A stretch of DNA of 64,000 nucleotides from Halopseudomonas pachastrellae (lineage in GTDB: Bacteria > Pseudomonadota > Gammaproteobacteria > Pseudomonadales > Pseudomonadaceae). A program made the position numbers and the translations under genes. The stretch is taken from contig NZ_FOUD01000022.1 in assembly GCF_900114765.1 (NCBI RefSeq), positions 1 to 64,000 on the forward strand. The letters are read 5' to 3'. Shown here one piece after another: positions 1 through 64,000 of this stretch. A model generated the notes under the pieces. It was not told the DNA's origin, made no database searches, and saw nothing but the letters and a program-made list of their open reading frames with translations. Position 1 is the stretch's first letter, and the number at the start of each line of letters is the position of its first letter.

Positions 1-20
1 CGTAGATACCGTCTTCCCGA

Positions 21-992
21 TCAGTGTGCAAGTGCTCTGATCGGGTCGAACGGCTGACCTGATTTCAGTACCCCGTAGATGAGGTGCAGCAGCTTACGCA
101 TGGCTGCGCAGACAACCAGCCGACCAGTTTTACCGCGTTCAGCTAGCCTCACTTTCATCGCTTTGATGACCGGGTTGTAGGTCATCGCCGACAGCGCTGG
201 CATGTATAGCGCTGCGCGCATTCGGCCTGACCCGGTGCGCGAGATGGTCGACTTGCCTCGGTATATCCCAGATTCCTGCAAACGCGGATTCAGACCACAG
301 AACGCTGCCAGCTGCCTTGCGCTGTCGAATCGCAGAGGGCTGCCCAGCTCCGCCAGCAGTGTGGCGGCAGTGCCATCACTGACACCATCAATGGTCTTCA
401 TTAACTGCTTCTGCTCGCGCAGGTCAGGGTCGTTGTCGATGTGATCGTTGATGGCCTTACTGATCAGGGCTATCTGGCCGTCCAGGTGCTCCAAGTGAAT
501 GCGGATAGAGGCTTGAGCGGATTCAGCGCTGACGTCCAGACGGTTGCGCTCCATCTGCGCCAACGCCTTCAGGTCGGCAAGCCGACGTACCAGGCCGCGT
601 AGCTGACGGATGCTCTCTGGCTCGGGCTCCCAGGGACGCATCTCTTCCAGATGGCGCTGTGCGTAGCGGGCGATCAGTTTGGCGTCGGTCTTGTCGGTTT
701 TAACCCGGCGCAGCTCGCTTTGCGCATATTTGGCGATGCGTGCAGGGTTGATGACACAGACCTGATAGCCCTGATGATGCAGATGCGTCGCCAGCGCTTC
801 GTGGTACACGCTGGTTGCCTCCATCAGCACCCAGCAATGTGGCTCGGCGTGCTTCTCTAACCATTGGTCAAGTTGCTTGAAGCCTTCGGGGGTGTTCGCC
901 ACCTTGGCCTTGGTGCGGTATTTGTCGCGCTCCAGCGGCTTAGCGATGTCGAAGGTGTGCTTGGCAATGTCGATTCCGATAGCGCAGGTCAT
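21..992 (-). mobile_element. IS110-family transposase (DEDD recombinase)
   Basis: This 323-residue protein is an IS110-family transposase, which mobilises its own insertion sequence. The N-terminal RuvC-like DEDD domain is visible: Asp8 in GIDIAKHTFD, Glu58 in LMEATSVYHE, and Asp100/Asp103 in VKTDKTDAKLIA. The C-terminal Transposase_20 region carries IDGVSDGTAATLLAELG and the serine-containing ISRTGSGRMRAALY. Length and domain order are normal and the frame is intact, so the enzyme looks active. The stop lies 20 bases from the window edge, so the right end of the element is barely inside or just outside. About 200 noncoding bases precede the start codon and almost nothing follows the stop, which fits the IS110 group rather than the IS1111 group. 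Confidence 0.93.
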
Positions 993-1200
993 GGGGCCTC
1001 CGGCTCTGTTGAAAGGTGATCGTCACCACACTCTGTTCTACCTTGCGAATACGTGCTCAGGCGCTCAGCACCGGCACCAGATACCGTTCGAACTGTCTGA
1101 GTGTGTTGGCAGGTGACGGCCCATCTACGAACCAAGCTCTTGAGGCTTCAGGGCCACACCGGCCTGTCACCTGCCGCCCGATGATCAGTCGGGGACCATG
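993..1200 (-). ncRNA. Left end of IS110 element, candidate bridge RNA
   Basis: This is the noncoding stretch upstream of the transposase. Established knowledge: in IS110-group elements this end encodes a bridge RNA whose loops pair with donor and target DNA. Seen here: a perfect 10-bp inverted repeat, GGCAGGTGAC (1108-1117) with GTCACCTGCC (1166-1175), and an inner GGCCC/GGGCC pairing that leaves a loop. Read in the transposase direction, that loop contains CGTAGAT, which is complementary to the transposase-sense strand of positions 1-7 at the opposite end of the element. The exact element boundary near 1190-1220 is not resolved, and the bridge RNA assignment is inference. Confidence 0.5.
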
Positions 1201-1228
1201 GTCACAGGGACCACAGTCAACATACAAG

Positions 1229-1248
1229 GGCCACGGCATGCCGTGGCC
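1229..1248 (-). terminator. 20-bp perfect palindrome after the PLD-like gene
   Basis: GGCCACGG-CATG-CCGTGGCC is a perfect 20-bp palindrome that starts 22 bases past the stop of the phospholipase D-like gene. On the minus strand it is followed by CTTGTATG, only a weak T tract. It is probably that gene's transcription terminator, lying between the gene and the insertion sequence. Confidence 0.5.
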
Positions 1249-1270
1249 GGATATCTGCGCCCGGCGGGCC

Positions 1271-2683
1271 TCAGAAGGTCGAGAGCCCGCTGGCTTCCAT
1301 AAAGCGGTACACCAGATAGCGCCAACGGCTGTGATCTGCAAAGTCTGCGTAGGGCAGGCTGTAGATCGCGCCGTTGGCGTTCTGCCATTCGCGCTCAAAG
1401 TCGCCTCGCTGCTGGCTGATCTGCGGACCATCGCTGCGGCTGACCAGTCGCACGCTGGTCTCCAGATTCAGGTCGTGCAGGTTGCGACGGGTGAAGTTGG
1501 CCGAGCCGGCAATCAGCTCGGCGCTGCCATCGGTGCGTTCCAGCCTGATCCACTTGCGATGACACTGTTCCCCCTCGGTCGCGCACCAGCGCACGGCAAT
1601 GCCTGCTTCGTGCAGATCCCAGGCTGCCTGCCGGTTGGGGATGCCGTTCTTTTCACGACCAAAGGCATCGCGGTTGGGGTCCAGGATCACGCGCAGTGTG
1701 GCGCCGCGCTGATGGGCCTGAATCAGCGCCTCGATAACGGGCCGTGACGACAGGTAGAACATCTCCAGATCCAACGCATCACCGGCTTGCGCCGAGTCGA
1801 TCAACTGCAGCAGCCCCTGCTCAATGGCGCCTTCGGTCAGCACCTGCAGCTGCGGTGGCTCGCTACCGGATACTGCCGGGGCGGCTGGCCAGTCGGCGGC
1901 AGGGGCGTAGCCGGACAGCAGCGCCACGGCGCGCTCGGTCTGCAGCAGATCGAGCGCTGCAGCGCCGCTGAACTGTACCGCGCTGTTGTCGTGGCGGCTG
2001 CTGGCGTCATGCGGGTTCATTGAGGTGACCAGGCCGGTCCACTCGCCGTTGTGGCCAACGATCAGGGTCTTGCGGTGATTGGCGCGGAAATTCAGCAGGT
2101 GCAGGTAAGTGCGCAGCGTGACCTTGCCCTCGCCGACCGGGTTGGGTAGCCAGCCGCCCCGGGTGCTGTTGCCAAGATAACTGCAGCACAGGGTCCAGAT
2201 GCCGGTCCAGGTGGGGTTGGAGGCGGGTAACTGGCTCAGGTCGGTCATCACCACGTCGACACCAGCGCCGCGCAGGGCCTCGAACTGCGCAGACTCCACG
2301 CCGCCGTAAAGGGTGTTGAACGGGTCGGTAATGAGTACCACCGGCATCTGCGGGTGACGTTGGCGGGCAGCAATCAGTGCGTCGGTCAGTTCGCTTGAGA
2401 GCGCGCGGTGGCTGTGCTCGCCGGCAAAATCATTGAACAGGAACATGTCCACAACGATCAGGTCGTTGGCGCCGCCGATCAGCGTCAGTACCCGGTCCAT
2501 GATCTGCTGCTGAACATGCTCCTGGCCCTGGCTGTCGCGCCAGGTCTGGTCAAACAGCAGTTCTACCTGTTCGGCGGGGCGCAGCGGGGTTGCAGTGGAG
2601 AGGTCTTCGGGCATCTGCTGGCAGCCAAGCAGGCTGGCAAGCAGCAATCCCGGCAGCAGCGAGCGAAAGCAGAGTGTGGGCAT
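1271..2683 (-). CDS. Phospholipase D-like lipoprotein with two HKD motifs
   Basis: A 470-residue exported protein of the phospholipase D superfamily, cardiolipin synthase-like. The N-terminus is a lipoprotein signal ending in LLGC, with the lipidated cysteine at residue 21, so it should be anchored on the periplasmic face of a membrane. Two catalytic modules are present: HRK at residues 203-205 followed by GEWTGLVTSMNP, and HRK at 375-377 followed by AELIAGSANFTRRN. The second HKD module is complete, with the usual GSxN. The frame could be extended upstream to a TTG at 2722, but the ATG at 2683 begins directly at the signal peptide and is preferred. The substrate, phospholipid headgroup transfer or hydrolysis, cannot be told from sequence. 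Confidence 0.85.
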   Translation of the reverse strand: MPTLCFRSLLPGLLLASLLGCQQMPEDLSTATPLRPAEQVELLFDQTWRDSQGQEHVQQQIMDRVLTLIGGANDLIVVDMFLFNDFAGEHSHRALSSELTDALIAARQRHPQMPVVLITDPFNTLYGGVESAQFEALRGAGVDVVMTDLSQLPASNPTWTGIWTLCCSYLGNSTRGGWLPNPVGEGKVTLRTYLHLLNFRANHRKTLIVGHNGEWTGLVTSMNPHDASSRHDNSAVQFSGAAALDLLQTERAVALLSGYAPAADWPAAPAVSGSEPPQLQVLTEGAIEQGLLQLIDSAQAGDALDLEMFYLSSRPVIEALIQAHQRGATLRVILDPNRDAFGREKNGIPNRQAAWDLHEAGIAVRWCATEGEQCHRKWIRLERTDGSAELIAGSANFTRRNLHDLNLETSVRLVSRSDGPQISQQRGDFEREWQNANGAIYSLPYADFADHSRWRYLVYRFMEASGLSTF

Positions 2684-2750
2684 GATCAAGGTCGGTTGCG
2701 GTGATAGCAGCAGACTGCCCAAGCCTGGCCGTTAATGCAAACCGCAAGGC

Positions 2751-3055
2751 GCCGGCTCGCTGCGCGCCAGGGAAGCACTGACTAATTCCATATGCCCTCT
2801 GGCGTTCAGGCTGGGCTGCAATCAAGGCGTGGTTTCGAAGGCATGTCGGGACCTGTCGAGAAATCACAACGCAGAGTGCGGCCCAGCCTGAACGCCCCGC
2901 AGGGCGAGCGCTCAAGCATGCATCTGCTGCGTTGCGCCGCTTGCCAATAGAACCACTATTGGCTGCACATCGCGCCTTGCATCTGCACGCTTGGGCGCTC
3001 GCAGAGAGCGTGTCGAATTGGTCAGTGCTTCCCTAAGGGCGCGCAGCGGGCCGGC
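2751..3055. repeat. MITE-like element, two long hairpins inside a ~38-bp inverted repeat
   Basis: The 389-base gap between two genes is filled by a nested inverted-repeat element. Outer arms are 2751-2788 and 3015-3055, matching at 17 of 18 positions in the GC-rich outer part and about 19 of 20 in the inner part GGGAAGCACTGAC(T/C)AATTC. Inside are two hairpins: a perfect 16-bp pair GGCGTTCAGGCTGGGC (2801-2816) with its complement at 2881-2896, and an imperfect ~43-bp pair (2908-2950 with 2956-2998) closing on CCAATAG/CTATTGG. No convincing coding frame lies inside. The structure fits a non-autonomous transposable element; the 266-bp core is 2769-3034. Confidence 0.75.
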
Positions 3056-3072
3056 ACTAAGGCTCAGGCCGG

Positions 3073-3423
3073 TTAGGCGGCAGCCAGTTTGGGGTTGGGC
3101 CCAAAGCGGTTGTCGCCGGCGTCCCCTTCGATGCACAGGAAGATCAGCAGGATGATGCCGCCGACAAAGGGCACCAGGCTGATCAGGATCCACCAGCCAC
3201 TGCGGTTGGTGTCGTGCAGTCGACGGATGCACACGGCAATCGACGGCAGCAGAACGGCCAGAGAATACAGCGGCACCAGCAGCATGATGCCGAGGATGCC
3301 ATCAATCACGCCGCAGATGATGGAAGCCAGGATGTTGAAAAGGATAAACATCCAGTATTCCTTGCGACGGGCACGGCCCTGAAACTCGACATACTTCTTC
3401 AATACAGCGGTATACCATTCCAT
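3073..3423 (-). CDS. DUF805 family inner-membrane protein
   Basis: A 116-residue small membrane protein of the DUF805 (YhaH-like) family. It opens with MEWYTAVLKKYVEFQGRARR and KEYWMF, the family signature, followed by about three to four hydrophobic segments and the conserved IRRLHDTNRSGWW motif near the middle. The function of the family is unknown. The start at 3423 has a good ribosome site (AAAGGAAA) and begins at the conserved family N-terminus; an upstream in-frame extension to 3483 lacks both. It is transcribed away from the ydbH operon. Confidence 0.87.
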   Translation of the reverse strand: MEWYTAVLKKYVEFQGRARRKEYWMFILFNILASIICGVIDGILGIMLLVPLYSLAVLLPSIAVCIRRLHDTNRSGWWILISLVPFVGGIILLIFLCIEGDAGDNRFGPNPKLAAA

Positions 3424-3642
3424 GCGGTTTCCTTTCTTTGGCAATGTAGAGCTAAACATGTGGAGCAAAAAAGGGATTGGCAACGCGCAGGAATACGGTG
3501 AACCGCTCCTTGGTTGTGACAGTCAATCCCTGTGGCGGCCTTGGCCGCCCGCGGTATTTAAGACGTCATGCCGGAGCCGGGTCAACCGCCAAGTGCCGGC
3601 CGAGTGCTAACCTGTGAGCGGTTTGACACCTTTGGGGGGCGC
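3424..3642. promoter_or_regulatory. Divergent promoter region, DUF805 gene / ydbH operon
   Basis: This 219-base region separates two divergent transcription units and must hold both promoters. It contains a GGCGGCC-TT-GGCCGCC hairpin at 3534-3549. I see no convincing -35/-10 pair or known operator. Confidence 0.45.
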
Positions 3643-6210
3643 ATGCGCCGGCGTAGTTCGATTCTGTTGCTGATTTTTCTGCTGCTGACGCTGCTTGTGT
3701 TGCTGGCGCGGCTGTGGGGGCAGCAGCAGTTGCAGGCAGCCGGTGTTCAGCAACTCGACTGGCAGGGGGTGGGTTGGCGCAAGGGCGCACTGCAGGTTGA
3801 TGAGCTGCACCTGCAGATGCAGGACGGGCTGCGGTTGACGGTGCAGCAGGCGCGCTTGCAGCCGGGCTGGCGCGACGGCCCTCGACTACGCACCTTGCAG
3901 GCAGACAGCCTGCAGTTACACCTGCCGGCCGCGCAGGATAGTAGCCAGAACGGCGGGCTTGACCCCCTGTTGCTGCTCGGAGACGAACAATTCTGGCGTC
4001 GGCTGGCCGACTGGGCGCCGGACAGCGCGCGTATCGCGCAGATTAACGCCAGCCTGCCCTGCCGTGATGCGCGTTGCGAGCTGGCAGGTGCCTGGCAGTT
4101 GCGGCGTGCCGAGCAGGTCGATGGGCTGATGTTGTCGAGCGCCTTGCAACTCGACCTGGATGGCCAGCAGCTTAACGTTCAGCCGCAGCTGCGCCTGAAC
4201 ACCGAGGGCGTGGCACTGGACGCTGATCTGCAGATTGATCAGGTGGCCGCCGCCCGGTTGAACAGCCAGTGGCGCGACGGACAGCACTGGCAAGGCAGTC
4301 TGCAGATACCGGATTGGCCGCAAACCCCTTGGCTGTTTGGCTACCTGGGCCGCTGGATGGCGCTCGGCGCGCTGCCGATCGAGCAGATACCGGCTGCCGC
4401 TCAGCTGCATCTGGATTGGCAACTGGACGCGGCGCGGGTGCCTGAGGCGCTGGATGATTGGCTGGCGGGAGATGTACAGCTGCAGGGGCAACTGACGCTG
4501 CCACAGCCCTGGGCAGTCGACCAGCTCGGCGAGGTGAGCGGTGAGCTGAGCCTGCAGCTGCAGGGCACAGCGGGTGACTGGCAACTGACGCAAGGCAGCC
4601 TGCAGGCTCAGTTGCAGGCGCTGACCTTGCCCGCCCTGCAAGCGCTGCCGGCGGCGCTGCGGCCGCAACAATTACAACTGCAGCTGACCCCGCAGGCGGG
4701 GCAGCGCCTGCAGGCGGATACGCTGCTCAAGGCGGATCTGCAGGCCGAGGCGCGGTTGCCCAAAGAGGCCACCGTAGCGCTGGCCGGCCCGGTGTCTGCG
4801 CCGCTGAGCGGCGACTGGCAGCTCGTCAGCGACGCGCTGCAGCTCAGTGTAACGGCGCCGCAGCTGGACCTGCCCGCGCTGCGCGCCCGGGGCGTCAGCG
4901 GCCTTTGGCCTTTGCGTGTGCAGGCTGATGCGGCCGCTCTGCAAGCGGCGTTGACGGCGTCCGGAAGCCTGCGCTGGCAGCAGTTGCAACTGGCCGATGC
5001 CGGACTGGGGCTGCGTGATGCCAGCCTGACGCAGCCGACCTTGCAACTGACCCTGCCGCTGACAGGGGATGCGGGCCTCAGTGCCTCCGGCCGGCTGGAG
5101 GGTAGCCTGGCGGCCATCGAGCATGCGCAGCTGAAAGCCCAGCGCTGGGATCTGGCGGGCGACTGGCGCTGGCAGCAGAGTCAATTGAGCTGGCGCGGCA
5201 AGCTGAGCAACGTTGCCGGGCTGGCGTTGACCCACGACGCCAGCTGGTCGGCGGCCGGCGACTGGCGCGTCAGCGGTGAGCTGGCACCTTTGTTCATGCT
5301 CGCAGGCAATCCACTGGCAGACACACTGGCTGCCTGGCCTGAGCTGCTGGCGTTTGCCAGTGGGCAGGTCAGCGGCAGCCTGCAGGCCAGTGGTGGGCGC
5401 CAGTTGCGCGTGCGCAGTGATCTGAGCTTGAGCGGCATCAAGGGTATTTACGATCGCACCGCCTTCAGCGGGCTGGACAGTCCGCTGCAACTGCAGCTTA
5501 AGGGCGAGCAACTGACAGTGAGCGTGCCGTCGTTGCAGCTTGTCCAGGCTAACCCGGGCATTGAGCTGGGGCCCGTGCGCGGGCAGTTGTCCTACCACGC
5601 GGCGCTGGCGCAGCCGGCCAGTGGGCGCCTGGAAGTAAGCGAGTTGCGCACCGGGCTGCTGGGCGGTGAGGTGCGGGTGCTGCCGACAACCGTGAATCTG
5701 GCCGAGCCCGAGCAGCGCGCCGAGCTGCAGCTGCAGGGGCTGGAACTGGGCCGCCTGTTCGAAGTCTACCCAACAGAGGGACTCAGTGGTGGCGGTACGC
5801 TGGACGGCCGCCTGCCGGTGCTGCTGCGCGACGGACAGTTGCTGATCGATGAGGGCTCGGTTGCCGCCCGTGAGCCGGGCGGTGTGCTGCGTTACCGCTC
5901 GGACAAGCTGCAGCGTCTCGCCGCAGCCAACCCGAGCATGCGTGAGCTGGCCGGGGTGCTGGAAGACTTTCACTATACTGTCCTCAGCTCCCAGGTAGAC
6001 TACGGCGAGAACGGCAACATGATTCTCGGGCTGCGCCTGCAGGGCAACAACCCCGACTTTCAGCAGGGGCGACAGGTCAATCTGAATGTCACCCTGGAAG
6101 AGAACATTCCGGCCTTGCTGGCCAGCCTGCAATTGAGCGGCAAGGTCAGCGAGATCATTCAACAGCGGGTTCAGCAGCACCTGATCAAACAGCGTGCCCA
6201 GCAACCCTGA
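3643..6210 (+). CDS. ydbH: YdbH family AsmA-like envelope protein
   Basis: An 855-residue protein anchored by one N-terminal membrane segment (MRRRSSILLLIFLLLTLLVL), followed by a long periplasmic beta-rich region dominated by alternating Leu/Gln strands. The length is close to E. coli YdbH (about 880). Established knowledge: AsmA-like proteins of the YhdP/TamB/YdbH group bridge the inner and outer membranes and move phospholipids outward; YdbH works with the lipoprotein YnbE. The same partner genes follow directly here (gap 12 bases). The ATG at 3643 has a GGGGGG ribosome site and starts just before the membrane segment; an upstream in-frame ATG at 3568 lacks a ribosome site. CAG-rich codons create long spurious antisense frames. 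Confidence 0.88.
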   Translation: MRRRSSILLLIFLLLTLLVLLARLWGQQQLQAAGVQQLDWQGVGWRKGALQVDELHLQMQDGLRLTVQQARLQPGWRDGPRLRTLQADSLQLHLPAAQDSSQNGGLDPLLLLGDEQFWRRLADWAPDSARIAQINASLPCRDARCELAGAWQLRRAEQVDGLMLSSALQLDLDGQQLNVQPQLRLNTEGVALDADLQIDQVAAARLNSQWRDGQHWQGSLQIPDWPQTPWLFGYLGRWMALGALPIEQIPAAAQLHLDWQLDAARVPEALDDWLAGDVQLQGQLTLPQPWAVDQLGEVSGELSLQLQGTAGDWQLTQGSLQAQLQALTLPALQALPAALRPQQLQLQLTPQAGQRLQADTLLKADLQAEARLPKEATVALAGPVSAPLSGDWQLVSDALQLSVTAPQLDLPALRARGVSGLWPLRVQADAAALQAALTASGSLRWQQLQLADAGLGLRDASLTQPTLQLTLPLTGDAGLSASGRLEGSLAAIEHAQLKAQRWDLAGDWRWQQSQLSWRGKLSNVAGLALTHDASWSAAGDWRVSGELAPLFMLAGNPLADTLAAWPELLAFASGQVSGSLQASGGRQLRVRSDLSLSGIKGIYDRTAFSGLDSPLQLQLKGEQLTVSVPSLQLVQANPGIELGPVRGQLSYHAALAQPASGRLEVSELRTGLLGGEVRVLPTTVNLAEPEQRAELQLQGLELGRLFEVYPTEGLSGGGTLDGRLPVLLRDGQLLIDEGSVAAREPGGVLRYRSDKLQRLAAANPSMRELAGVLEDFHYTVLSSQVDYGENGNMILGLRLQGNNPDFQQGRQVNLNVTLEENIPALLASLQLSGKVSEIIQQRVQQHLIKQRAQQP

Positions 6211-6222
6211 CAAGGAGCGCCC

Positions 6223-6414
6223 ATGTACAGGCGAGGGCTGACAATCGTGTTTCTGGCCGGCCTGCTGTCGGCCTGCGCCGGACCGACGGTGCAACTGGCG
6301 GCGCCCAGCGAGCCAATCAATATCAACCTGAACGTGAAGATCGAACACGAAATTTACGTCAAGGTGGATCGCGAGCTGGACGACATCTTCGACGAATCCA
6401 GTGGCCTGTTCTGA
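6223..6414 (+). CDS. ynbE: YnbE family outer-membrane lipoprotein
   Basis: A 63-residue lipoprotein with signal peptide and lipobox LLSAC, then a short mature part containing ININLNVKIEHEIYVKVDREL and an acidic C-terminus. It matches YnbE in size and in the conserved INLNVKIEHEI core. Known role of the family: an outer-membrane partner that joins YdbH by beta-strand augmentation to complete an intermembrane bridge. It lies 12 bases after ydbH and 24 before ydbL, so the three genes form one operon. Confidence 0.88.
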   Translation: MYRRGLTIVFLAGLLSACAGPTVQLAAPSEPININLNVKIEHEIYVKVDRELDDIFDESSGLF

Positions 6415-6438
6415 GCCCGTTGCGAAAGGATATTCATA

Positions 6439-6786
6439 ATGCGTAAAACGACTTATCTGATCTGTGGCCTGCTGGCTCTGCTGCTGGGCAGTGGCGTGGC
6501 AATGGCCATGAACCTTAACGAAGCCATGTCCGCGCTGCCGGCGGCCAAATCGGCCGGTCAGCTGGGCGAGCAGCCCAACGGTTACCTTGGTGTGGTCAGC
6601 AATGGGGGGGACGCTGCCGAAATCGCTCGCCAGATCAACGCCGCGCGTAAGGCCGAATACCAGAAGGTAGCGCGTGACAACGGTGTGGCACTCAGCGACG
6701 TTGAGCTGATTGCCGGCCAGAAAGCGATTGATCGTACGCCGCGTGGTCAGTACATCCAGGTCAACGGTCAGTGGACGAAGAAGTAA
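6439..6786 (+). CDS. ydbL: YdbL family periplasmic protein (DUF1318)
   Basis: A 115-residue secreted protein: an N-terminal signal peptide (LLALLLGSGVAMAM) and a DUF1318 domain with GYLGVVSNGG and IARQINAARKAEYQKVA, typical of YdbL. In E. coli YdbL is thought to chaperone the YdbH-YnbE interaction. An AAAGGATATT ribosome site precedes the start. The last 26 bases overlap the 3' end of the convergent DUF3047 gene, so no terminator fits between them. Confidence 0.87.
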   Translation: MRKTTYLICGLLALLLGSGVAMAMNLNEAMSALPAAKSAGQLGEQPNGYLGVVSNGGDAAEIARQINAARKAEYQKVARDNGVALSDVELIAGQKAIDRTPRGQYIQVNGQWTKK

Positions 6787-7405
6787 CCGGCAGCCATTCG
6801 ATGCTGCCATACCAGCCGGTAACGGGCTGACCACTGTTGTCGCAGTCGGTCATGATTGCCAATCCGTCTATCTGATCCAGCGTCTGCCCGTGCAGGCGCT
6901 GGAAGTCCTCCCGCACATTGCGCTCCAGTGTTGTCATGCCGGCCGGCGTGCCGCTGCTCACGGCCAGCATTTGCGCGTTGGCGGTGTAGGCGTTGGGCCA
7001 GTGCGTGCCGACCGGCTGAGCAGATGACCAGTCGTAGTTCACCGCCAGCGTACGCCAGGGCAGCAGCCCGCCATCTTTCACCACGTACAGCCGCACCGGA
7101 TAGTCGTCGCCCTCACGCTGGCGCTCGTTGAGCCCGCTGAACGGCTGGCTGATGGTCCATGACCAGCGCAGCACCGGCGTCTTGCGCAGATCAATCTGCT
7201 GCTCCTGGTAGCGTGCGCTGGCTTGGCCGTTGCTGCAGTCGGCGCGCAGCAGGGCGATGTCGCCGCGTTGCTCCAGCCGGTAGCTGGTGGGCTCGCTGAA
7301 GCGGCGCTCAGACCATTGGCTGATGTCCGCCGGACTGTAGCTTTGCGCCGCGCAGGTGCCGGCAAAGAGCAGGGCGGATAACAGCAGTAACCCTTGGTGG
7401 TACAT
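6761..7405 (-). CDS. DUF3047 domain protein, secreted
   Basis: A 214-residue protein with a cleavable signal (LLLLSALLFAGTCAAQ) and a DUF3047 domain. Features of that family are visible: LRWSWTISQPF, GDDYPVRLYVV, LAVNYDWSSAQPVGTHWPNAYTAN-type strands and a C-terminal IMTDCDNSGQPVTGWYGSIEW. Its function is unknown; the fold resembles carbohydrate-binding jelly rolls. The ATG at 7405 is chosen over an in-frame TTG two codons upstream because a GGAG lies before it. Its end overlaps ydbL by 26 bases on the opposite strand. It is separate from the lipase pair, 53 bases downstream of the foldase gene on the same strand. Confidence 0.82.
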   Translation of the reverse strand: MYHQGLLLLSALLFAGTCAAQSYSPADISQWSERRFSEPTSYRLEQRGDIALLRADCSNGQASARYQEQQIDLRKTPVLRWSWTISQPFSGLNERQREGDDYPVRLYVVKDGGLLPWRTLAVNYDWSSAQPVGTHWPNAYTANAQMLAVSSGTPAGMTTLERNVREDFQRLHGQTLDQIDGLAIMTDCDNSGQPVTGWYGSIEWLPVTSSSTDR

Positions 7406-7458
7406 ACGCAAGCTCCGGTGCAGGGGAGCCTGCAGTATGGCAGGGCGCTGTTGCCCGG

Positions 7459-8445
7459 TCAGTGTCCCAGTGCGCTGACGCGCAACTGCTCGGTGCTGTC
7501 AAAACGCGCATCCAGCAGCGCCTGTACAGCGCTGGCGCGATCGCTGTCCGCCAGCCCGGGCTGCCTGAGAATGGCGTCGCGCTCGCGTACAAAGTCATCC
7601 AGTCGCTGCTGCCATTGCGCGCGCTGCACATCCAGCGCCTCCAGCCGCGCGGTCGCATCCGGCCCGACCATCTCCATACGCAGTTCGCGCACCGCGCCTT
7701 CATCGGCGCCGGCTGCGCGCAGGGCCTGGGTCTGCTGGCGCAGGTCCTGATGAATCTGCGGTACCAGCAGCGCCTGCATGGCCTCGGGCAGGCTTTCGCG
7801 CAGGGCTTCAATGTCCTGGGTCTTTTCTTCGTCACTGAGGTTCGGGTTGTGCAGGATGCTCAGGCGCTCCAGGGTGAAGCGGTTGTAGCTCTCCTCGGCG
7901 GCAAAGAAGGCCTGGTGCTCGGCCGAGCTGAAAAGGTCGGCACGCAGGCGCTCTACGGCGTCCTGACGGGCCCACAGGCTGTCGATGTCTGCTGCTGCAG
8001 GGAAGTCCTGCTCAAGCTCGACCAGCGCCCGTTGATAGTCGAGGTAGCGCTGGAACAGGTCCAGTGCCTGGCTGCGCGCAGGGTCATCCAGGCTGTCACG
8101 GATCAGTGCCTGAACCTGGGCTACGATCTGCCCGTGATCTTGTTCGCCGGCGGTGCTCAGGTAGTAGTCGAACAGGTGTCGCAGCTGGTCGCTGATCAGC
8201 AGGTTGCCATCGGCGTCGACTTGCAGTCGGCCATCCTCTTCGGTGCCGCGCAGCGAGTTGGCCTGCGGTGCGCTGGCAGCGTCGGGGGCGCTTTCGCGCA
8301 GCAGGCTGACTGGGGGTGTCTGAGTTGCCGGTTCAGGGGCGAGCTCGGCTTGGGTTGGCGCCGGTGCTGGTGGGGTGGAGCGGGATAACTGCCAGCCCAG
8401 CAGCAGCGCTGCCGCCAGCAGGGGAAGGTAAACAAGGGCTTTCAT
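7459..8445 (-). CDS. lifO: Lipase-specific foldase (steric chaperone)
   Basis: A 328-residue membrane-anchored foldase that activates the neighbouring lipase in the periplasm. An N-terminal membrane segment (LVYLPLLAAALLLGW) is followed by a Pro/Ala-rich linker to about residue 75 and then the helical chaperone domain. The family motif appears as LRHLFDYYLSTAGE, followed by long charged helices (FLRQ/QALRAAGADEGAVRELR style). Length is as usual for Pseudomonas Lif. The start at 8445 is placed at the membrane segment; an upstream extension to 8475 adds ten unlikely residues. It is downstream of and co-oriented with lipA, with a hairpin in the gap that may lower its expression. Confidence 0.93.
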   Translation of the reverse strand: MKALVYLPLLAAALLLGWQLSRSTPPAPAPTQAELAPEPATQTPPVSLLRESAPDAASAPQANSLRGTEEDGRLQVDADGNLLISDQLRHLFDYYLSTAGEQDHGQIVAQVQALIRDSLDDPARSQALDLFQRYLDYQRALVELEQDFPAAADIDSLWARQDAVERLRADLFSSAEHQAFFAAEESYNRFTLERLSILHNPNLSDEEKTQDIEALRESLPEAMQALLVPQIHQDLRQQTQALRAAGADEGAVRELRMEMVGPDATARLEALDVQRAQWQQRLDDFVRERDAILRQPGLADSDRASAVQALLDARFDSTEQLRVSALGH

Positions 8446-8478
8446 CGCATACTCGCGCCAGATGAAAAGAAGCAAGGC

Positions 8479-8500
8479 AGGGCCGCCGGTTGGCGGCCCT
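8479..8500 (-). terminator. Hairpin between lipA and its foldase gene
   Basis: AGGGCCGCC-AACC-GGCGGCCCT on the minus strand forms a perfect 9-bp stem in the lipA-foldase gap. It is followed by a broken T tract (CTTGCTTCTTTTC). It looks like a partial terminator that would let lipase be made in excess of its foldase. Confidence 0.6.
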
Positions 8501-8506
8501 GTCAGG

Positions 8507-9686
<1,180 letters not shown>

Positions 9687-10775
9687 TCAGGGCGCCTCGC
9701 CCAGGTAGGCACGCTGGATCAGACGCCATTCAGGCGACTCGGTCAGGCGCAGGATAGCTTCGTTGACCTCATCGCGCAGCGGGCTGCCGGTTGGCAGTGC
9801 CAGTGCATAGAGCTGCTGGTCGAACACGCCGGGCAGCAGGTCCAGCCGATCCTTGCCCAACTGCTGGTTGCGGTACTGTAGCAGCGGTCGGTCATAGACC
9901 ACGGCATCGCTTTCGCCGGTGCTGACTGCCTGCATGGCGCTGTGCAGGTCGGGGTATTCCTGCGAGATGATGCGCTGCTCCTGCAGATATTGCGCACTGG
10001 CGGTTCCGGCGATGGTTGCCACGGTGTTGCCGGGCAGATCCTGCGGGCCGTTGATCTGGTACTGCAGGTTACTGACGGTCAGTGAGCTGGTGATGGCGGC
10101 GGTGAAGCTGGCTACCATGATCAAGCCGGCGAACATCCACACCAACGCCAGCAGCCGGCCCGCCAGGGTGACCGGCGCCTTGTCGCCGTAACCGACGGTG
10201 GTCATGGTCACTGCCGCCCACCAGAAGCCGGCGCCAATCCCTTCGGCGTTACTGCCGCCAAACTGCTCGGCGTTGCGCCGGCGCTCCAGCAGCCAGAGTG
10301 CAAAGCCAACACCCAGCAACAACAGCGCCAGCGCGCCAATGACGCTGAGAAAGCCCCAGCTGAACAGAGCCTTGAGGCTCTGCAGCAGTCCCTGCTTGGG
10401 TGAGTGCGGCACGCCGATGGAGAGTCCGGTCTGGTAGAACGGGTGGCTGAAGTCGAATACCGCCTCGCGTTCAGAGGTCATGGTTAGGGCGCCAACCACC
10501 ACATCCACCTCACCCCGTTCGACGGCCTCCAGCAAGTCTGAAAACGGCATGACCTGCCACTCGTACGCCCAGCCCTGGCGATCGGCGATGGCGCGCCACA
10601 GGTCGATGCTGATGCCCTCCCAGCCGCCCTTGCCATCGGCGATAACAAAGGGCGGCACCTCGGTGATGCCGACGCGCAGAGGGGAGGTGGACGTGTCGCT
10701 GGTTTGGGCGTGCACAAGGGGTGCGCTGCACAGGAGCAGGCAGAGCAGCAGGCGGGCAAAGGCAGGCAGAGACAT
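9687..10775 (-). CDS. Prokaryotic glutamate-receptor-like ligand-gated channel
   Basis: A 362-residue protein that joins a periplasmic amino-acid-binding domain to a potassium-channel pore. Order: signal peptide (to about 23), binding lobe 1 (LRVGITEVPPFVI, WEGISIDLWRAIA), membrane helix around 142-163, a pore loop with the selectivity filter TVGYGD at 193-198, a second helix (about 207-228), then binding lobe 2. This is the architecture of cyanobacterial GluR0. An alternative description is an ABC-type substrate-binding protein with an Ion_trans_2 insert, which is the same thing. The start at 10775 has AAGGAG; the frame runs on upstream but without such a site. Ligand and selectivity are inference. 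Confidence 0.88.
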   Translation of the reverse strand: MSLPAFARLLLCLLLCSAPLVHAQTSDTSTSPLRVGITEVPPFVIADGKGGWEGISIDLWRAIADRQGWAYEWQVMPFSDLLEAVERGEVDVVVGALTMTSEREAVFDFSHPFYQTGLSIGVPHSPKQGLLQSLKALFSWGFLSVIGALALLLLGVGFALWLLERRRNAEQFGGSNAEGIGAGFWWAAVTMTTVGYGDKAPVTLAGRLLALVWMFAGLIMVASFTAAITSSLTVSNLQYQINGPQDLPGNTVATIAGTASAQYLQEQRIISQEYPDLHSAMQAVSTGESDAVVYDRPLLQYRNQQLGKDRLDLLPGVFDQQLYALALPTGSPLRDEVNEAILRLTESPEWRLIQRAYLGEAP

Positions 10776-10966
10776 GGCAAACTCCTTTTTGATCTTCCGT
10801 TGAGGGTACCAAACTGAGCGTGCGGTGCCAGCGCAGGCGCTGAATAGTGCCCTGGCGGCACGTTTGGCTTGCTGCACAGTCCAGGCATTTGCCACAGGCG
10901 CAGGCCATAGGCTTCTGGTAGGCTGCTCGCACACCCAAGTTCACGGAGGCCCGACAGGGACAGTTG

Positions 10967-11434
10967 ATGTTGACTGGATATCTGGAAAGTTATGCGTTTT
11001 GGCTGCTGCTGGGGCTGGCGTTGTTGCTGTCGGAGTTTTTCTTCCCCGGTTTGATTGCGGTGTTTTTTGGTCTGGGCGCCTTGCTGGTTGGCGCCTTGAC
11101 GCTGGTTGGGCTGGTTGAAGGCCTGGCCTGGCAGGTGCTGTTGTTCTCGCTGTTCAGCGTGGGGACGCTCTGGCTGCTGCGCCGCCGCTTTCAGCGCTGG
11201 CTGCGCGGTGGCGAGTCCGACCTGGCTGTGCGCGACCCCGATGACGCCGGGTTGCTGGGCATGCGTGTGAGCGTGCTGACCGACTTTGTCGACGGCGTTG
11301 GCGATGTGCAGCTCAATGGCGCCAAATGGGACGCCGAGTCCAGCGAGCCGTTGACGCAGGGCCAGACTGCCTGGGTGGTGAGCCACTCCGGCATCGTGCT
11401 GCAGGTCAGCGCCACGCGCCCCAACGCTGATTGA
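10967..11434 (+). CDS. NfeD-like membrane protein
   Basis: A 155-residue protein of the short NfeD class: two to three membrane segments in the first half (WLLLGLALLLSEFFFPGLIAV and WQVLLFSLFSVG) and a C-terminal OB-fold with VDGVGDVQLNGAKWDAES and the closing hydrophobic strands. Such proteins act beside SPFH proteins in membrane microdomains; the SPFH gene follows after 31 bases, so the two form an operon. The ATG at 10967 follows a TTG that could also be read; the ATG is preferred. Confidence 0.87.
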   Translation: MLTGYLESYAFWLLLGLALLLSEFFFPGLIAVFFGLGALLVGALTLVGLVEGLAWQVLLFSLFSVGTLWLLRRRFQRWLRGGESDLAVRDPDDAGLLGMRVSVLTDFVDGVGDVQLNGAKWDAESSEPLTQGQTAWVVSHSGIVLQVSATRPNAD

Positions 11435-11465
11435 AACCTTCCATCCTCTGAACGGAATTTTACCC

Positions 11466-12386
11466 ATGGAAATCGCTACTATTTTATCCCTTGGCTTTCT
11501 GGCGCTGGTCATTGTTGCCCTGGCCAAGACCGCGCGTATCGTGCCGCAGCGCTCGGCCTTTATCATCGAACGTCTGGGCAAGTATGCGAAAACCCTGGAC
11601 GCCGGCTTTCACATCCTGATCCCCTTTGTTGATCGTGTGGCCTACAAGCACACCTTGAAGGAAGAGGCGATCGACGTGCCCAGCCAGGCCTGTGTGACCC
11701 GCGACAACATCCAGGTGGTGGTCGATGGTGTGCTTTACCTGCAGGTGGTTGACCCCAAACTGGCCAGCTATGGCATCAACGATTACCGCTACGCGTCCAT
11801 GCAGCTGGCGCAGACCACCCTGCGTTCGGTGGTCGGCAAGATCGATCTGGACAAGACCTTCGAGGAACGTGAAACCATCAACGTGCAGGTGGTTGAAGCG
11901 CTGGATGAAGCCGCCAAGCCCTGGGGTGTGAAGGTGCTGCGTTACGAGATCGCCGACATCGAGCTGCCGGCGACCATCCTTGATGCGCTGGAGAAGCAGA
12001 TGCGCGCCGAGCGGGAACGTCGGGCGGTGGTCGCCCAGTCCGAGGGTGAACGTGAAGCCAAGATCAACGTGTCCGAAGGTCAGAAGCAGGAAACCATCAA
12101 CCTGTCTGAAGCAGACAAGCAGCGCCAGATCAACGAAGCCGAAGGTAAAGCGCGCGAGATTGAGCTGATCGCCACCGCAACCGCAGAAGGTCTGCGCCGC
12201 GTTGCCGAGGCGATCAACACCCAGGGTGGTCAGGAAGCGGTATCGCTGCGCGTTGCCGAGCAGTACGTGAAAGAGTTCGGCAAACTCGCGCAGACCAATA
12301 ACACGATGATCCTGCCGGCAGAACTGAGCAACATCGGCTCGGCCGTCGCCGCGATCACCAAGACGCTGGAAACGGCTCGGAAGTAA
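11466..12386 (+). CDS. qmcA: SPFH/band-7 (stomatin-like) membrane protein
   Basis: A 306-residue SPFH protein of the QmcA/stomatin type. One N-terminal membrane helix (IATILSLGFLALVIVALAK) is followed by the band-7 domain (RIVPQRSAFIIERLGKYAKTL, GFHILIPFVDRVAYKHTLKE, EEAIDVPSQACVTRDNIQV) and a charged helical region rich in Glu/Arg/Ala (about 180-255) that drives oligomerisation. It is probably a scaffold of membrane microdomains, acting with the NfeD-like protein upstream. A terminator follows within 30 bases. Confidence 0.92.
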   Translation: MEIATILSLGFLALVIVALAKTARIVPQRSAFIIERLGKYAKTLDAGFHILIPFVDRVAYKHTLKEEAIDVPSQACVTRDNIQVVVDGVLYLQVVDPKLASYGINDYRYASMQLAQTTLRSVVGKIDLDKTFEERETINVQVVEALDEAAKPWGVKVLRYEIADIELPATILDALEKQMRAERERRAVVAQSEGEREAKINVSEGQKQETINLSEADKQRQINEAEGKAREIELIATATAEGLRRVAEAINTQGGQEAVSLRVAEQYVKEFGKLAQTNNTMILPAELSNIGSAVAAITKTLETARK

Positions 12387-12415
12387 GCCGCAAGCGGCAA
12401 GCTTCAAGCTTCAAG

Positions 12416-12452
12416 AAAAAACCGCGCGGCGTTGAGTCGTGCGGTTTTTTTT
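12416..12452 (+). terminator. Terminator A after the SPFH gene
   Basis: AAAAAACCGC-GCGG spacer-GCGGTTTTTTTT forms a stem with an A run on one side and eight T on the other. It is a strong intrinsic terminator, usable on both strands. Confidence 0.85.
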
Positions 12453-12684
12453 CGGCCTCACGGTGGGGCCGGTTGTTGGCTCGGGGTTGTTAGGTTTTTT
12501 GAGTCACTGCTGACGTTGTCGGCGGTTGGAGAGCTGCAGCGGACGCTACATGTCGCGTCCCTACAGTTGGTTGCTGTTCAGGCTGCCACCGCTAAGTACT
12601 TGGCAACGGTCCTTCTCTTAAGCCAGCCATCCGCGCAAGCTCCTGGCTTTCAGCTTTCAGCTTTCAGCTTTCAGCTCCAAAACA

Positions 12685-12708
12685 AAACCCGGCACCAAGA
12701 CCGGGTTT
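12685..12708 (-). terminator. Terminator B after the RND pump gene
   Basis: AAACCCGG-CACCAAGA-CCGGGTTT is a perfect 8-bp stem. Read on the minus strand it follows the RND gene and leads into a short T-containing tract (TTTGGAGC). It is probably the RND operon terminator. Confidence 0.7.
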
Positions 12709-12739
12709 GCTTGTAGCTTGCCGCTTGAGGCTTGCAGCT

Positions 12740-12760
12740 GGCGGCCGCCTTAGGCGGCCG
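12740..12760. repeat. Perfect hairpin spanning the RND gene stop codon
   Basis: GCGGCCGCC-TTA-GGCGGCCGC is a 9-bp perfect inverted repeat whose loop is the stop codon of the RND gene (12750-12752). It encodes the terminal alanines and could stabilise the 3' end of the mRNA. Confidence 0.6.
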
Positions 12761-15700
12761 CTCGGCGCTCCTTCCACCCCTCCAGCATCGACAGCAGTGC
12801 CGGCACTACCAGCAGCACCAGCAGGGTCGAGAAGCCCAGGCCGAAGGCGATGGAGGTGGCCATGGGGATCAGGAACTGGGCTTGCAACGAGGTCTCGAAC
12901 AGCAGCGGCAGCAGGCCGCCGATGGTGGTCAGGGAGGTTAGCATGACCGCCCGCAGGCGCTGCACAACCGCCTCGTTCAGAGCCTCGTTGACCGCCAGGC
13001 CGCGTTTGCGCTGTTCCTGATAAAAGCTCACCAGAATGATCGAGTTGTTGACCACGATGCCGGACAGGCCGAACAGCCCGAACAGCGACAGGATGGTCAG
13101 GTTGAGCCCCATCACCCAGTGGCCGAGCAGGGCGCCGACCAGGGCCAGCGGAATCACCGACATGACGATCAGCGGCGTACTCCAGGAAGAGAACACCCAC
13201 ACCAGCACGGCGTACATCAGCAGCAGGCCGATGATCAGGCCGTCGCGCATGTCGGCCAGGGTTTCCTGCTGGTCGACCGAGCGCCCCTCAAAGCTGTAGC
13301 GCACGTTGTAGCGGCTGGCCAGCGCCGGCAGCTCCTGCGCGGCGGTTTTGAGCACCACACCGGCGGTGGTCTGGTTGTTGTCAATGTCGGCGGTGACGTC
13401 GGTAGCCAGTTGCGCATCGGCATGGCGCAGGGCGGAGAAGCCCTGATTGCTGGTAAAGGTGACCACCTGACGCAGCGGCACGAACCGGCCATCGTCAAGG
13501 CGAATGTTCAGGTCACCCAGGCTGGCCAGGCTTTCGCGCTCGGCGCGCGGCAGCTGCACGCGTACTTCGATCTCGTCGCGCTTGTCCTGATAGATCTGCG
13601 CCAGCCGGCCGTCGTAGGCCGCGCGCAGCTGGTTGCCGACGCTCTCGATGCTGAGCCCCAGCGCCTGCCCGTAGGGCGTCAGGCTGTAGACCAGCTGCTC
13701 GCGGCCCCAGGTCATGTCGTCGTCGGTGCTGACCACGCCTTCGATACCGGAGAGGATTACCGACAGCGCGTCGGCGGCATCCTTGAGCTGCTGCGGGTCG
13801 GAGCCGGTCAGGCGGATGTCGACATCCTTGCCGGGCGGGCCGCTCTGCTGCTCGGTGATGTTGATGCGGTCGATGCCGGGCGGTGCCTGAATACGCTTTT
13901 GCCACTCGCGGATAAAGGTCTTGTTGCGCACCTCGCGGTGATCCGGAGATACCAGCTCGACCATCATCGAGCCCAGGTTGTCGCCTTGGCGCGCAACGCC
14001 GTTGTCACCCAGTACCTCGCCCTCGCGGGTTACCGCGGTGAGGATCAGCTCGCCACCCAGCGCCGCTTCGGTCTCGCCCAGACTGTCCTCCAGCTCACGC
14101 ATGAAGGACACCATGCTGGCGCGCGGCGTGCCGGCAACAAAGTTGACGTTGGCGTACAGCACCTGCGGCTCGGGCGTGGGGAAGAAGCTGAAACCGATGC
14201 GACCGCTGCTGAGCAGGCCGATGGTGATGATCACGCTGACCAGGGCGCAGGCCAGGGTTGTGCCGCGGTTGGCCAGCGCGGCCTGCGACAGACTGCGAAA
14301 GCGGCCATCGCGAAAGCGGTTGAAGCCCGCGTCGAAACGGGCGCGGACGCTGTCCAGGCGGTTGCCGATGGCGGCCAGCCGGCCGGAGCGTTGCTTGCTT
14401 GGGCGAAAGGCCTCGCGCAGGTGGTGTGGCAACACCACAAAGCACTCCAGCAATGAGGCGATCAGTACGCAGATCATCACCGTGGGGATGTCGCCCAGAA
14501 TGTTGCCGAAAATACCGCCCACCATCAGCAGAGGCATGAAGGCGGCGATGGTGGTCAGCGAAGAGGCTACCACCGGCCAGAGCATACGTTTGGCGGCGCC
14601 TTCCGAGGCGCGTTCGGAGGCTTCGCCGCTGCGGTGGTGAGCGTCGGCGTCTTCGCCGACCACAATGGCGTCGTCGACGATCACCCCGAGGGCCATGATC
14701 AGGGCAAACAGCGAGATCATGTTGATCGAGCCACCGATCACCCAGAACACGGCCATGGCGGCGAGGAAGGCGGTGGGAATGCCGACCGCGACCCAGAGTG
14801 CCACTCGCGCCGGCAGGAATAGATAGAGCAGGATCAGCACCAGTATCAGACCGCTCAGGCCGTTGTTGACCAGCAGGCGGATGCGGTCGTCGATCAGTTG
14901 CCAGGCCTGGTCATAGGCGTGAATCTGCAGCTGCGGCGGCAGGGTGGGGCGGATCTCCTGCAGCCAGTCGTTGAGAATTTTGGCCGACTCCAGCGAGTCG
15001 CCGTCTTCACTGCGCTCAAGTTGCAGCTCGACAGCGGGGTAGCCGTCATAGCGCAGCAGCACCTGGTTGCGCCGTGGCTCCTGGCGAATATCGGCGATAT
15101 CGCCGAGTCGCAGATGGCTGTCACCCTCCGGTTGCAGGGCGATGCTGCCAAAGGCCTGCGGGTCGCGGCGCTGCTCGATGGCGCGCAATTCGCGCGCCGA
15201 GTCCATCTCGCCGGCCTGACCGGCCGGCAGGTCGCGCGACTCTGCGTTGATGCGCGTGGCCAGCTGATCCAGCGACATGCCCAGACGGCGCAGCTCGGCG
15301 TTGGGGACTTCGATGCTGATCTGCTGCTCGGGCACGCCGTTGATGACGATGCGGTCGACGCCATGGTTGAGCAGGTCGTCTTCCATGCGGTTGGCGATGC
15401 TGCGCAGCTCGTGCGGCTCGAACGGCCCGTACAGCAGCAGGTTGGCAATCGGGTCGTAGCGGGCAACCCGAACGACCTCGGGCTTCTCGGCCGCTGCCGG
15501 CAGGTTGCGGAACTCATCGACCTGCTGGCGCGCGTCATCCAGCGCGACAATCGGGTCGGTGCCCTCGCGGAACTCCAGGGTGATGCTGGAGACGCCCTGG
15601 GCCGAAGTCGAGGTCATGTTCTTCAGGTTCTGGATGCTGCGCAGGCGCTGCTCCAGCGGAATGGTGATGGCCTGCTCGACGTCTTCGGCGGCGGCGCCGT

Positions 15701-15863
15701 TCCAGACCACCTGCACGGTGACAAAGTCCAGCGCAAAGGTCGGGAAGAACTGGATGTTCATGCGCGACAGGCCGATTACGCCGCCCATCAGCATGACCAG
15801 CATCAGCAGGTTGGCGGCGACCTTGTGGCGAACAAAGAAACCCAGCGCTCCGGCATTGCTCAT
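12750..15863 (-). CDS. RND efflux transporter permease
   Basis: A 1037-residue inner-membrane pump of the RND superfamily (AcrB-like, about 12 membrane helices, two large periplasmic loops). It starts with FFVRHKVAANLLMLVMLMGGVIG, and has the TM4 proton-relay aspartates in LGVIVDDAIVVGEDAD. The C-terminal half has GLFGLSGIVVNNSIILVSF, where AcrB has a lysine instead of the Asn pair, as in many pumps of the HAE-related branch. Length is usual. Start overlaps the adaptor stop by 4 bases (ATGA), so both are translated together. The outer-membrane channel is not encoded nearby, so TolC/OprM-type partners must come from elsewhere. Substrates are unknown. Confidence 0.93.
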   Translation of the reverse strand: MSNAGALGFFVRHKVAANLLMLVMLMGGVIGLSRMNIQFFPTFALDFVTVQVVWNGAAAEDVEQAITIPLEQRLRSIQNLKNMTSTSAQGVSSITLEFREGTDPIVALDDARQQVDEFRNLPAAAEKPEVVRVARYDPIANLLLYGPFEPHELRSIANRMEDDLLNHGVDRIVINGVPEQQISIEVPNAELRRLGMSLDQLATRINAESRDLPAGQAGEMDSARELRAIEQRRDPQAFGSIALQPEGDSHLRLGDIADIRQEPRRNQVLLRYDGYPAVELQLERSEDGDSLESAKILNDWLQEIRPTLPPQLQIHAYDQAWQLIDDRIRLLVNNGLSGLILVLILLYLFLPARVALWVAVGIPTAFLAAMAVFWVIGGSINMISLFALIMALGVIVDDAIVVGEDADAHHRSGEASERASEGAAKRMLWPVVASSLTTIAAFMPLLMVGGIFGNILGDIPTVMICVLIASLLECFVVLPHHLREAFRPSKQRSGRLAAIGNRLDSVRARFDAGFNRFRDGRFRSLSQAALANRGTTLACALVSVIITIGLLSSGRIGFSFFPTPEPQVLYANVNFVAGTPRASMVSFMRELEDSLGETEAALGGELILTAVTREGEVLGDNGVARQGDNLGSMMVELVSPDHREVRNKTFIREWQKRIQAPPGIDRINITEQQSGPPGKDVDIRLTGSDPQQLKDAADALSVILSGIEGVVSTDDDMTWGREQLVYSLTPYGQALGLSIESVGNQLRAAYDGRLAQIYQDKRDEIEVRVQLPRAERESLASLGDLNIRLDDGRFVPLRQVVTFTSNQGFSALRHADAQLATDVTADIDNNQTTAGVVLKTAAQELPALASRYNVRYSFEGRSVDQQETLADMRDGLIIGLLLMYAVLVWVFSSWSTPLIVMSVIPLALVGALLGHWVMGLNLTILSLFGLFGLSGIVVNNSIILVSFYQEQRKRGLAVNEALNEAVVQRLRAVMLTSLTTIGGLLPLLFETSLQAQFLIPMATSIAFGLGFSTLLVLLVVPALLSMLEGWKERRAAA

Positions 15864-17104
15864 TGCGCCGGCTCCGCTGCCGGTTCATCCATATCCACTT
15901 TCAGTCCGGACATGGCGTTGGGCAGGTGCGTGGTGACGATGGGCATGCCGCTTTGCAGCCCCTGTGAGCGCACCAGTACCCGGCTGTTGCCCTGCTCGTC
16001 CAGTGTTTCGCCAACACGCTCTACGGCAATGGCCCGCAGGCGGTCGTCTTCCACGGTGTAGACCGTGTTGTTGCCGTACAGCGCGCTGTAGGGCAGTGCC
16101 ACGCTGTCGTTGCGGCTTGGCCGCGCGACGCTGACTGCCATCAGGTTGCCCAGGCGCAGGTCGGCACGCGGGTTATCGACCCGAAACAGTGCCTCGATAC
16201 CGCTGGCGTCGGCCTGGCCAGCAATGCGGGTCAGGGTCAGTTGTAACGGTGGCTGCACATCCAGACTGCGGGCTTCGAGCTGCTGGCCTTCGCCCAGGGC
16301 GTTGATGAAGTCCTGGCTGTGAACCTGCGGCACCAGGGCGCGCAGCTCCATGCCTTCAAGCGGGTAAAAGTCCAGCAGCGCGGCGTTGGCGTTGACCTGA
16401 TCGCCGACCGCAACCTGCACGCTGCCCACCATGCCGTCAAAGGGCGCCACAAAGCGGCTGCGTTCGGCATCACGCAGCGTGCTTTGCAGTGCTGCCTCGG
16501 CGCGCTCCACGCGGGCTTGCTGGGCGGCCAGGCGCGCCGGGTGTGAGGTCAGGCTGCGTTGGCGGTTGGCGACGGTCAGTGCGGCGCGGTCCAGCGCGTC
16601 TTGGGCGTTGTCCAGTTCGACGGCGGGGACCATCTGGCGCTCGACCAGTTGCTGCATGCGTTCCAGCGATTTGCGGGCGTTCTCTTCCAGCCGCTGTTCC
16701 ATGCGCAGGGCCTGGCGATCTGCATCGTTAGCCAGCCTTTCGCTGTCCAGCTGGGCCTTGGCGTCGGCCAGCTCGGCGCGGGCCTGGGCAATACGCGGTT
16801 TGATGTCAGCGTCGTCCAGGGCAATCAGTAGTTCACCTTGGGCGACGCTGGCACCATCGTTGGCCGGCAATTCGGCGATGCGACCGGACAGCGGTGCTAC
16901 GACTGTGAATCGGCGGGGCGATTCAAGCTGGCCATAGAGCGTCAGTCGCGGCTGAAAGGCGTCAGGGCTGATGGTTTCGGTGGCGACGCGCCAGGCGCGC
17001 TCCTGGTTGCCGACCGGTTCAGGCTGGTCGCGGGTGACACGCAGGATGATGAAAACAATGATCCCGATCAGCACGATGATCACGGGCGTAAGACGTTTAC
17101 GCAT
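15860..17104 (-). CDS. RND pump periplasmic adaptor (membrane fusion protein)
   Basis: A 414-residue adaptor that links the RND permease to an outer-membrane channel. One N-terminal membrane helix (PVIIVLIGIIVFIILR) anchors it. Then come the half-lipoyl motif (VVAPLSGRIAELPANDGASVAQGELLIAL), a long coiled-coil hairpin (about 100-215, Ala/Glu/Arg rich), the second half-lipoyl (SRFVAPFDGMVGSVQVAVGDQV) and beta-barrel/MP domains. The start ATG has AGAAGGA immediately upstream. It is the first gene of the two-gene pump operon. Confidence 0.92.
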   Translation of the reverse strand: MRKRLTPVIIVLIGIIVFIILRVTRDQPEPVGNQERAWRVATETISPDAFQPRLTLYGQLESPRRFTVVAPLSGRIAELPANDGASVAQGELLIALDDADIKPRIAQARAELADAKAQLDSERLANDADRQALRMEQRLEENARKSLERMQQLVERQMVPAVELDNAQDALDRAALTVANRQRSLTSHPARLAAQQARVERAEAALQSTLRDAERSRFVAPFDGMVGSVQVAVGDQVNANAALLDFYPLEGMELRALVPQVHSQDFINALGEGQQLEARSLDVQPPLQLTLTRIAGQADASGIEALFRVDNPRADLRLGNLMAVSVARPSRNDSVALPYSALYGNNTVYTVEDDRLRAIAVERVGETLDEQGNSRVLVRSQGLQSGMPIVTTHLPNAMSGLKVDMDEPAAEPAQ

Positions 17105-17218
17105 TCCTTCTCTCTTGTTCTTTCCTGCGGGCGTAAGGGTCTCTCTGTATAGCGTGTGACGGCGATGGTCGCAATAGCGCTGAGTGTCGCGGCAGTGTCC
17201 TTGCGGACACTGCGCAGA

Positions 17219-18310
17219 TCAGTGACTGCTGCCGATCTCCCGTTCGAGGCGGTCGAGCTGCTGGGCGACTTGGACACTGGCCTGTTCCATGTCCAGGAGC
17301 AGCCGGTGCAGCCTGTCATTGTCACCCTTGAGAGCGGCGTCGCGCGCCTGCAGACCGCATTCATGTACCTGGCGATGCACGTTTTCCAGCTGACGATATG
17401 CCGGCAGGTGGCTGTACAGGTCAGCTCCCTGGCCACGGTAATACCATTGCCCCAGGCGGCATTCGTGGTGATCGGTGAGTGATTGGCTCAGGTTGCCGGC
17501 GGCGATGCGCTGGTATAGATCCATCTTCCAGACCACATGATCGAGCTTAACGGTCGACAGAAAGCTGCGCGTGGCAGAGCTGTTGATCACCTGCTTCATC
17601 CGGTCGGCATGGTCGATGACCTGATGGGTTACCTGATCAATCTGCTGGGCAGAGGCGGCGATTTCCAGGCTGCTCTGCATGGATTCCTCAGCCATGCCGG
17701 ACAGGGTCTGGCTCTTTTCCATTACCTGGGTTACCAGAACCTCAATGTTTTCGCTGGCGTGCTGGGCCTTCTCGGCGAGACTGCGTACCTCATCGGCTAC
17801 CACGGCAAAACCGCGACCCACTTCGCCGGCTCGTGCCGCCTCAATGGCCGCATTCAGGGCCAGCAGGCTGGTCTGTTTGGAGATGTCCTGGATGACGGCA
17901 ATGAAGGCACGAATGCGGCCGGCGGTTTCGTCAAGGCTGCTGGCAGACTCGGCATTGCGTTCGGCATGATTGCCGACCGTGTCGGAGCGTGCCTGCAGGC
18001 TGCGCACCGCCTGCTGGGTCTGGGCGAAGATCTCGCTCAGCGCGGTCAGGGTCTGTTGCTCATCCATCAGACGGCTCGCTGCGCTGGCCACCGATTCGCG
18101 CACATCCTGGACCAGATGATCCCCCATTTCCCGGCAACCGAGCAGCTTCTGGGACAGGGTCTGCTCGCTCTCGGCAATGCCGATACGCGCATCGAACTGC
18201 CGTTGTCGTTCGTCCAGTTGTGCCGTCAGGGTGCCGAGTTGCTCCTGCAGTTGCCGGTTCAGTTCTTGGGATTGTTGCAGCTCTGCGCGTAATTGACGGC
18301 TTTTGAACAC
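17219..18310 (-). CDS. Soluble chemoreceptor with C-terminal zinc-binding (CZB) domain
   Basis: A 363-residue cytoplasmic methyl-accepting chemotaxis protein. There is no membrane segment; the first 60 residues are a Gln/Glu coiled coil. The signalling hairpin tip is [35 protein letters not shown]. The C-terminus is a CZB domain, with ligands visible in [23 protein letters not shown] and [12 protein letters not shown] (a 3-His/1-Cys zinc site). Known members sense zinc or hypochlorite, so a redox or metal cue is likely. The start codon is GTG with CAGGAG at the right distance. It is a single-gene unit, divergent from the acyl-CoA ligase. Confidence 0.92.
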
Positions 18311-18597
18311 GGTTTGCTCCTGGATGGGCAGGGAGGGGTATAGGGACGATACTGTTATCGGGCCGACTCGGACTTGCTATCGGCCGAGTAACATCAAACT
18401 GTAATGATGCGTTGATTCGACTGGCAGATTATTGATTTGCGGCAGGATTTGCCTTGTCGCTCAGCGTTGGCAGCGGCTATGGCCCGACATATCCGCAGTC
18501 GATCAAGCTTCACCGGAGCACGGCACAGCGACTAGGGTTGGGAAAACAAAAAGCGTCCCGCGCCAAAGCCGCCCGGGCAGACAATGGAGAGCATGCT
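18311..18597. promoter_or_regulatory. Divergent region between CZB chemoreceptor and acyl-CoA ligase
   Basis: This 287-base region holds the promoters of two divergent genes. It is moderately AT-rich near 18340-18440. A reading frame extends the ligase upstream to a TTG at 18454 but it has low similarity to the family. No defined promoter motif could be assigned. Confidence 0.4.
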
Positions 18598-20301
18598 GTG
18601 GACACCGAACTGCGCTGGTTGAAGTCGTATCCGTCGGACGTGAATTGGGAGCTTGCCTATACCCCGGAGGCCATTCCGGCGTTGCTGGACGCGGCCGTCA
18701 CCGAGTTCCCCGATAATCCGGCAATCGACTTCCTTGGCCACAAGCTTACCTACAGCGAACTCGACGCTCTGGTCTCCCGCGCGGCCTGTGGTCTGCAGAA
18801 ACTGGGGGTTGGCCCCGGCGTCCATGTGGGGCTGTATCTGCCCAACTGCCCGCATTACTTCATCGGTTTTCTCGGTGTGCTGCGCGCCGGCGGGACGGTG
18901 GTGAACTATTCACCGCTGGATGCTGAACGCACCCTCGAGCACAAGATCGAGGACAGTCAGACCGACATCATGCTGACGCTGGATCTGGAGGCCTTTTACC
19001 CGCGTATGGCGAGCCTGATGACGCGCACTCGGCTGCGTCAGCTGGTCGTGGGCAGTCTGGTCGAGTTCTGTGGTGAGGTCAGCGACGAGCAGCGCCATTT
19101 GCTTGGCAAACCGGCGATGGTGGCCTGGGGCGATCAGTGCTGCAGTTTTGCCGAGCTGCTGGACAATGCCGGCGATTATCGGGAGCACCTGCTGGCCGAT
19201 CCGGCCAACACGCTGGCTGTGCTGCAATATACCGGCGGCACCACCGGCGTCCCCAAGGGGGCGATGCTGACCCACGGCAATATCACGGCCTCCTGTGCCC
19301 AGCTGCGCGAGGTGTTGCGTTCGGCGATCGTGCCCGGGCAGGAGCGGGTGCTGGCAGTGCTGCCGCCGTTCCACATCTACGCGTTGATGGTGAATATGAT
19401 CTTTGGCCTGCGTGCTGCCGCCGAGATCTACCTGCACCCGCGTTTTGACGTGCTGACGGTGCTGCGCGAGATCAGTCAAAGCCGCATTACCACCTTCCCG
19501 GGCGTGCCGACCATGTTCATCGGCCTGCTCAGTCATCCGGAGACCGACAAGCACGATCTGTCGTCGCTGAAAATGTCCAACTCCGGTGGCGCGCCGTTGC
19601 CGGTCGAGGTCCAGCAGCAGTACTTCTCCCGTTCCGGTTGCGCCCTGCGTGAGGGCTGGGGGATGACCGAAACCACCACCAGCGGCACCTTTACGCCGCG
19701 CGACGCCCAGCCGCGCCCCGGGTCATGCGGTGTGCCGGTGCCGGGCACGCAGATTCGCATCCTGCCGCTCGACGGCGGCGAAACCGAGCTGCCGATCGGC
19801 GAGCGTGGTGAGGTCTGCATCAAGGGGCCGAATATTACCGCAGGCTACTGGAAGCGCCCGGACGCGACGGCAGAGGCAATGACTGCAGACGGCTTCCTGC
19901 GTACCGGTGATGTGGGCTACATGGACGAGGATGGTTACGTCTACATCGTCGATCGTACCAAGGACATGATCTTGTGCAGTGGTTACAACGTCTATCCGCG
20001 CGTCATCGAGGAAGCCATTTACGAGTACCCGGGCGTTGAAGAAGTCTCCGTAATCGGCATCCAGGATGCCTATCGCGGGCAGGCGCCCAAGGCCTTTATT
20101 AAACTGAAGGCCGGGGCCGAGGCGTTCGACTTTGAGACCTTGCAGGCGTTTCTGGCGTCACGACTGGGCAAGCATGAGCGGCTGTCGGCGATGGAAATTC
20201 GCCCCGAGCTGCCCAAGACGCCGGTCGGCAAGCTGTCGAAGAAGGAACTCTACGAGGAAGAGCGGCAACGTCAGGCGAGCGCCAGCGCGGCGACCGCCTG
20301 A
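18598..20301 (+). CDS. AMP-forming acyl-CoA ligase (long-chain fatty-acid type)
   Basis: A 567-residue class I adenylate-forming enzyme that activates a carboxylic acid with ATP and CoA. Motifs: P-loop YTGGTTGVPKGAMLTH, GWGMTETTTSGT, YMDEDGYVYIVDRTKDMILCSGYNVYP hinge region and the catalytic lysine in LPKTPVGKLSKKEL. Length fits FadD-like ligases. I place the start at GTG 18598, which follows GGAGAG by 7-8 bases and gives a normal N-terminus; the frame is open to a TTG at 18454, which would add 48 odd residues. It stands alone between two chemoreceptors. Chain length specificity cannot be read from sequence. Confidence 0.88.
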   Translation: MDTELRWLKSYPSDVNWELAYTPEAIPALLDAAVTEFPDNPAIDFLGHKLTYSELDALVSRAACGLQKLGVGPGVHVGLYLPNCPHYFIGFLGVLRAGGTVVNYSPLDAERTLEHKIEDSQTDIMLTLDLEAFYPRMASLMTRTRLRQLVVGSLVEFCGEVSDEQRHLLGKPAMVAWGDQCCSFAELLDNAGDYREHLLADPANTLAVLQYTGGTTGVPKGAMLTHGNITASCAQLREVLRSAIVPGQERVLAVLPPFHIYALMVNMIFGLRAAAEIYLHPRFDVLTVLREISQSRITTFPGVPTMFIGLLSHPETDKHDLSSLKMSNSGGAPLPVEVQQQYFSRSGCALREGWGMTETTTSGTFTPRDAQPRPGSCGVPVPGTQIRILPLDGGETELPIGERGEVCIKGPNITAGYWKRPDATAEAMTADGFLRTGDVGYMDEDGYVYIVDRTKDMILCSGYNVYPRVIEEAIYEYPGVEEVSVIGIQDAYRGQAPKAFIKLKAGAEAFDFETLQAFLASRLGKHERLSAMEIRPELPKTPVGKLSKKELYEEERQRQASASAATA

Positions 20302-20327
20302 GTCATGCGCAACGGCCTGGCCGCTGG

Positions 20328-21950
20328 TCAGGCCGACAGGCGCCCGGTCAGCGTTCCCAGCTCGCCAGACAGCTCGTGCAGCGTCTGGCTGGCGCGGGAG
20401 GTGCTGTCGACTTCTTTCTGGTTGGCCGCAGCGATATCGGTGATCTCGGTGATGTTGCGGCTGATGTCCTCGGCTACGCTGGTCTGCTCGTCAGCGGCGG
20501 TGGAAATCTGCCGGTTCATGTCGCGTACCGCCTCGATGGCCAGCGTGATCTGCTGCAGTCGCTCGCCCGCCTGATTGACCTGCTGCATGCTGTTTTCGCT
20601 CTGCGCCTGACCACTGGCGATGGCTTTCACCGCCTCGCCGGCACCGGTCTGCACGTCGGTGATGATCTGCTGAATTTCCGAGGTGGACTCTGCGGTGCGC
20701 TGGGCCAGGGTGCGTACTTCGTCGGCGACCACCGCAAAACCACGGCCGGCTTCACCGGCCCGGGCTGCTTCAATGGCTGCGTTGAGCGCCAGCAGGTTGG
20801 TCTGCTCGGCAATGCCCTGAATCACATCCAGTACCTTACCAATACGCGTGCTGTCGCCTTCCAGGCGCTGAATCACGTCGGTGGTATGGTTGATCTGTTG
20901 CAGCATTGCCTGCATCGCCGTAATGGTCTGCTGCATCACCGCTGCGCTCTGCTGGGCGTTGCTGTCGGCGTCGTCGGCGGCATGGGCTGCTTCGGCGGCG
21001 TGCTGCGCGACCTGAACAGCGGACGCTGACATTTCCTGCATCGCGGTTGCTACCTGGTCGGTGCGCGAGAACTGATCGCGGCTGCCCTGGGCCATGCGGG
21101 TGGCGATGGTGTTGAGCTCGCCGCTGGCGCGGTCCAGCTCGCCGGTGCTGCGCTTGAGTTGCCCAAAGGTGCTTTCCAGAAAGTCGCGCAGCTGGTTGGC
21201 GGCGCGGGCAAGGGTGCCCAGCTCATCGGCGCGATGGCTGTTGATGGGTTGGCCCAGACGCCCGTGGCTGAGCTGCTCGATCTGCCGGATCAGATGGGTA
21301 ATCGGGTTGACCAGGCGGCGGTTGACCAGCCACTGACTGAGTACGCCAATCAGCACTGCTGCGACGCAGAGGCTGACCAGCCCGATCCACAGCGCGCGGC
21401 TGGCGGCCTGATTGATGGCTGTGCTCTGCTCTTGTGCCTGCTGGTTGAGGCGTGCGGCCAGGCCACTCAGATGCTCGCTGAAGTCCCGATCAATGCCGCG
21501 CGCGGCCTGGTCGCCGGCGGTCGGATCCATGCCGGCGGACTCAAATGCGCGCAGGCTGTTGCGATAGGCGGTACCCAGGGTCTGGTGTTTCTGTGCGAGC
21601 TCACGTGCCTCTGCCTGTTGCGCACTGTCGATGTCCAGCGCGGCGATTTCCTGCAGGGTCGCCTGCACGGCGTTCTCGCTGGCCTCAAACTGGCTCCAGT
21701 ATTTGCTGCGGTCGGCGCTGTCGGTACCGCGCAGCAGCACGTTCTTCCACTCCTGCACCTGGGTCTTGAACTCCAGGTTGGCGCGGTTGATCAGGCTGGC
21801 GCTGGCCAGCGGACGCTCGAGCAGGTTCTGGTAGCTGTTGACGCTACCGGCGAGGGTCAGGGTAATGATCAGCGATACCAGCAGCATCAGTAGCAGGCTA
21901 CCGAGCATGAGTGCCAGAGTTTGCTGTCGCAGGGAACGGTTGATGGCCAT
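20328..21950 (-). CDS. Membrane methyl-accepting chemotaxis protein
   Basis: A 540-residue chemoreceptor with the standard plan: an N-terminal helix ([24 protein letters not shown]), a periplasmic four-helix ligand domain (about 40-190), a second membrane helix ([23 protein letters not shown]), a HAMP linker ([22 protein letters not shown]) and the signalling hairpin with tip [36 protein letters not shown]. The start at 21950 has AGGTGA; an upstream in-frame extension of 12 residues is unlikely. Stop is 26 bases from the convergent ligase gene. No C-terminal pentapeptide for methyltransferase binding is seen. Ligand unknown. Confidence 0.93.
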
Positions 21951-22157
21951 ATAGTCACCTGTGTTGGGGTGGGGATGGTCCTTCATCGCAGACTGAGCAT
22001 TGTGTTTGGCACCAACGGCGTGCCGGCATGTCGAAACGGCAGAACCGTTGCGGCCGCGTAGTGTATCGGCGAGCGACGAGAATTCTGAATCTTTTTGTCA
22101 CCGTCCACCGCTTATCATTGATAATGGGCGCTATTTTTCAACTCACACAGGAATCTG

Positions 22158-23132
22158 ATGATGTTGTTGGCTATTGCCGCCGTAATTGCCGGTCTGGCTC
22201 TGCTGGTCTGGAGTGCAGACCGCTTCGTGGATGGCGCCTCGGCCACCGCTACCCATGCCGGCATGCCGCCGCTGCTGATCGGTATGCTGGTTATTGGTTT
22301 TGGTACCTCGGCGCCGGAAATGGTGGTCTCGGCGCTGGCTGCCGGGCAGGGTAATCCGGGGTTGGCGCTGGGTAACGCCTACGGCTCCAACATCACCAAT
22401 ATTGCGCTGATCATCGGCCTGGTGGCGATCATCAGCCCGATCCAGGTGCACTCGCAGGTTATTCGCAAGGAACTGCCGATTCTGCTCGGCATCACCCTGC
22501 TGGCGGGTTACCAATTGCTGGATGGCGCGCTGTCGCGCAACGATGCCTGGGTGCTGCTGGGCGCCTTCTTTCTGTTGATGGGCTGGTCTGTTGTGCAGGG
22601 TATGCGCGGTAAGGACGACGCCCTGTCCGGCGAGTACGCCGAGGAAGTGGCCAGCCATGCGATGCCGCTGAACAAGGCGCTGTTCTGGCTGGTTCTGGGG
22701 CTGGTGCTGCTGATTGCCAGCTCGCGTCTGCTGGTCTGGGGGGCGGTCTACATTGCCGAGGGGCTGGGCGTCAGCGATCTGATTATCGGCCTGACCATTG
22801 TCGCTATCGGTACGTCGCTGCCTGAGCTGGCGTCCTCGCTGGCGGCCATTCGCCGCAATGAACATGACCTGGCGCTGGGTAACGTCATCGGCTCGGGGCT
22901 GTTCAACACCCTGGCGGTGGTGGGCATTGCCGCCGGCATCGCGCCGCTGGCGGTTGAGCCGGTTGTGCTCTACCGCGACTGGGTGGTGATGTTTGTGCTG
23001 ACGCTGGTGCTGCTGGTGATGGGCATCGGCCGCATGGGCAAGCAGGGCACGGTGTCCCGCTTTAACGGCGTGCTGCTGCTGGCGACTTACGTCGGTTATA
23101 CCGCCTATCTGGTTAGCACCATGCTGGCCTGA
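22158..23132 (+). CDS. Calcium/sodium antiporter (CaCA family)
   Basis: A 324-residue inner-membrane exchanger of the YrbG-type CaCA family. It has about ten hydrophobic segments in two inverted halves. The two alpha-repeats are clear: GTSAPEMVVSALAAGQGNPGLALGNAYGSNITNIA in the first half and GTSLPELASSLAAIRRNEHDLALGNVIGSGLFNTLAV in the second. These acidic and Asn residues bind the cation. The start has ACAGGAATCTG upstream. It is followed by a second membrane-protein gene (gap 92 bases), perhaps co-transcribed. Confidence 0.92.
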   Translation: MMLLAIAAVIAGLALLVWSADRFVDGASATATHAGMPPLLIGMLVIGFGTSAPEMVVSALAAGQGNPGLALGNAYGSNITNIALIIGLVAIISPIQVHSQVIRKELPILLGITLLAGYQLLDGALSRNDAWVLLGAFFLLMGWSVVQGMRGKDDALSGEYAEEVASHAMPLNKALFWLVLGLVLLIASSRLLVWGAVYIAEGLGVSDLIIGLTIVAIGTSLPELASSLAAIRRNEHDLALGNVIGSGLFNTLAVVGIAAGIAPLAVEPVVLYRDWVVMFVLTLVLLVMGIGRMGKQGTVSRFNGVLLLATYVGYTAYLVSTMLA

Positions 23133-23224
23133 GGTTGCGGCTGGCTGCTGGCGCGTCGCTGGGAGCGGGGCGCCAGCCTGTGTATGATGGCCCTTTCCCT
23201 CCGCCGGAGACTGTTTTCCCCGCC

Positions 23225-23938
23225 ATGTCCGATGCCAACTCCGCCCCCGCGCAGCACAAGCCGCGTCCGCTGATCGACCTGCTGGTCAGCATTGTTATCC
23301 CCTCGATCATCCTGATGAAGCTCAGTGGCGAGGCCCAGCTGGGCGCCGCCAACGCGCTGATTCTGGCGCTGGCGCTGCCGGTTGGCTGGGGCGTGTTCGA
23401 ACTGGTGCAGTATCGCAAGTTCAACTTTATCGCCGCGCTGGGTGTGGTCAGCGTGTTGCTGACCGGCGGTATTGGTCTGCTGCAGCTGGACAACAAGTGG
23501 CTGGCCATCAAGGAAGCGGCAGTGCCGGGCGTGCTCGGGCTGGCGGTGCTGATCTCGACCCGCACTCGCTACCCGCTGATTCGTACCATGCTGTACAACG
23601 AGAAGGTGATCAACGTCGCCCTGGTACAGGAGCGACTGCAGGAGCGCGGGCTGGTGGAAATTTTCAACCTGCGTCTGCTGCGCGCCACCTACTTCTTGGC
23701 CGGCACCTTCTTCTTTTCATCGGCGATGAATTACATCCTGGCCAAGTGGATCGTCACCAGCCCGGCCGGGACCGAAGCGTTCAACGAGCAGCTGGGCCAG
23801 ATGACCCTGGTCAGCTACCCGATGATCGCCATCCCCTCGATGGTGATGATGATGGGCATCCTGTTCTACCTCTGGCGCACTATCCACGGCCTCACTGGCC
23901 TGGCGATGGAAGAGATCATGGCGCAGCAAAAGGGCTAG
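23225..23938 (+). CDS. VC0807 family (DUF3159-like) membrane protein
   Basis: A 237-residue polytopic inner-membrane protein of the VC0807 family, function unknown. Six hydrophobic segments can be seen, with PLIDLLVSIVIPSIILMKLSG at the start and YFLAGTFFFSSAMNYILAKWIV and MIAIPSMVMMMGILFYLWRTIHGLTGL near the end. The ATG at 23225 is chosen because family members begin with a short polar leader before PLIDLL; the upstream in-frame region is unlike any signal. It may be co-transcribed with the antiporter. Confidence 0.8.
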   Translation: MSDANSAPAQHKPRPLIDLLVSIVIPSIILMKLSGEAQLGAANALILALALPVGWGVFELVQYRKFNFIAALGVVSVLLTGGIGLLQLDNKWLAIKEAAVPGVLGLAVLISTRTRYPLIRTMLYNEKVINVALVQERLQERGLVEIFNLRLLRATYFLAGTFFFSSAMNYILAKWIVTSPAGTEAFNEQLGQMTLVSYPMIAIPSMVMMMGILFYLWRTIHGLTGLAMEEIMAQQKG

Positions 23939-23980
23939 CGGGGCTAGCCAGCCGCAAGCTGCAAGCTGCAAGCTACATGA

Positions 23981-24013
23981 AAAACCCGCACGGTGTTCAG
24001 TCGCGCGGGTTTT
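23981..24013 (+). terminator. Terminator A after the VC0807-family gene
   Basis: AAAACCCGC and GCGGGTTTT arms with an ACG/CGC-rich centre, followed by TTTTCTTTT. A good intrinsic terminator, and similar in stem and neighbours to the copy at 12416-12452. Confidence 0.82.
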
Positions 24014-24098
24014 CTTTTGGCTTTATACGGGGCACGCTGTGGTAGGTGGCGCCAGCAGAACTGCATGCCGGGCGGCAGCCAACCCCAGCGCATAAACA

Positions 24099-24122
24099 AA
24101 ACCCGGCATCGAGGCCGGGTTT
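24099..24122 (-). terminator. Terminator B after the aminotransferase gene
   Basis: AACCCGGC-ATCGAG-GCCGGGTT makes an 8-9 bp stem on the minus strand, followed by TTGTTTATG. It terminates the aminotransferase transcript. It closely resembles the terminator at 12685-12708. Confidence 0.75.
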
Positions 24123-24159
24123 GCTTGTAGCTTGTAGCTTGCCGCTGTTTTTGCTGCGC

Positions 24160-25284
24160 TTAAAGCGCAGCAAAGGCCTCCCGCAGCGTGGCAACCGTGC
24201 GTTCGGGATTGTGCAGTTTGTCCAGACCGAACAGACCAAGGCGGAAGGTTTTGAAGCCTTCTGGCTCGTCGCACATCAGCGGTACGCCGGCGGCGGTCTG
24301 CAAGCCGAGCGGAGCAAACGCCTTGCCGCTCTGAATGCCGTCGTTGTCGGTGTAGCTGACCACCACGCCGGGAGCACCAAAACCGTCGGCGGCGACACTC
24401 TTGTAGCCCAGCTCCTGCATCAGCTCACGGACGGCGCTGCCCAGGGCCAGTTGTTCCTGCTTGACCTTCTCGAAGCCGTAGTCGCGGGTTTCCAGCATGG
24501 TATCGCGGAACGCCTTGAGCGCATCGGTCGGCATGGTGGCGTGATAGGCGTGGCCGCCGTTCTCGTACGCCTGCATGATCTGACGCCATTTCTTCAGGTC
24601 GGCGGCAAAGCTGGTGCTGGTGGTTTGCTCCAGTACCTGCTCGGCGCGTTCGCTGAACATCACCAGGGCGCTGCACGGGGAGGCGCTCCAGCCTTTCTGA
24701 GGCGCGCTGATCAGCACGTCGATACCGCAGGCCTGCATATCGACCCAGACGGTACCCGAGGCAATGCAGTCGAGGACGAACAGACCGCCGACTTCGTGCA
24801 CCGCATCGGCTACAGCGCGCAGGTAGTTATCAGGCAGGATGATGCCTGCTGCGGTTTCGACGTGTGGGGCGAATACCAGATCCGGTTTGCTGGCACGAAT
24901 TTCGGCGACCACCTGTTCAATCGGCGCCGGGGAAAACGCTGGCTGGTTGCCAGTGTCCGACTTGACCGCCTTGAGCACGGTTTCGCTGGCGGGGATGCGG
25001 CCCATTTCGAAGATCTGGCTCCAGCGGTAGCTGAACCAGCCGTTGCGGATGACCAGGCACTTCTTGTCTTGTGCAAACTGGCGTGCGACTGCTTCCATAC
25101 CAAAGGTACCGCCACCCGGTACCACGGCAACTGCGTTGGCGTTGTAGACGCCTTTCAGGGTGCCGGAAATATCACGCATGACCTGCTGGAATGTCTGCGA
25201 CATGTGGTTCAGGGAGCGGTCGGTAAAGACCACGGAGTATTCGAGCAGACCTTCGGGATCAATGGCAGGAACCAGTTTGGACAC
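24160..25284 (-). CDS. Class V aminotransferase, alanine-glyoxylate type
   Basis: A 374-residue PLP enzyme of the alanine:glyoxylate / serine:pyruvate aminotransferase family. The PLP lysine is Lys197 in SAPQKGWSASP and Asp172 in FVLDCIASGTVWVDM holds the ring nitrogen. VVPGGGTFGMEA binds the phosphate. Length is usual. The start codon is GTG at 25282-25284 with TGGAGAAG upstream. It is a monocistronic unit with an upstream heptad array. Exact amino donor and acceptor cannot be told. Confidence 0.9.
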   Translation of the reverse strand: MSKLVPAIDPEGLLEYSVVFTDRSLNHMSQTFQQVMRDISGTLKGVYNANAVAVVPGGGTFGMEAVARQFAQDKKCLVIRNGWFSYRWSQIFEMGRIPASETVLKAVKSDTGNQPAFSPAPIEQVVAEIRASKPDLVFAPHVETAAGIILPDNYLRAVADAVHEVGGLFVLDCIASGTVWVDMQACGIDVLISAPQKGWSASPCSALVMFSERAEQVLEQTTSTSFAADLKKWRQIMQAYENGGHAYHATMPTDALKAFRDTMLETRDYGFEKVKQEQLALGSAVRELMQELGYKSVAADGFGAPGVVVSYTDNDGIQSGKAFAPLGLQTAAGVPLMCDEPEGFKTFRLGLFGLDKLHNPERTVATLREAFAAL

Positions 25285-25420
25285 GGGGCTTCTCCAGGTG
25301 GATGACAGGAAAACGCCGGCGATGCCGGCGTTGAGTTGCTGTCCATGCTACCCCGATTCGCGTTCTGACGCAGTCCAGAAAAGCGGCGTTTTGTTATCGG
25401 AGGCTGTCGCTATATTGTTC

Positions 25421-25462
25421 GCCTGCCGCCTGCCGCCTGCCGCCTGCCGCCTGCTGCCTGTA
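25421..25462. repeat. Tandem 7-bp array GCCTGCC
   Basis: Four perfect copies of GCCTGCC are followed by GCCTGCT and GCCTGTA, all in tandem. The rest of the 289-base gap (25285-25573) shows no gene. The unit fits the pattern nnGCYTG shared with the heptads at 12.4-12.7, 24.0-24.1 and 54.8-54.9 kb. Confidence 0.85.
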
Positions 25463-25573
25463 AGCTCTCTGCAGACCAAAGAGGGAGAGGCGCAGGGTGT
25501 TCAGCATCTCCCGGCGCTCCTTCTGCCTTGCCTGGCGGCTCCGGCGGTCGGGTGACCAAAGCGGCAACAGGCT

Positions 25574-26078
25574 CTACTGATCGCGGGTCAGGTGGAAGAA
25601 GAACTCCAGTGGCATACCTTTGATGTCGCCAAGGCCAATGACCACGTCATCGTTGACCTTGCGGAAATAGTCGATGATCGGCTGCTGATCGCAGAATCAG
25701 CGCTGCAGAGACCGTGCCGTCAAATACTATTTCTCGGATCTGCGCACGGCCAAGCTTGTGATAGTTTTGCAGGCTTCCATCCGGGCCAGGGTAGAGGATC
25801 GGCTCGACATCGTTGATGCTGGTGAAGCGTATGCCGTACCAGTTCCAGCGGGTCTGGTTCGGCACCGCCATCGAACTTGCGCCACGCCAGGTACCAAGCA
25901 TGAAGTCCAGACTGACGGGCTCCAGCTGTTTGAACAGCGGCATCAAAGTGTCGGCCAAATGGGCTTCGCCGCTCGCGATCATCTGCAGCACGCGCTCTTG
26001 TGTTTAACCAGCCACGGCGGTGGTGCCAAGCGCGGCGCTCAGGCCCAATGCACTCAGGGATTGTGTTGTTTTGCTCAT
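25574..26078 (-). pseudogene. Decayed DUF4334 / GXWXG protein gene
   Basis: A gene for a DUF4334/GXWXG-type protein survives with two lesions. It starts with ATG at 26076-26078 (MSKTTQSLSALGLSAALGTT), meets an in-frame TAA at 26004-26006, continues in the same frame through DFMLGTWRGAS and REIVFDGTVSAALI, and shifts by one base near 25691-25699. The remaining frame gives QPIIDYFRKVND, IGLGDIKGMPLEFFFHLTRD and stops at 25574. The TAA could mark the end of a short leader instead, but the frame continuing in phase makes a nonsense mutation more likely. Family function is unknown. Confidence 0.75.
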
Positions 26079-26119
26079 CACTGCTGCCTCTTGTTGCGGG
26101 TCTGACAGCAAGGTGGTGG

Positions 26120-26725
26120 TCAGCCGGTGAGCATCGACCAGCAGGTCTCGCAGGCCGCCTCCAGATCCTGGCTCTGCAGCACCAGCAGGCCTTCGCGCTC
26201 GCACTTCACCAGGTTGGCAAAAGTGCCCCAAACCATGGCTAACAGCACCTCTGCACGCAGATCGCTGCGGTAAACGCCCTGCTGCTGATACAGCCGGTAC
26301 TGTGCGACCAGTGGGGCAAAGAACGTTTGCTCCAACTTGAGGCTTTGCTCGTCCAGGTACGGGCGGTGATCCTGCATTTCCAGAAACCGGTAGGTGTCCG
26401 GGTGCTCGCGGCTGTAGCGGATCATGCGTTGCCAGACGACAGCAAACTGCTGGTGTGCCGACAGGCTGTGATCCAGCCCTTCGAACAACAGGTCCCGTTT
26501 GAACTGTCGCTGCTCGCGAAATAGCTCGTTGACCAGAGCCTCCTTGCTGCTGAAATAGCGATAGATCGTGCCGGTGCCAACTTGAGCCTGTTCGGCCAAA
26601 GCCGGCATGGGAACGCCGTTCACACCACCTTCGGCAAAGACTTTCAGGGCGGCACTGAGAATGGCCTGACGTTTGTCCTTGATGCGCGGAAGGGGTGCTT
26701 TTGTGGTCATCGAATGAGTGTTCAT
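26120..26725 (-). CDS. TetR family transcriptional regulator
   Basis: A 201-residue repressor-type regulator. The N-terminal helix-turn-helix is typical (RQAILSAALKVFAEGGVNGVPMPALAEQAQVGTGTIYRYFSSKEALVNELF); the C-terminal part is a TetR ligand domain. Two starts are possible, 26725 and 26710; neither has a good ribosome site, and the first codons sit inside an operator-like sequence. It is divergent from nothing obvious: the 26826-26932 gap has no gene. The DUF4334 pseudogene lies just downstream (42 bases), so the two may have been an operon. Target unknown. Confidence 0.87.
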   Translation of the reverse strand: MNTHSMTTKAPLPRIKDKRQAILSAALKVFAEGGVNGVPMPALAEQAQVGTGTIYRYFSSKEALVNELFREQRQFKRDLLFEGLDHSLSAHQQFAVVWQRMIRYSREHPDTYRFLEMQDHRPYLDEQSLKLEQTFFAPLVAQYRLYQQQGVYRSDLRAEVLLAMVWGTFANLVKCEREGLLVLQSQDLEAACETCWSMLTG

Positions 26726-26795
26726 TTGAGCATTCTAGCCACTATCGCCAGCGTTGTGCAGTGCGTGATAGCGGCTTTCGATCGCGATCACAACG

Positions 26796-26825
26796 CCACA
26801 TTGAATGAGTGTTCATTCAATGTGG
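26796..26825. promoter_or_regulatory. Candidate TetR operator, 13-bp perfect inverted repeat
   Basis: CCACATTGAATGA-GTGT-TCATTCAATGTGG is a perfect inverted repeat with 13-bp arms and a 4-base centre. A shorter related copy, GAATGAGTGTTCATTT at 26712-26727, overlaps the TetR start codon. The shared core strongly suggests autoregulation of the TetR gene, plus a second target. Confidence 0.75.
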
Positions 26826-26932
26826 CGAGTAAACTGATCAGCGGTCAAAGCCAACTGTTTTCTCTGGAGAGGGGTAATGCAGTAGTGATGGGCGGCGACG
26901 AGGCAGTGTGTGCCCCGTCCTGCCCGGGTGGT
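26826..26932. other. Gap between operator and spuH end with no gene
   Basis: Just after the operator are a strong ribosome site (TCTGGAGAGGGG) and an ATG at 26878, but that frame stops after two codons. No terminator for the spu operon is seen before 26826. A lost divergent gene is a possible reading. Confidence 0.4.
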
Positions 26933-27799
26933 TCAGTTGCGGCGGCTGTCGATGACCGCCTGCCAGGTGATGGTTTCCTCGTCATCCGGGGGCGTCGCCC
27001 GGCGCTTTTCGGCGCTGCGGGCGATAAACCAGCCGATCAGGGTAAAGATCGACACCGCCAGCAGAATCAGACTGGCGACCGCGTTGATTTCGGGCTTCAC
27101 GCCAAGGCGTACGGCGGAGAAGACTTCCATCGGCAGCGTAGTCGAGCCGGGGCCGGAAACAAAGCTGGCCAGTACCAGATCGTCCAGCGACAGGGTAAAG
27201 GACAGCAGCCAGCCGGCGGCGATCGAGGGGGCAATCATCGGTACGGTGATCAGCAGGAAGGTTTTCCACGGCCGTGCACCGAGATCCATCGCCGCTTCTT
27301 CGACCGACTGATCCAGCTCGCCCAGACGTCCGCTGACCACCACCGCGACGTAGGCGGTACAGAAGGTCACGTGGGCGATCCAGATGGTCACCATGCCGCG
27401 CTCTGCCGGCCAGCCGACCAGTTGCGCCATGGCCACGAACAGCAGCAGCAGCGACAGACCGGTGATCACTTCAGGCATCACCAGCGGCGCGGTCACCAGC
27501 CCGGAGAACAGGGTGCGGCCACGGAAGCGCTTGATGCGGGTCATCACAAAGGCTGCCAGGGTGCCCAGCGCCACCGCCGCGGTGGCGGTGAAGAAGGCAA
27601 TCTGCAGACTGCGTTTGACCGAGTTCATCAACTGGGTGTTGTCCAGCAGGCCGACGTACCAGTGCACCGACCAACCGCCCCAGACGGTTACCAGACGCGA
27701 GGCGTTGAACGAGTAGATGACCAGAATGATCATCGGCAGGTAGATGAAGATCAGGCCCAGCCAGAGCATGACGGTGGAGAAGTTGGGACGCTTGCTCAT
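26933..27799 (-). CDS. spuH: Polyamine ABC transporter permease SpuH
   Basis: A 288-residue permease of the PotC/PotI type. Six hydrophobic helices are present, with the ABC coupling motif in the second half (EEAAMDLGARPWKTFLLITVPMIAPS). It pairs with SpuG to form the membrane channel. The stop of spuG overlaps its start by 4 bases. It is the last gene of the spuABCDEFGH operon, as in P. aeruginosa. Confidence 0.93.
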   Translation of the reverse strand: MSKRPNFSTVMLWLGLIFIYLPMIILVIYSFNASRLVTVWGGWSVHWYVGLLDNTQLMNSVKRSLQIAFFTATAAVALGTLAAFVMTRIKRFRGRTLFSGLVTAPLVMPEVITGLSLLLLFVAMAQLVGWPAERGMVTIWIAHVTFCTAYVAVVVSGRLGELDQSVEEAAMDLGARPWKTFLLITVPMIAPSIAAGWLLSFTLSLDDLVLASFVSGPGSTTLPMEVFSAVRLGVKPEINAVASLILLAVSIFTLIGWFIARSAEKRRATPPDDEETITWQAVIDSRRN

Positions 27800-28695
27800 G
27801 ACTTCTTCTCCATTTCCTTGGCTTGGTTGTAGTGGAACAGCACCAGCGGGACGATCAGGATCACCAGCATGACAATCGCCAGCGCCGAGGCGACCGGCCA
27901 GTCGCGGTTATTGAAGAATTCCTGCCACAGCACCTTGCCGATCATCAGGGTTTCCGGGCCGCCCAGCAGCTCGGGAATCACGAACTCGCCGACCACCGGG
28001 ATGAACACCAGCATGGAGCCGGCAATGATGCCGGTTCTGGACAGCGGCACGGTGATGGTCCAGAACGCCTTGATCTTGCCCGCGCCTAGATCCATGGCGG
28101 CTTCCAGCAGGCTGTGATCGTGCTTGACCAGGTTGGCGTACAGCGGCAGCACCATGAACGGCAGGTAGGCGTAGACCACGCCGATGTAGACCGCGGTGTT
28201 GGTGTTGAGAATCTGCAGCGGCTCACTGATCAGGCCAATGCCCATGAGCACCGAGTTGAGCAGGCCGTTGTTGCTTAGAATGCCCATCCAGGCGTAGACG
28301 CGGATGAGGATCGCAGTCCAGGTCGGCATCATCACCAGCAGCAGGTAGACCAGCTGCTTTTCCTTGGGCGCACGGGCGATGGCGTAGGCCATCGGGTAGC
28401 CCAGAAACAGGCAGATCAGGGTCGAGAAGAAGGCGATCTTCAGCGAACCCAGATAGGCCGACAGGTAGAGGCCGTCCTGGCTGAGGAAAATGTAGTTGCC
28501 GAGATTCAGAACGACATTGAGCTTCTGCTCGACGTACTGAAAGATCGGCTGATAGGGCGGAATGGCGATCGCGGCTTCCGAGAAGCTGATCTTCAGCACG
28601 ATAGCGAAGGGCAGCAGGAAGAACAGGAACAGCCACAGATACGGGACGCTGATGACCCAGAAGCGCCCGGGCGGTGTCAGGCGTGGCATTTTCAT
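27796..28695 (-). CDS. spuG: Polyamine ABC transporter permease SpuG
   Basis: A 299-residue permease of the PotB/PotH type. After the cytoplasmic MPRLTPPGRFW leader come six hydrophobic segments; the coupling loop is EAAMDLGAGKIKAFWTITVPLSRTGI. It overlaps both the ATPase gene spuF (4 bases) and spuH (4 bases), showing tight translational coupling of the transporter core. Confidence 0.93.
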   Translation of the reverse strand: MKMPRLTPPGRFWVISVPYLWLFLFFLLPFAIVLKISFSEAAIAIPPYQPIFQYVEQKLNVVLNLGNYIFLSQDGLYLSAYLGSLKIAFFSTLICLFLGYPMAYAIARAPKEKQLVYLLLVMMPTWTAILIRVYAWMGILSNNGLLNSVLMGIGLISEPLQILNTNTAVYIGVVYAYLPFMVLPLYANLVKHDHSLLEAAMDLGAGKIKAFWTITVPLSRTGIIAGSMLVFIPVVGEFVIPELLGGPETLMIGKVLWQEFFNNRDWPVASALAIVMLVILIVPLVLFHYNQAKEMEKKS

Positions 28696-29828
28696 GAGTG
28701 CAGAATGACCCCGCTGTCGTCATCCCAGCTGATGTAGACCTCGTCGTCCCAGGTGGGGCGAGGCAGCCGGCGTTCGGAGTTGGCAAAGAAGGCCTGTACC
28801 AGCTTGCCGCTGTCGAGCTTGATGTAATACACCGAGTGACCGCCCAGGTAGGCAATGTCGTGCACCACGCCGTGGGAGCTGTTGTGCTCACCTTCGGGCT
28901 TCTCGGCGCTGACCCAGACTTTCTCCGGGCGCAGGGCGTAGATGATGTTCTTGTCCTGGGCGCGGGTGGTGATGCCGTGGCCGACGTAAATCGGCTTGTC
29001 CAGGCTGTCGCATTGGATGATGGCGTGGTCTTCCATGTCGGCGGTGATCTCGCCTTCAAAGATGTTCACGCTGCCGATGAACTCGGCGACGTGGCGGCTG
29101 ACCGGGCTTTCATAGATGTCCATCGGCGTGCCGACCTGGGCAATCCAGCCCTGATGCATGATGGCGATGCGCTGGGCCATGGTCATGGCCTCTTCCTGAT
29201 CGTGGGTCACCATGATGCAGGTTACACCGACGCGTTCGATAATCTCGACCAGTTCCAGCTGCATCTGGGTACGCAGCTTTTTATCCAGGGCGCCCATCGG
29301 CTCATCGAGCAGCAGCACCTTGGGCCGCTTGGCCAGTGAGCGGGCCAGGGCAACGCGCTGGCGCTGGCCGCCGGACAGCTGATCCGGTTTGCGGCGAGCG
29401 TATTCGGTCATGTGTACCAGCTTGAGCATTTCCTTAACGCGGGCATCAATCTCGGCCTTGGGCAGCTTGTCCTGCTTGAGGCCAAAGGCAATGTTCTGCT
29501 CCACCGTCATGTGCGGAAACAGCGCGTAGGACTGGAACATCATATTGATCGGGCGTTCGTACGGCGGCAGGTCGGTAATGTCCTGACCGTCCAGCAGCAC
29601 GCGGCCCTCGCTGGGGCGCTCGAAGCCGGCGAGAATACGCAGCAGCGTCGACTTGCCCGAGCCTGAACCACCAAGCAGGGCGAAGATCTCGCCACGATTG
29701 ATGCTCAGGCTGACGTCATCCACCGCCAGCGCTTCATCGAATCGCTTGCTGATGCGTTCGATCTTCACAAAGTCATTGGGCTCGGCCTTGGCCATCGCCT
29801 GTTTCATGGCTCCTGCTGCACCAACCAT
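28692..29828 (-). CDS. spuF: Polyamine ABC transporter ATPase SpuF
   Basis: A 378-residue ATP-binding subunit of the PotA/PotG type that powers polyamine import. Walker A is GGSGSGKST (about 53-61), signature LSGGQ (151-155), Walker B LLLDEP (172-177). The C-terminal third is a TOBE regulatory domain (IFEGEITADMEDHAIIQ, IYALRPEKVWVS). A GGAGAGACC ribosome site precedes the ATG. It is separated from spuE by a hairpin (29927-29952), so pump subunits are likely made at lower levels than the binding proteins. Confidence 0.94.
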   Translation of the reverse strand: MVGAAGAMKQAMAKAEPNDFVKIERISKRFDEALAVDDVSLSINRGEIFALLGGSGSGKSTLLRILAGFERPSEGRVLLDGQDITDLPPYERPINMMFQSYALFPHMTVEQNIAFGLKQDKLPKAEIDARVKEMLKLVHMTEYARRKPDQLSGGQRQRVALARSLAKRPKVLLLDEPMGALDKKLRTQMQLELVEIIERVGVTCIMVTHDQEEAMTMAQRIAIMHQGWIAQVGTPMDIYESPVSRHVAEFIGSVNIFEGEITADMEDHAIIQCDSLDKPIYVGHGITTRAQDKNIIYALRPEKVWVSAEKPEGEHNSSHGVVHDIAYLGGHSVYYIKLDSGKLVQAFFANSERRLPRPTWDDEVYISWDDDSGVILHS

Positions 29829-29926
29829 AGGTCTCTCCGAATATCATTCCACCGCTGCGGTCTTGGCCGCATGCTTGCATTGGGACAGGTGCGGACACCC
29901 GTCGGATTGGCTACTGCCGATTCGAC

Positions 29927-29952
29927 AAGGGGCTGTCCGTAGACAGCCCCCT
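29927..29952 (-). terminator. Attenuating hairpin between spuE and spuF
   Basis: AAGGGGCTGTC-CGTA-GACAGCCCCCTT is an 11-bp inverted repeat, nearly perfect, lying 7 bases past the spuE stop. No long T run follows on the minus strand, so it may act as a partial terminator or an mRNA 3' end stabiliser. Confidence 0.65.
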
Positions 29953-29958
29953 TAGGTA

Positions 29959-32328
<2,370 letters not shown>

Positions 32329-32371
32329 TCAAGCGCTCACTGGCCAGCATAGCCGTTGGGCAACCTGAGCG

Positions 32372-33736
32372 TCAGACGCCCAGCTGCTCGGCCACCTGAT
32401 CCAGTACCTTCCAGGCCTTGTCGACCAGCTCGTCGATCTCGCTGCGGCTGATGACCAGCGGCGGCGACATGATCATGGTGTCACCCACCGCGCGCATGAC
32501 CAGGCCGTTGGCAACACACAGGTCGCGACACAGGGTGCCGACGGTGCCCTTGTCCGGGAAGCGTTCCCGGGTGGCCTTGTCCTTGACCAGCTCGATGGCG
32601 CCGAGCAGGCCTACACCGCGTACTTCTCCGACCAGACGATGCTCTGCCAGGCCGGCAATTTTCTCCTGCAAATACGGTGCCGCTTCTTCGCGAACATACT
32701 CGACGATCTTCTCGTCGCGCATGATGCGCAGGTTTTCCAGGCCAACGGCCGCTGAGGCCGGGTGCCCGGAATAGGTGTAGCCGTGGTAGAACTCGCCGCC
32801 ATGCTCGACCATGGTCTCGACCACACGGTCGCTGACGATCACGCCGCCCATCGGCAGGTAGCCGGAGGTCATGCCCTTGGCAATCGGCATTAGATCGGGC
32901 TTGAGGTCATAGTGCTGGCTGGCAAACCACTGGCCGGTGCGACCGAAACCGCAGATGACCTCGTCGATCACCAGCAGAATGTCGTACTTGGCCAGAATGC
33001 GCTTGATCTCCGGCCAGTAGGTGTCCGGCGGAATGATCACGCCGCCAGCGCCCTGGATCGGCTCGGCAATAAAGGCGCCGACCTGATCGATACCCAGCTC
33101 TTGGATCTTGGCTTCGAGCTGCTGCGCTGCCCAGATGCCGAATTCGTCCGGTGACATGTCGCCGCCTTCGCCGTACCAGTACGGCTGCGGGATATGCACG
33201 ATGCCCGGGATCGGCAGGTCACCTTGTTCGTGCATCACCGACATGCCGCCGAGGCTGGCGCCGGCCACGGTGGAGCCGTGGTAGCCGTTAACGCGGCTGA
33301 TGATGGTTTTCTTGCCGGGCTTGCCCTTGAGATCCCAGTAGCGGCGCACCATACGCAGCACGGTGTCGTTGGACTCGGAGCCCGAGCCGGTGAAGAACAC
33401 GTGGTTCATGTGCTCAGGGGCGACCTCGGCAATCGCCTTGGCCAGCTCGATGGCGGGCGGGTTGGTGCACTGGAAGAAGCTGTTGTAGTAGGGCAGCTTG
33501 AGCATCTGCTTGTAAGCGGCCTCGGCCAGCTCGGTGCGGCCGTAGCCAATGTTCACGCACCACAGGCCGGCCATGCCATCGAGCACCTTGTTACCCTCGC
33601 TGTCCCACAGGTAGACCCCTTCGGCACGTTCGATGATGCGGGTGCCACGGGCACCGAGATCCTTGTGGTCGGTGAACGGGTGCAGATAGTGGGCGGCGTC
33701 CATGGCTTGCAGGGCGGCGGTATTGAGTTTGCTCAT
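32372..33736 (-). CDS. spuC: Polyamine:pyruvate aminotransferase SpuC
   Basis: A 454-residue class III omega-aminotransferase. It moves a primary amine from putrescine (or other polyamines) to pyruvate. The PLP lysine is Lys287 in PIAKGMTSGYLPMGGV; Asp258 in LLVIDEVICGFGRTG binds the pyridine. GSGSESNDTVLRM makes up the phosphate-binding region. N-terminal HPFTDHKDLGARGTRII is characteristic. Located between the ligase spuB and the binding-protein genes in the operon. Length is usual. Confidence 0.93.
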   Translation of the reverse strand: MSKLNTAALQAMDAAHYLHPFTDHKDLGARGTRIIERAEGVYLWDSEGNKVLDGMAGLWCVNIGYGRTELAEAAYKQMLKLPYYNSFFQCTNPPAIELAKAIAEVAPEHMNHVFFTGSGSESNDTVLRMVRRYWDLKGKPGKKTIISRVNGYHGSTVAGASLGGMSVMHEQGDLPIPGIVHIPQPYWYGEGGDMSPDEFGIWAAQQLEAKIQELGIDQVGAFIAEPIQGAGGVIIPPDTYWPEIKRILAKYDILLVIDEVICGFGRTGQWFASQHYDLKPDLMPIAKGMTSGYLPMGGVIVSDRVVETMVEHGGEFYHGYTYSGHPASAAVGLENLRIMRDEKIVEYVREEAAPYLQEKIAGLAEHRLVGEVRGVGLLGAIELVKDKATRERFPDKGTVGTLCRDLCVANGLVMRAVGDTMIMSPPLVISRSEIDELVDKAWKVLDQVAEQLGV

Positions 33737-33797
33737 GCGGTACTCCGATATCCGTGTCGTCGCGGCGCCGGGCCGCGACTTGTGCGTGGTTCTGGGG

Positions 33798-35144
33798 TCA
33801 GACAGACAGCAGCAGGAACTCGCGCTCCCAGGAGCTGATCACCCGTTTGTAGTTTTCGTGCTCGGCCCGTTTGACGGCAACGTAGCCGCGGCAGAACTTG
33901 CTGCCCAGTACGCTTTCGACGTCCTTGCACTGTTCCATTCGCTCCAGCGCTGATTCGATGGTCAGCGGCAGGCGCAGGTTGCGGCGCTCGTAGGCGCGGC
34001 CCTTGACCGGCGCCGAGGGCGAAATCTGGTTTTCCATGCCGAGGTAGCCGCACAGCAGGCTGGCGGCGATGGCGATGTAGGGGTTGGCGTCGGCGCCTGG
34101 CAGGCGGTTCTCGACCCGGCGGTTCTGCGGGTTGGAGTCCGGTACGCGCAGGCCGGCGGTGCGGTTCTCTTCACCCCATTCCACGTTGACCGGTGCCGAG
34201 GTGTCCGGCAGAAACCGGCGGAACGAGTTGACGTTGGGGGCGAACAGCGGCAACACCTCGGGGATATAACGCTGCAGGCCGCCGATGTGCTGCAGGAACA
34301 GTTCGCTCATGCTGCCGTCGTCATTGGAGAAGATGTTCTTGCCGGTCTTGGTATCAACGATGCTCTGGTGCAGGTGCATGGCACTGCCCGGCTCGTTGGT
34401 AATCGGCTTGGCCATAAAGGTGGCGGTCATGTCGTGCTTGAGCGCCGCCTCACGCATGGTGCGCTTGAATACCTGAATCTGGTCGGCCAGATGCAGCGGG
34501 TCGCCGTGACGGAAGTTGATTTCCATCTGCGCGGTGCCTTCTTCGTGGATCAGGGTATCCAGATCCAGGCCTTGCGCTTCGCACCAGTCGTACATGTCCT
34601 CGAACAGCGGATCGAACTCGTTGGCGGCATCAATGGAGAAAGACTGACGGCCGGTTTCCTGGCGACCGGAGCGGCCAATCGGCGGCTGCAGAGGCAGGTC
34701 TGGGTCCTCGTTGCGGCGGGTCAGGTAAAACTCCATTTCTGGCGCGACAATCGGTTTCCAGCCTTTCTTTTGGTACAGCTTGAGGACGGTTTTCAGCACG
34801 TTGCGTGGCGACATCTCGATGGGGTTGCCCATCTTGTCGAAGCAGTCGTGGATGATCTGCGCAGTTGGCTCCAGCGCCCACGGCACGGTGAACATGGCGG
34901 TCTCGTCCGGCTTGCAGATCATGTCGATGTCGGCCGGGTCGAGCAGGTCGTAATAGATGTCGTCTTCTACATAGTCGCCAGTTACCGATTGCAGCAAGAT
35001 GCTCTCGGGCAGGCGCATGCCCTTTTCCGAGATGAATTTCATGGTGGGCGCGATCTTGCCGCGGGCAATGCCGGTCAGGTCGCTGACCATGCATTCCACT
35101 TCGGTAATCTTGTTTTCTTTCAGCCAGCTTTCAATCTTGTTCAT
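33798..35144 (-). CDS. spuB: Gamma-glutamylpolyamine synthetase SpuB
   Basis: A 448-residue enzyme of the glutamine synthetase fold (PuuA-like) that uses ATP to join glutamate to a polyamine. The glutamine synthetase landmarks EMEFYLTRR, GTAQMEINFRHGDPL and AMHLHQSI are present, and NPYIAIAASLLCG and RLPGADANPY mark the C-terminal half. The ATG at 35144 follows GAGGCGG; an upstream in-frame extension to 35171 would overlap spuA and is not supported. It is paralogous to SpuI, which lies divergently nearby. Confidence 0.92.
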   Translation of the reverse strand: MNKIESWLKENKITEVECMVSDLTGIARGKIAPTMKFISEKGMRLPESILLQSVTGDYVEDDIYYDLLDPADIDMICKPDETAMFTVPWALEPTAQIIHDCFDKMGNPIEMSPRNVLKTVLKLYQKKGWKPIVAPEMEFYLTRRNEDPDLPLQPPIGRSGRQETGRQSFSIDAANEFDPLFEDMYDWCEAQGLDLDTLIHEEGTAQMEINFRHGDPLHLADQIQVFKRTMREAALKHDMTATFMAKPITNEPGSAMHLHQSIVDTKTGKNIFSNDDGSMSELFLQHIGGLQRYIPEVLPLFAPNVNSFRRFLPDTSAPVNVEWGEENRTAGLRVPDSNPQNRRVENRLPGADANPYIAIAASLLCGYLGMENQISPSAPVKGRAYERRNLRLPLTIESALERMEQCKDVESVLGSKFCRGYVAVKRAEHENYKRVISSWEREFLLLSV

Positions 35145-35151
35145 AACCGCC

Positions 35152-35913
35152 TCAGGGTTGCCGCGACGCACGGGCCCGGCAGGCGTTGCCGAACGCCTGG
35201 AAAATCGACAGGTAGAGCGCGTTGCTACGGACCTGCCATTCGGGGTGCCACTGTACGCCGAGGGCGAATTGGGTTGCCTGGCTGACCGAGAAGGCCTCGA
35301 TCAGTCCATCGGGTGCTGTCGCTTCAGGCTGCAGACCGGGTGCCAGTGTAGCTACTCCCTGGGTATGCAGGGAATTGACCTGGGCCGAACTGCAGCCTGC
35401 GATCTGGTGAAGTAACCCCCCGGGCTCAAAGCGAACCTCATGGGCCGGGCCGTACTGGACCTCGACCGGCTGCGTCTTGTCTTCGCGGTGTTCGATATAT
35501 CCACCCACCTCATACAGCCGCTGGTGCAGGGTGCCGCCAAAGGCCACGTTCATTTCCTGAAAGCCGCGGCAGATGCCGAGTACCGGTACGCCCTGGTCGA
35601 TGGCCTGGCGAATCAGCGGCAGGGTGGTGGCGTCACGCTTGGGGTCATGCTTGGTGCCCTCGGCGCTCGCTGGGCCCTGGTAATGGTGGGGTTCGACGTT
35701 GGAGGGCGAGCCGGTGAACAGGATGCCGTCCAGCAACGTCAGTAGCTGTGCGCTGTCGAGGCGCTCGCCCAGGGCCGGAATCAGCAGCGGCAAGCCGTCC
35801 GCGCCGTCAACGACGCCGAGAATGTATTTCTCGCCGACGATGTTGAAGGGGTGGAGGCCGAGCTGCTCGGAGCAGCAGACGATACCGATGACGGGCTTGC
35901 GAGCGATGGACAT
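35152..35913 (-). CDS. spuA: Gamma-glutamyl-GABA hydrolase SpuA (class I amidotransferase)
   Basis: A 253-residue PuuD-like hydrolase that releases glutamate from gamma-glutamyl-GABA. The nucleophile Cys115 is in PVLGICRGFQEMN and the triad His223/Glu225 in GVQWHPEWQ. Length and motif spacing are as in PuuD. The start at 35913 has GGAAG and begins at the family N-terminus (RKPVIGIVCCSE); a longer frame to 36003 adds no similarity. First gene of the spu operon, 7 bases ahead of spuB. Confidence 0.92.
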   Translation of the reverse strand: MSIARKPVIGIVCCSEQLGLHPFNIVGEKYILGVVDGADGLPLLIPALGERLDSAQLLTLLDGILFTGSPSNVEPHHYQGPASAEGTKHDPKRDATTLPLIRQAIDQGVPVLGICRGFQEMNVAFGGTLHQRLYEVGGYIEHREDKTQPVEVQYGPAHEVRFEPGGLLHQIAGCSSAQVNSLHTQGVATLAPGLQPEATAPDGLIEAFSVSQATQFALGVQWHPEWQVRSNALYLSIFQAFGNACRARASRQP

Positions 35914-36192
35914 TGACTGTCTTCCAGATGATCCAGTTCGAATAGCGGGTGACCGCATTGTTGTTCGTTTTTTCGTACAATAGCAATAAAAAATATTCAA
36001 CACAAAGACCGCAAATCCTGAACGTTCGCTCGGCCATCAGGGGCGCTGAGAGGCCCGGAATGACCTTAATTGGTGCGCCTTGCACCGACTTTGTGCGATG
36101 CCTGCTCTATTGACTCCAACGAGCCTTTCGGATTAACTCAGGGCTGGCACGTTTTGTGATTGATATATTTTACAAATAACAGGTGAAACCCC
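35914..36192. promoter_or_regulatory. Divergent control region spuA / spuI
   Basis: This 279-base, AT-rich region controls both polyamine transcription units. The stretches ACAATAGCAATAAAAAATATT (35978-35998) and ATTGATATATTTTACAAAT (36159-36177) are the most AT-rich in the neighbourhood and could hold -10 elements and regulator sites. TGGCACG at 36145-36151 resembles a sigma-54 -24 box, but the -12 GC is missing. Confidence 0.5.
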
Positions 36193-37614
36193 ATGCAGCC
36201 CCAACCCGGAGCGGATGCTTTAACAGCCGTAGCCACCGAGATCGGTGCGCAGGTCGGCATCCAGGAAGCGGAGGCCTTTCTGGCCGCGCATCCGGAAATC
36301 CACTTTATTGACCTTCTTATTGCCGACATGAACGGTATTGTGCGCGGCAAGCGTATTGATCGTTCCGCGCTGGCCAAGGCATTCGAGAAGGGCATCGCAT
36401 TGCCGGCGTCGGTTTTTGCGCTCAACATTCAAGGTACGACCGTCGAGGAGACGGGGCTGGGGCTGGAAATTGGCGATGCCGATCGCATCTGCCTGCCGAT
36501 CCCGGGCACGCTGACGGTAGAGCCCTGGCAGAAGCGGCCAACCGGACAGCTGCTGATGACCATGTACGAACTGGACCGCAAGACCCCCTTCTTCGCCGAC
36601 CCCCGCTACGTTCTGCAACGCATCGTAGAACGCTTCAAAGATCTCAAGCTGACCCCGGTATCTGCCTTTGAGCTGGAGTTCTACCTGATTGACCAGGAGA
36701 ACATCACCGGTCGCCCGCAGCCGCCGCGCTCACCCATGTCGGGCAAACGCCCGAACTCGGTTCAGGTCTACTCCATGGACGATCTGGACGAATACGCCGA
36801 ATTCCTTGAGGACGTCATCGAAGCTGCCCACGAGCAGGGCATCCCCGCTGACGCCATCGTGGCCGAGTCTGCGCCGGGCCAGTTCGAGGTTAACCTGCAT
36901 CACGTCGATGATCCGGTGAAAGCCTGCGACTTCAACGTGCTGCTCAAGCGGGTGATCAAGAACGTGGCCTATGACCATGAGATGGACACCACCTTCATGG
37001 CCAAGCCGTACTACGATCAGGCCGGCAACGGCATGCACGTGCACATCAGCCTGACGGATGAGAACGGCCACAATATCTTCGCCCCCAACCCGGACGGCAG
37101 CCTGAGCGACACCCTGCGCTGGGCGGTCGGCGGCTTGCTGGAAACCCTGCCGCAGTACATGGCGTTCCTGTGCCCCAACGTCAACTCCTACCGCCGCTTC
37201 AGCCCGAGCTTCTTCGTACCCTGTGCGCCGACCTGGGGTATCGACAACCGCACCGTCGCCGTACGGGTGCCGGGTGGTGAGCCCGAGGCGATGCGCATCG
37301 AGCACCGCCTGGCAGGCGCGGACGCCAACCCTTATCTGTTGATGGCTGCCTTGCTGTCGGCCATTCACTACGGCATCAGCAACAAGATCGAGCCGCCGGA
37401 GATGACCGAAGGCAACGCCTACGATCAGCACGAAGCCTCCCTGCCGACCAACCTGCGTGATGCCCTGCGCGAGCTGGAAGCCTCCGAGGTGATGAAGGAG
37501 TACATCGGCGAGGAGTACCTGGACGTCTTCGTACTCTGTAAGGAAAGCGAGATGGAAGAGTTTGAAAAGACCATCTCCGACCTTGAGTACATGTGGTATC
37601 TGCACACGGTCTGA
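36193..37614 (+). CDS. spuI: Gamma-glutamylpolyamine synthetase SpuI
   Basis: A 473-residue glutamine synthetase-fold ligase. AFELEFYLID (metal and glutamate site), ESAPGQFEVNLHHVDDP and GNGMHVHISL show the GS core; HRLAGADANPYLLMAALL and RVPGGEPEAMRIEHR mark its C-terminal half. It is divergent from spuA as in P. aeruginosa, where SpuI acts on putrescine-type amines. CAGGTGA precedes the ATG. The stop is followed by an 11-bp terminator hairpin. Confidence 0.93.
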   Translation: MQPQPGADALTAVATEIGAQVGIQEAEAFLAAHPEIHFIDLLIADMNGIVRGKRIDRSALAKAFEKGIALPASVFALNIQGTTVEETGLGLEIGDADRICLPIPGTLTVEPWQKRPTGQLLMTMYELDRKTPFFADPRYVLQRIVERFKDLKLTPVSAFELEFYLIDQENITGRPQPPRSPMSGKRPNSVQVYSMDDLDEYAEFLEDVIEAAHEQGIPADAIVAESAPGQFEVNLHHVDDPVKACDFNVLLKRVIKNVAYDHEMDTTFMAKPYYDQAGNGMHVHISLTDENGHNIFAPNPDGSLSDTLRWAVGGLLETLPQYMAFLCPNVNSYRRFSPSFFVPCAPTWGIDNRTVAVRVPGGEPEAMRIEHRLAGADANPYLLMAALLSAIHYGISNKIEPPEMTEGNAYDQHEASLPTNLRDALRELEASEVMKEYIGEEYLDVFVLCKESEMEEFEKTISDLEYMWYLHTV

Positions 37615-37632
37615 CCGCGGGCATCACCCTTC

Positions 37633-37658
37633 ACAATCCCGCCATCCGGCGGGATTGT
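37633..37658 (+). terminator. Terminator after spuI
   Basis: ACAATCCCGCC-ATCC-GGCGGGATTGT is a perfect 11-bp stem, 18 bases past the spuI stop. Only a short T tract follows, so read-through to the oxidase gene is possible. Confidence 0.7.
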
Positions 37659-37680
37659 TCGTTATGCGAGAGCCTTTGTG

Positions 37681-38943
37681 ATGAATGATTCCTGGTATCG
37701 GGCCAGCGTGCCTGTGGCAGCACCTCGCGCGCAGCTGGCCGGTGCGCTGGATGCGGACGTATGCATCGTAGGGGCAGGCTTTACCGGTCTGTCGGCTGCA
37801 CTGGAGCTGGCCGAGGCCGGGCGCAGCGTGATTGTGCTGGAGGCGGAAGATGTCGGCTGGGGCTGCTCCGGCCGTAACGGCGGGCAGATCAACCCCGGGG
37901 TGGCCTGCGATCATTCACGCGTGGTGCGCGAGCTGGGCGAGGCGGCCGCGCGCAAGGTATGGCAGCTCGGCGTGGATGGCGTTGCGCTGTTGCGTGATCG
38001 GGTGGCGCGGCACGGCATCGACTGCGATCTAAAATGGGGCATTTTGCTGGTGGCCAACAAGGCGCGTCAGGTTCCCGAGTTGCGTGCCTGGCAGCAGGAG
38101 CTGGGTGAGCTGGGCTACGACCGTCTTGAGTTTCATGATCGGGCTGCGTTGCAGGGGCTGTTGCGCGCCGACTATCACGCTGGCGTCATGGACTGGGGCG
38201 GTGGCGATCTGCACCCGCTCAAATACGCCCAAGGCCTGGCCCGGGCGGCCGAACAGGCGGGCGTGCGCATCTTCGAGCGTTCTGCCGTGTTGAGCTATGC
38301 CGAAGAGGGTGGCGCGGTTGCGGTGCAGACGGCGGGCGGGCAGGTGCGCGCCGGTCACCTGCTGCTGGCAGGCAACGCCTATCTCGGCAAGTTGTTGCCC
38401 TGGCATCGCAAGGGCTTTATGCCGATTGGCAGCTACATCGGCGCGACCCGGCCGCTGGGTGATCTCGCGACTGAGCTGATTCCCTCCCGTGCAGCCGTCT
38501 GCGACATGAACACACTGATCGACTATTACCGGCTGACCCCGGACAACCGCTTGTTGTTTGGCGGGCGGGCCAGTGCGCGTGATGCGCGGCCCGATGCGCT
38601 TCGCCAGACCATGCGCCAGCGCATGGCGCAGGTATTTCCGCAATTGGCGGGTGAAGACTTCGAGTACCTCTGGGGCGGTCAGGTAGCCATGACCATGAGC
38701 AAGGCGCCGGTGTTTGGACGGTTGGGGCGGCGAGTGCTGTACACGCAAGGTTATTCCGGACAGGGCGTGGCGCTGGCAGGCCTGGCCGGTAAGTTGATGG
38801 CCGACACCGTGCTGGGTGATGCGCACAACTTTGACCTGATGGCGCGTTGGCGACATCTGCCGGTGCCCCCGGGTGCGCCCCTGCAGACCGCCATCCGAGC
38901 GTTGGCGCTGCTGTGGTATCGTCTGCAGGACAGTCGCCAGTAG
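37681..38943 (+). CDS. FAD-dependent gamma-glutamylputrescine oxidase-like protein
   Basis: A 420-residue D-amino-acid-oxidase-fold flavoprotein (DAO superfamily), most like PuuB/PauB. The N-terminal dinucleotide motif is VCIVGAGFTGLSAALELAE (about 27-45), with WGCSGRNGGQINPG close after. C-terminal GYSGQGVALAGLAGKLMADTV closes the FAD site. In the gamma-glutamyl route it would oxidise gamma-glutamylputrescine to the aldehyde. Start: GTG at 37678 is followed at once by ATG at 37681; the ATG is preferred. It follows spuI, consistent with that step. Confidence 0.85.
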   Translation: MNDSWYRASVPVAAPRAQLAGALDADVCIVGAGFTGLSAALELAEAGRSVIVLEAEDVGWGCSGRNGGQINPGVACDHSRVVRELGEAAARKVWQLGVDGVALLRDRVARHGIDCDLKWGILLVANKARQVPELRAWQQELGELGYDRLEFHDRAALQGLLRADYHAGVMDWGGGDLHPLKYAQGLARAAEQAGVRIFERSAVLSYAEEGGAVAVQTAGGQVRAGHLLLAGNAYLGKLLPWHRKGFMPIGSYIGATRPLGDLATELIPSRAAVCDMNTLIDYYRLTPDNRLLFGGRASARDARPDALRQTMRQRMAQVFPQLAGEDFEYLWGGQVAMTMSKAPVFGRLGRRVLYTQGYSGQGVALAGLAGKLMADTVLGDAHNFDLMARWRHLPVPPGAPLQTAIRALALLWYRLQDSRQ

Positions 38944-38953
38944 AGAGCTTTTC

Positions 38954-39580
38954 ATGAGTCGATCCGTTCCCAAGCGCCGCGCCAGCAGTCAGGAGCGGAT
39001 CGACCGTATCCTTGAGGCGACTATCAGCCTGCTGGGGCAGGGCGGGCTGAGCGAGCTGTCGATTTACGCCATTGCCGAGCAGGCGGAGATCCCGCCCTCA
39101 TCGGTCTACCACTTCTTCCCGCAGATCAGTGATGTGCTGGCGGCGCTGGCCGAACGGCTGTTTGTTGAGCTGGACGCCGTGCTGCAGCAGCCCCCGTCCT
39201 CTGCGCCTGACAGCTGGGCCGCGCTGGTGGCCGAGATTGAGGCGCGCTTTCAAGACTATTACCGCCGTCACCCGGCAGCCTGCGAGCTTTTGCTGGGCGG
39301 GCATGGTCTGGCGGCTATTCGTCAGGCCGACCAGCAGCACGATCAACTGCTGGCCCAGCGTTTTCAGCAATGCCTGGCAGAGCGCTTTGTGCTGCCTGCG
39401 CTGCCGCAGGATGTCGATATCTTTGCGCTCGCCATGCAGGCGGCGGACAAGCTGCTGGCGGTCGGATACCAGCAGGCGGGCGCGCTGTCCGATCCTATCT
39501 GTCGCGAGGCCACGCGCTTGATGACCGCGTACCTGAGCGTCTATCTGCCGCCGGTGCTGCCGCCGGCCAAGGGGCGCTGA
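38954..39580 (+). CDS. TetR family regulator, probable AguR-like
   Basis: A 208-residue TetR regulator. The DNA-binding region is RIDRILEATISLLGQGGLSELSIYAIAEQAEIPPSSVYHFFPQISDVLAAL. In P. aeruginosa a TetR protein (AguR) sits directly before aguBA and responds to agmatine and carbamoylputrescine; here the same kind of protein lies two genes before aguB, with mtfA between, so AguR is a likely but unproven identity. GAGAG precedes the ATG; the stop meets the start of mtfA (2-base gap). Confidence 0.85.
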   Translation: MSRSVPKRRASSQERIDRILEATISLLGQGGLSELSIYAIAEQAEIPPSSVYHFFPQISDVLAALAERLFVELDAVLQQPPSSAPDSWAALVAEIEARFQDYYRRHPAACELLLGGHGLAAIRQADQQHDQLLAQRFQQCLAERFVLPALPQDVDIFALAMQAADKLLAVGYQQAGALSDPICREATRLMTAYLSVYLPPVLPPAKGR

Positions 39581-39581
39581 G

Positions 39582-40361
39582 ATGGGGCTGTTCAAGTGGT
39601 GGCGCCAGCGCCGAGAGGCGAAGCAACTGCGCGAGCTGCAGCAAAACCTCGACCCTCAGTTGTGGCAGCAGGCGCTGGGCGACTGGCCTTTCTATCAGCA
39701 CAGTACGCCCGCTGCGCGCACGCGTTTGCACGAGCTGGCGCTGCGTCTGCTGCTGCGCAAGCACCTACACGCGACCGAGGGCGTTGAGCTGACCGATGCA
39801 CTGCGCCTGCGGGTGGCAGGCATGGCGGTTGCTCCCGTGCTGGAGCTGGGGCTCGACTGGTACGCCGGCTGGCAGACACTGATTTTTTACGATGGCCCCT
39901 TTCGCGCGCGGCACCAGTGGCGCGACGAGGCTGGCGTGGTGCATGAGGGCGAGCGGCAGCTGAGCGGCGAGGCCTGGCTGCGCGGGCCGGTGGTGCTGTC
40001 GCTGGATGACGTGCGCCACTCGGGTCGGGCCGACGGCTTTAACGTCGTGATTCATGAGCTGGCGCATACCCTGGATATGCGCTCCTCCAGCGCCAACGGC
40101 GCGCCGCCACTGCACCGGGGCATGAGCCAGGCGGATTGGGCGCGTGACATGCAGGCAGCCTGGGACGATCTGGGTCAGCGTTTTGAGCGCAACGAGGCGC
40201 TGCCACTGGACCCTTATGCGCTGGAGGCGCCGGCGGAGTTCTTTGCCGTGCTGTCAGAAAGCTTCTTTGAGCGGCCTGCGGTGCTGCGCAGGGAGTGGCC
40301 GGCGGTCTATCGGCATTTGGCCGATTTTTATCGGCAGGACCCGGTGAAGATGCTGGGTTGA
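39582..40361 (+). CDS. mtfA: MtfA-type zinc metallopeptidase
   Basis: A 259-residue cytoplasmic protein of peptidase family M90. The zinc motif HELAH is at residues 158-162 (His158, Glu159, His162), followed by TLDMRSSSANGAPPLHRGM and a distal EFFAVLSESFFE carrying the third ligand. In E. coli MtfA binds the Mlc repressor and relieves glucose PTS repression. A Mlc partner is not in this window. It starts 2 bases after the TetR stop, suggesting co-transcription. Confidence 0.9.
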   Translation: MGLFKWWRQRREAKQLRELQQNLDPQLWQQALGDWPFYQHSTPAARTRLHELALRLLLRKHLHATEGVELTDALRLRVAGMAVAPVLELGLDWYAGWQTLIFYDGPFRARHQWRDEAGVVHEGERQLSGEAWLRGPVVLSLDDVRHSGRADGFNVVIHELAHTLDMRSSSANGAPPLHRGMSQADWARDMQAAWDDLGQRFERNEALPLDPYALEAPAEFFAVLSESFFERPAVLRREWPAVYRHLADFYRQDPVKMLG

Positions 40362-40479
40362 TACGGCGCGCAGTGCTTGTTGGCCGATAAATATCTATTT
40401 ATTGAATGTCTTGTAGCTTGCCAATGGTGCCGGGCTGGGCTATAAGTCGATTTTTATCCAACTCTTACCGGAGTGTGCC

Positions 40480-41358
40480 ATGACCCGTACCGTGACCGTT
40501 GCCGCCACCCAGATGGGTTGTACCTGGGATAGTCAGGCGAATATTGCGCAGGCTGACAAGCTGGTGCGCGAGGCCGCCGCCAAGGGCGCGCAAATCATCC
40601 TGATTCAGGAGCTGTTCGAGACCCCGTACTTCTGCCAGAAGCCGAACCCGGAGTATCTGCAGTTGGCCACGCGGGTTGAAGACAACCCGGCCATCAAGCA
40701 CTTTCAGGCGCTGGCTAAAGAGCTGGCGGTGGTGCTGCCGATCAGCTTCTTCGAGCTGGCCGGTCGTGCGCGCTTCAACAGCATCGCGATCATTGATGCC
40801 GACGGCAGCAACCTCGGCATCTACCGCAAGAGTCATATTCCGGATGGCCCCGGTTACCACGAGAAGTATTACTTCAACCCGGGCGACACCGGCTTCAAGG
40901 TCTGGCAGACCCGCTATGCCAAGATTGGCGTTGGTATCTGCTGGGATCAGTGGTTTCCCGAGTGTGCGCGCAGCATGGCGCTGATGGGCGCGGAGCTGCT
41001 GTTTTACCCGACTGCCATCGGCAGTGAGCCGCACGACCACAGCATCAACTCCCGCGACCACTGGCAGCGGGTGCAGCAGGGCCACGCCGGCGCCAACCTG
41101 ATGCCGCTGATTGCCAGCAACCGCATCGGCCGCGAAGAGCAGGACGGCTACGACATCACCTTCTACGGCTCATCGTTCATTGCCAACCAGTTTGGCGAGA
41201 AGGTTCAGGAACTGAACGAGACGGAAACCGGTGTGCTGGTGCAGTCCTTCGACCTGGACGAGCTGGAGCATATTCGCAGCGCCTGGGGCGTGTTCCGCGA
41301 CCGCCGCCCGAATCTGTACGGCCCGGTCAAGACACTGGATGGCGAGCTGGAGTCCTGA
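40480..41358 (+). CDS. aguB: N-carbamoylputrescine amidohydrolase
   Basis: A 292-residue nitrilase-superfamily enzyme that hydrolyses N-carbamoylputrescine to putrescine, CO2 and ammonia. Its triad is Glu44 ([11 protein letters not shown]), Lys117 ([18 protein letters not shown]) and Cys154 ([12 protein letters not shown]). Length matches family. It is 4 bases upstream of aguA, so the two are translated as a unit. CGGAG lies before the start; a 118-base region upstream has no other gene. Confidence 0.95.
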
Positions 41359-41362
41359 GCCC

Positions 41363-42460
41363 ATGTTCAATCTGCACAGCACGCCGCAGCATGACGGCTA
41401 CTTCATGCCCGCCGAGTGGGCGCCGCATAGCCAGACCTGGATGATCTGGCCGGAGCGTCCGGATAACTGGCGGCAACAGGCGGAGCCGGCGCAGGCGGCG
41501 TTTGCTGCGGTGGCGCAGGCGATAGCCGGGTTTGAGCCGGTGACCGTGGGCGTCTCGGCGGCGCAATACGCCAATGCCTGCGCGCAGCTGGATCATCCGG
41601 CGATTCGGGTGGTGGAGCTGAGCTGCAACGACGCCTGGGTGCGTGATACCGGGCCGACCTTTGTCATCAATGGCCAGGGCGGCCTGCGCGGGGTGGACTG
41701 GGCCTTCAATGCCTGGGGCGGCGAGCTGGGCGGTTTGTATGCCGACTGGGCGCTGGATGACCAGGTGGCCAGCAAGATTTTGTCGATGGAGCGCTGCCCG
41801 CGTTATCGCACCGACGGTTTTGTACTGGAGGGCGGTTCGATTCACGTGGACGGCGAAGGCACCCTGATCACCACCGAGGAGTGCCTGCTCAACCCCAACC
41901 GCAACCCGCACCTGCAACGCGTTGAGATTGAGCAGCAGCTGGCAGCGCAGCTCGGTATCAGCAAGGTGATCTGGTTGCCCGAGGGCCTGTACAACGACGA
42001 GACCGATGGCCACGTCGACAACTTCTGCTGTTTTGTCCGGCCCGGCGAGGTGCTGCTGGCCTGGACGGACGATCCGGACAATCCCAATTATTCCCGCTGT
42101 CAGGCTGCAGCTGCGGTGCTGGCCGAGGCGCGCGATGCCCAGGGCCGTGCGCTGGTGGTGCACCACATACCTATTCCCGGGCCGCTGCATGCGACCGCCG
42201 AGGAGTGCGCGGATGTGCAGGTGGTCGAGGGCAGCCAGAGCCGTGATCCGGCCATTCGTCTGGCCGGCTCCTACGTTAACTTTCTGATCGTCAACGGTGG
42301 GGTGGTGGCGCCCAGCTTTGCCGATCCTCATGACGAGGAGGCGCTGGCAATTTTGCAGGGTCTGTTCCCCGAACGCCGCGTGGTTGCGGTGCCGGGCCGG
42401 GAAATCCTGCTGGGTGGCGGCAACATCCACTGTATCACCCAGCAACAGCCGGCAGTCTGA
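41363..42460 (+). CDS. aguA: Agmatine deiminase
   Basis: A 365-residue pentein-fold enzyme (PAD-like) that turns agmatine into N-carbamoylputrescine and ammonia. [11 protein letters not shown] and [16 protein letters not shown] are family motifs, and the nucleophile Cys357 is in GGGNIHC near the C-terminus. Start is 4 bases after the aguB stop, as usual for aguBA. Confidence 0.95.
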
Positions 42461-42602
42461 AAGACAAAACGGACATGGCGCACATACCACGTTTCGGTAC
42501 TGGAGCCGGGCGTGGGGGAACAGGCATAATCGCGGAGCAAGAATGCGGCGCCGGGCTCAAACTCGGCGGTTTCAGGAGGTTTTCCGTCCAGAAGGAATTT
42601 AT

Positions 42603-43952
42603 ATGCAGTTCTCTTCACTTTTTCCCTCTACCCTGTCTCGCACCGCTCTGGCGGTGGGCATGGTCGTCACACTGGCCGGTTGTGCGGCCACCCAGGGCGG
42701 CGCCGTGGACACCAACGGCGCGACACGCCTGCAGGGCGAGCTCACCAGCAGCAGCCCGGTCAACCTGAATGACGGGTCGCAGTATCAGGTATTCAATCTC
42801 AAGCTCAAGGCAGGTGAGCTGGTACGCGTAGAGCAGGGCGGTGCCCTGGAAGGCGCGGTGCTGACCCTGCTGGATTCACGCAACCAACTGGTCAGCGGCC
42901 CGCGTCACGGTTCCCTGCATCTGGCCCCGCAGGCCGATGGCACTTACCGCCTGGGCGTCAGCGGCAGCACGGCATCGGCCTACGGCCCGTTCGACCTGAC
43001 GCTGGAGCGCGTAACGCCGCGCAATAGCGGTGCGCTGGAGCTGAACGACTCCGTCTTTGGCCTGCTGAGCCGTGGCAACGATGCCAACACCTACACCCTG
43101 ACGGTCGCAGAAGCCGGTCTGTACGAGATTGCCCTGGGCTCCGAGGAGCTGGACACCGTGCTCAAGCTGAACGGTGGCGGTCTGTCGCTGGAAGATGACG
43201 ACGGCGGTGATGGCACCAACTCGCGCATGACTGTCATGCTCGACCCGGGTACCTACCAGGTAACAGCGACCGCGCTGGACTCCCCGGCCGAAGGTGGCTA
43301 CGACCTGAGCCTGAGCAGCCGCGCGCTGCCTGAGGGCGTTGAGCTGGTCAACGGCGGTGAGATTGCCCTGGGCAGCACCATCAGCGGCCTGGCTGACAGC
43401 AACGACAAGGTTTACACCGTGACTGTGCCGGAGCGTTCGCTGCTGCGCATTGTCATGAGTTCGGATGAGGTCGACAGCTTCCTCAAGCTGCAAGGCCCCG
43501 GCGTTGACACCAGCGATGACGATGGCGCCGGTCGCGATCTGGATGCGGCCATCACCACGCTTGCCAACCCCGGCAGCTACCGTATCAGCGCATCGACCGT
43601 TGATGGCAGCGCCGGTATCTTCACCCTGAGCACTGCCGTGCAACCTGTCAGCAGCAACAGCGCGCAGGTGCGTCCGGGCGAAGGGGTTTCCGGCACACTG
43701 GCGGGCAACAGTGTCGACAAGACGCTGGTGATCGCTGAAGCCGGCCAGTACAAGGTTGACCTGTACGCGACCGAGTTCGATGCGCTGCTGCGCATGAGCG
43801 GTAACGGAGTGGAGCTGGAAGATGACGATGGCGCCGGTGGCACCAACTCTCGCATCAGCACTTACCTCGAGCCCGGGCGTTACACCCTGAGCGCGCGCAG
43901 CTACGACAACACCGGTCGTGGCAGCTTTGTGATCAGCGTCGAGCGCGAGTAA
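42603..43952 (+). CDS. Lipoprotein with four PPC-like repeat domains and acidic loops
   Basis: A 449-residue lipoprotein (lipobox LAGC, cysteine 27). After the anchor come four units of about 90-100 residues that look like bacterial pre-peptidase C-terminal (PPC) beta-sandwiches. The last three each carry an acidic loop, EDDDGGDGTNSR, SDDDGAGRDLDA and EDDDGAGGTNSR, flanked by DTVLKL/DSFLKL/DALLRM and LDPGTY/LANPGSY/LEPGRY. The loops resemble calcium-binding sites. PPC domains usually sit at the end of secreted peptidases; no peptidase domain is present here. AAGGAA precedes the start. Function is unknown; a strong terminator follows. Confidence 0.82.
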   Translation: MQFSSLFPSTLSRTALAVGMVVTLAGCAATQGGAVDTNGATRLQGELTSSSPVNLNDGSQYQVFNLKLKAGELVRVEQGGALEGAVLTLLDSRNQLVSGPRHGSLHLAPQADGTYRLGVSGSTASAYGPFDLTLERVTPRNSGALELNDSVFGLLSRGNDANTYTLTVAEAGLYEIALGSEELDTVLKLNGGGLSLEDDDGGDGTNSRMTVMLDPGTYQVTATALDSPAEGGYDLSLSSRALPEGVELVNGGEIALGSTISGLADSNDKVYTVTVPERSLLRIVMSSDEVDSFLKLQGPGVDTSDDDGAGRDLDAAITTLANPGSYRISASTVDGSAGIFTLSTAVQPVSSNSAQVRPGEGVSGTLAGNSVDKTLVIAEAGQYKVDLYATEFDALLRMSGNGVELEDDDGAGGTNSRISTYLEPGRYTLSARSYDNTGRGSFVISVERE

Positions 43953-44007
43953 GCAAGCAGAAGAGCGCTGATCCTGCGCGAGTGCAATGGATCAGTGCTT
44001 GTTGACA

Positions 44008-44044
44008 GGCCGGCAGTCCGCGAGGGCTGCCGGCCTTTCTTTTG
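44008..44044 (+). terminator. Terminator between the lipoprotein gene and argH
   Basis: GGCCGGCAG-TCCGCGAGGG-CTGCCGGCC has a perfect 9-bp stem followed by TTTCTTTT. It serves the lipoprotein gene and, read the other way, ends the argH transcript. Confidence 0.85.
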
Positions 44045-44047
44045 GGG

Positions 44048-45442
44048 TCAGGCGTCGAGCAGGGCTCGGCCGCGCTGAACGGCTGCCAGCACCTGCGCCG
44101 GTGCGGTGCCACCGATATGGTCACGGGCGTTGACCGAGCCTTCCAGTGTCAGTACCTCAAACACGTCCTGCTCAATCTGGTCGCTGAAGCGGCGCAGTTC
44201 GTCCAGCGACATCTCCGCCAGATCCTTGCCCGAATCCACACCGTACTTCACGGCGTGGCCGACGATCTCGTGGCAGTCGCGGAACGGAATGCCCTTACGC
44301 ACCAGATAGTCAGCCAGGTCGGTTGCCGTGGAGAAACCACGCAGGGCCGCTTCGCGCATGGCCTCGACCTTGGGCTCGATGGCCGGGATCATGTCGGCAA
44401 AGGCGCGCAGGCTGTCGCGCAGGGTATCGACGGCATCGAACAGCGGTTCTTTGTCTTCCTGGTTGTCCTTGTTGTAGGCCAGCGGCTGGCTCTTCATCAG
44501 GGTCAGTAGGCCCATCAGGTGACCGTATACACGGCCGGACTTGCCGCGCACCAGCTCGGGTACGTCCGGGTTTTTCTTCTGCGGCATGATCGAGGAGCCG
44601 GTGCAGAAGCGGTCGGGCAGGGCAATGAAGTTGAACTGCGCGCTGGTCCACAGCACCAGCTCCTCGGAGAAGCGCGACAGGTGCATCATCGCCAGTGCGG
44701 CGGCGGCGCAGAATTCGATAGCGAAGTCGCGGTCGGAGACGCCGTCCAGCGAGTTGCCGGATACCGCTTCAAAGCCCAGCAGCTCGCAGGTGATGCTGCG
44801 GTCGATCGGGTAGGTGGTGCCGGCCAGTGCGGCCGAGCCCAGCGGCATGCGGTTGACCCGCTTGCGGCAGTCGATCAGACGCTCGCGGTCGCGTTGCAGC
44901 ATCTCGAACCAGGCCAGCAGGTGGTGGCCGAAGGTCACCGGCTGCGCAGTCTGCAGGTGGGTAAAACCGGGCATGATAACCGCGTTGTGGCGCTCGGCCT
45001 GATCCAGCAGACCGGTTTGCAGGCGCACCAGTTCGCCCATGATGACGTCGATTTCGTCGCGCAGCCACAGGCGGATATCGGTTGCTACCTGGTCGTTGCG
45101 TGAACGGCCGGTGTGCAGCTTCTTGCCGGTAATGCCGATGGCCTCGGTCAGCTTGGCCTCGATGTTCATGTGCACGTCTTCGAGGTCAACGCGCCAGTCG
45201 AACCGGCCGGCTTCGATGTCGCCGCGAATGGTGTTCAGCCCTTCGATGATGGTGTCGCGCTCTGCCTCAGTCAGCACGCCCACCTTCGCCAGCATGGTGG
45301 CGTGGGCAATGGAGCCCTGGATGTCGTGCTTGTACAGGCGCTGGTCAAAATCCACCGAGGCGGTGAAACGGGCGACGAAGGCGTCGACCGGTTCGCTGAA
45401 CCGGCCACCCCAGGATTGGTTGGTTGTCTTGTCTTGGCTCAT
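44048..45442 (-). CDS. argH: Argininosuccinate lyase
   Basis: A 464-residue enzyme that cleaves argininosuccinate into arginine and fumarate, the last arginine biosynthesis step. The fumarase/aspartase superfamily signature [12 protein letters not shown] is present, along with [15 protein letters not shown] and the [18 protein letters not shown] loop. Length is usual. The start at 45442 is chosen over an upstream frame to 45481 because family members begin at [17 protein letters not shown] after a short leader. Divergent from algZ, as in P. aeruginosa. Confidence 0.96.
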
Positions 45443-45529
45443 GTCTCGGATGGTTCCGCTGCGTGAAGAGGCGCATAGCATAGCATTTCACGCTTGCGCG
45501 ATGGCGGCCGGCTGGCAGACACTGGCGTG

Positions 45530-46633
45530 ATGAAGAACGGATTCTGGACCCTGCTCAAACGCCCTTATGAGGGGGAGGACTTTTTCCTCCCTGACCTGTG
45601 CTCGTCCGTTGCTGTTTTTACCCTGGTGGTGCTTGCCCAGCTGGTTGTGCTGGTATGGGTGCTGGCGCAGCCTGCCGACGGCGGTTTTGACTGGCTGCAG
45701 CTGGCCATGGCCTCGCTCTTTGTGCAGTGGATTGTGCTGCTCTCGGCTGCCGCTCTGTGCCGCCTGCGCGGCTGGATGCGTCGGCGCCCGCTAGGGCTGG
45801 CGGTCGCTGCCTGTCACGCGGTGGTGGTGGGGCTGACCTTGTTCTTTACCGTCCTCGGCGACTGGGTGGTTTACCGTGGCATGACCGGCGCCCTGCAATG
45901 GGAAGCAGGGCAGTTACTGCGCCATGGCCTGATCGCGCTGATCATGACCAGCCTGTTGCTGCGCTACTTTTATCTGCAGCAACAGTGGCAGCATCAACAA
46001 CAGGCCGAGCTGCGTTCACGGCTGCAAGCGCTACAGTCGCGTATTCGCCCGCACTTTCTATTCAACAGTCTGAACAGCATTGCCAGCCTGATCGAGGTGG
46101 CGCCGGCCAAGGCCGAACAGGCTGTGCTGGATCTGTCCGACCTGTTCCGTGCCAACCTGTCCGGTAGTGAGACCCTCTCCTGTTGGGGGGAGGAGCGCCG
46201 CCTGTGCGAAGGCTACTTGCGCATTGAGCAATATCGGCTGGGTGAGCGCATGCGCGTGCAATGGGATGTGGGCGAGCTGCCCGATACCCTGCCGATACCG
46301 CTGCTGACCCTGCAACCCTTATTGGAGAACGCCATACTGCATGGTTTGCAGCCACGTATCGACGGTGGCGAGATGCTTATCCGAGGGCGCCTGCAGGGCG
46401 GGGTGGTTGAACTTATGGTGAGTAACACCTGTCCTCAGCAGAACGACACGCACCAGGGCGAGCGTATGGCCATGGCCAATATCCGGGCCCGGTTGCAGGC
46501 GCTGTTTGGTGAGCGAGCGCAGTTGGCGGGCTGGCGGGAGGGGGAGTGCTTCTTCAGCAGGCTGGTCTATCCTGTTACACAAGATTCAACAACGGCAGAG
46601 AAGTCATTATCGAATGAAAGTACTGATCGCTGA
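45530..46633 (+). CDS. algZ: Membrane histidine kinase AlgZ (FimS)
   Basis: A 367-residue LytS-type kinase that is partner to AlgR. Several membrane helices fill the first 150 residues (VFTLVVLAQLVVLVWVLA and others). The His_kinase domain has the phospho-acceptor His175 in RIRPHFLFNSLNSIASL. The ATPase region has LLENAILHGL but the usual glycine-rich ATP motif is weak (MAMANIRARLQALFG), as noted in AlgZ relatives. Its end overlaps algR by 20 bases. Confidence 0.92.
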   Translation: MKNGFWTLLKRPYEGEDFFLPDLCSSVAVFTLVVLAQLVVLVWVLAQPADGGFDWLQLAMASLFVQWIVLLSAAALCRLRGWMRRRPLGLAVAACHAVVVGLTLFFTVLGDWVVYRGMTGALQWEAGQLLRHGLIALIMTSLLLRYFYLQQQWQHQQQAELRSRLQALQSRIRPHFLFNSLNSIASLIEVAPAKAEQAVLDLSDLFRANLSGSETLSCWGEERRLCEGYLRIEQYRLGERMRVQWDVGELPDTLPIPLLTLQPLLENAILHGLQPRIDGGEMLIRGRLQGGVVELMVSNTCPQQNDTHQGERMAMANIRARLQALFGERAQLAGWREGECFFSRLVYPVTQDSTTAEKSLSNESTDR

Positions 46634-47369
46634 TGATGAGCCGCTGGCCCGCGAGCGGCTGGCGCGACTGGTTGGTTCGCTGCCGGGGTACAGGGCGTTG
46701 CCCGAGATGGCCAGCAATGGGCACGAGGCCCTGCAACTGGTTGAGGCGCATCATCCCGATATCCTGCTGCTGGACATTCGCATGCCCGGGCTGGACGGCT
46801 TGCAAACCGCCGCCAAGCTCTGTGAGAACGCCGAATCGCCGGCCGTGGTGTTCTGCACCGCGCACGGCGAGTATGCGCTCGACGCCTTTGCCGTGAGTGC
46901 TGTCGGCTACCTGCTCAAGCCCGTGCGCAGCGAAGCGCTGGCCGATGCCCTGGCCAAGGCGCAGCGGCCCAATCGCATGCAGCTTGCCAGCCTCGGCAAG
47001 GCCACGGCGCAGCCCGAGGGGGCCCAGGCGCGCAGCCACATCAGCGCGCGCACCCGCAAGGGCATTGAGCTGATCCCCGTGGAGGATGTGCTGTATTTCA
47101 TCGCTGACCACAAGTACGTGACCCTGCGTCACCTCGAAGGCGAGGTGCTGCTGGACGAACCACTGAAGGCGCTGGAAGAAGAGTTTGGTGACCAGTTTGT
47201 GCGCATCCACCGCAACGCGCTGGTGGCCCGCAACCGCATTGAATGTCTGCAGCGTACGGCCATGGGGCACTTTGAGTTGTGCCTGAAAGGGCTGGAGGGC
47301 GAAACCCTCACGGTCAGTCGCCGCCACGTGCCGGGCGTGCGTCGTCTGATGGAGCATCTGTGTCTGTAA
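46614..47369 (+). CDS. algR: Response regulator AlgR (LytTR)
   Basis: A 251-residue regulator. The receiver domain (MKVLIADDEPLARERLARLV) has phospho-acceptor Asp54 in ILLLDIRMPGLDG. The C-terminal LytTR DNA-binding domain begins at about residue 150 (RKGIELIPVEDVLYFIADHKYVTLRH). Known role in Pseudomonas: control of alginate, type IV pili twitching, and other virulence-associated genes. The overlap with algZ implies coupled translation; hemC follows after 78 bases. Confidence 0.95.
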   Translation: MKVLIADDEPLARERLARLVGSLPGYRALPEMASNGHEALQLVEAHHPDILLLDIRMPGLDGLQTAAKLCENAESPAVVFCTAHGEYALDAFAVSAVGYLLKPVRSEALADALAKAQRPNRMQLASLGKATAQPEGAQARSHISARTRKGIELIPVEDVLYFIADHKYVTLRHLEGEVLLDEPLKALEEEFGDQFVRIHRNALVARNRIECLQRTAMGHFELCLKGLEGETLTVSRRHVPGVRRLMEHLCL

Positions 47370-47447
47370 GCTTGCTGCGACAGTCGCCCGCGTGGATGCC
47401 CGTCTGACCATGGCGTATGATGCGACCTGGTTTGAAGTGAGAGTTCC

Positions 47448-48386
47448 ATGAGTCGACATCTGCGAATTGCCACCCGCAAGAGCGCCCTGGCCCTGTGGCA
47501 GGCCGAATACGTAAAGGCGCGCCTCGAACAGTTGGACCCGAGTATCACCGTGTCTCTGGTGCCCATGGTCAGCCGTGGCGATCAACTGCTGGATTCACCG
47601 CTGGCCAAGATCGGCGGCAAGGGCCTGTTCGTCAAAGAGCTGGAAACCGCCATGCTCAACGACGAAGCCGATCTGGCGGTGCACTCCATGAAAGATGTGC
47701 CCATGCAGTTCCCGGACGGTCTCGGGCTGTATGCCATCTGTGAGCGCGAAGACCCGCGCGACGCCTTTGTTTCCAACCACTTTGATGATCTGGATGCGCT
47801 GCCGGCCGGTAGCGTGGTCGGCACCTCCAGTCTGCGCCGCCAGGCGCAGATCATGGCGCGCCGCCCGGATCTGCAGATCCGCTTCCTGCGCGGTAACGTC
47901 AATACCCGTCTGGCCAAGCTCGACGCGGGCGAGTACGACGCGATCGTACTGGCGACCGCCGGGCTGTTGCGCCTGGGCTTTGATGCGCGTATTCGCTACC
48001 CGATGCCGCCGGAAGTCAGTCTGCCGGCGGGCGGTCAGGGCGCGGTGGGCATCGAATGCCGCAGTTCGGATACCGAATTGCAGGCGCTGCTGGTGCAACT
48101 GAACGACGAGGACAGCGCGCTGCGCGTGCGCGCCGAGCGTGCGCTCAACACGCGCCTCAATGGCGGTTGTCAGGTGCCGATTGCCTGTTACGCCGAGCGC
48201 GAGAATGGCGAACTCTGGCTGCGTGGCTTGGTCGGCGACCCGGATGGACAGCGCATGCTGCGTGCCGAGGCGCGTGGGTCGGAGGGCGACCCCGAGGCGC
48301 TGGGCATTGCGGTTGCCGAAGACCTGCTGGCCCAGGGCGCGCAGTCGATCCTGGATGCCGTCTACGAGGAGGCGACGCCACGGTGA
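47448..48386 (+). CDS. hemC: Porphobilinogen deaminase (hydroxymethylbilane synthase)
   Basis: A 312-residue enzyme that joins four porphobilinogens into hydroxymethylbilane. Cys241 in [14 protein letters not shown] carries the dipyrromethane cofactor; [19 protein letters not shown] and [20 protein letters not shown] are typical. Usual length. The stop overlaps the hemD start by 4 bases. Confidence 0.97.
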
Positions 48387-49135
48387 GCGGCTGCCTGTTG
48401 CTGACCCGTCAACCGGCGGATAACCAGCGACTGGCCGCACGTCTGGCTGCGCTCGGTGTCAGAACCTGCAGCTTGCCGCTGTTGGCGCTGGAGCCCTGTG
48501 CCGAAGGGCCGGCAGAGCGCCAGCGCATGCTGGATCTGGATCTGTATCACGCCGTCGTGGTGGTCAGCCCGGTGGCGGCGCGTCTTGGGCTGGAGCGGCT
48601 TGATCACTATTGGCCGCAGCCACCTGAGGGCGTTGCCTGGTTGGCCGTTGGTGGCGGTACCGCGCAGGTGTTGCGCGACTATGGTTTGCCAGCCCGTTGC
48701 CCGGCCCAGGGCCAGGACAGCGAGGCGCTGCTGGCCATGCCGTTGTGGCAGTCCTTGCTGGCCCGCCCCGATCTGAAGGTGCTGATCTGGCGTGGCGAGG
48801 TTGGACGCGAGCATCTGGCAGATCAGCTGCGGACAGCGGGCGCGCGGGTGGATTACCTGCCGCTCTACGCCCGGCACATGCCGGCGGCGCTGGCGGCTGA
48901 CTTGGCCGCGCTGGCGCCGCAGCTCGATCAGGTGCTGGTGCTCAGCGTCCAGGCCCTGCGTCATTGGCGCGAGGCTGCGGCTGGAGACTGGGAGGTGCAG
49001 CGCCACTGGCGCTGTTTTGTGGCAAGTGAACGGATTGCGGCGCAGGCCCGGGAGTGGGGCTGCACGGATGTAGTAACCTGTCGAGGTGCAGATGACGCGG
49101 CCGTCGTGGAGGCCGTACTCTCGTCGTCGGGATGA
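48383..49135 (+). CDS. hemD: Uroporphyrinogen-III synthase
   Basis: A 250-residue enzyme that cyclises hydroxymethylbilane with ring-D inversion. The family is poorly conserved; supporting signs are two Rossmann-like halves ([21 protein letters not shown] and [21 protein letters not shown]), the position directly after hemC and the length. The start is GTG, overlapping hemC (GTGA). Confidence 0.92.
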
Positions 49136-50304
49136 CAAAGGGGAAGCGCGTGGAACCGAGCGAAGCGAACGACAAGACCGAACAACAGCCTGCAGCCGCT
49201 GCGGCGACCAAGCCCGCAGAGCCGGTGGCGGCGGCCAGCGACAAAAAGGGCAGTGACGCCAAGCGCCCCAAACCGGGTAAGCCAGCCGCAGGAGGTGGTG
49301 GTCGCGGCGTCAGCTTGCTGGCCCTGCTGCTGGCGCTGATCGCGCTGGCAGCCTCAGGTTGGCAGTGGTGGCAGGCGCAGAGCCTGCAGCAGGCCCAGCG
49401 TAATGCGCTGGCGCAGCAACAGGGCCAGTTTGATCGCGCCAACGCCCGGCTTGATCAGCGCCTGCAGGGCGTTCCCGAGGGCGATGACTGGCAGGCCGCC
49501 GAGCGTCTGATTGCCGAGATGCAGCGCAGCCAGCAGGCGCTCGGCGAGCGTCTTGACGTATTGCAGGGCGATGGCCGTGAGGAGTGGAAACTGGCCGAGG
49601 CCCAATACCTGCTGCGGCTTGCCGCGTTGCGCCTGCAGGCCGTGCAGGATGTCTCCGCTGCCCGCGAGCTGCTGGAAACCGTCGACGGTATTCTCAAGTC
49701 CATGCCCGATAGCGGGCTGTACGGCGTACGTGAGCAGTTGGCCGGCTATCAGGCCGAGCTGGAGGGCCTGCCGGAGCTGGATCGGGCTGGTGTGTTCCTG
49801 CGTCTGGGCGCCCTGCGTGATCAGGTCGACCGTCTGGTGGCGCTGCCGGTACCGGAGTTTGACCCGACTGACGTCAGCGCCGAGGAAGAGTACGCCGACC
49901 GTCTGCAGCGCCGCGACCGCTGGGATCGTGTGTTGATGCGTCTGGAGCGTTATGTCCGGGTCGACTTTCAACGTGGCAAGGTGATCACCCCGCTGCTGGA
50001 TGAGGCCGAGATGCAGCGCGTGCGCCGCACCCTGCAACTGACGCTGGAGCAGGCTCAGTGGGCCGCCCTGCGCGGCGAAGAAACCGTCTATCAGGCCAGC
50101 CTGGATCGGGCCGAGCAGATCCTGACGCAGTATTTCGAACTGGAAAATCCCAAGGTGCAGGCAATGCAGGGTCAACTGCAGGAGCTGCATGGCCGCGCAG
50201 TGAGTCTGTCGCCGCCGGATCTGGCGCCGTTGCAGCAGAGCCTGGCCAACTACCTGCAGAGCCGTCGCAGCAGTGCGCCGGCCGAGGAGGCGGCGGATGA
50301 GTAA
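49132..50304 (+). CDS. hemX: HemX membrane protein
   Basis: A 390-residue HemX/DUF513 protein often labelled uroporphyrinogen methyltransferase, though the E. coli-type catalytic region is not visible here. The Ala/Lys-rich cytoplasmic head (about 1-60) is followed by one membrane helix (VSLLALLLALIALAASGW) and a periplasmic coiled-coil region (QARNALAQQQGQFDRANARL style). Overlaps hemD by 4 bases and hemY by 8 bases. Role unclear; it is a heme-operon scaffold by context. Confidence 0.88.
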   Translation: MTKGKRVEPSEANDKTEQQPAAAAATKPAEPVAAASDKKGSDAKRPKPGKPAAGGGGRGVSLLALLLALIALAASGWQWWQAQSLQQAQRNALAQQQGQFDRANARLDQRLQGVPEGDDWQAAERLIAEMQRSQQALGERLDVLQGDGREEWKLAEAQYLLRLAALRLQAVQDVSAARELLETVDGILKSMPDSGLYGVREQLAGYQAELEGLPELDRAGVFLRLGALRDQVDRLVALPVPEFDPTDVSAEEEYADRLQRRDRWDRVLMRLERYVRVDFQRGKVITPLLDEAEMQRVRRTLQLTLEQAQWAALRGEETVYQASLDRAEQILTQYFELENPKVQAMQGQLQELHGRAVSLSPPDLAPLQQSLANYLQSRRSSAPAEEAADE

Positions 50305-51526
50305 GAGTTATGTAGCCATCCTGCTGGTGGTGCTGGTCGCCGCGCTGCTGGGGATGGCCATTGCCCAGGACCCGGGCTATATGCTGATTGCCTGGCGGCA
50401 TTTTTCCATCGAGACCAGTATCTGGGTCGGGTTGGGTTTTCTGCTTGCCTTCTGGCTACTGCTGATGCTGACCCGCACGCTGCTGCGCATGCTGACGGCA
50501 TCCGGACGGCGCATCAACCCCTGGTCGCGGCGCAATCTGCAGAACCGCGCCAACCTGCTCGCCACGCGCGGCTTGCTGGAGTTTGCCGAAGGGCACTGGC
50601 AGCAGTCGCTGCGCCTGCTCAAGCGCTCGGCTCCGCATTCCGAACTGCCGCTGATCAACTATCTGGCGGCCGCGCGTGCGGCCAACGAGCTGGAAGACTA
50701 TCCCGAGTGCGATGCTCTGCTGCGTGAAGCCTATGAAACGACGCCTAAGGCGGATGTCGCTATTGCCGTGACCCAGGCTCAGCTGCAGATCGCCCGCGGC
50801 CAGCTGGAGCAGGCGCTGGCAACCTTGACGCGGCTGCGCAAGGAACACCCCAAGCACCTCTACGCCCTCAAGCTGCTTAGCCAGGTGTATGTGCGTCTGG
50901 AAGACTGGCACAGCCTGCTGGACCTGTTGCCCGAGCTGCGCCGGCAGAAGGTGCTGCGCGAGGAAGACCAGCAGGCGCTGGAGCGTCAGGTGCATGTGGC
51001 GCTGCTGGCGCAAGCCGGGCAGCGTACCGCGTCCCAGGACAGCGATCCGGCCAGTCTGGTGATTGCCGCTTGGGAGCGCATGCCCAAACGCCTGCGCGAG
51101 GAGCCGGAACTGGTCGAGGCCTATGCGCTGCAGCTGCGCACGCGTGGTCGTGACGAGCTGGCCGAAGAGGTGCTGCGCAGCGCCTTGCAGCAGCAGTTCA
51201 ACGAGCGGCTGGTCAATCTCTACGGCTTGCTCAAGGGCAAGGATGTGGCGCGCCAACTGGTGACCGCCGAGCAGTGGCTCACCCAGCACCCGCACAATGC
51301 CAGTCTGCTGCTGGCTGCCGGGCGCCTGGCCCAGCGTAACCGGCTTTGGGGCAAGGCGCGTGACTACCTGGAGGCGAGCTTCTCCAGCCGCCGGGATATT
51401 CAGACCTGCGCTGAGCTGGCTCGTTTGCAGGAACGTATGGGTGACAAGGGCGCTGCCGAGCGTACCCTGCGCGATGGCTTTGAGATGATCGAGGGTCAGC
51501 TGCCGACACTGCCGCTGCCGGAGTGA
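50297..51526 (+). CDS. hemY: HemY, TPR membrane protein of heme synthesis
   Basis: A 409-residue inner-membrane protein with two N-terminal helices (YVAILLVVLVAALLGMAIA and SIWVGLGFLLAFWLLLMLT) and a cytoplasmic/periplasmic TPR region with repeated LxxAxxAL... units. It is the last gene of hemCDXY. It is the Gram-negative HemY, unrelated to the Bacillus oxidase of the same name. GGAGG precedes its start. Confidence 0.9.
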   Translation: MSKSYVAILLVVLVAALLGMAIAQDPGYMLIAWRHFSIETSIWVGLGFLLAFWLLLMLTRTLLRMLTASGRRINPWSRRNLQNRANLLATRGLLEFAEGHWQQSLRLLKRSAPHSELPLINYLAAARAANELEDYPECDALLREAYETTPKADVAIAVTQAQLQIARGQLEQALATLTRLRKEHPKHLYALKLLSQVYVRLEDWHSLLDLLPELRRQKVLREEDQQALERQVHVALLAQAGQRTASQDSDPASLVIAAWERMPKRLREEPELVEAYALQLRTRGRDELAEEVLRSALQQQFNERLVNLYGLLKGKDVARQLVTAEQWLTQHPHNASLLLAAGRLAQRNRLWGKARDYLEASFSSRRDIQTCAELARLQERMGDKGAAERTLRDGFEMIEGQLPTLPLPE

Positions 51527-51535
51527 GCAGCGGGC

Positions 51536-52236
51536 TCAGGGCCTGAATGTGCGCAGCGCGTGGTTGAGCCGGCGCCGGGCCTGATCGGCGTCGGGGCCAT
51601 CCACAAAGCACACATGCAAGCTCAGCTCACCGAGCAGTCTGGGGGAAAACGCCAGCTGCTCGGCGCTGTGCCTAAGCTCCTCCGAGGTCTCCAACCAGTA
51701 ATGCATGACCGCCTGATCAATCACCACCAGGTCCAGCCGACCATACAGCAGCTTCAGCAGGTTGATCCGATCGCTGTTTGACTCCTCTACCTGCAAGACG
51801 CCGTTGGCGACGCTCTGGTCGAAGGCCGGCGTGTTGCGATAGCCGCTGACCACGCCAATACGATACGGCGCCAGATCCGTCAGTTGCTGCCAATCGAGTG
51901 GTTCGCTGCTGCGATGAGCCAGGCCCAGTCGGCTGGTGCCCAGGCTGTCTGAATGGACACAGGTCTGGTCTGCGGTCTGATACTGGGGAAAGTAACCAAG
52001 CGTCTCCGGGCTGGTGATGGCGGTTTTGACGGCCCGGTTCCACGTCAGAAGCGGATTCTTAGCGGGATGTCCTGCTGCGCCAGCGCGTCGCGCAACAGGC
52101 TGGACAGTTGGCCTTGCTCCGGCAGGGCTGCGCCTGTGTAGGGTGGCCACTCAAGGCTGTTCAACTCGAAGGCATTGACCGGACTGGCGCATAGCCAGAG
52201 TCCGAAAAACCAGCTTGAGTACGGCAGCGCCCGCAT
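51536..52236 (-). pseudogene. Frameshifted periplasmic substrate-binding protein gene
   Basis: A small SBP_bac_3-like gene (about 230 codons) disrupted by a one-base deletion. The front part, from ATG 52234-52236, reads through a signal peptide (WFFGLWLCASPVNA) and FELNSLEWPPYTG, DALAQQDIPLRIRF, then stops at 52045-52047. In the next frame WNRAVKTAITSPETLGYFPQY resumes the family pattern (W near NRA) and runs to 51536. One added C would restore it. Either a recent mutation or a sequence error. No transporter genes are close. Confidence 0.75.
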
Positions 52237-52330
52237 GTCGCGTGCCCTCAATAACGGCGAGTTGGCCCGCGCGGCCCGATTGTTCGGGCTGCGCAGGTTT
52301 CGGTGATTATAGGGAGGCGGGCCTGCGCTG

Positions 52331-53302
52331 TCAGCGCGGGGCGTAGGCGAAGGCGTCGGCCTGCATCTGCTGCTCCGGCATGCCGGCGGCGACCAGAGCA
52401 TCCAGGGTCGCGTAGACCATGCCGGGTGAGCCGCTGACCACAAACCGGTAGTCGGCAAGGTCGGTCAGGTCCTCGCACACGGCCTGGTGCAGCAAGCCCT
52501 GACGCCCGCTCCAGTCGGCCTGGTCGCTGACTACACGGTGCAGATAGAGGTTGGGAGCTTGCTCCCAGCGTTGCCAGTGCGGCGCGTTGTACAGGTCGTC
52601 GCTGTGGCGTACGCCCCAATACAGGTGAATCGGCTGGGTAACGCCCTGCTGCAGGCAGTCCTCGATGATGCTCTGCATCTGTGCCAGGCCGGTGCCGGCC
52701 GCTATCAGTACCAGCGGCTGGGTGGGGGCGGCAGTCAGGCAGGCGTCGCCGAACGGCACCTGTACGCGCGCGATGCGGTGGTGCTGCAGGTAGTCGATGA
52801 CGGCCTGGGTCAGCGGGTCGCGGGTCAGAATATGCAGTTCGATCATCCGCTCCTCGCCCGGTGCCGAGGCGATGGAGAAGGCTGCCGGCTCGGCGCCCTC
52901 GCGCTCCAGCAGCAGATACTGGCCAGCGTAATAGCGCAGCGGCTTGCCAGCCGGGGTACGCAGCCGTACACGCCAGACGTCGCCGCCTATCGGGCTGCAC
53001 TCGACAACCTGGCACGCCAGCGAGCGCACCGGCAGTTGGCCCGGCGCCAAGACGCCCTCCCAATGCAGGGTGCAGTCTTCCAGTGGCGTGGCGACGCAGG
53101 TGTAAATCTCGTCGCCGGCCTGGCCTTCGCGGTCGCCGGGCAGGCTCACGCGCCCCTTCAGCAGTACTGCCGTGCAGACATGGCAGTTGCCGTTACGGCA
53201 GCTGTTGGGCGCATCAAAGCCCTGGCGGCGTGCGGCGGCGAGAATGGTCTCGCCCTGGTCAATCTCCAGGCTCAGGTCGCCTGGCTCCAGCGCTACTCTC
53301 AT
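52331..53302 (-). CDS. Ferredoxin-linked flavin/NAD(P)H reductase
   Basis: A 323-residue protein with an N-terminal plant-type [2Fe-2S] ferredoxin domain (cysteines in NSCRNGNCHVC and later IYTC) and a C-terminal FAD/NAD(P)H-binding reductase domain (GEERMIELHI; GTGLAQMQSIIEDC). It is usually named CDP-6-deoxy-delta-3,4-glucoseen reductase in Pseudomonas. It begins immediately after the ubiD stop (0-base gap). In E. coli the flavin reductase fre sits next to ubiD; that parallel suggests a supporting role for quinone synthesis, by inference. Confidence 0.85.
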   Translation of the reverse strand: MRVALEPGDLSLEIDQGETILAAARRQGFDAPNSCRNGNCHVCTAVLLKGRVSLPGDREGQAGDEIYTCVATPLEDCTLHWEGVLAPGQLPVRSLACQVVECSPIGGDVWRVRLRTPAGKPLRYYAGQYLLLEREGAEPAAFSIASAPGEERMIELHILTRDPLTQAVIDYLQHHRIARVQVPFGDACLTAAPTQPLVLIAAGTGLAQMQSIIEDCLQQGVTQPIHLYWGVRHSDDLYNAPHWQRWEQAPNLYLHRVVSDQADWSGRQGLLHQAVCEDLTDLADYRFVVSGSPGMVYATLDALVAAGMPEQQMQADAFAYAPR

Positions 53303-54769
53303 CTAGTCGATACCCAGTTCTGCCCAGATCGCGTCGATACGCTGACGCACGGCGGCGTCCTGCTCGATAGCGACGCCCCATTCCCGGGTGGTTTCGCCCG
53401 GCCACTTGTTGGTGGCATCCAGCCCCATCTTGCTGCCCAGCCCGGAGACGGGTGAGGCAAAGTCGAGGTAGTCGATCGGGGTATTGTCGATCATCACGGT
53501 GTCACGCTTGGGGTCCATGCGAGTGGTGATGGCCCAGATTATGTCGTGCCAGTCGCGGATGTTGATGTCCTCGTCCACCACGATCACGTATTTGGTGTAC
53601 ATGAACTGGCGCAGGAAGCTCCAGACCCCCAGCATCACGCGCTTGGCGTGCCCCGGGTACTGCTTTTTCATCGACACCACCGCCATGCGGTAGGAGCAGC
53701 CTTCGGGCGGCAGGTAGAAGTCGGTGATCTCGGGAAACTGCTTCTGCAGCAGCGGTACAAAGACCTCGTTCAGCGCTACGCCCAGTACCGCAGGCTCATC
53801 CGGTGGCCGGCCGGTGTAGGTGCTGTGGTAGATCGGCTTCTCGCGTTGAGTGATGCGTTCGATAGTAAATACCGGGAAGCGATCAACCTCGTTGTAGTAG
53901 CCGGTGTGGTCGCCGAACGGCCCTTCCGCGGCCATCTCGCCGGGGTGAATCACGCCTTCGAGCACGAGCTCGGCGCTGGCTGGCACCTGCAGGTCCGAGC
54001 CGCGACATTTGACCAGCTCGGTGCGCTGGCCGCGCAGCAGGCCGGCAAAGGCGTACTCGGACAGGCTGTCGGGTACCGGCGTTACCGCGCCCAGAATGGT
54101 CGCAGGGTCGGCACCCAGCACCACCGCAACGGGGAAGGGCTTACCGGGGTGCTTTTCCTGCCACTCACGAAAGTCCAGGGCACCGCCGCGGTGGCTCAGC
54201 CAGCGCATGATGACCTTGTTGCGGCCGATCACCTGTTGGCGATAGATACCCAGATTCTGCCGCTCCTTGTGCGGCCCCTTGGTAACCACCAGGCCCCAGG
54301 TGATCAGCGGGCCGGCATCGCCCGGCCAGCAGGTCTGGACCGGAATGCGGCCCAGATCGACATCGTCACCTTCAAACACCTGCGCCTGGCAGGGGGCGTC
54401 GCGCAGGACCTTGGGCGCCATGTTGATAACTTTCTTGAAGATCGGCAGCTTGCTCCAGGCGTCTTTCAGCCCCTTCGGCGGATCGGGCTCCTTGAGAAAG
54501 GCCAGCAGTTTGCCGATTTCACGCAGCTCGCTGATGCTCTCGGCGCCCATACCCATGGCCACGCGCTCGGGCGTACCGAACAGGTTGCCGAGTACAGGCA
54601 TGTCAGAGCCAGTGGGATTTTCAAATAACAGGGCGGGGCCACCCTTGCGCAGGGTGCGGTCGCAGATCTCTGTCATCTCCAGTACGGGGGAGACGGGTGT
54701 CTGGATGCGCTTGAGTTCGCCGCGCTGTTCCAGGCCCTTGATGAAATCGCGTAGATCGGAATATTGCAT
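53303..54769 (-). CDS. ubiD: 4-hydroxy-3-polyprenylbenzoate decarboxylase
   Basis: A 488-residue prenylated-flavin-dependent decarboxylase of ubiquinone biosynthesis. It opens with [22 protein letters not shown], and has the prFMN/metal region [23 protein letters not shown] and catalytic-region residues PFGDHTGYY. Length matches UbiD. The leader before its start is a 7-bp repeat array, so the ribosome site is unclear; a GAGG lies 17 bases away. Confidence 0.95.
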
Positions 54770-54771
54770 CT

Positions 54772-54924
54772 AGCTTCAAGCCTCAAGCTGCAAGCGGCAA
54801 GCTGGATGAGGCATGCATGCCACTTGGGAGTTTGATCCGCCCGCCGGGCTGGCAGCGGGGCGGCAGGCCCGGCGCTCGGCAGCAAGCCCGCGCGGACAGC
54901 TTGCCGCTTGAGGCTTGCAGCTTG
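54772..54924. repeat. Inverted heptad arrays in the rho-ubiD gap
   Basis: CAAGCCT/CAAGCTG/CAAGCGG/CAAGCTG heptads (54778-54804) are mirrored by AGCTTGCCGCTTGAGGCTTG (54899-54918) downstream. CAAGCGGCAAGCT and AGCTTGCCGCTTG are exact reverse complements. The gap has no gene. Here the array separates tandem genes, unlike the other loci. Confidence 0.8.
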
Positions 54925-54934
54925 TGGCCGGGTT

Positions 54935-56200
54935 TTAGTTCTTGCTGCGCTTCATCGACTGGAAGAATTCGTCGTTGGTCTTGGTGTCTTTCAGGCGATC
55001 AAGCAGGAATTCGATGGCAGCGATCTCGTCCATCGAGTGCAGGATCTTGCGCAGAATCCACATGCGTTGCAGCTCGTCTTCGCTGGTCAGCAGCTCTTCG
55101 CGGCGGGTACCGGAGCGGTTGATGTTGATCGCCGGGAAGGTGCGTTTCTCGGCAATCTTGCGATCCAGGTGGATCTCCATGTTGCCGGTGCCCTTGAATT
55201 CTTCGTAGATCACCTCGTCCATCTTCGAACCGGTGTCGACCAGTGCGGTGGCGATGATGGTCAGGCTGCCGCCTTCTTCGATGTTGCGCGCGGCGCCGAA
55301 GAAACGCTTGGGCTTCTCCAGGGCGTGGGCGTCAACACCACCGGTCAGTACCTTGCCGGAGCTCGGGATTACGGTGTTGTAGGCACGCGCCAGACGGGTG
55401 ATGGAGTCGAGCAGAATGATCACGTCTTTCTTGTGCTCAACCAGGCGCTTGGCCTTCTCGATCACCATTTCAGCGACCTGTACGTGGCGCGCCGGCGGCT
55501 CGTCGAAGGTCGAGGCAACCACTTCGCCGCGCACGGTGCGCTGCATCTCGGTTACTTCTTCCGGGCGCTCGTCGATCAGCAGAACGATCAGGTGGCACTC
55601 GGGGTTGTTGCGCGCGATGTTCGAGGCGATGTTTTGCAGCATCAGCGTCTTACCGGCCTTGGGCGGTGCAACCAGCAGGCCGCGCTGGCCTTTGCCGATC
55701 GGCGCGCACAGGTCGATGATGCGGGCCATCAGGTCTTCGGTAGCGCCGTTGCCGGCTTCCATCACCAGGCGCTGATCGGGGAACAGCGGCGTCAGGTTCT
55801 CGAACAGGATCTTGTTCTTGGTGTTTTCCGGCTTGTCGAAGTTGATCGAGTCAACTTTCAGCAGGGCAAAGTAGCGCTCGCCGTCTTTGGGCGGGCGAAT
55901 CTTGCCGGAAATGGTGTCACCGGTACGCAGGTTGAAGCGACGAATCTGGCTGGGTGACACATAGATGTCATCCGGGCCGGCCAGGTAGGAAGAGTCGGCC
56001 GAGCGCAGGAAGCCGAACCCATCCTGAAGGATCTCCAGTACGCCGTCACCGAGGATGTCTTCGCCGCCTTTGGCATGTTTTTTCAGGATGCCAAAGATCA
56101 CATCCTGCTTGCGCGATCGGCCCATGTTCTCGAGGCCCATCTGGTTGGCGATTTCCAACAGTTCGGTAATAGGTTTTTGTTTGAGGTCAGTCAGGTTCAT
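54935..56200 (-). CDS. rho: Transcription termination factor Rho
   Basis: A 421-residue hexameric RNA helicase that ends transcription. N-terminal RNA-binding fold ([13 protein letters not shown]), Walker A in [13 protein letters not shown], Walker B in [15 protein letters not shown], and the Q-loop/R-loop region [23 protein letters not shown]. Length fits the usual 419-420. Standard gene order with ubiD and trxA. Confidence 0.97.
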
Positions 56201-56380
56201 AGGGGTCGGTGAGTGATGTCAGAGTGTCGGCAGGAAAGATGTGTTTCGGCCACCATGGAGCATGGGGCGATCAGCTTGGCTGCGGGTTTGGGAAGCCGCT
56301 GCGCAGGGTGCGTCAGGGCGTTGGAAAGCAAATCTAGCACCGCAGGCTGGTGACGTCCAGCATTGTGGGCGCAAAAACAG

Positions 56381-56406
56381 GCGCCCCGACACGGTGGTCG
56401 GGGCGC
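56381..56406 (-). terminator. Terminator after trxA
   Basis: GCGCCCCGAC and GTCGGGGCGC arms (10 bp perfect) with a CACGGT-like loop, followed on the minus strand by CTGTTTTTGC. A clear intrinsic terminator 7 bases past the trxA stop. Confidence 0.85.
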
Positions 56407-56412
56407 GATACA

Positions 56413-56739
56413 TCAGATGTTGCTGTCGAGGAAGGCAGCCAGCTGCGACTTGGACAGTGCGCCGACCTTGGTTGCCTCGACGTTGCCGCCCTTGAACAGC
56501 ATCAGGGTCGGAATGCCGCGTACGCCGTACTTGGGCGGGGTGTCGGCGTTCTCGTCGATGTTCAGCTTGCAGATTTTCAGCTTGCCGCTGTAGTCCTTGG
56601 CGATCTCGTCCAGAACCGGGGCAATCATCTTGCAGGGGCCACACCATTCGGCCCAGTAATCAACCAGTACAGGGGTGTCGGACTTGAGCACTTCGTCGTC
56701 GAAGCTGCCGTCAGTGACGTGCACAATCAGATCGCTCAT
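56413..56739 (-). CDS. trxA: Thioredoxin 1
   Basis: A 108-residue thioredoxin. Active-site Cys33-Gly-Pro-Cys36 is in [12 protein letters not shown], followed by the cis-proline strand [12 protein letters not shown]. The start at 56739 has TGGAGAAACAC at good spacing; the upstream in-frame extension to 56781 is not needed. Divergent from ppx. Confidence 0.97.
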
Positions 56740-56979
56740 GTGTTTCTCCAGAGGGATAAAAAGGCGGAATGGCAGCATCATAGCACCACCCGACGCGACA
56801 GCGAAAGGCGATTGGGCGGGGGCTGAGGCTGCGGCGCGTTGCCGCCGGCGCTATGCCAGGCGGTGCGCATAATGGGGGCTGTGGCGTGCCTGAGTGGCTT
56901 TGCCGGCCGGCTGTGCGGGAAAATGTCATCGTCGCGGTGCTAGAATCCCAGAGTATTTGAAAATCCACGGGAAGAGCGC

Positions 56980-58485
56980 ATGGCAGAGGCAGAAGCGAAC
57001 GATTTTTCACTGGTAGCCGCGATTGATCTGGGCTCCAACAGCTTCCATATGGTGCTGGCGCGCGTTGAGCAGGGCGAGATCCGCATCCTTGAACGTTTGG
57101 GCGAGAAGGTGCAGTTGGCCGCCGGGCTGGACGAAGACAACATGCTCAGCGAAGAGGCCATGCAGCGCGGGCTCGATTGTCTGCGGCGCTTCGCTCAACT
57201 GATCAACGGCCTGCCGCCGGGCGCTGTCCGCATCGTCGCCACCAGTGCGCTGCGCGAGGCGCGTAACCGCGGGCAGTTCATTCGTCAGGTGCAGCAGGTG
57301 CTGGGTCACCGCGTTGAGGTGATTTCCGGACGCGAGGAAGCGCGTCTGATTTACCTCGGGGTATCGCATACTCTGGCTGACGATGAAGGCAAACGCCTGG
57401 TCGTGGATATCGGTGGTGGCAGCACTGAGTTCATTGTTGGCGAGCGCTTCGAGTCGCTGCTGCGTGAAAGTCTGAACGTGGGGTGTGTGGCCTTCAGTCG
57501 GCAGTTCTTTCCGGACGGTCGCATTACCGCGGCCCGCTACAGTCAGGCCTATACCGCTGCGCGTCTCGAGCTGATGAATATCGAACAGGCCATTCAGCGC
57601 CTGGGCTGGAGCGAAGCGGTGGGCGCCTCAGGCACCATTCGCTCGGTCGGCCAGTGCATTCAGGCCGGCGGGCGCGGGCAGGGCGAGGTCAATCGCGAGG
57701 GGCTGCAGTGGCTCAAGCGCAAAGTGCTTAAGGCTGCGCACGTCGACAAGCTGGATATTCAGGGCCTCAAACCCGACCGCCAGCCGATTCTGCCGGCGGG
57801 CCTGGCGATTCTTGAGGCGCTGTTCGACGCCCTCGGCGTTGAGGTGATGCCGCACTCCGAGGGCGCGCTGCGCGAAGGTGTGCTGTACGACCTGCTGGGG
57901 CGTTACTCCCACGAGGATGTGCGCGAGCGCACCCTGAGCGCACTGATGGAGCGCTACCACGTCGATCTGGATCAGGCGGCGCGGGTAGAGAACAAGGCGC
58001 TGCGGCTGTTGCAGAAGGTTGAGCCGGCCTGGCAACTGGCGCAGAGCAAACTGGCGCCGATGCTGGTGTGGGCGGCGCGGGTACACGAGATTGGCCTGGA
58101 CATCGCCCACAACCAGTTTCACAAGCACGGCGCCTATCTGATCGAGCACTCCGACCTGCCGGGCTTCTCTCGCCCGGACCAGCAGACGCTGGCGCTGCTG
58201 GTGCGCGGACACCGCCGTAACCTGCCGAGCAGTGACCGTTTGAGCGAGTTCGGTGATGAGGCGGTGACGCTGCTGCGCCTGTGCATGGTGCTGCGCCTGG
58301 CCATCCTTTATCACCACATCCGTGGCTTTCAGGACATGCCGGAAATGACCGTTGAGGCGGCGGAAGACGCGCTGGCGGTTACCTTCCCGGCTGGTTGGCT
58401 CGAAGACAACCCGCTGACGCAGGCTGACTTCGAGCGCGAGGCCCAGTACTGGGCCAAGGCCGGTTACAGGTTGACGGTACGCTGA
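56980..58485 (+). CDS. ppx: Exopolyphosphatase
   Basis: A 501-residue Ppx/GppA enzyme that removes terminal phosphates from polyphosphate. The ATPase-fold phosphate loops are [17 protein letters not shown] and [16 protein letters not shown]; the C-terminal half has the HD-like helical region with a [20 protein letters not shown] motif. The 3' end overlaps convergent ppk by 22 bases, so the two opposing enzymes have overlapping transcripts. Confidence 0.96.
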
Positions 58486-60677
58486 GGCGAGGCCAGCTTC
58501 TCCAGCAGCGTCGCCTGGGCGCTGCGGGGGATCTGGTTGCCGCTCGGTGAGCTAAGCAGGTAGGTGCCGTCGGGCTGCAGAATCCAGCTGCGGGTGTTGT
58601 CGGTGAGAAACACCAGCAACTCCTGCTTGGCGCGGGTAATCAGCTTTTTGCCTTCCAGCGGGAAGCAGGTCTCGACACGCTTGTCGAGGTTGCGCTCCAT
58701 CATGTCCGCACTGGACATCCACACCTGTTCTTGACCGTCGTTGAGGAAGTAATAGACCCGGCTGTGCTCCAGGAAGCGGCCGATGATCGAGCGCACCGTG
58801 ATGTTGTGCGATACGCCCGGAATGCCGGGGCGCAGGCAGCACATGCCGCGTACGATCAGGTCGATCTTCACGCCACACTGCGAGGCCTTGTACAGCGCCT
58901 TGATGATCTTGGCGTCGGTCAGCGAATTGGCCTTGGCGATGATGTGCGCCGGCTTGCCCGCCTGGGCATTCAGGGTTTCGCGGTTGATCAGCTCCAGCAG
59001 GCGCTTTTTCAGGGTGAAGGGCGCCTGCAGCAGCTTTTTCATGCGCTGGGTCTTGCCCATGCCGATCAGCTGGTTGAACAGCTTGTGCACGTCTTCGGTC
59101 AGCGCGACGTCTGAGGTCAGGATGCTGTAGTCGGTGTACAGACGGGCGTTGCCGGCGTGGTAGTTGCCGGTGCCCAGGTGCACGTAGCGTTTCAGATTCT
59201 TCTCTTCGCGGCGCAGGATCAGCATCATCTTGGCGTGGGTCTTGAAGCCGACCACACCGTAGATCACCACGGCACCGGCCTGCTGCAGGCGGCTGGCCAG
59301 CTGCAGGTTGGATTCCTCGTCAAAGCGCGCCCGCAGCTCGATCACCACGGTCACTTCCTTGCCGTTACGGGCGGCATCGACCAGCGCGTTGACGATTTCC
59401 GAGTTGGCACCGGTACGGTATAGCGTCTGCTTGATCGCCAGCACGTTCGGGTCCTGCGCGGCCTGGCGCAGCAGGTCGACCACCGGGCTGAAGGACTCGT
59501 AGGGGTGCTGCAGCAGAATGTCCTGCTTGCTGATCGCCTGGAACAGGTTGTCGGCGCTCGACAGCACGCGCGGCAGGCCCGGACTGAAGGGCGGGAATTG
59601 CAGCTGCGGGTGGTTTTCCAGGCCGGTAATGGAGAACAGGCGCGTCAGGTTGACCGGGCCGTTGACTTCGTACAGCTCTGCTTCGGTCAGGCCGAACTGC
59701 TTGAGCAAAAAGTCGGTCAGCGGTTTCGGGCAGTTGTCGGCCACCTCAAGGCGTACCGCGTCGCCGTAGCGGCGTGACAGCAGCTCGCCGCGCAGCGCGC
59801 GCGCCAGGTCGTCAACCTCGTCCGGGTCGACAAACAGGTCGGCGTTGCGGGTCAGGCGGAACTGGTAGCAGCCAAGCACTTTCATGCCCGGGAACAGCTC
59901 GTCGGCGTGCGCGTGAATCATCGACGACAGGAATACGAAGTTGTCGCCCCCGTCGCACAGCTCGTCGGGCAGGCGAATCAGGCGCGGCAGCGAGCGCGGC
60001 GCCGGAATGATCGCCATACCGGAGTCGCGGCCGAAGGAGTCGATTCCGTCGAGCTGAACGATAAAGTTCAGGCTCTTGTTCACCAGCAGCGGGAAGGGGT
60101 GCGTCGGGTCCAGTCCGATCGGGCTGATGATCGGCGCAACCTGCTGGCGGAAGAAACGACGAATCCACAGGGTCTGCTTGTGCGTCCACTGATGGCGACG
60201 CAGAAAGCGGATGCCCTTTTCGCTCAGCTGGGGCAGCAGAATGTCGTTGAGAATGCTGTACTGGCGGCTGACCTGATAGTGCGCGGTCTCGCTGATCTTG
60301 CTCAGTACCTGCTGCGGCTGCAGCCCGTCGGGCCCGGTCTGTTCACGCGCAAAGGTGATCTGCTTTTTCAGGCCGGCCACGCGAATTTCAAAGAACTCGT
60401 CGAGGTTGCTGGAGAAGATCAGCAAAAACTTCAGGCGTTCAAGCAGCGGGTAGGACTCATCCAGCGCCTGCTCCAGCACGCGGATGTTGAACTGCAGCTG
60501 CGACAGCTCACGGTGAATGTAGAGCTCAGGCGCACCCAGATCTGGAACCGGTGCCGGTTCGGCGACCTTTTCGCTGACCTGCGCCGGTCGGGTAACCAGA
60601 TCGGTACGCGGGCTGGCCTCGAGGGCCGGCGCTGCGCTGTCCTTGGTGGTGTCTCGGGTGCTGTTGAGCTCTGCCAT
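58464..60677 (-). CDS. ppk: Polyphosphate kinase 1
   Basis: A 737-residue PPK1 that reversibly makes polyphosphate from ATP. Phospho-His active site near [19 protein letters not shown]; also [21 protein letters not shown] and RDLNQLGWTSAD-type motifs (here [15 protein letters not shown]). The start at 60677 follows GAGGAG. The frame is open to 60734, without support. It is followed by convergent ppx and preceded by hemB (gap 16). Confidence 0.95.
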
Positions 60678-60693
60678 GATCTCCTCGATACGA

Positions 60694-62987
<2,294 letters not shown>

Positions 62988-63208
62988 GCGCAGCAATATC
63001 CCTGGCCGTCGCGGCAGCCGGTTGTGCGGGTTCGTCCATGGCATTTGTGCTGGCAGGGAGGCAGTCTGCCAGCACCGGGACGGTAAACCACTGCTGAGAC
63101 AGAGCCAACCGCTCTGGCGTCAGGTTGTGGAGGGGTTTGCACAAATAGGCTAACTACGACTATGGCACAATGACCGGCTATCTCCTTTGTATGGCGAGTG
63201 GTGGCGCA
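62988..63208. promoter_or_regulatory. Divergent gap, diguanylate cyclase / DUF6436 gene
   Basis: This 221-base region must hold both promoters. It has no distinctive repeat. CAAATAGGCTAACTACGACTATGGCACAATG at 63140-63170 is the most promoter-like part, with TTTGCACA/TATGGCACAAT elements. Confidence 0.3.
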
Positions 63209-63796
63209 ATGAATATCTGGGTACGCAGGTTGCTGGTCAGCCTGGCGCTGCTGGTGTGGGCGGCCGGCCTGGGCTGGGCTTACTGGTGGTTTGAGGGGCG
63301 TTACATCAAATCCTTCGAGCGGCCCGCGTTTTTTCAGGCCGAACAGGTGGCGCCGCCCTTCGCCCCAGGGCAGGTGCAGGTAGTCCATGTGTGGCAGTCC
63401 AACTGCCCGTGCAGCGCCGGCCATGAAGCCTACGTTGAGGAAATGACTGCGCGTTTCGCCGGCCGCGGGGTGCGCTTTGCGCGCTCGGGGCAGTACTCGA
63501 CAGTCGGTTTATCGGCAGGCTTAAAAGAATTGCCTTATTGGCCGATACCCGAGGTATGGGCTGATTGGCCCGGCGCGCCCTCCATCGCCATTTGGGCGGC
63601 CGATGGCAGTCTCGCCTACGTGGGGCCTTACAGCGATGGCGCCCACTGCAGCGCTGACAGCAGTTTTGTCGAGCCGGTGCTGCAGGCACTGCTGGATGGT
63701 CGCGCGGTCAATATTACTCAGCAGGATTCAGTCTCCTGTCTGTGTGATCTGCCTGCTGTGGAGAAATCTATCGATGAGCGCACCCGTCAGCCATAG
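63209..63796 (+). CDS. DUF6436 thioredoxin-fold membrane-anchored protein
   Basis: A 195-residue protein with one N-terminal membrane helix (LLVSLALLVWAAGLGWAYWW) and a periplasmic thioredoxin-like domain. Its CPC pair in WQSNCPCSAGHEAYVEEM replaces the usual CxxC. Further cysteines, HCSADSSF and SCLCDLPAVEK, are conserved in the family. Function unknown. Starts at 63209 or 63191 are both possible. Overlaps the following gene by 23 bases. Confidence 0.8.
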   Translation: MNIWVRRLLVSLALLVWAAGLGWAYWWFEGRYIKSFERPAFFQAEQVAPPFAPGQVQVVHVWQSNCPCSAGHEAYVEEMTARFAGRGVRFARSGQYSTVGLSAGLKELPYWPIPEVWADWPGAPSIAIWAADGSLAYVGPYSDGAHCSADSSFVEPVLQALLDGRAVNITQQDSVSCLCDLPAVEKSIDERTRQP

Positions 63797-64000
63797 TCTT
63801 ACCCTTGATGCCCATTACCTGCGCGCCGATCGAGCCATGCTCGGCGTGCTCTGGCTTTGCCAACTGGGCGCACTGGCGCTTGCCGCCTGGCACGGTACCT
63901 GGCTGCAGGCCCTGCTGGTGGGCGGCGGCACCTTGGTAGTGGTGCATCTGCTGTATGCGCTGATTCGTGGCAGCTCGCTATTTCGCTGTGTTATCGGTGC
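63774..64000 (+). CDS. Start of a membrane protein, perhaps a chemoreceptor (cut by window)
   Basis: The first 75 residues of a gene that runs past the end. It opens with a polar leader then two hydrophobic stretches (MLGVLWLCQLGALALAAW; LQALLVGGGTLVVVHLLYALI). GTGGAG lies 9-15 bases before the ATG. From memory this N-terminus resembles a class of Pseudomonas chemoreceptors, but that cannot be confirmed from this fragment. Confidence 0.5.
   Translation, partial: MSAPVSHSLTLDAHYLRADRAMLGVLWLCQLGALALAAWHGTWLQALLVGGGTLVVVHLLYALIRGSSLFRCVIG

What the first reader, a model, noticed from the sequence alone, without database searches (positions are those of the whole stretch)
1..1200. IS110 element with a structured, self-complementary left end: candidate bridge RNA
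The transposase is intact and its 200-base upstream end folds (10-bp perfect stem at 1108-1117/1166-1175). Its loop, read in the transposase direction, carries CGTAGAT, which is complementary to the transposase-sense sequence at the other end of the element (1-7). That is what a donor-binding loop would look like. A second near match (AGATACCGT at both 4-12 and 1079-1087) adds a possible further guide.
Basis: partly seen in the sequence, partly recalled or inferred. Interest (0 to 1): 0.7.

Follow-up and report, generated by a model that had tools for sequence, protein, structure and literature searches.

The report
IS621-like jumping gene with bridge RNA

Summary
Window 1-1228 carries an intact IS110-group recombinase (21-992, minus strand) and an upstream predicted bridge RNA (about 1024-1219, minus strand). 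Copies at different sites and an orthologous empty site fix the element at 4/6 to 1226/1228 (1223 bp), with a CT core at both ends, inserted beside a REP-like palindrome of Halopseudomonas. A covariance model built without any Halopseudomonas sequence finds the RNA at E = 2.8e-31 as the only hit in the window, and also finds IS621's bridge RNA at E = 6e-11. All four IS621-type guides are present in order: LTG 1150-1158, RTG 1125-1129, LDG 1079-1087, RDG 1042-1050. CGTAGAT is not a donor guide: its first five letters are the right TARGET guide and its last two the handshake guide, so the 7-nt match spans the inserted junction RE-CT-target. Across 19 distinct left target guides, guide and flank match far better than when swapped (6.63 versus 3.81 of 7; 0 of 50,000 shuffles). 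This is a new member of a known kind (IS621-type IS110). Transcription and activity are untested.

The parts
1..3 (-). First three bases of the right target (ACG in recombinase sense): flanking target DNA, not element
   Evidence: 8 right-end junctions in the genus have different flanks but all read CT-AC(G/A); the empty site reads CT-ACA
4..5 (-). CT core dinucleotide, right end
   Evidence: Empty versus occupied site; copies
6..12 (-). Left donor (ACGGTAT), terminal bases of the right end (RE)
   Evidence: Exact 9-nt match (with core) to LDG at 1079-1087
16..45 (.). 9-bp inverted repeat (16-24/37-45) over the recombinase stop codon; function unknown
   Evidence: by eye imperfect in H. aestusnigri and not apparent in the other pseudomonad right ends printed
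21..992 (-). IS110-group DEDD recombinase, 323 aa
1024..1219 (-). Predicted bridge RNA (5' end near 1219, 3' end near 1024; both ends inferred)
   Evidence: held-out covariance model hit 1036-1219, E 2.8e-31; donor-loop outer stem reaches 1024
1024..1107 (-). Donor-binding loop with outer stem 1099-1107/1025-1033
   Evidence: I20; own versus swapped arms -19.5 versus -15.5 kcal/mol over 24 elements, 0 of 20000 shuffles
1040..1050 (-). Right donor guide AUUCGCAAG (1042-1050) followed by handshake bases GU (1040-1041)
   Evidence: aligned column by column with IS621 AUUUGCAAG-GU; complementary to LE CTTG.AT
1079..1087 (-). Left donor guide ACGGUAUCU
   Evidence: identical to element end plus core (4-12); 1 of 5000 shuffles
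1108..1175 (-). Target-binding loop; outer stem 1108-1117/1166-1175, inner hairpin 1134-1148
   Evidence: own versus swapped stem arms over 24 elements -23.2 versus -17.6 kcal/mol, 0 of 20000
1123..1131 (-).
1150..1158 (-). Left target guide UGUGGCCCU
   Evidence: pairs with target CGTGGCC-CT (8 identical plus one U.G wobble); swap test
1177..1193 (-). 5' hairpin SL2 (CCCGACUGAUCAUCGGG)
   Evidence: CUGAUC in 19 of 19 sequences of A1 and 23 of 24 of A2; absent from IS621 and four more distant relatives
1194..1218 (-). 5' hairpin SL1, sequence variable
1227..1228 (-). CT core dinucleotide, left end
1229..1248 (.). REP-like palindrome GGCCACGGCATGCCGTGGCC: left half of the target
   Evidence: perfect 10+10 palindrome; palindrome-CT-TGTAT at 9 left-end junctions in the genus

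Best explanation
It is an IS110-group insertion sequence of the IS621 type, 1223 bp, in a Halopseudomonas genome. The upstream non-coding end encodes a bridge RNA. Two loops of that RNA pair with two DNAs: the first with the host target beside a REP-like palindrome (left guide with the bottom strand of CGTGGCC-CT, right guide with the top strand of CT-ACG), the second with the element's own joined ends (left guide with ACGGTAT-CT of RE, right guide with CT-TG.AT of LE). The recombinase then exchanges strands at the shared CT, so the element enters and leaves without a target duplication beyond CT. Shown here: ends, core, target, conserved RNA homology and fold, guide-flank covariation, catalytic residues. 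Inferred from IS621: transcription of the RNA from the circular form, binding by the recombinase, strand exchange, and current activity.
For: Ends: 8 right-end and 9 left-end junctions with different flanks. Empty site next to an aminotransferase gene in G000 versus the occupied site in G011; the best match of each empty-site flank in G011 abuts the matching end of the element (C6:357-439, E 1e-17; C38:10687-10777, E 8e-19). RNA: held-out model E 2.8e-31, sole hit in 64 kb; the same model finds IS621's own bridge RNA at E 6e-11 (L182 identified as IS621). Guides: all four line up with IS621. Left guide versus flank: 19 distinct guides, own 6.63/7 versus swapped 3.81, 0 of 50,000 shuffles reach it; 72 of 75 copies pair at 6 or 7 of 7 positions. 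Near-identical copies covary: the window and H. oceani RNAs differ at 4 of 184 positions, one of them in the left guide (UGUGGCC at flank CGTGGCC, UGUGCCC at CGTGCCC). Stem arms covary. Intact recombinase with the catalytic residues.
Against: No RNA or transposition data. Whole-RNA folding energy is not unusual (z -1.35). RNAalifold on the MAFFT alignments did not recover the target-loop outer stem, so stem conservation rests on guide-anchored constrained folds and arm-swap tests; one of 24 elements (L119) does not show the inner hairpin in that fold. A pair-count control was weak for this stem: 9 of 50 arm shuffles paired as well in the window element. One stem pair is broken in the H. aestusnigri copy. 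A left-guide match of this quality alone occurs in 251 of 5000 shuffles. Right-guide pairing past CT-AC is loose: many flanks mismatch at the third to fifth base. 3 of 75 left flanks fit poorly. Swap tests ignore relatedness among elements.
Confidence: 0.95

Rival explanations
1. One reading: the stem-closed loop at 1108-1175 is the donor-binding loop and CGTAGAT its donor guide, pairing with the element's own end.
For: CGTAGAT is exactly complementary to the recombinase-sense sequence at 1-7; its last two bases do pair with element bases 6-7 and are kept in 23 of the 24 aligned elements (AG in L151).
Against: Bases 1-3 of the window are flanking target. The guide follows the flank, not the element: Pectobacterium TTTAGAT with flank CT-AA and unchanged RE ACGGTAT; G149 guide CCC with flank GGG in 6 of 7. 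IS621's homologous bases are RTG plus handshake guide. Another loop holds a 9-nt match to the element end.
Confidence: 0.03
2. The left-end structure is only a 5' untranslated regulator of the recombinase mRNA (as proposed for ISPpu9 sRNAs), and the complementarities are incidental.
For: The RNA lies just upstream of the recombinase start; the ISPpu9 paper (PMC8450116, passages seen) reports sRNA regulation of an IS110-family transposase.
Against: Guide-flank covariation over 19 distinct guides, homology to the experimentally proven IS621 bridge RNA and ordered guides for both DNAs. It could act in cis as well, but that would not replace the guide role.
Confidence: 0.02

Closest known systems
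IS621 (E. coli, IS110 group; Durrant 2024 PMC11208160, Hiraizumi 2024 PMC11208158)
   Same: Recombinase domains and catalytic residues (133 of 315 aligned residues identical); RNA in the left end; order LTG-RTG-LDG-RDG; CT core; nearly the same donor ends (ACAGTAT-CT-TGTAT versus ACGGTAT-CT-TGTAT); handshake bases AU and GU; target beside a REP with CTAC on the right
   Different: Different palindrome and left guide; an additional, sequence-conserved 5' hairpin (SL2) and a longer left end; 42% protein identity
ISPpu10 and ISPa11 (Pseudomonas, IS110 family, REP-targeting; Tobes and Pareja 2006 PMC1525189; guides predicted in Durrant Extended Data Fig. 10c, legend passage seen)
   Same: REP-targeting IS110-family elements of pseudomonads; 2-bp direct repeat stated for ISPpu9 and ISPpu10; predicted bridge RNAs
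   Different: Sequences not held here, so identity to the window element was not measured
ISEc21 seekRNA (Siddiquee 2024, PMC11187229)
   Same: IS110 type with upstream NCR; RNA matches to both target strands, bottom-strand match first
   Different: Target is inside IS3-family transposase genes, not a REP

Membership tests
IS110 family (IS110 group) | DEDD RuvC-like N-terminal domain PF01548 and C-terminal PF02371 with conserved serine | tested here: met
IS110 family (IS110 group) | Long left (upstream) non-coding end, short right end, RNA in the left end | tested here: met
   234 nt upstream (993-1226), 15 nt between stop codon and core downstream (6-20)
IS110 family (IS110 group) | No target duplication beyond a short core shared by both ends | tested here: met
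   empty and occupied site differ by the element plus one CT, flank orthology checked; the two occupied halves lie on two contigs, so their link through the element is inferred
IS621-type bridge RNA | Homology and fold of the bridge RNA | tested here: met
   held-out model hits window (E 2.8e-31) and IS621 bridge RNA (E 6e-11)
IS621-type bridge RNA | LTG and RTG pair with bottom and top target strands around the core | tested here: met
   right guide loose beyond CT-AC
IS621-type bridge RNA | LDG and RDG pair with RE and LE around the core | tested here: met
   LDG 9 of 9; RDG aligned with IS621 RDG. Little covariation available because element ends barely vary
IS621-type bridge RNA | RNA is transcribed, bound by the recombinase and required for recombination | not testable with these tools
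   needs sRNA-seq and recombination assays
IS1111 group | RNA in a long right (downstream) end | tested here: not met
   long end is upstream; 15 nt downstream
IS1111 group | Subterminal inverted repeats of 7-17 bp | not tested
   no dedicated test was made
Rfam families | Match to a curated RNA family | tested here: not met
   window 1-3000: two chance-level hits only, both far under gathering score

The most novel reading that the evidence does not exclude
This clade of IS621-like elements carries an extra, nearly invariant 5' hairpin (CCCGACUGAUCAUCGGG, 1177-1193) that IS621 lacks. It may be a separate functional module of the bridge RNA, for example a second recombinase contact or a control of RNA or recombinase expression.
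Probability: 0.3. Interest if true: 0.45.

Novelty: new member of a known kind. Interest (0 to 1): 0.3.

Why it matters
It adds a well-bounded, probably intact IS621-type recombinase with all four guides, both ends and a well-supported genomic target. Natural copies that differ by one guide base and the matching target base are ready-made tests of target recognition. It also shows that a short complementarity to an element's end can come from the integration junction (target guide plus handshake guide) rather than from a donor guide, which matters when such RNAs are read by eye.

Tried and rejected
Rfam search of 1-3000: nothing beyond chance. E. coli genomes, blastn distant, window 1-1249: no match, so IS621 was reached through a plasmid-collection protein search instead. 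RNAalifold on A1 and A2 did not recover the target-loop outer stem, probably because MAFFT misaligned the arms; replaced by guide-anchored constrained folds and arm-swap tests. The arm-shuffle pair count was a weak control (mean 14.9 pairs versus 11.1 in shuffles; in several elements many of the 50 shuffles did as well). The first guide parser gave only 8 rows, several wrong, and was dropped. The second misplaced the left guide in five Halopseudomonas rows (window, L009, L019, L040, L174); these were replaced by values read from the A2 alignment or, for L174, from the printed sequence; L175 was added by hand, and L009 (same left flank as the window) was dropped before the counts. Right- and left-end conservation counts are partly by construction, since ends were found with the motifs GGTATCT and CTT[AG]TAT; loci where a motif was not found (several because the contig stops) gave no row for that end. 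A1 and A2 hold representatives, not every element: L113, L126, L130, L167 and other near-duplicates, and L056, L057 and L090, were left out of the alignments; L114 is in A1 only. Junction promoter: TATCTT, created across the RE-CT-LE junction, lies 16-18 nt from a TTGC-type hexamer in the 17 pseudomonad elements scored, the window's included, but it follows from the conserved end sequence and conserved codons, so nothing rests on it. Orphan bridge RNAs: the model search of 37 genus genomes found 9 hits in 4 genomes; the six in the window's genome all lie near contig ends, two being the window copy and C23, the other four followed by a recombinase start, so no freestanding copy was seen.

Full report
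WHAT IS THERE. The window starts at a contig end (G000:C6) of a Halopseudomonas-like genome; the closest relatives of its recombinase found in named records are in Halopseudomonas oceani DSM 100277 (94%) and H. aestusnigri VGXO14 (93%). I take G011 and G002 to be these genomes because contig places and sequences coincide. On the minus strand, 21-992 encodes a 323-aa recombinase with both IS110 Pfam domains. Its only solved relatives at E 0.001 are ISCro4 (E 2e-65) and IS621 (E 2e-63). The five IS621 catalytic residues are all present, at 133 of 315 identical aligned residues.

ENDS AND TARGET. In recombinase sense, 8 distinct right-end junctions in the genus read ...ACGGTAT-CT-AC(G/A) and then diverge; 9 distinct left-end junctions read palindrome-CT-TGTAT. 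Several of these are cut by contig ends; in G001 and G027 only the left end was seen. Window bases 1229-1248 are a perfect palindrome whose 23-base context recurs in several genus genomes. I call it REP-like because it is repeated and palindromic; whether the sites are all extragenic was not surveyed. A pattern for this palindrome's end followed by CTAC has matches in 9 of 37 genus genomes, including the six in which I saw this element (G000, G001, G002, G011, G026, G027); the reversed control has none in any of the 37. Four other genomes (G012, G024, G030, G036) gave only short or distant matches and lack the motif.

EMPTY SITE. At an aminotransferase gene (PF00202) G000 has an uninterrupted palindrome-CT-ACAGCTC (C23 near 142,040). 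In G011 the same two flanks are split by the element, with CT at both ends (left 44 of 60, right 49 of 60 ungapped identities). Because such regions hold repeats, I checked each flank: the best match in G011 is the one abutting the element's left end (C6:357-439, 81%, E 1e-17, others much weaker) and right end (C38:10687-10777, 81%, E 8e-19). The G011 halves are on two contigs, so their link through the element is inferred. The element is therefore 4/6 to 1226/1228, 1223 bp.

THE RNA. Nineteen left-end sequences from other genera (no Halopseudomonas) gave a covariance model. It has one hit up to E 1 in the 64-kb window: 1036-1219 minus, 105.5 bits, E 2.8e-31. The same model finds IS621's left end (L182 510-673, E 6e-11), which was not in the model; L182 was identified as IS621 by its protein. 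Guide-anchored folds of 24 elements, IS621 included, show an outer stem around the loop in all 24 and the full plan (outer stem, left guide, inner hairpin, right guide) in 23; L119 folds otherwise inside the stem. Swapping 3' arms among elements weakens the target-loop stem from -23.2 to -17.6 kcal/mol on average (0 of 20,000 shuffles as good; 16 diverse elements: -22.8 versus -17.2, also 0 of 20,000) and the donor-loop stem from -19.5 to -15.5 (0 of 20,000). These tests ignore relatedness, so the counts are not strict probabilities.

THE GUIDES. Left target guide 1150-1158 UGUGGCCCU pairs with CGTGGCC-CT (one wobble). Over 19 distinct left guides and 35 distinct guide-flank pairs, own pairs score 6.63 of 7 versus 3.81 when swapped; 0 of 50,000 shuffles reach this. 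At copy level 61 of 75 flanks pair at all 7 positions and 72 of 75 at 6 or more. Right target guide 1125-1129 pairs with CT-ACG; 56 of 59 right flanks begin AC, and beyond that the match is loose. Left donor guide 1079-1087 is identical to the element end plus core (4-12). Right donor guide 1042-1050 AUUCGCAAG aligns with IS621 AUUUGCAAG.

In IS621 the two bases after the right target guide (A81, U82) are the handshake guide that pairs with donor positions 6-7 after strand exchange (PMC11208158, passages). In the window element CGUAG-AU has the same layout. Its seven bases therefore complement the product junction AT-CT-ACG: two element bases, the core, three target bases. Two natural changes decide between the readings. 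A Pectobacterium relative has UUUAG-AU, flanks CT-AA and an unchanged element end. The seven copies in G149 have guide CCCGUAG and flank ACGGG in 6 of 7, against 2 of 49 flanks of other elements that begin AC (Fisher p 6e-6).

CLOSE-RANGE COVARIATION. The window and H. oceani RNAs differ at 4 of 184 positions, and one of the four is the left-guide position at which their target sites differ (G/G versus C/C). A second IS110-group element in the same genome, seen only as end fragments, has almost the same ends but left guide GUCCACCCU and other hairpin-like targets.

MECHANISM. By homology with IS621: the recombinase excises a circle joined RE-CT-LE, the bridge RNA holds donor and target, and strands are exchanged at CT. 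None of these steps was tested here.

KNOWN OR NEW. REP-targeting IS110 elements of Pseudomonas are in print since 2006 (PMC1525189, passages), and Durrant et al. predicted guides for ISPpu10 and ISPa11 (legend passage). For Durrant I read sections 5, 6, 7, 12, 13 and passages; for Siddiquee the abstract and section 12; for Hiraizumi, Tobes and the ISPpu9 paper passages. My searches for Halopseudomonas or REP with IS110 or bridge RNA showed no paper on this element in the rows listed (20 of 220, 20 of 388, 10 of 19); the library is partial and ISfinder is not held. The difference from IS621 worth following is SL2: its CUGAUC is in 19 of 19 model sequences and 23 of 24 of A2, and absent from IS621 and from four more distant relatives (L056, L057, L090, L183), so it looks clade-specific.

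AGAINST. No expression data; ordinary folding energy for the whole RNA (z -1.35); alignment-based consensus folding missed the key stem; weak arm-shuffle control; loose right-guide matches; three poor left flanks; one broken stem pair in H. aestusnigri.

Noticed in passing
L045 / L020 (H. oceani, G011:C1): A copy whose left end is joined directly to the recombinase frame: the bridge RNA and the ATG are gone, apparently by deletion between two TGACC repeats, leaving an in-frame GTG; the frame holds a stop. A bridge-RNA-less relic still flanked by palindrome-CT and CT-ACG.
   Followed up: partly
window 1-1449 and C23:1-1449 (L009): C23:1-1449 is the exact reverse complement of window 1-1449, including 221 bp beyond the element. 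Either an assembly overlap or a real duplication, so the left flank of the C23-start copy is not counted as independent.
   Followed up: partly
C23 end (L010) and window start: In G023 and G008 the aminotransferase gene sits directly beside the PLD-like gene of window 1271-2722, so the C23 end (aminotransferase plus first 95 bp of the element) probably continues into the window; then the window's true right flank would be CT-ACGAAAT, a 7-nt fit to UUCGUAG.
   Followed up: partly
G000 C46, C44, C29, C24 (right ends) and C38, C27, C13, C9 (left ends): A second IS110-group element in the same genome, seen only as fragments at contig ends, with nearly the same donor ends and donor guides but a different left target guide and different hairpin-like targets. 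That these right and left ends belong together is inferred.
   Followed up: partly
window 1177-1193: Hairpin CCCGACUGAUCAUCGGG, nearly invariant across pseudomonad, Xanthomonas and Pectobacterium relatives, absent in IS621 and in four more distant relatives.
   Followed up: partly
window 16-24 and 37-45: Perfect 9-bp inverted repeat over the recombinase stop codon near the right end; by eye imperfect in H. aestusnigri and not apparent in the other pseudomonad right ends printed.
   Followed up: no
37 genus genomes: The palindrome-CTAC motif is present in only 9 of 37 genomes of the genus, so this repeat family is patchy; its spread was not traced.
   Followed up: no
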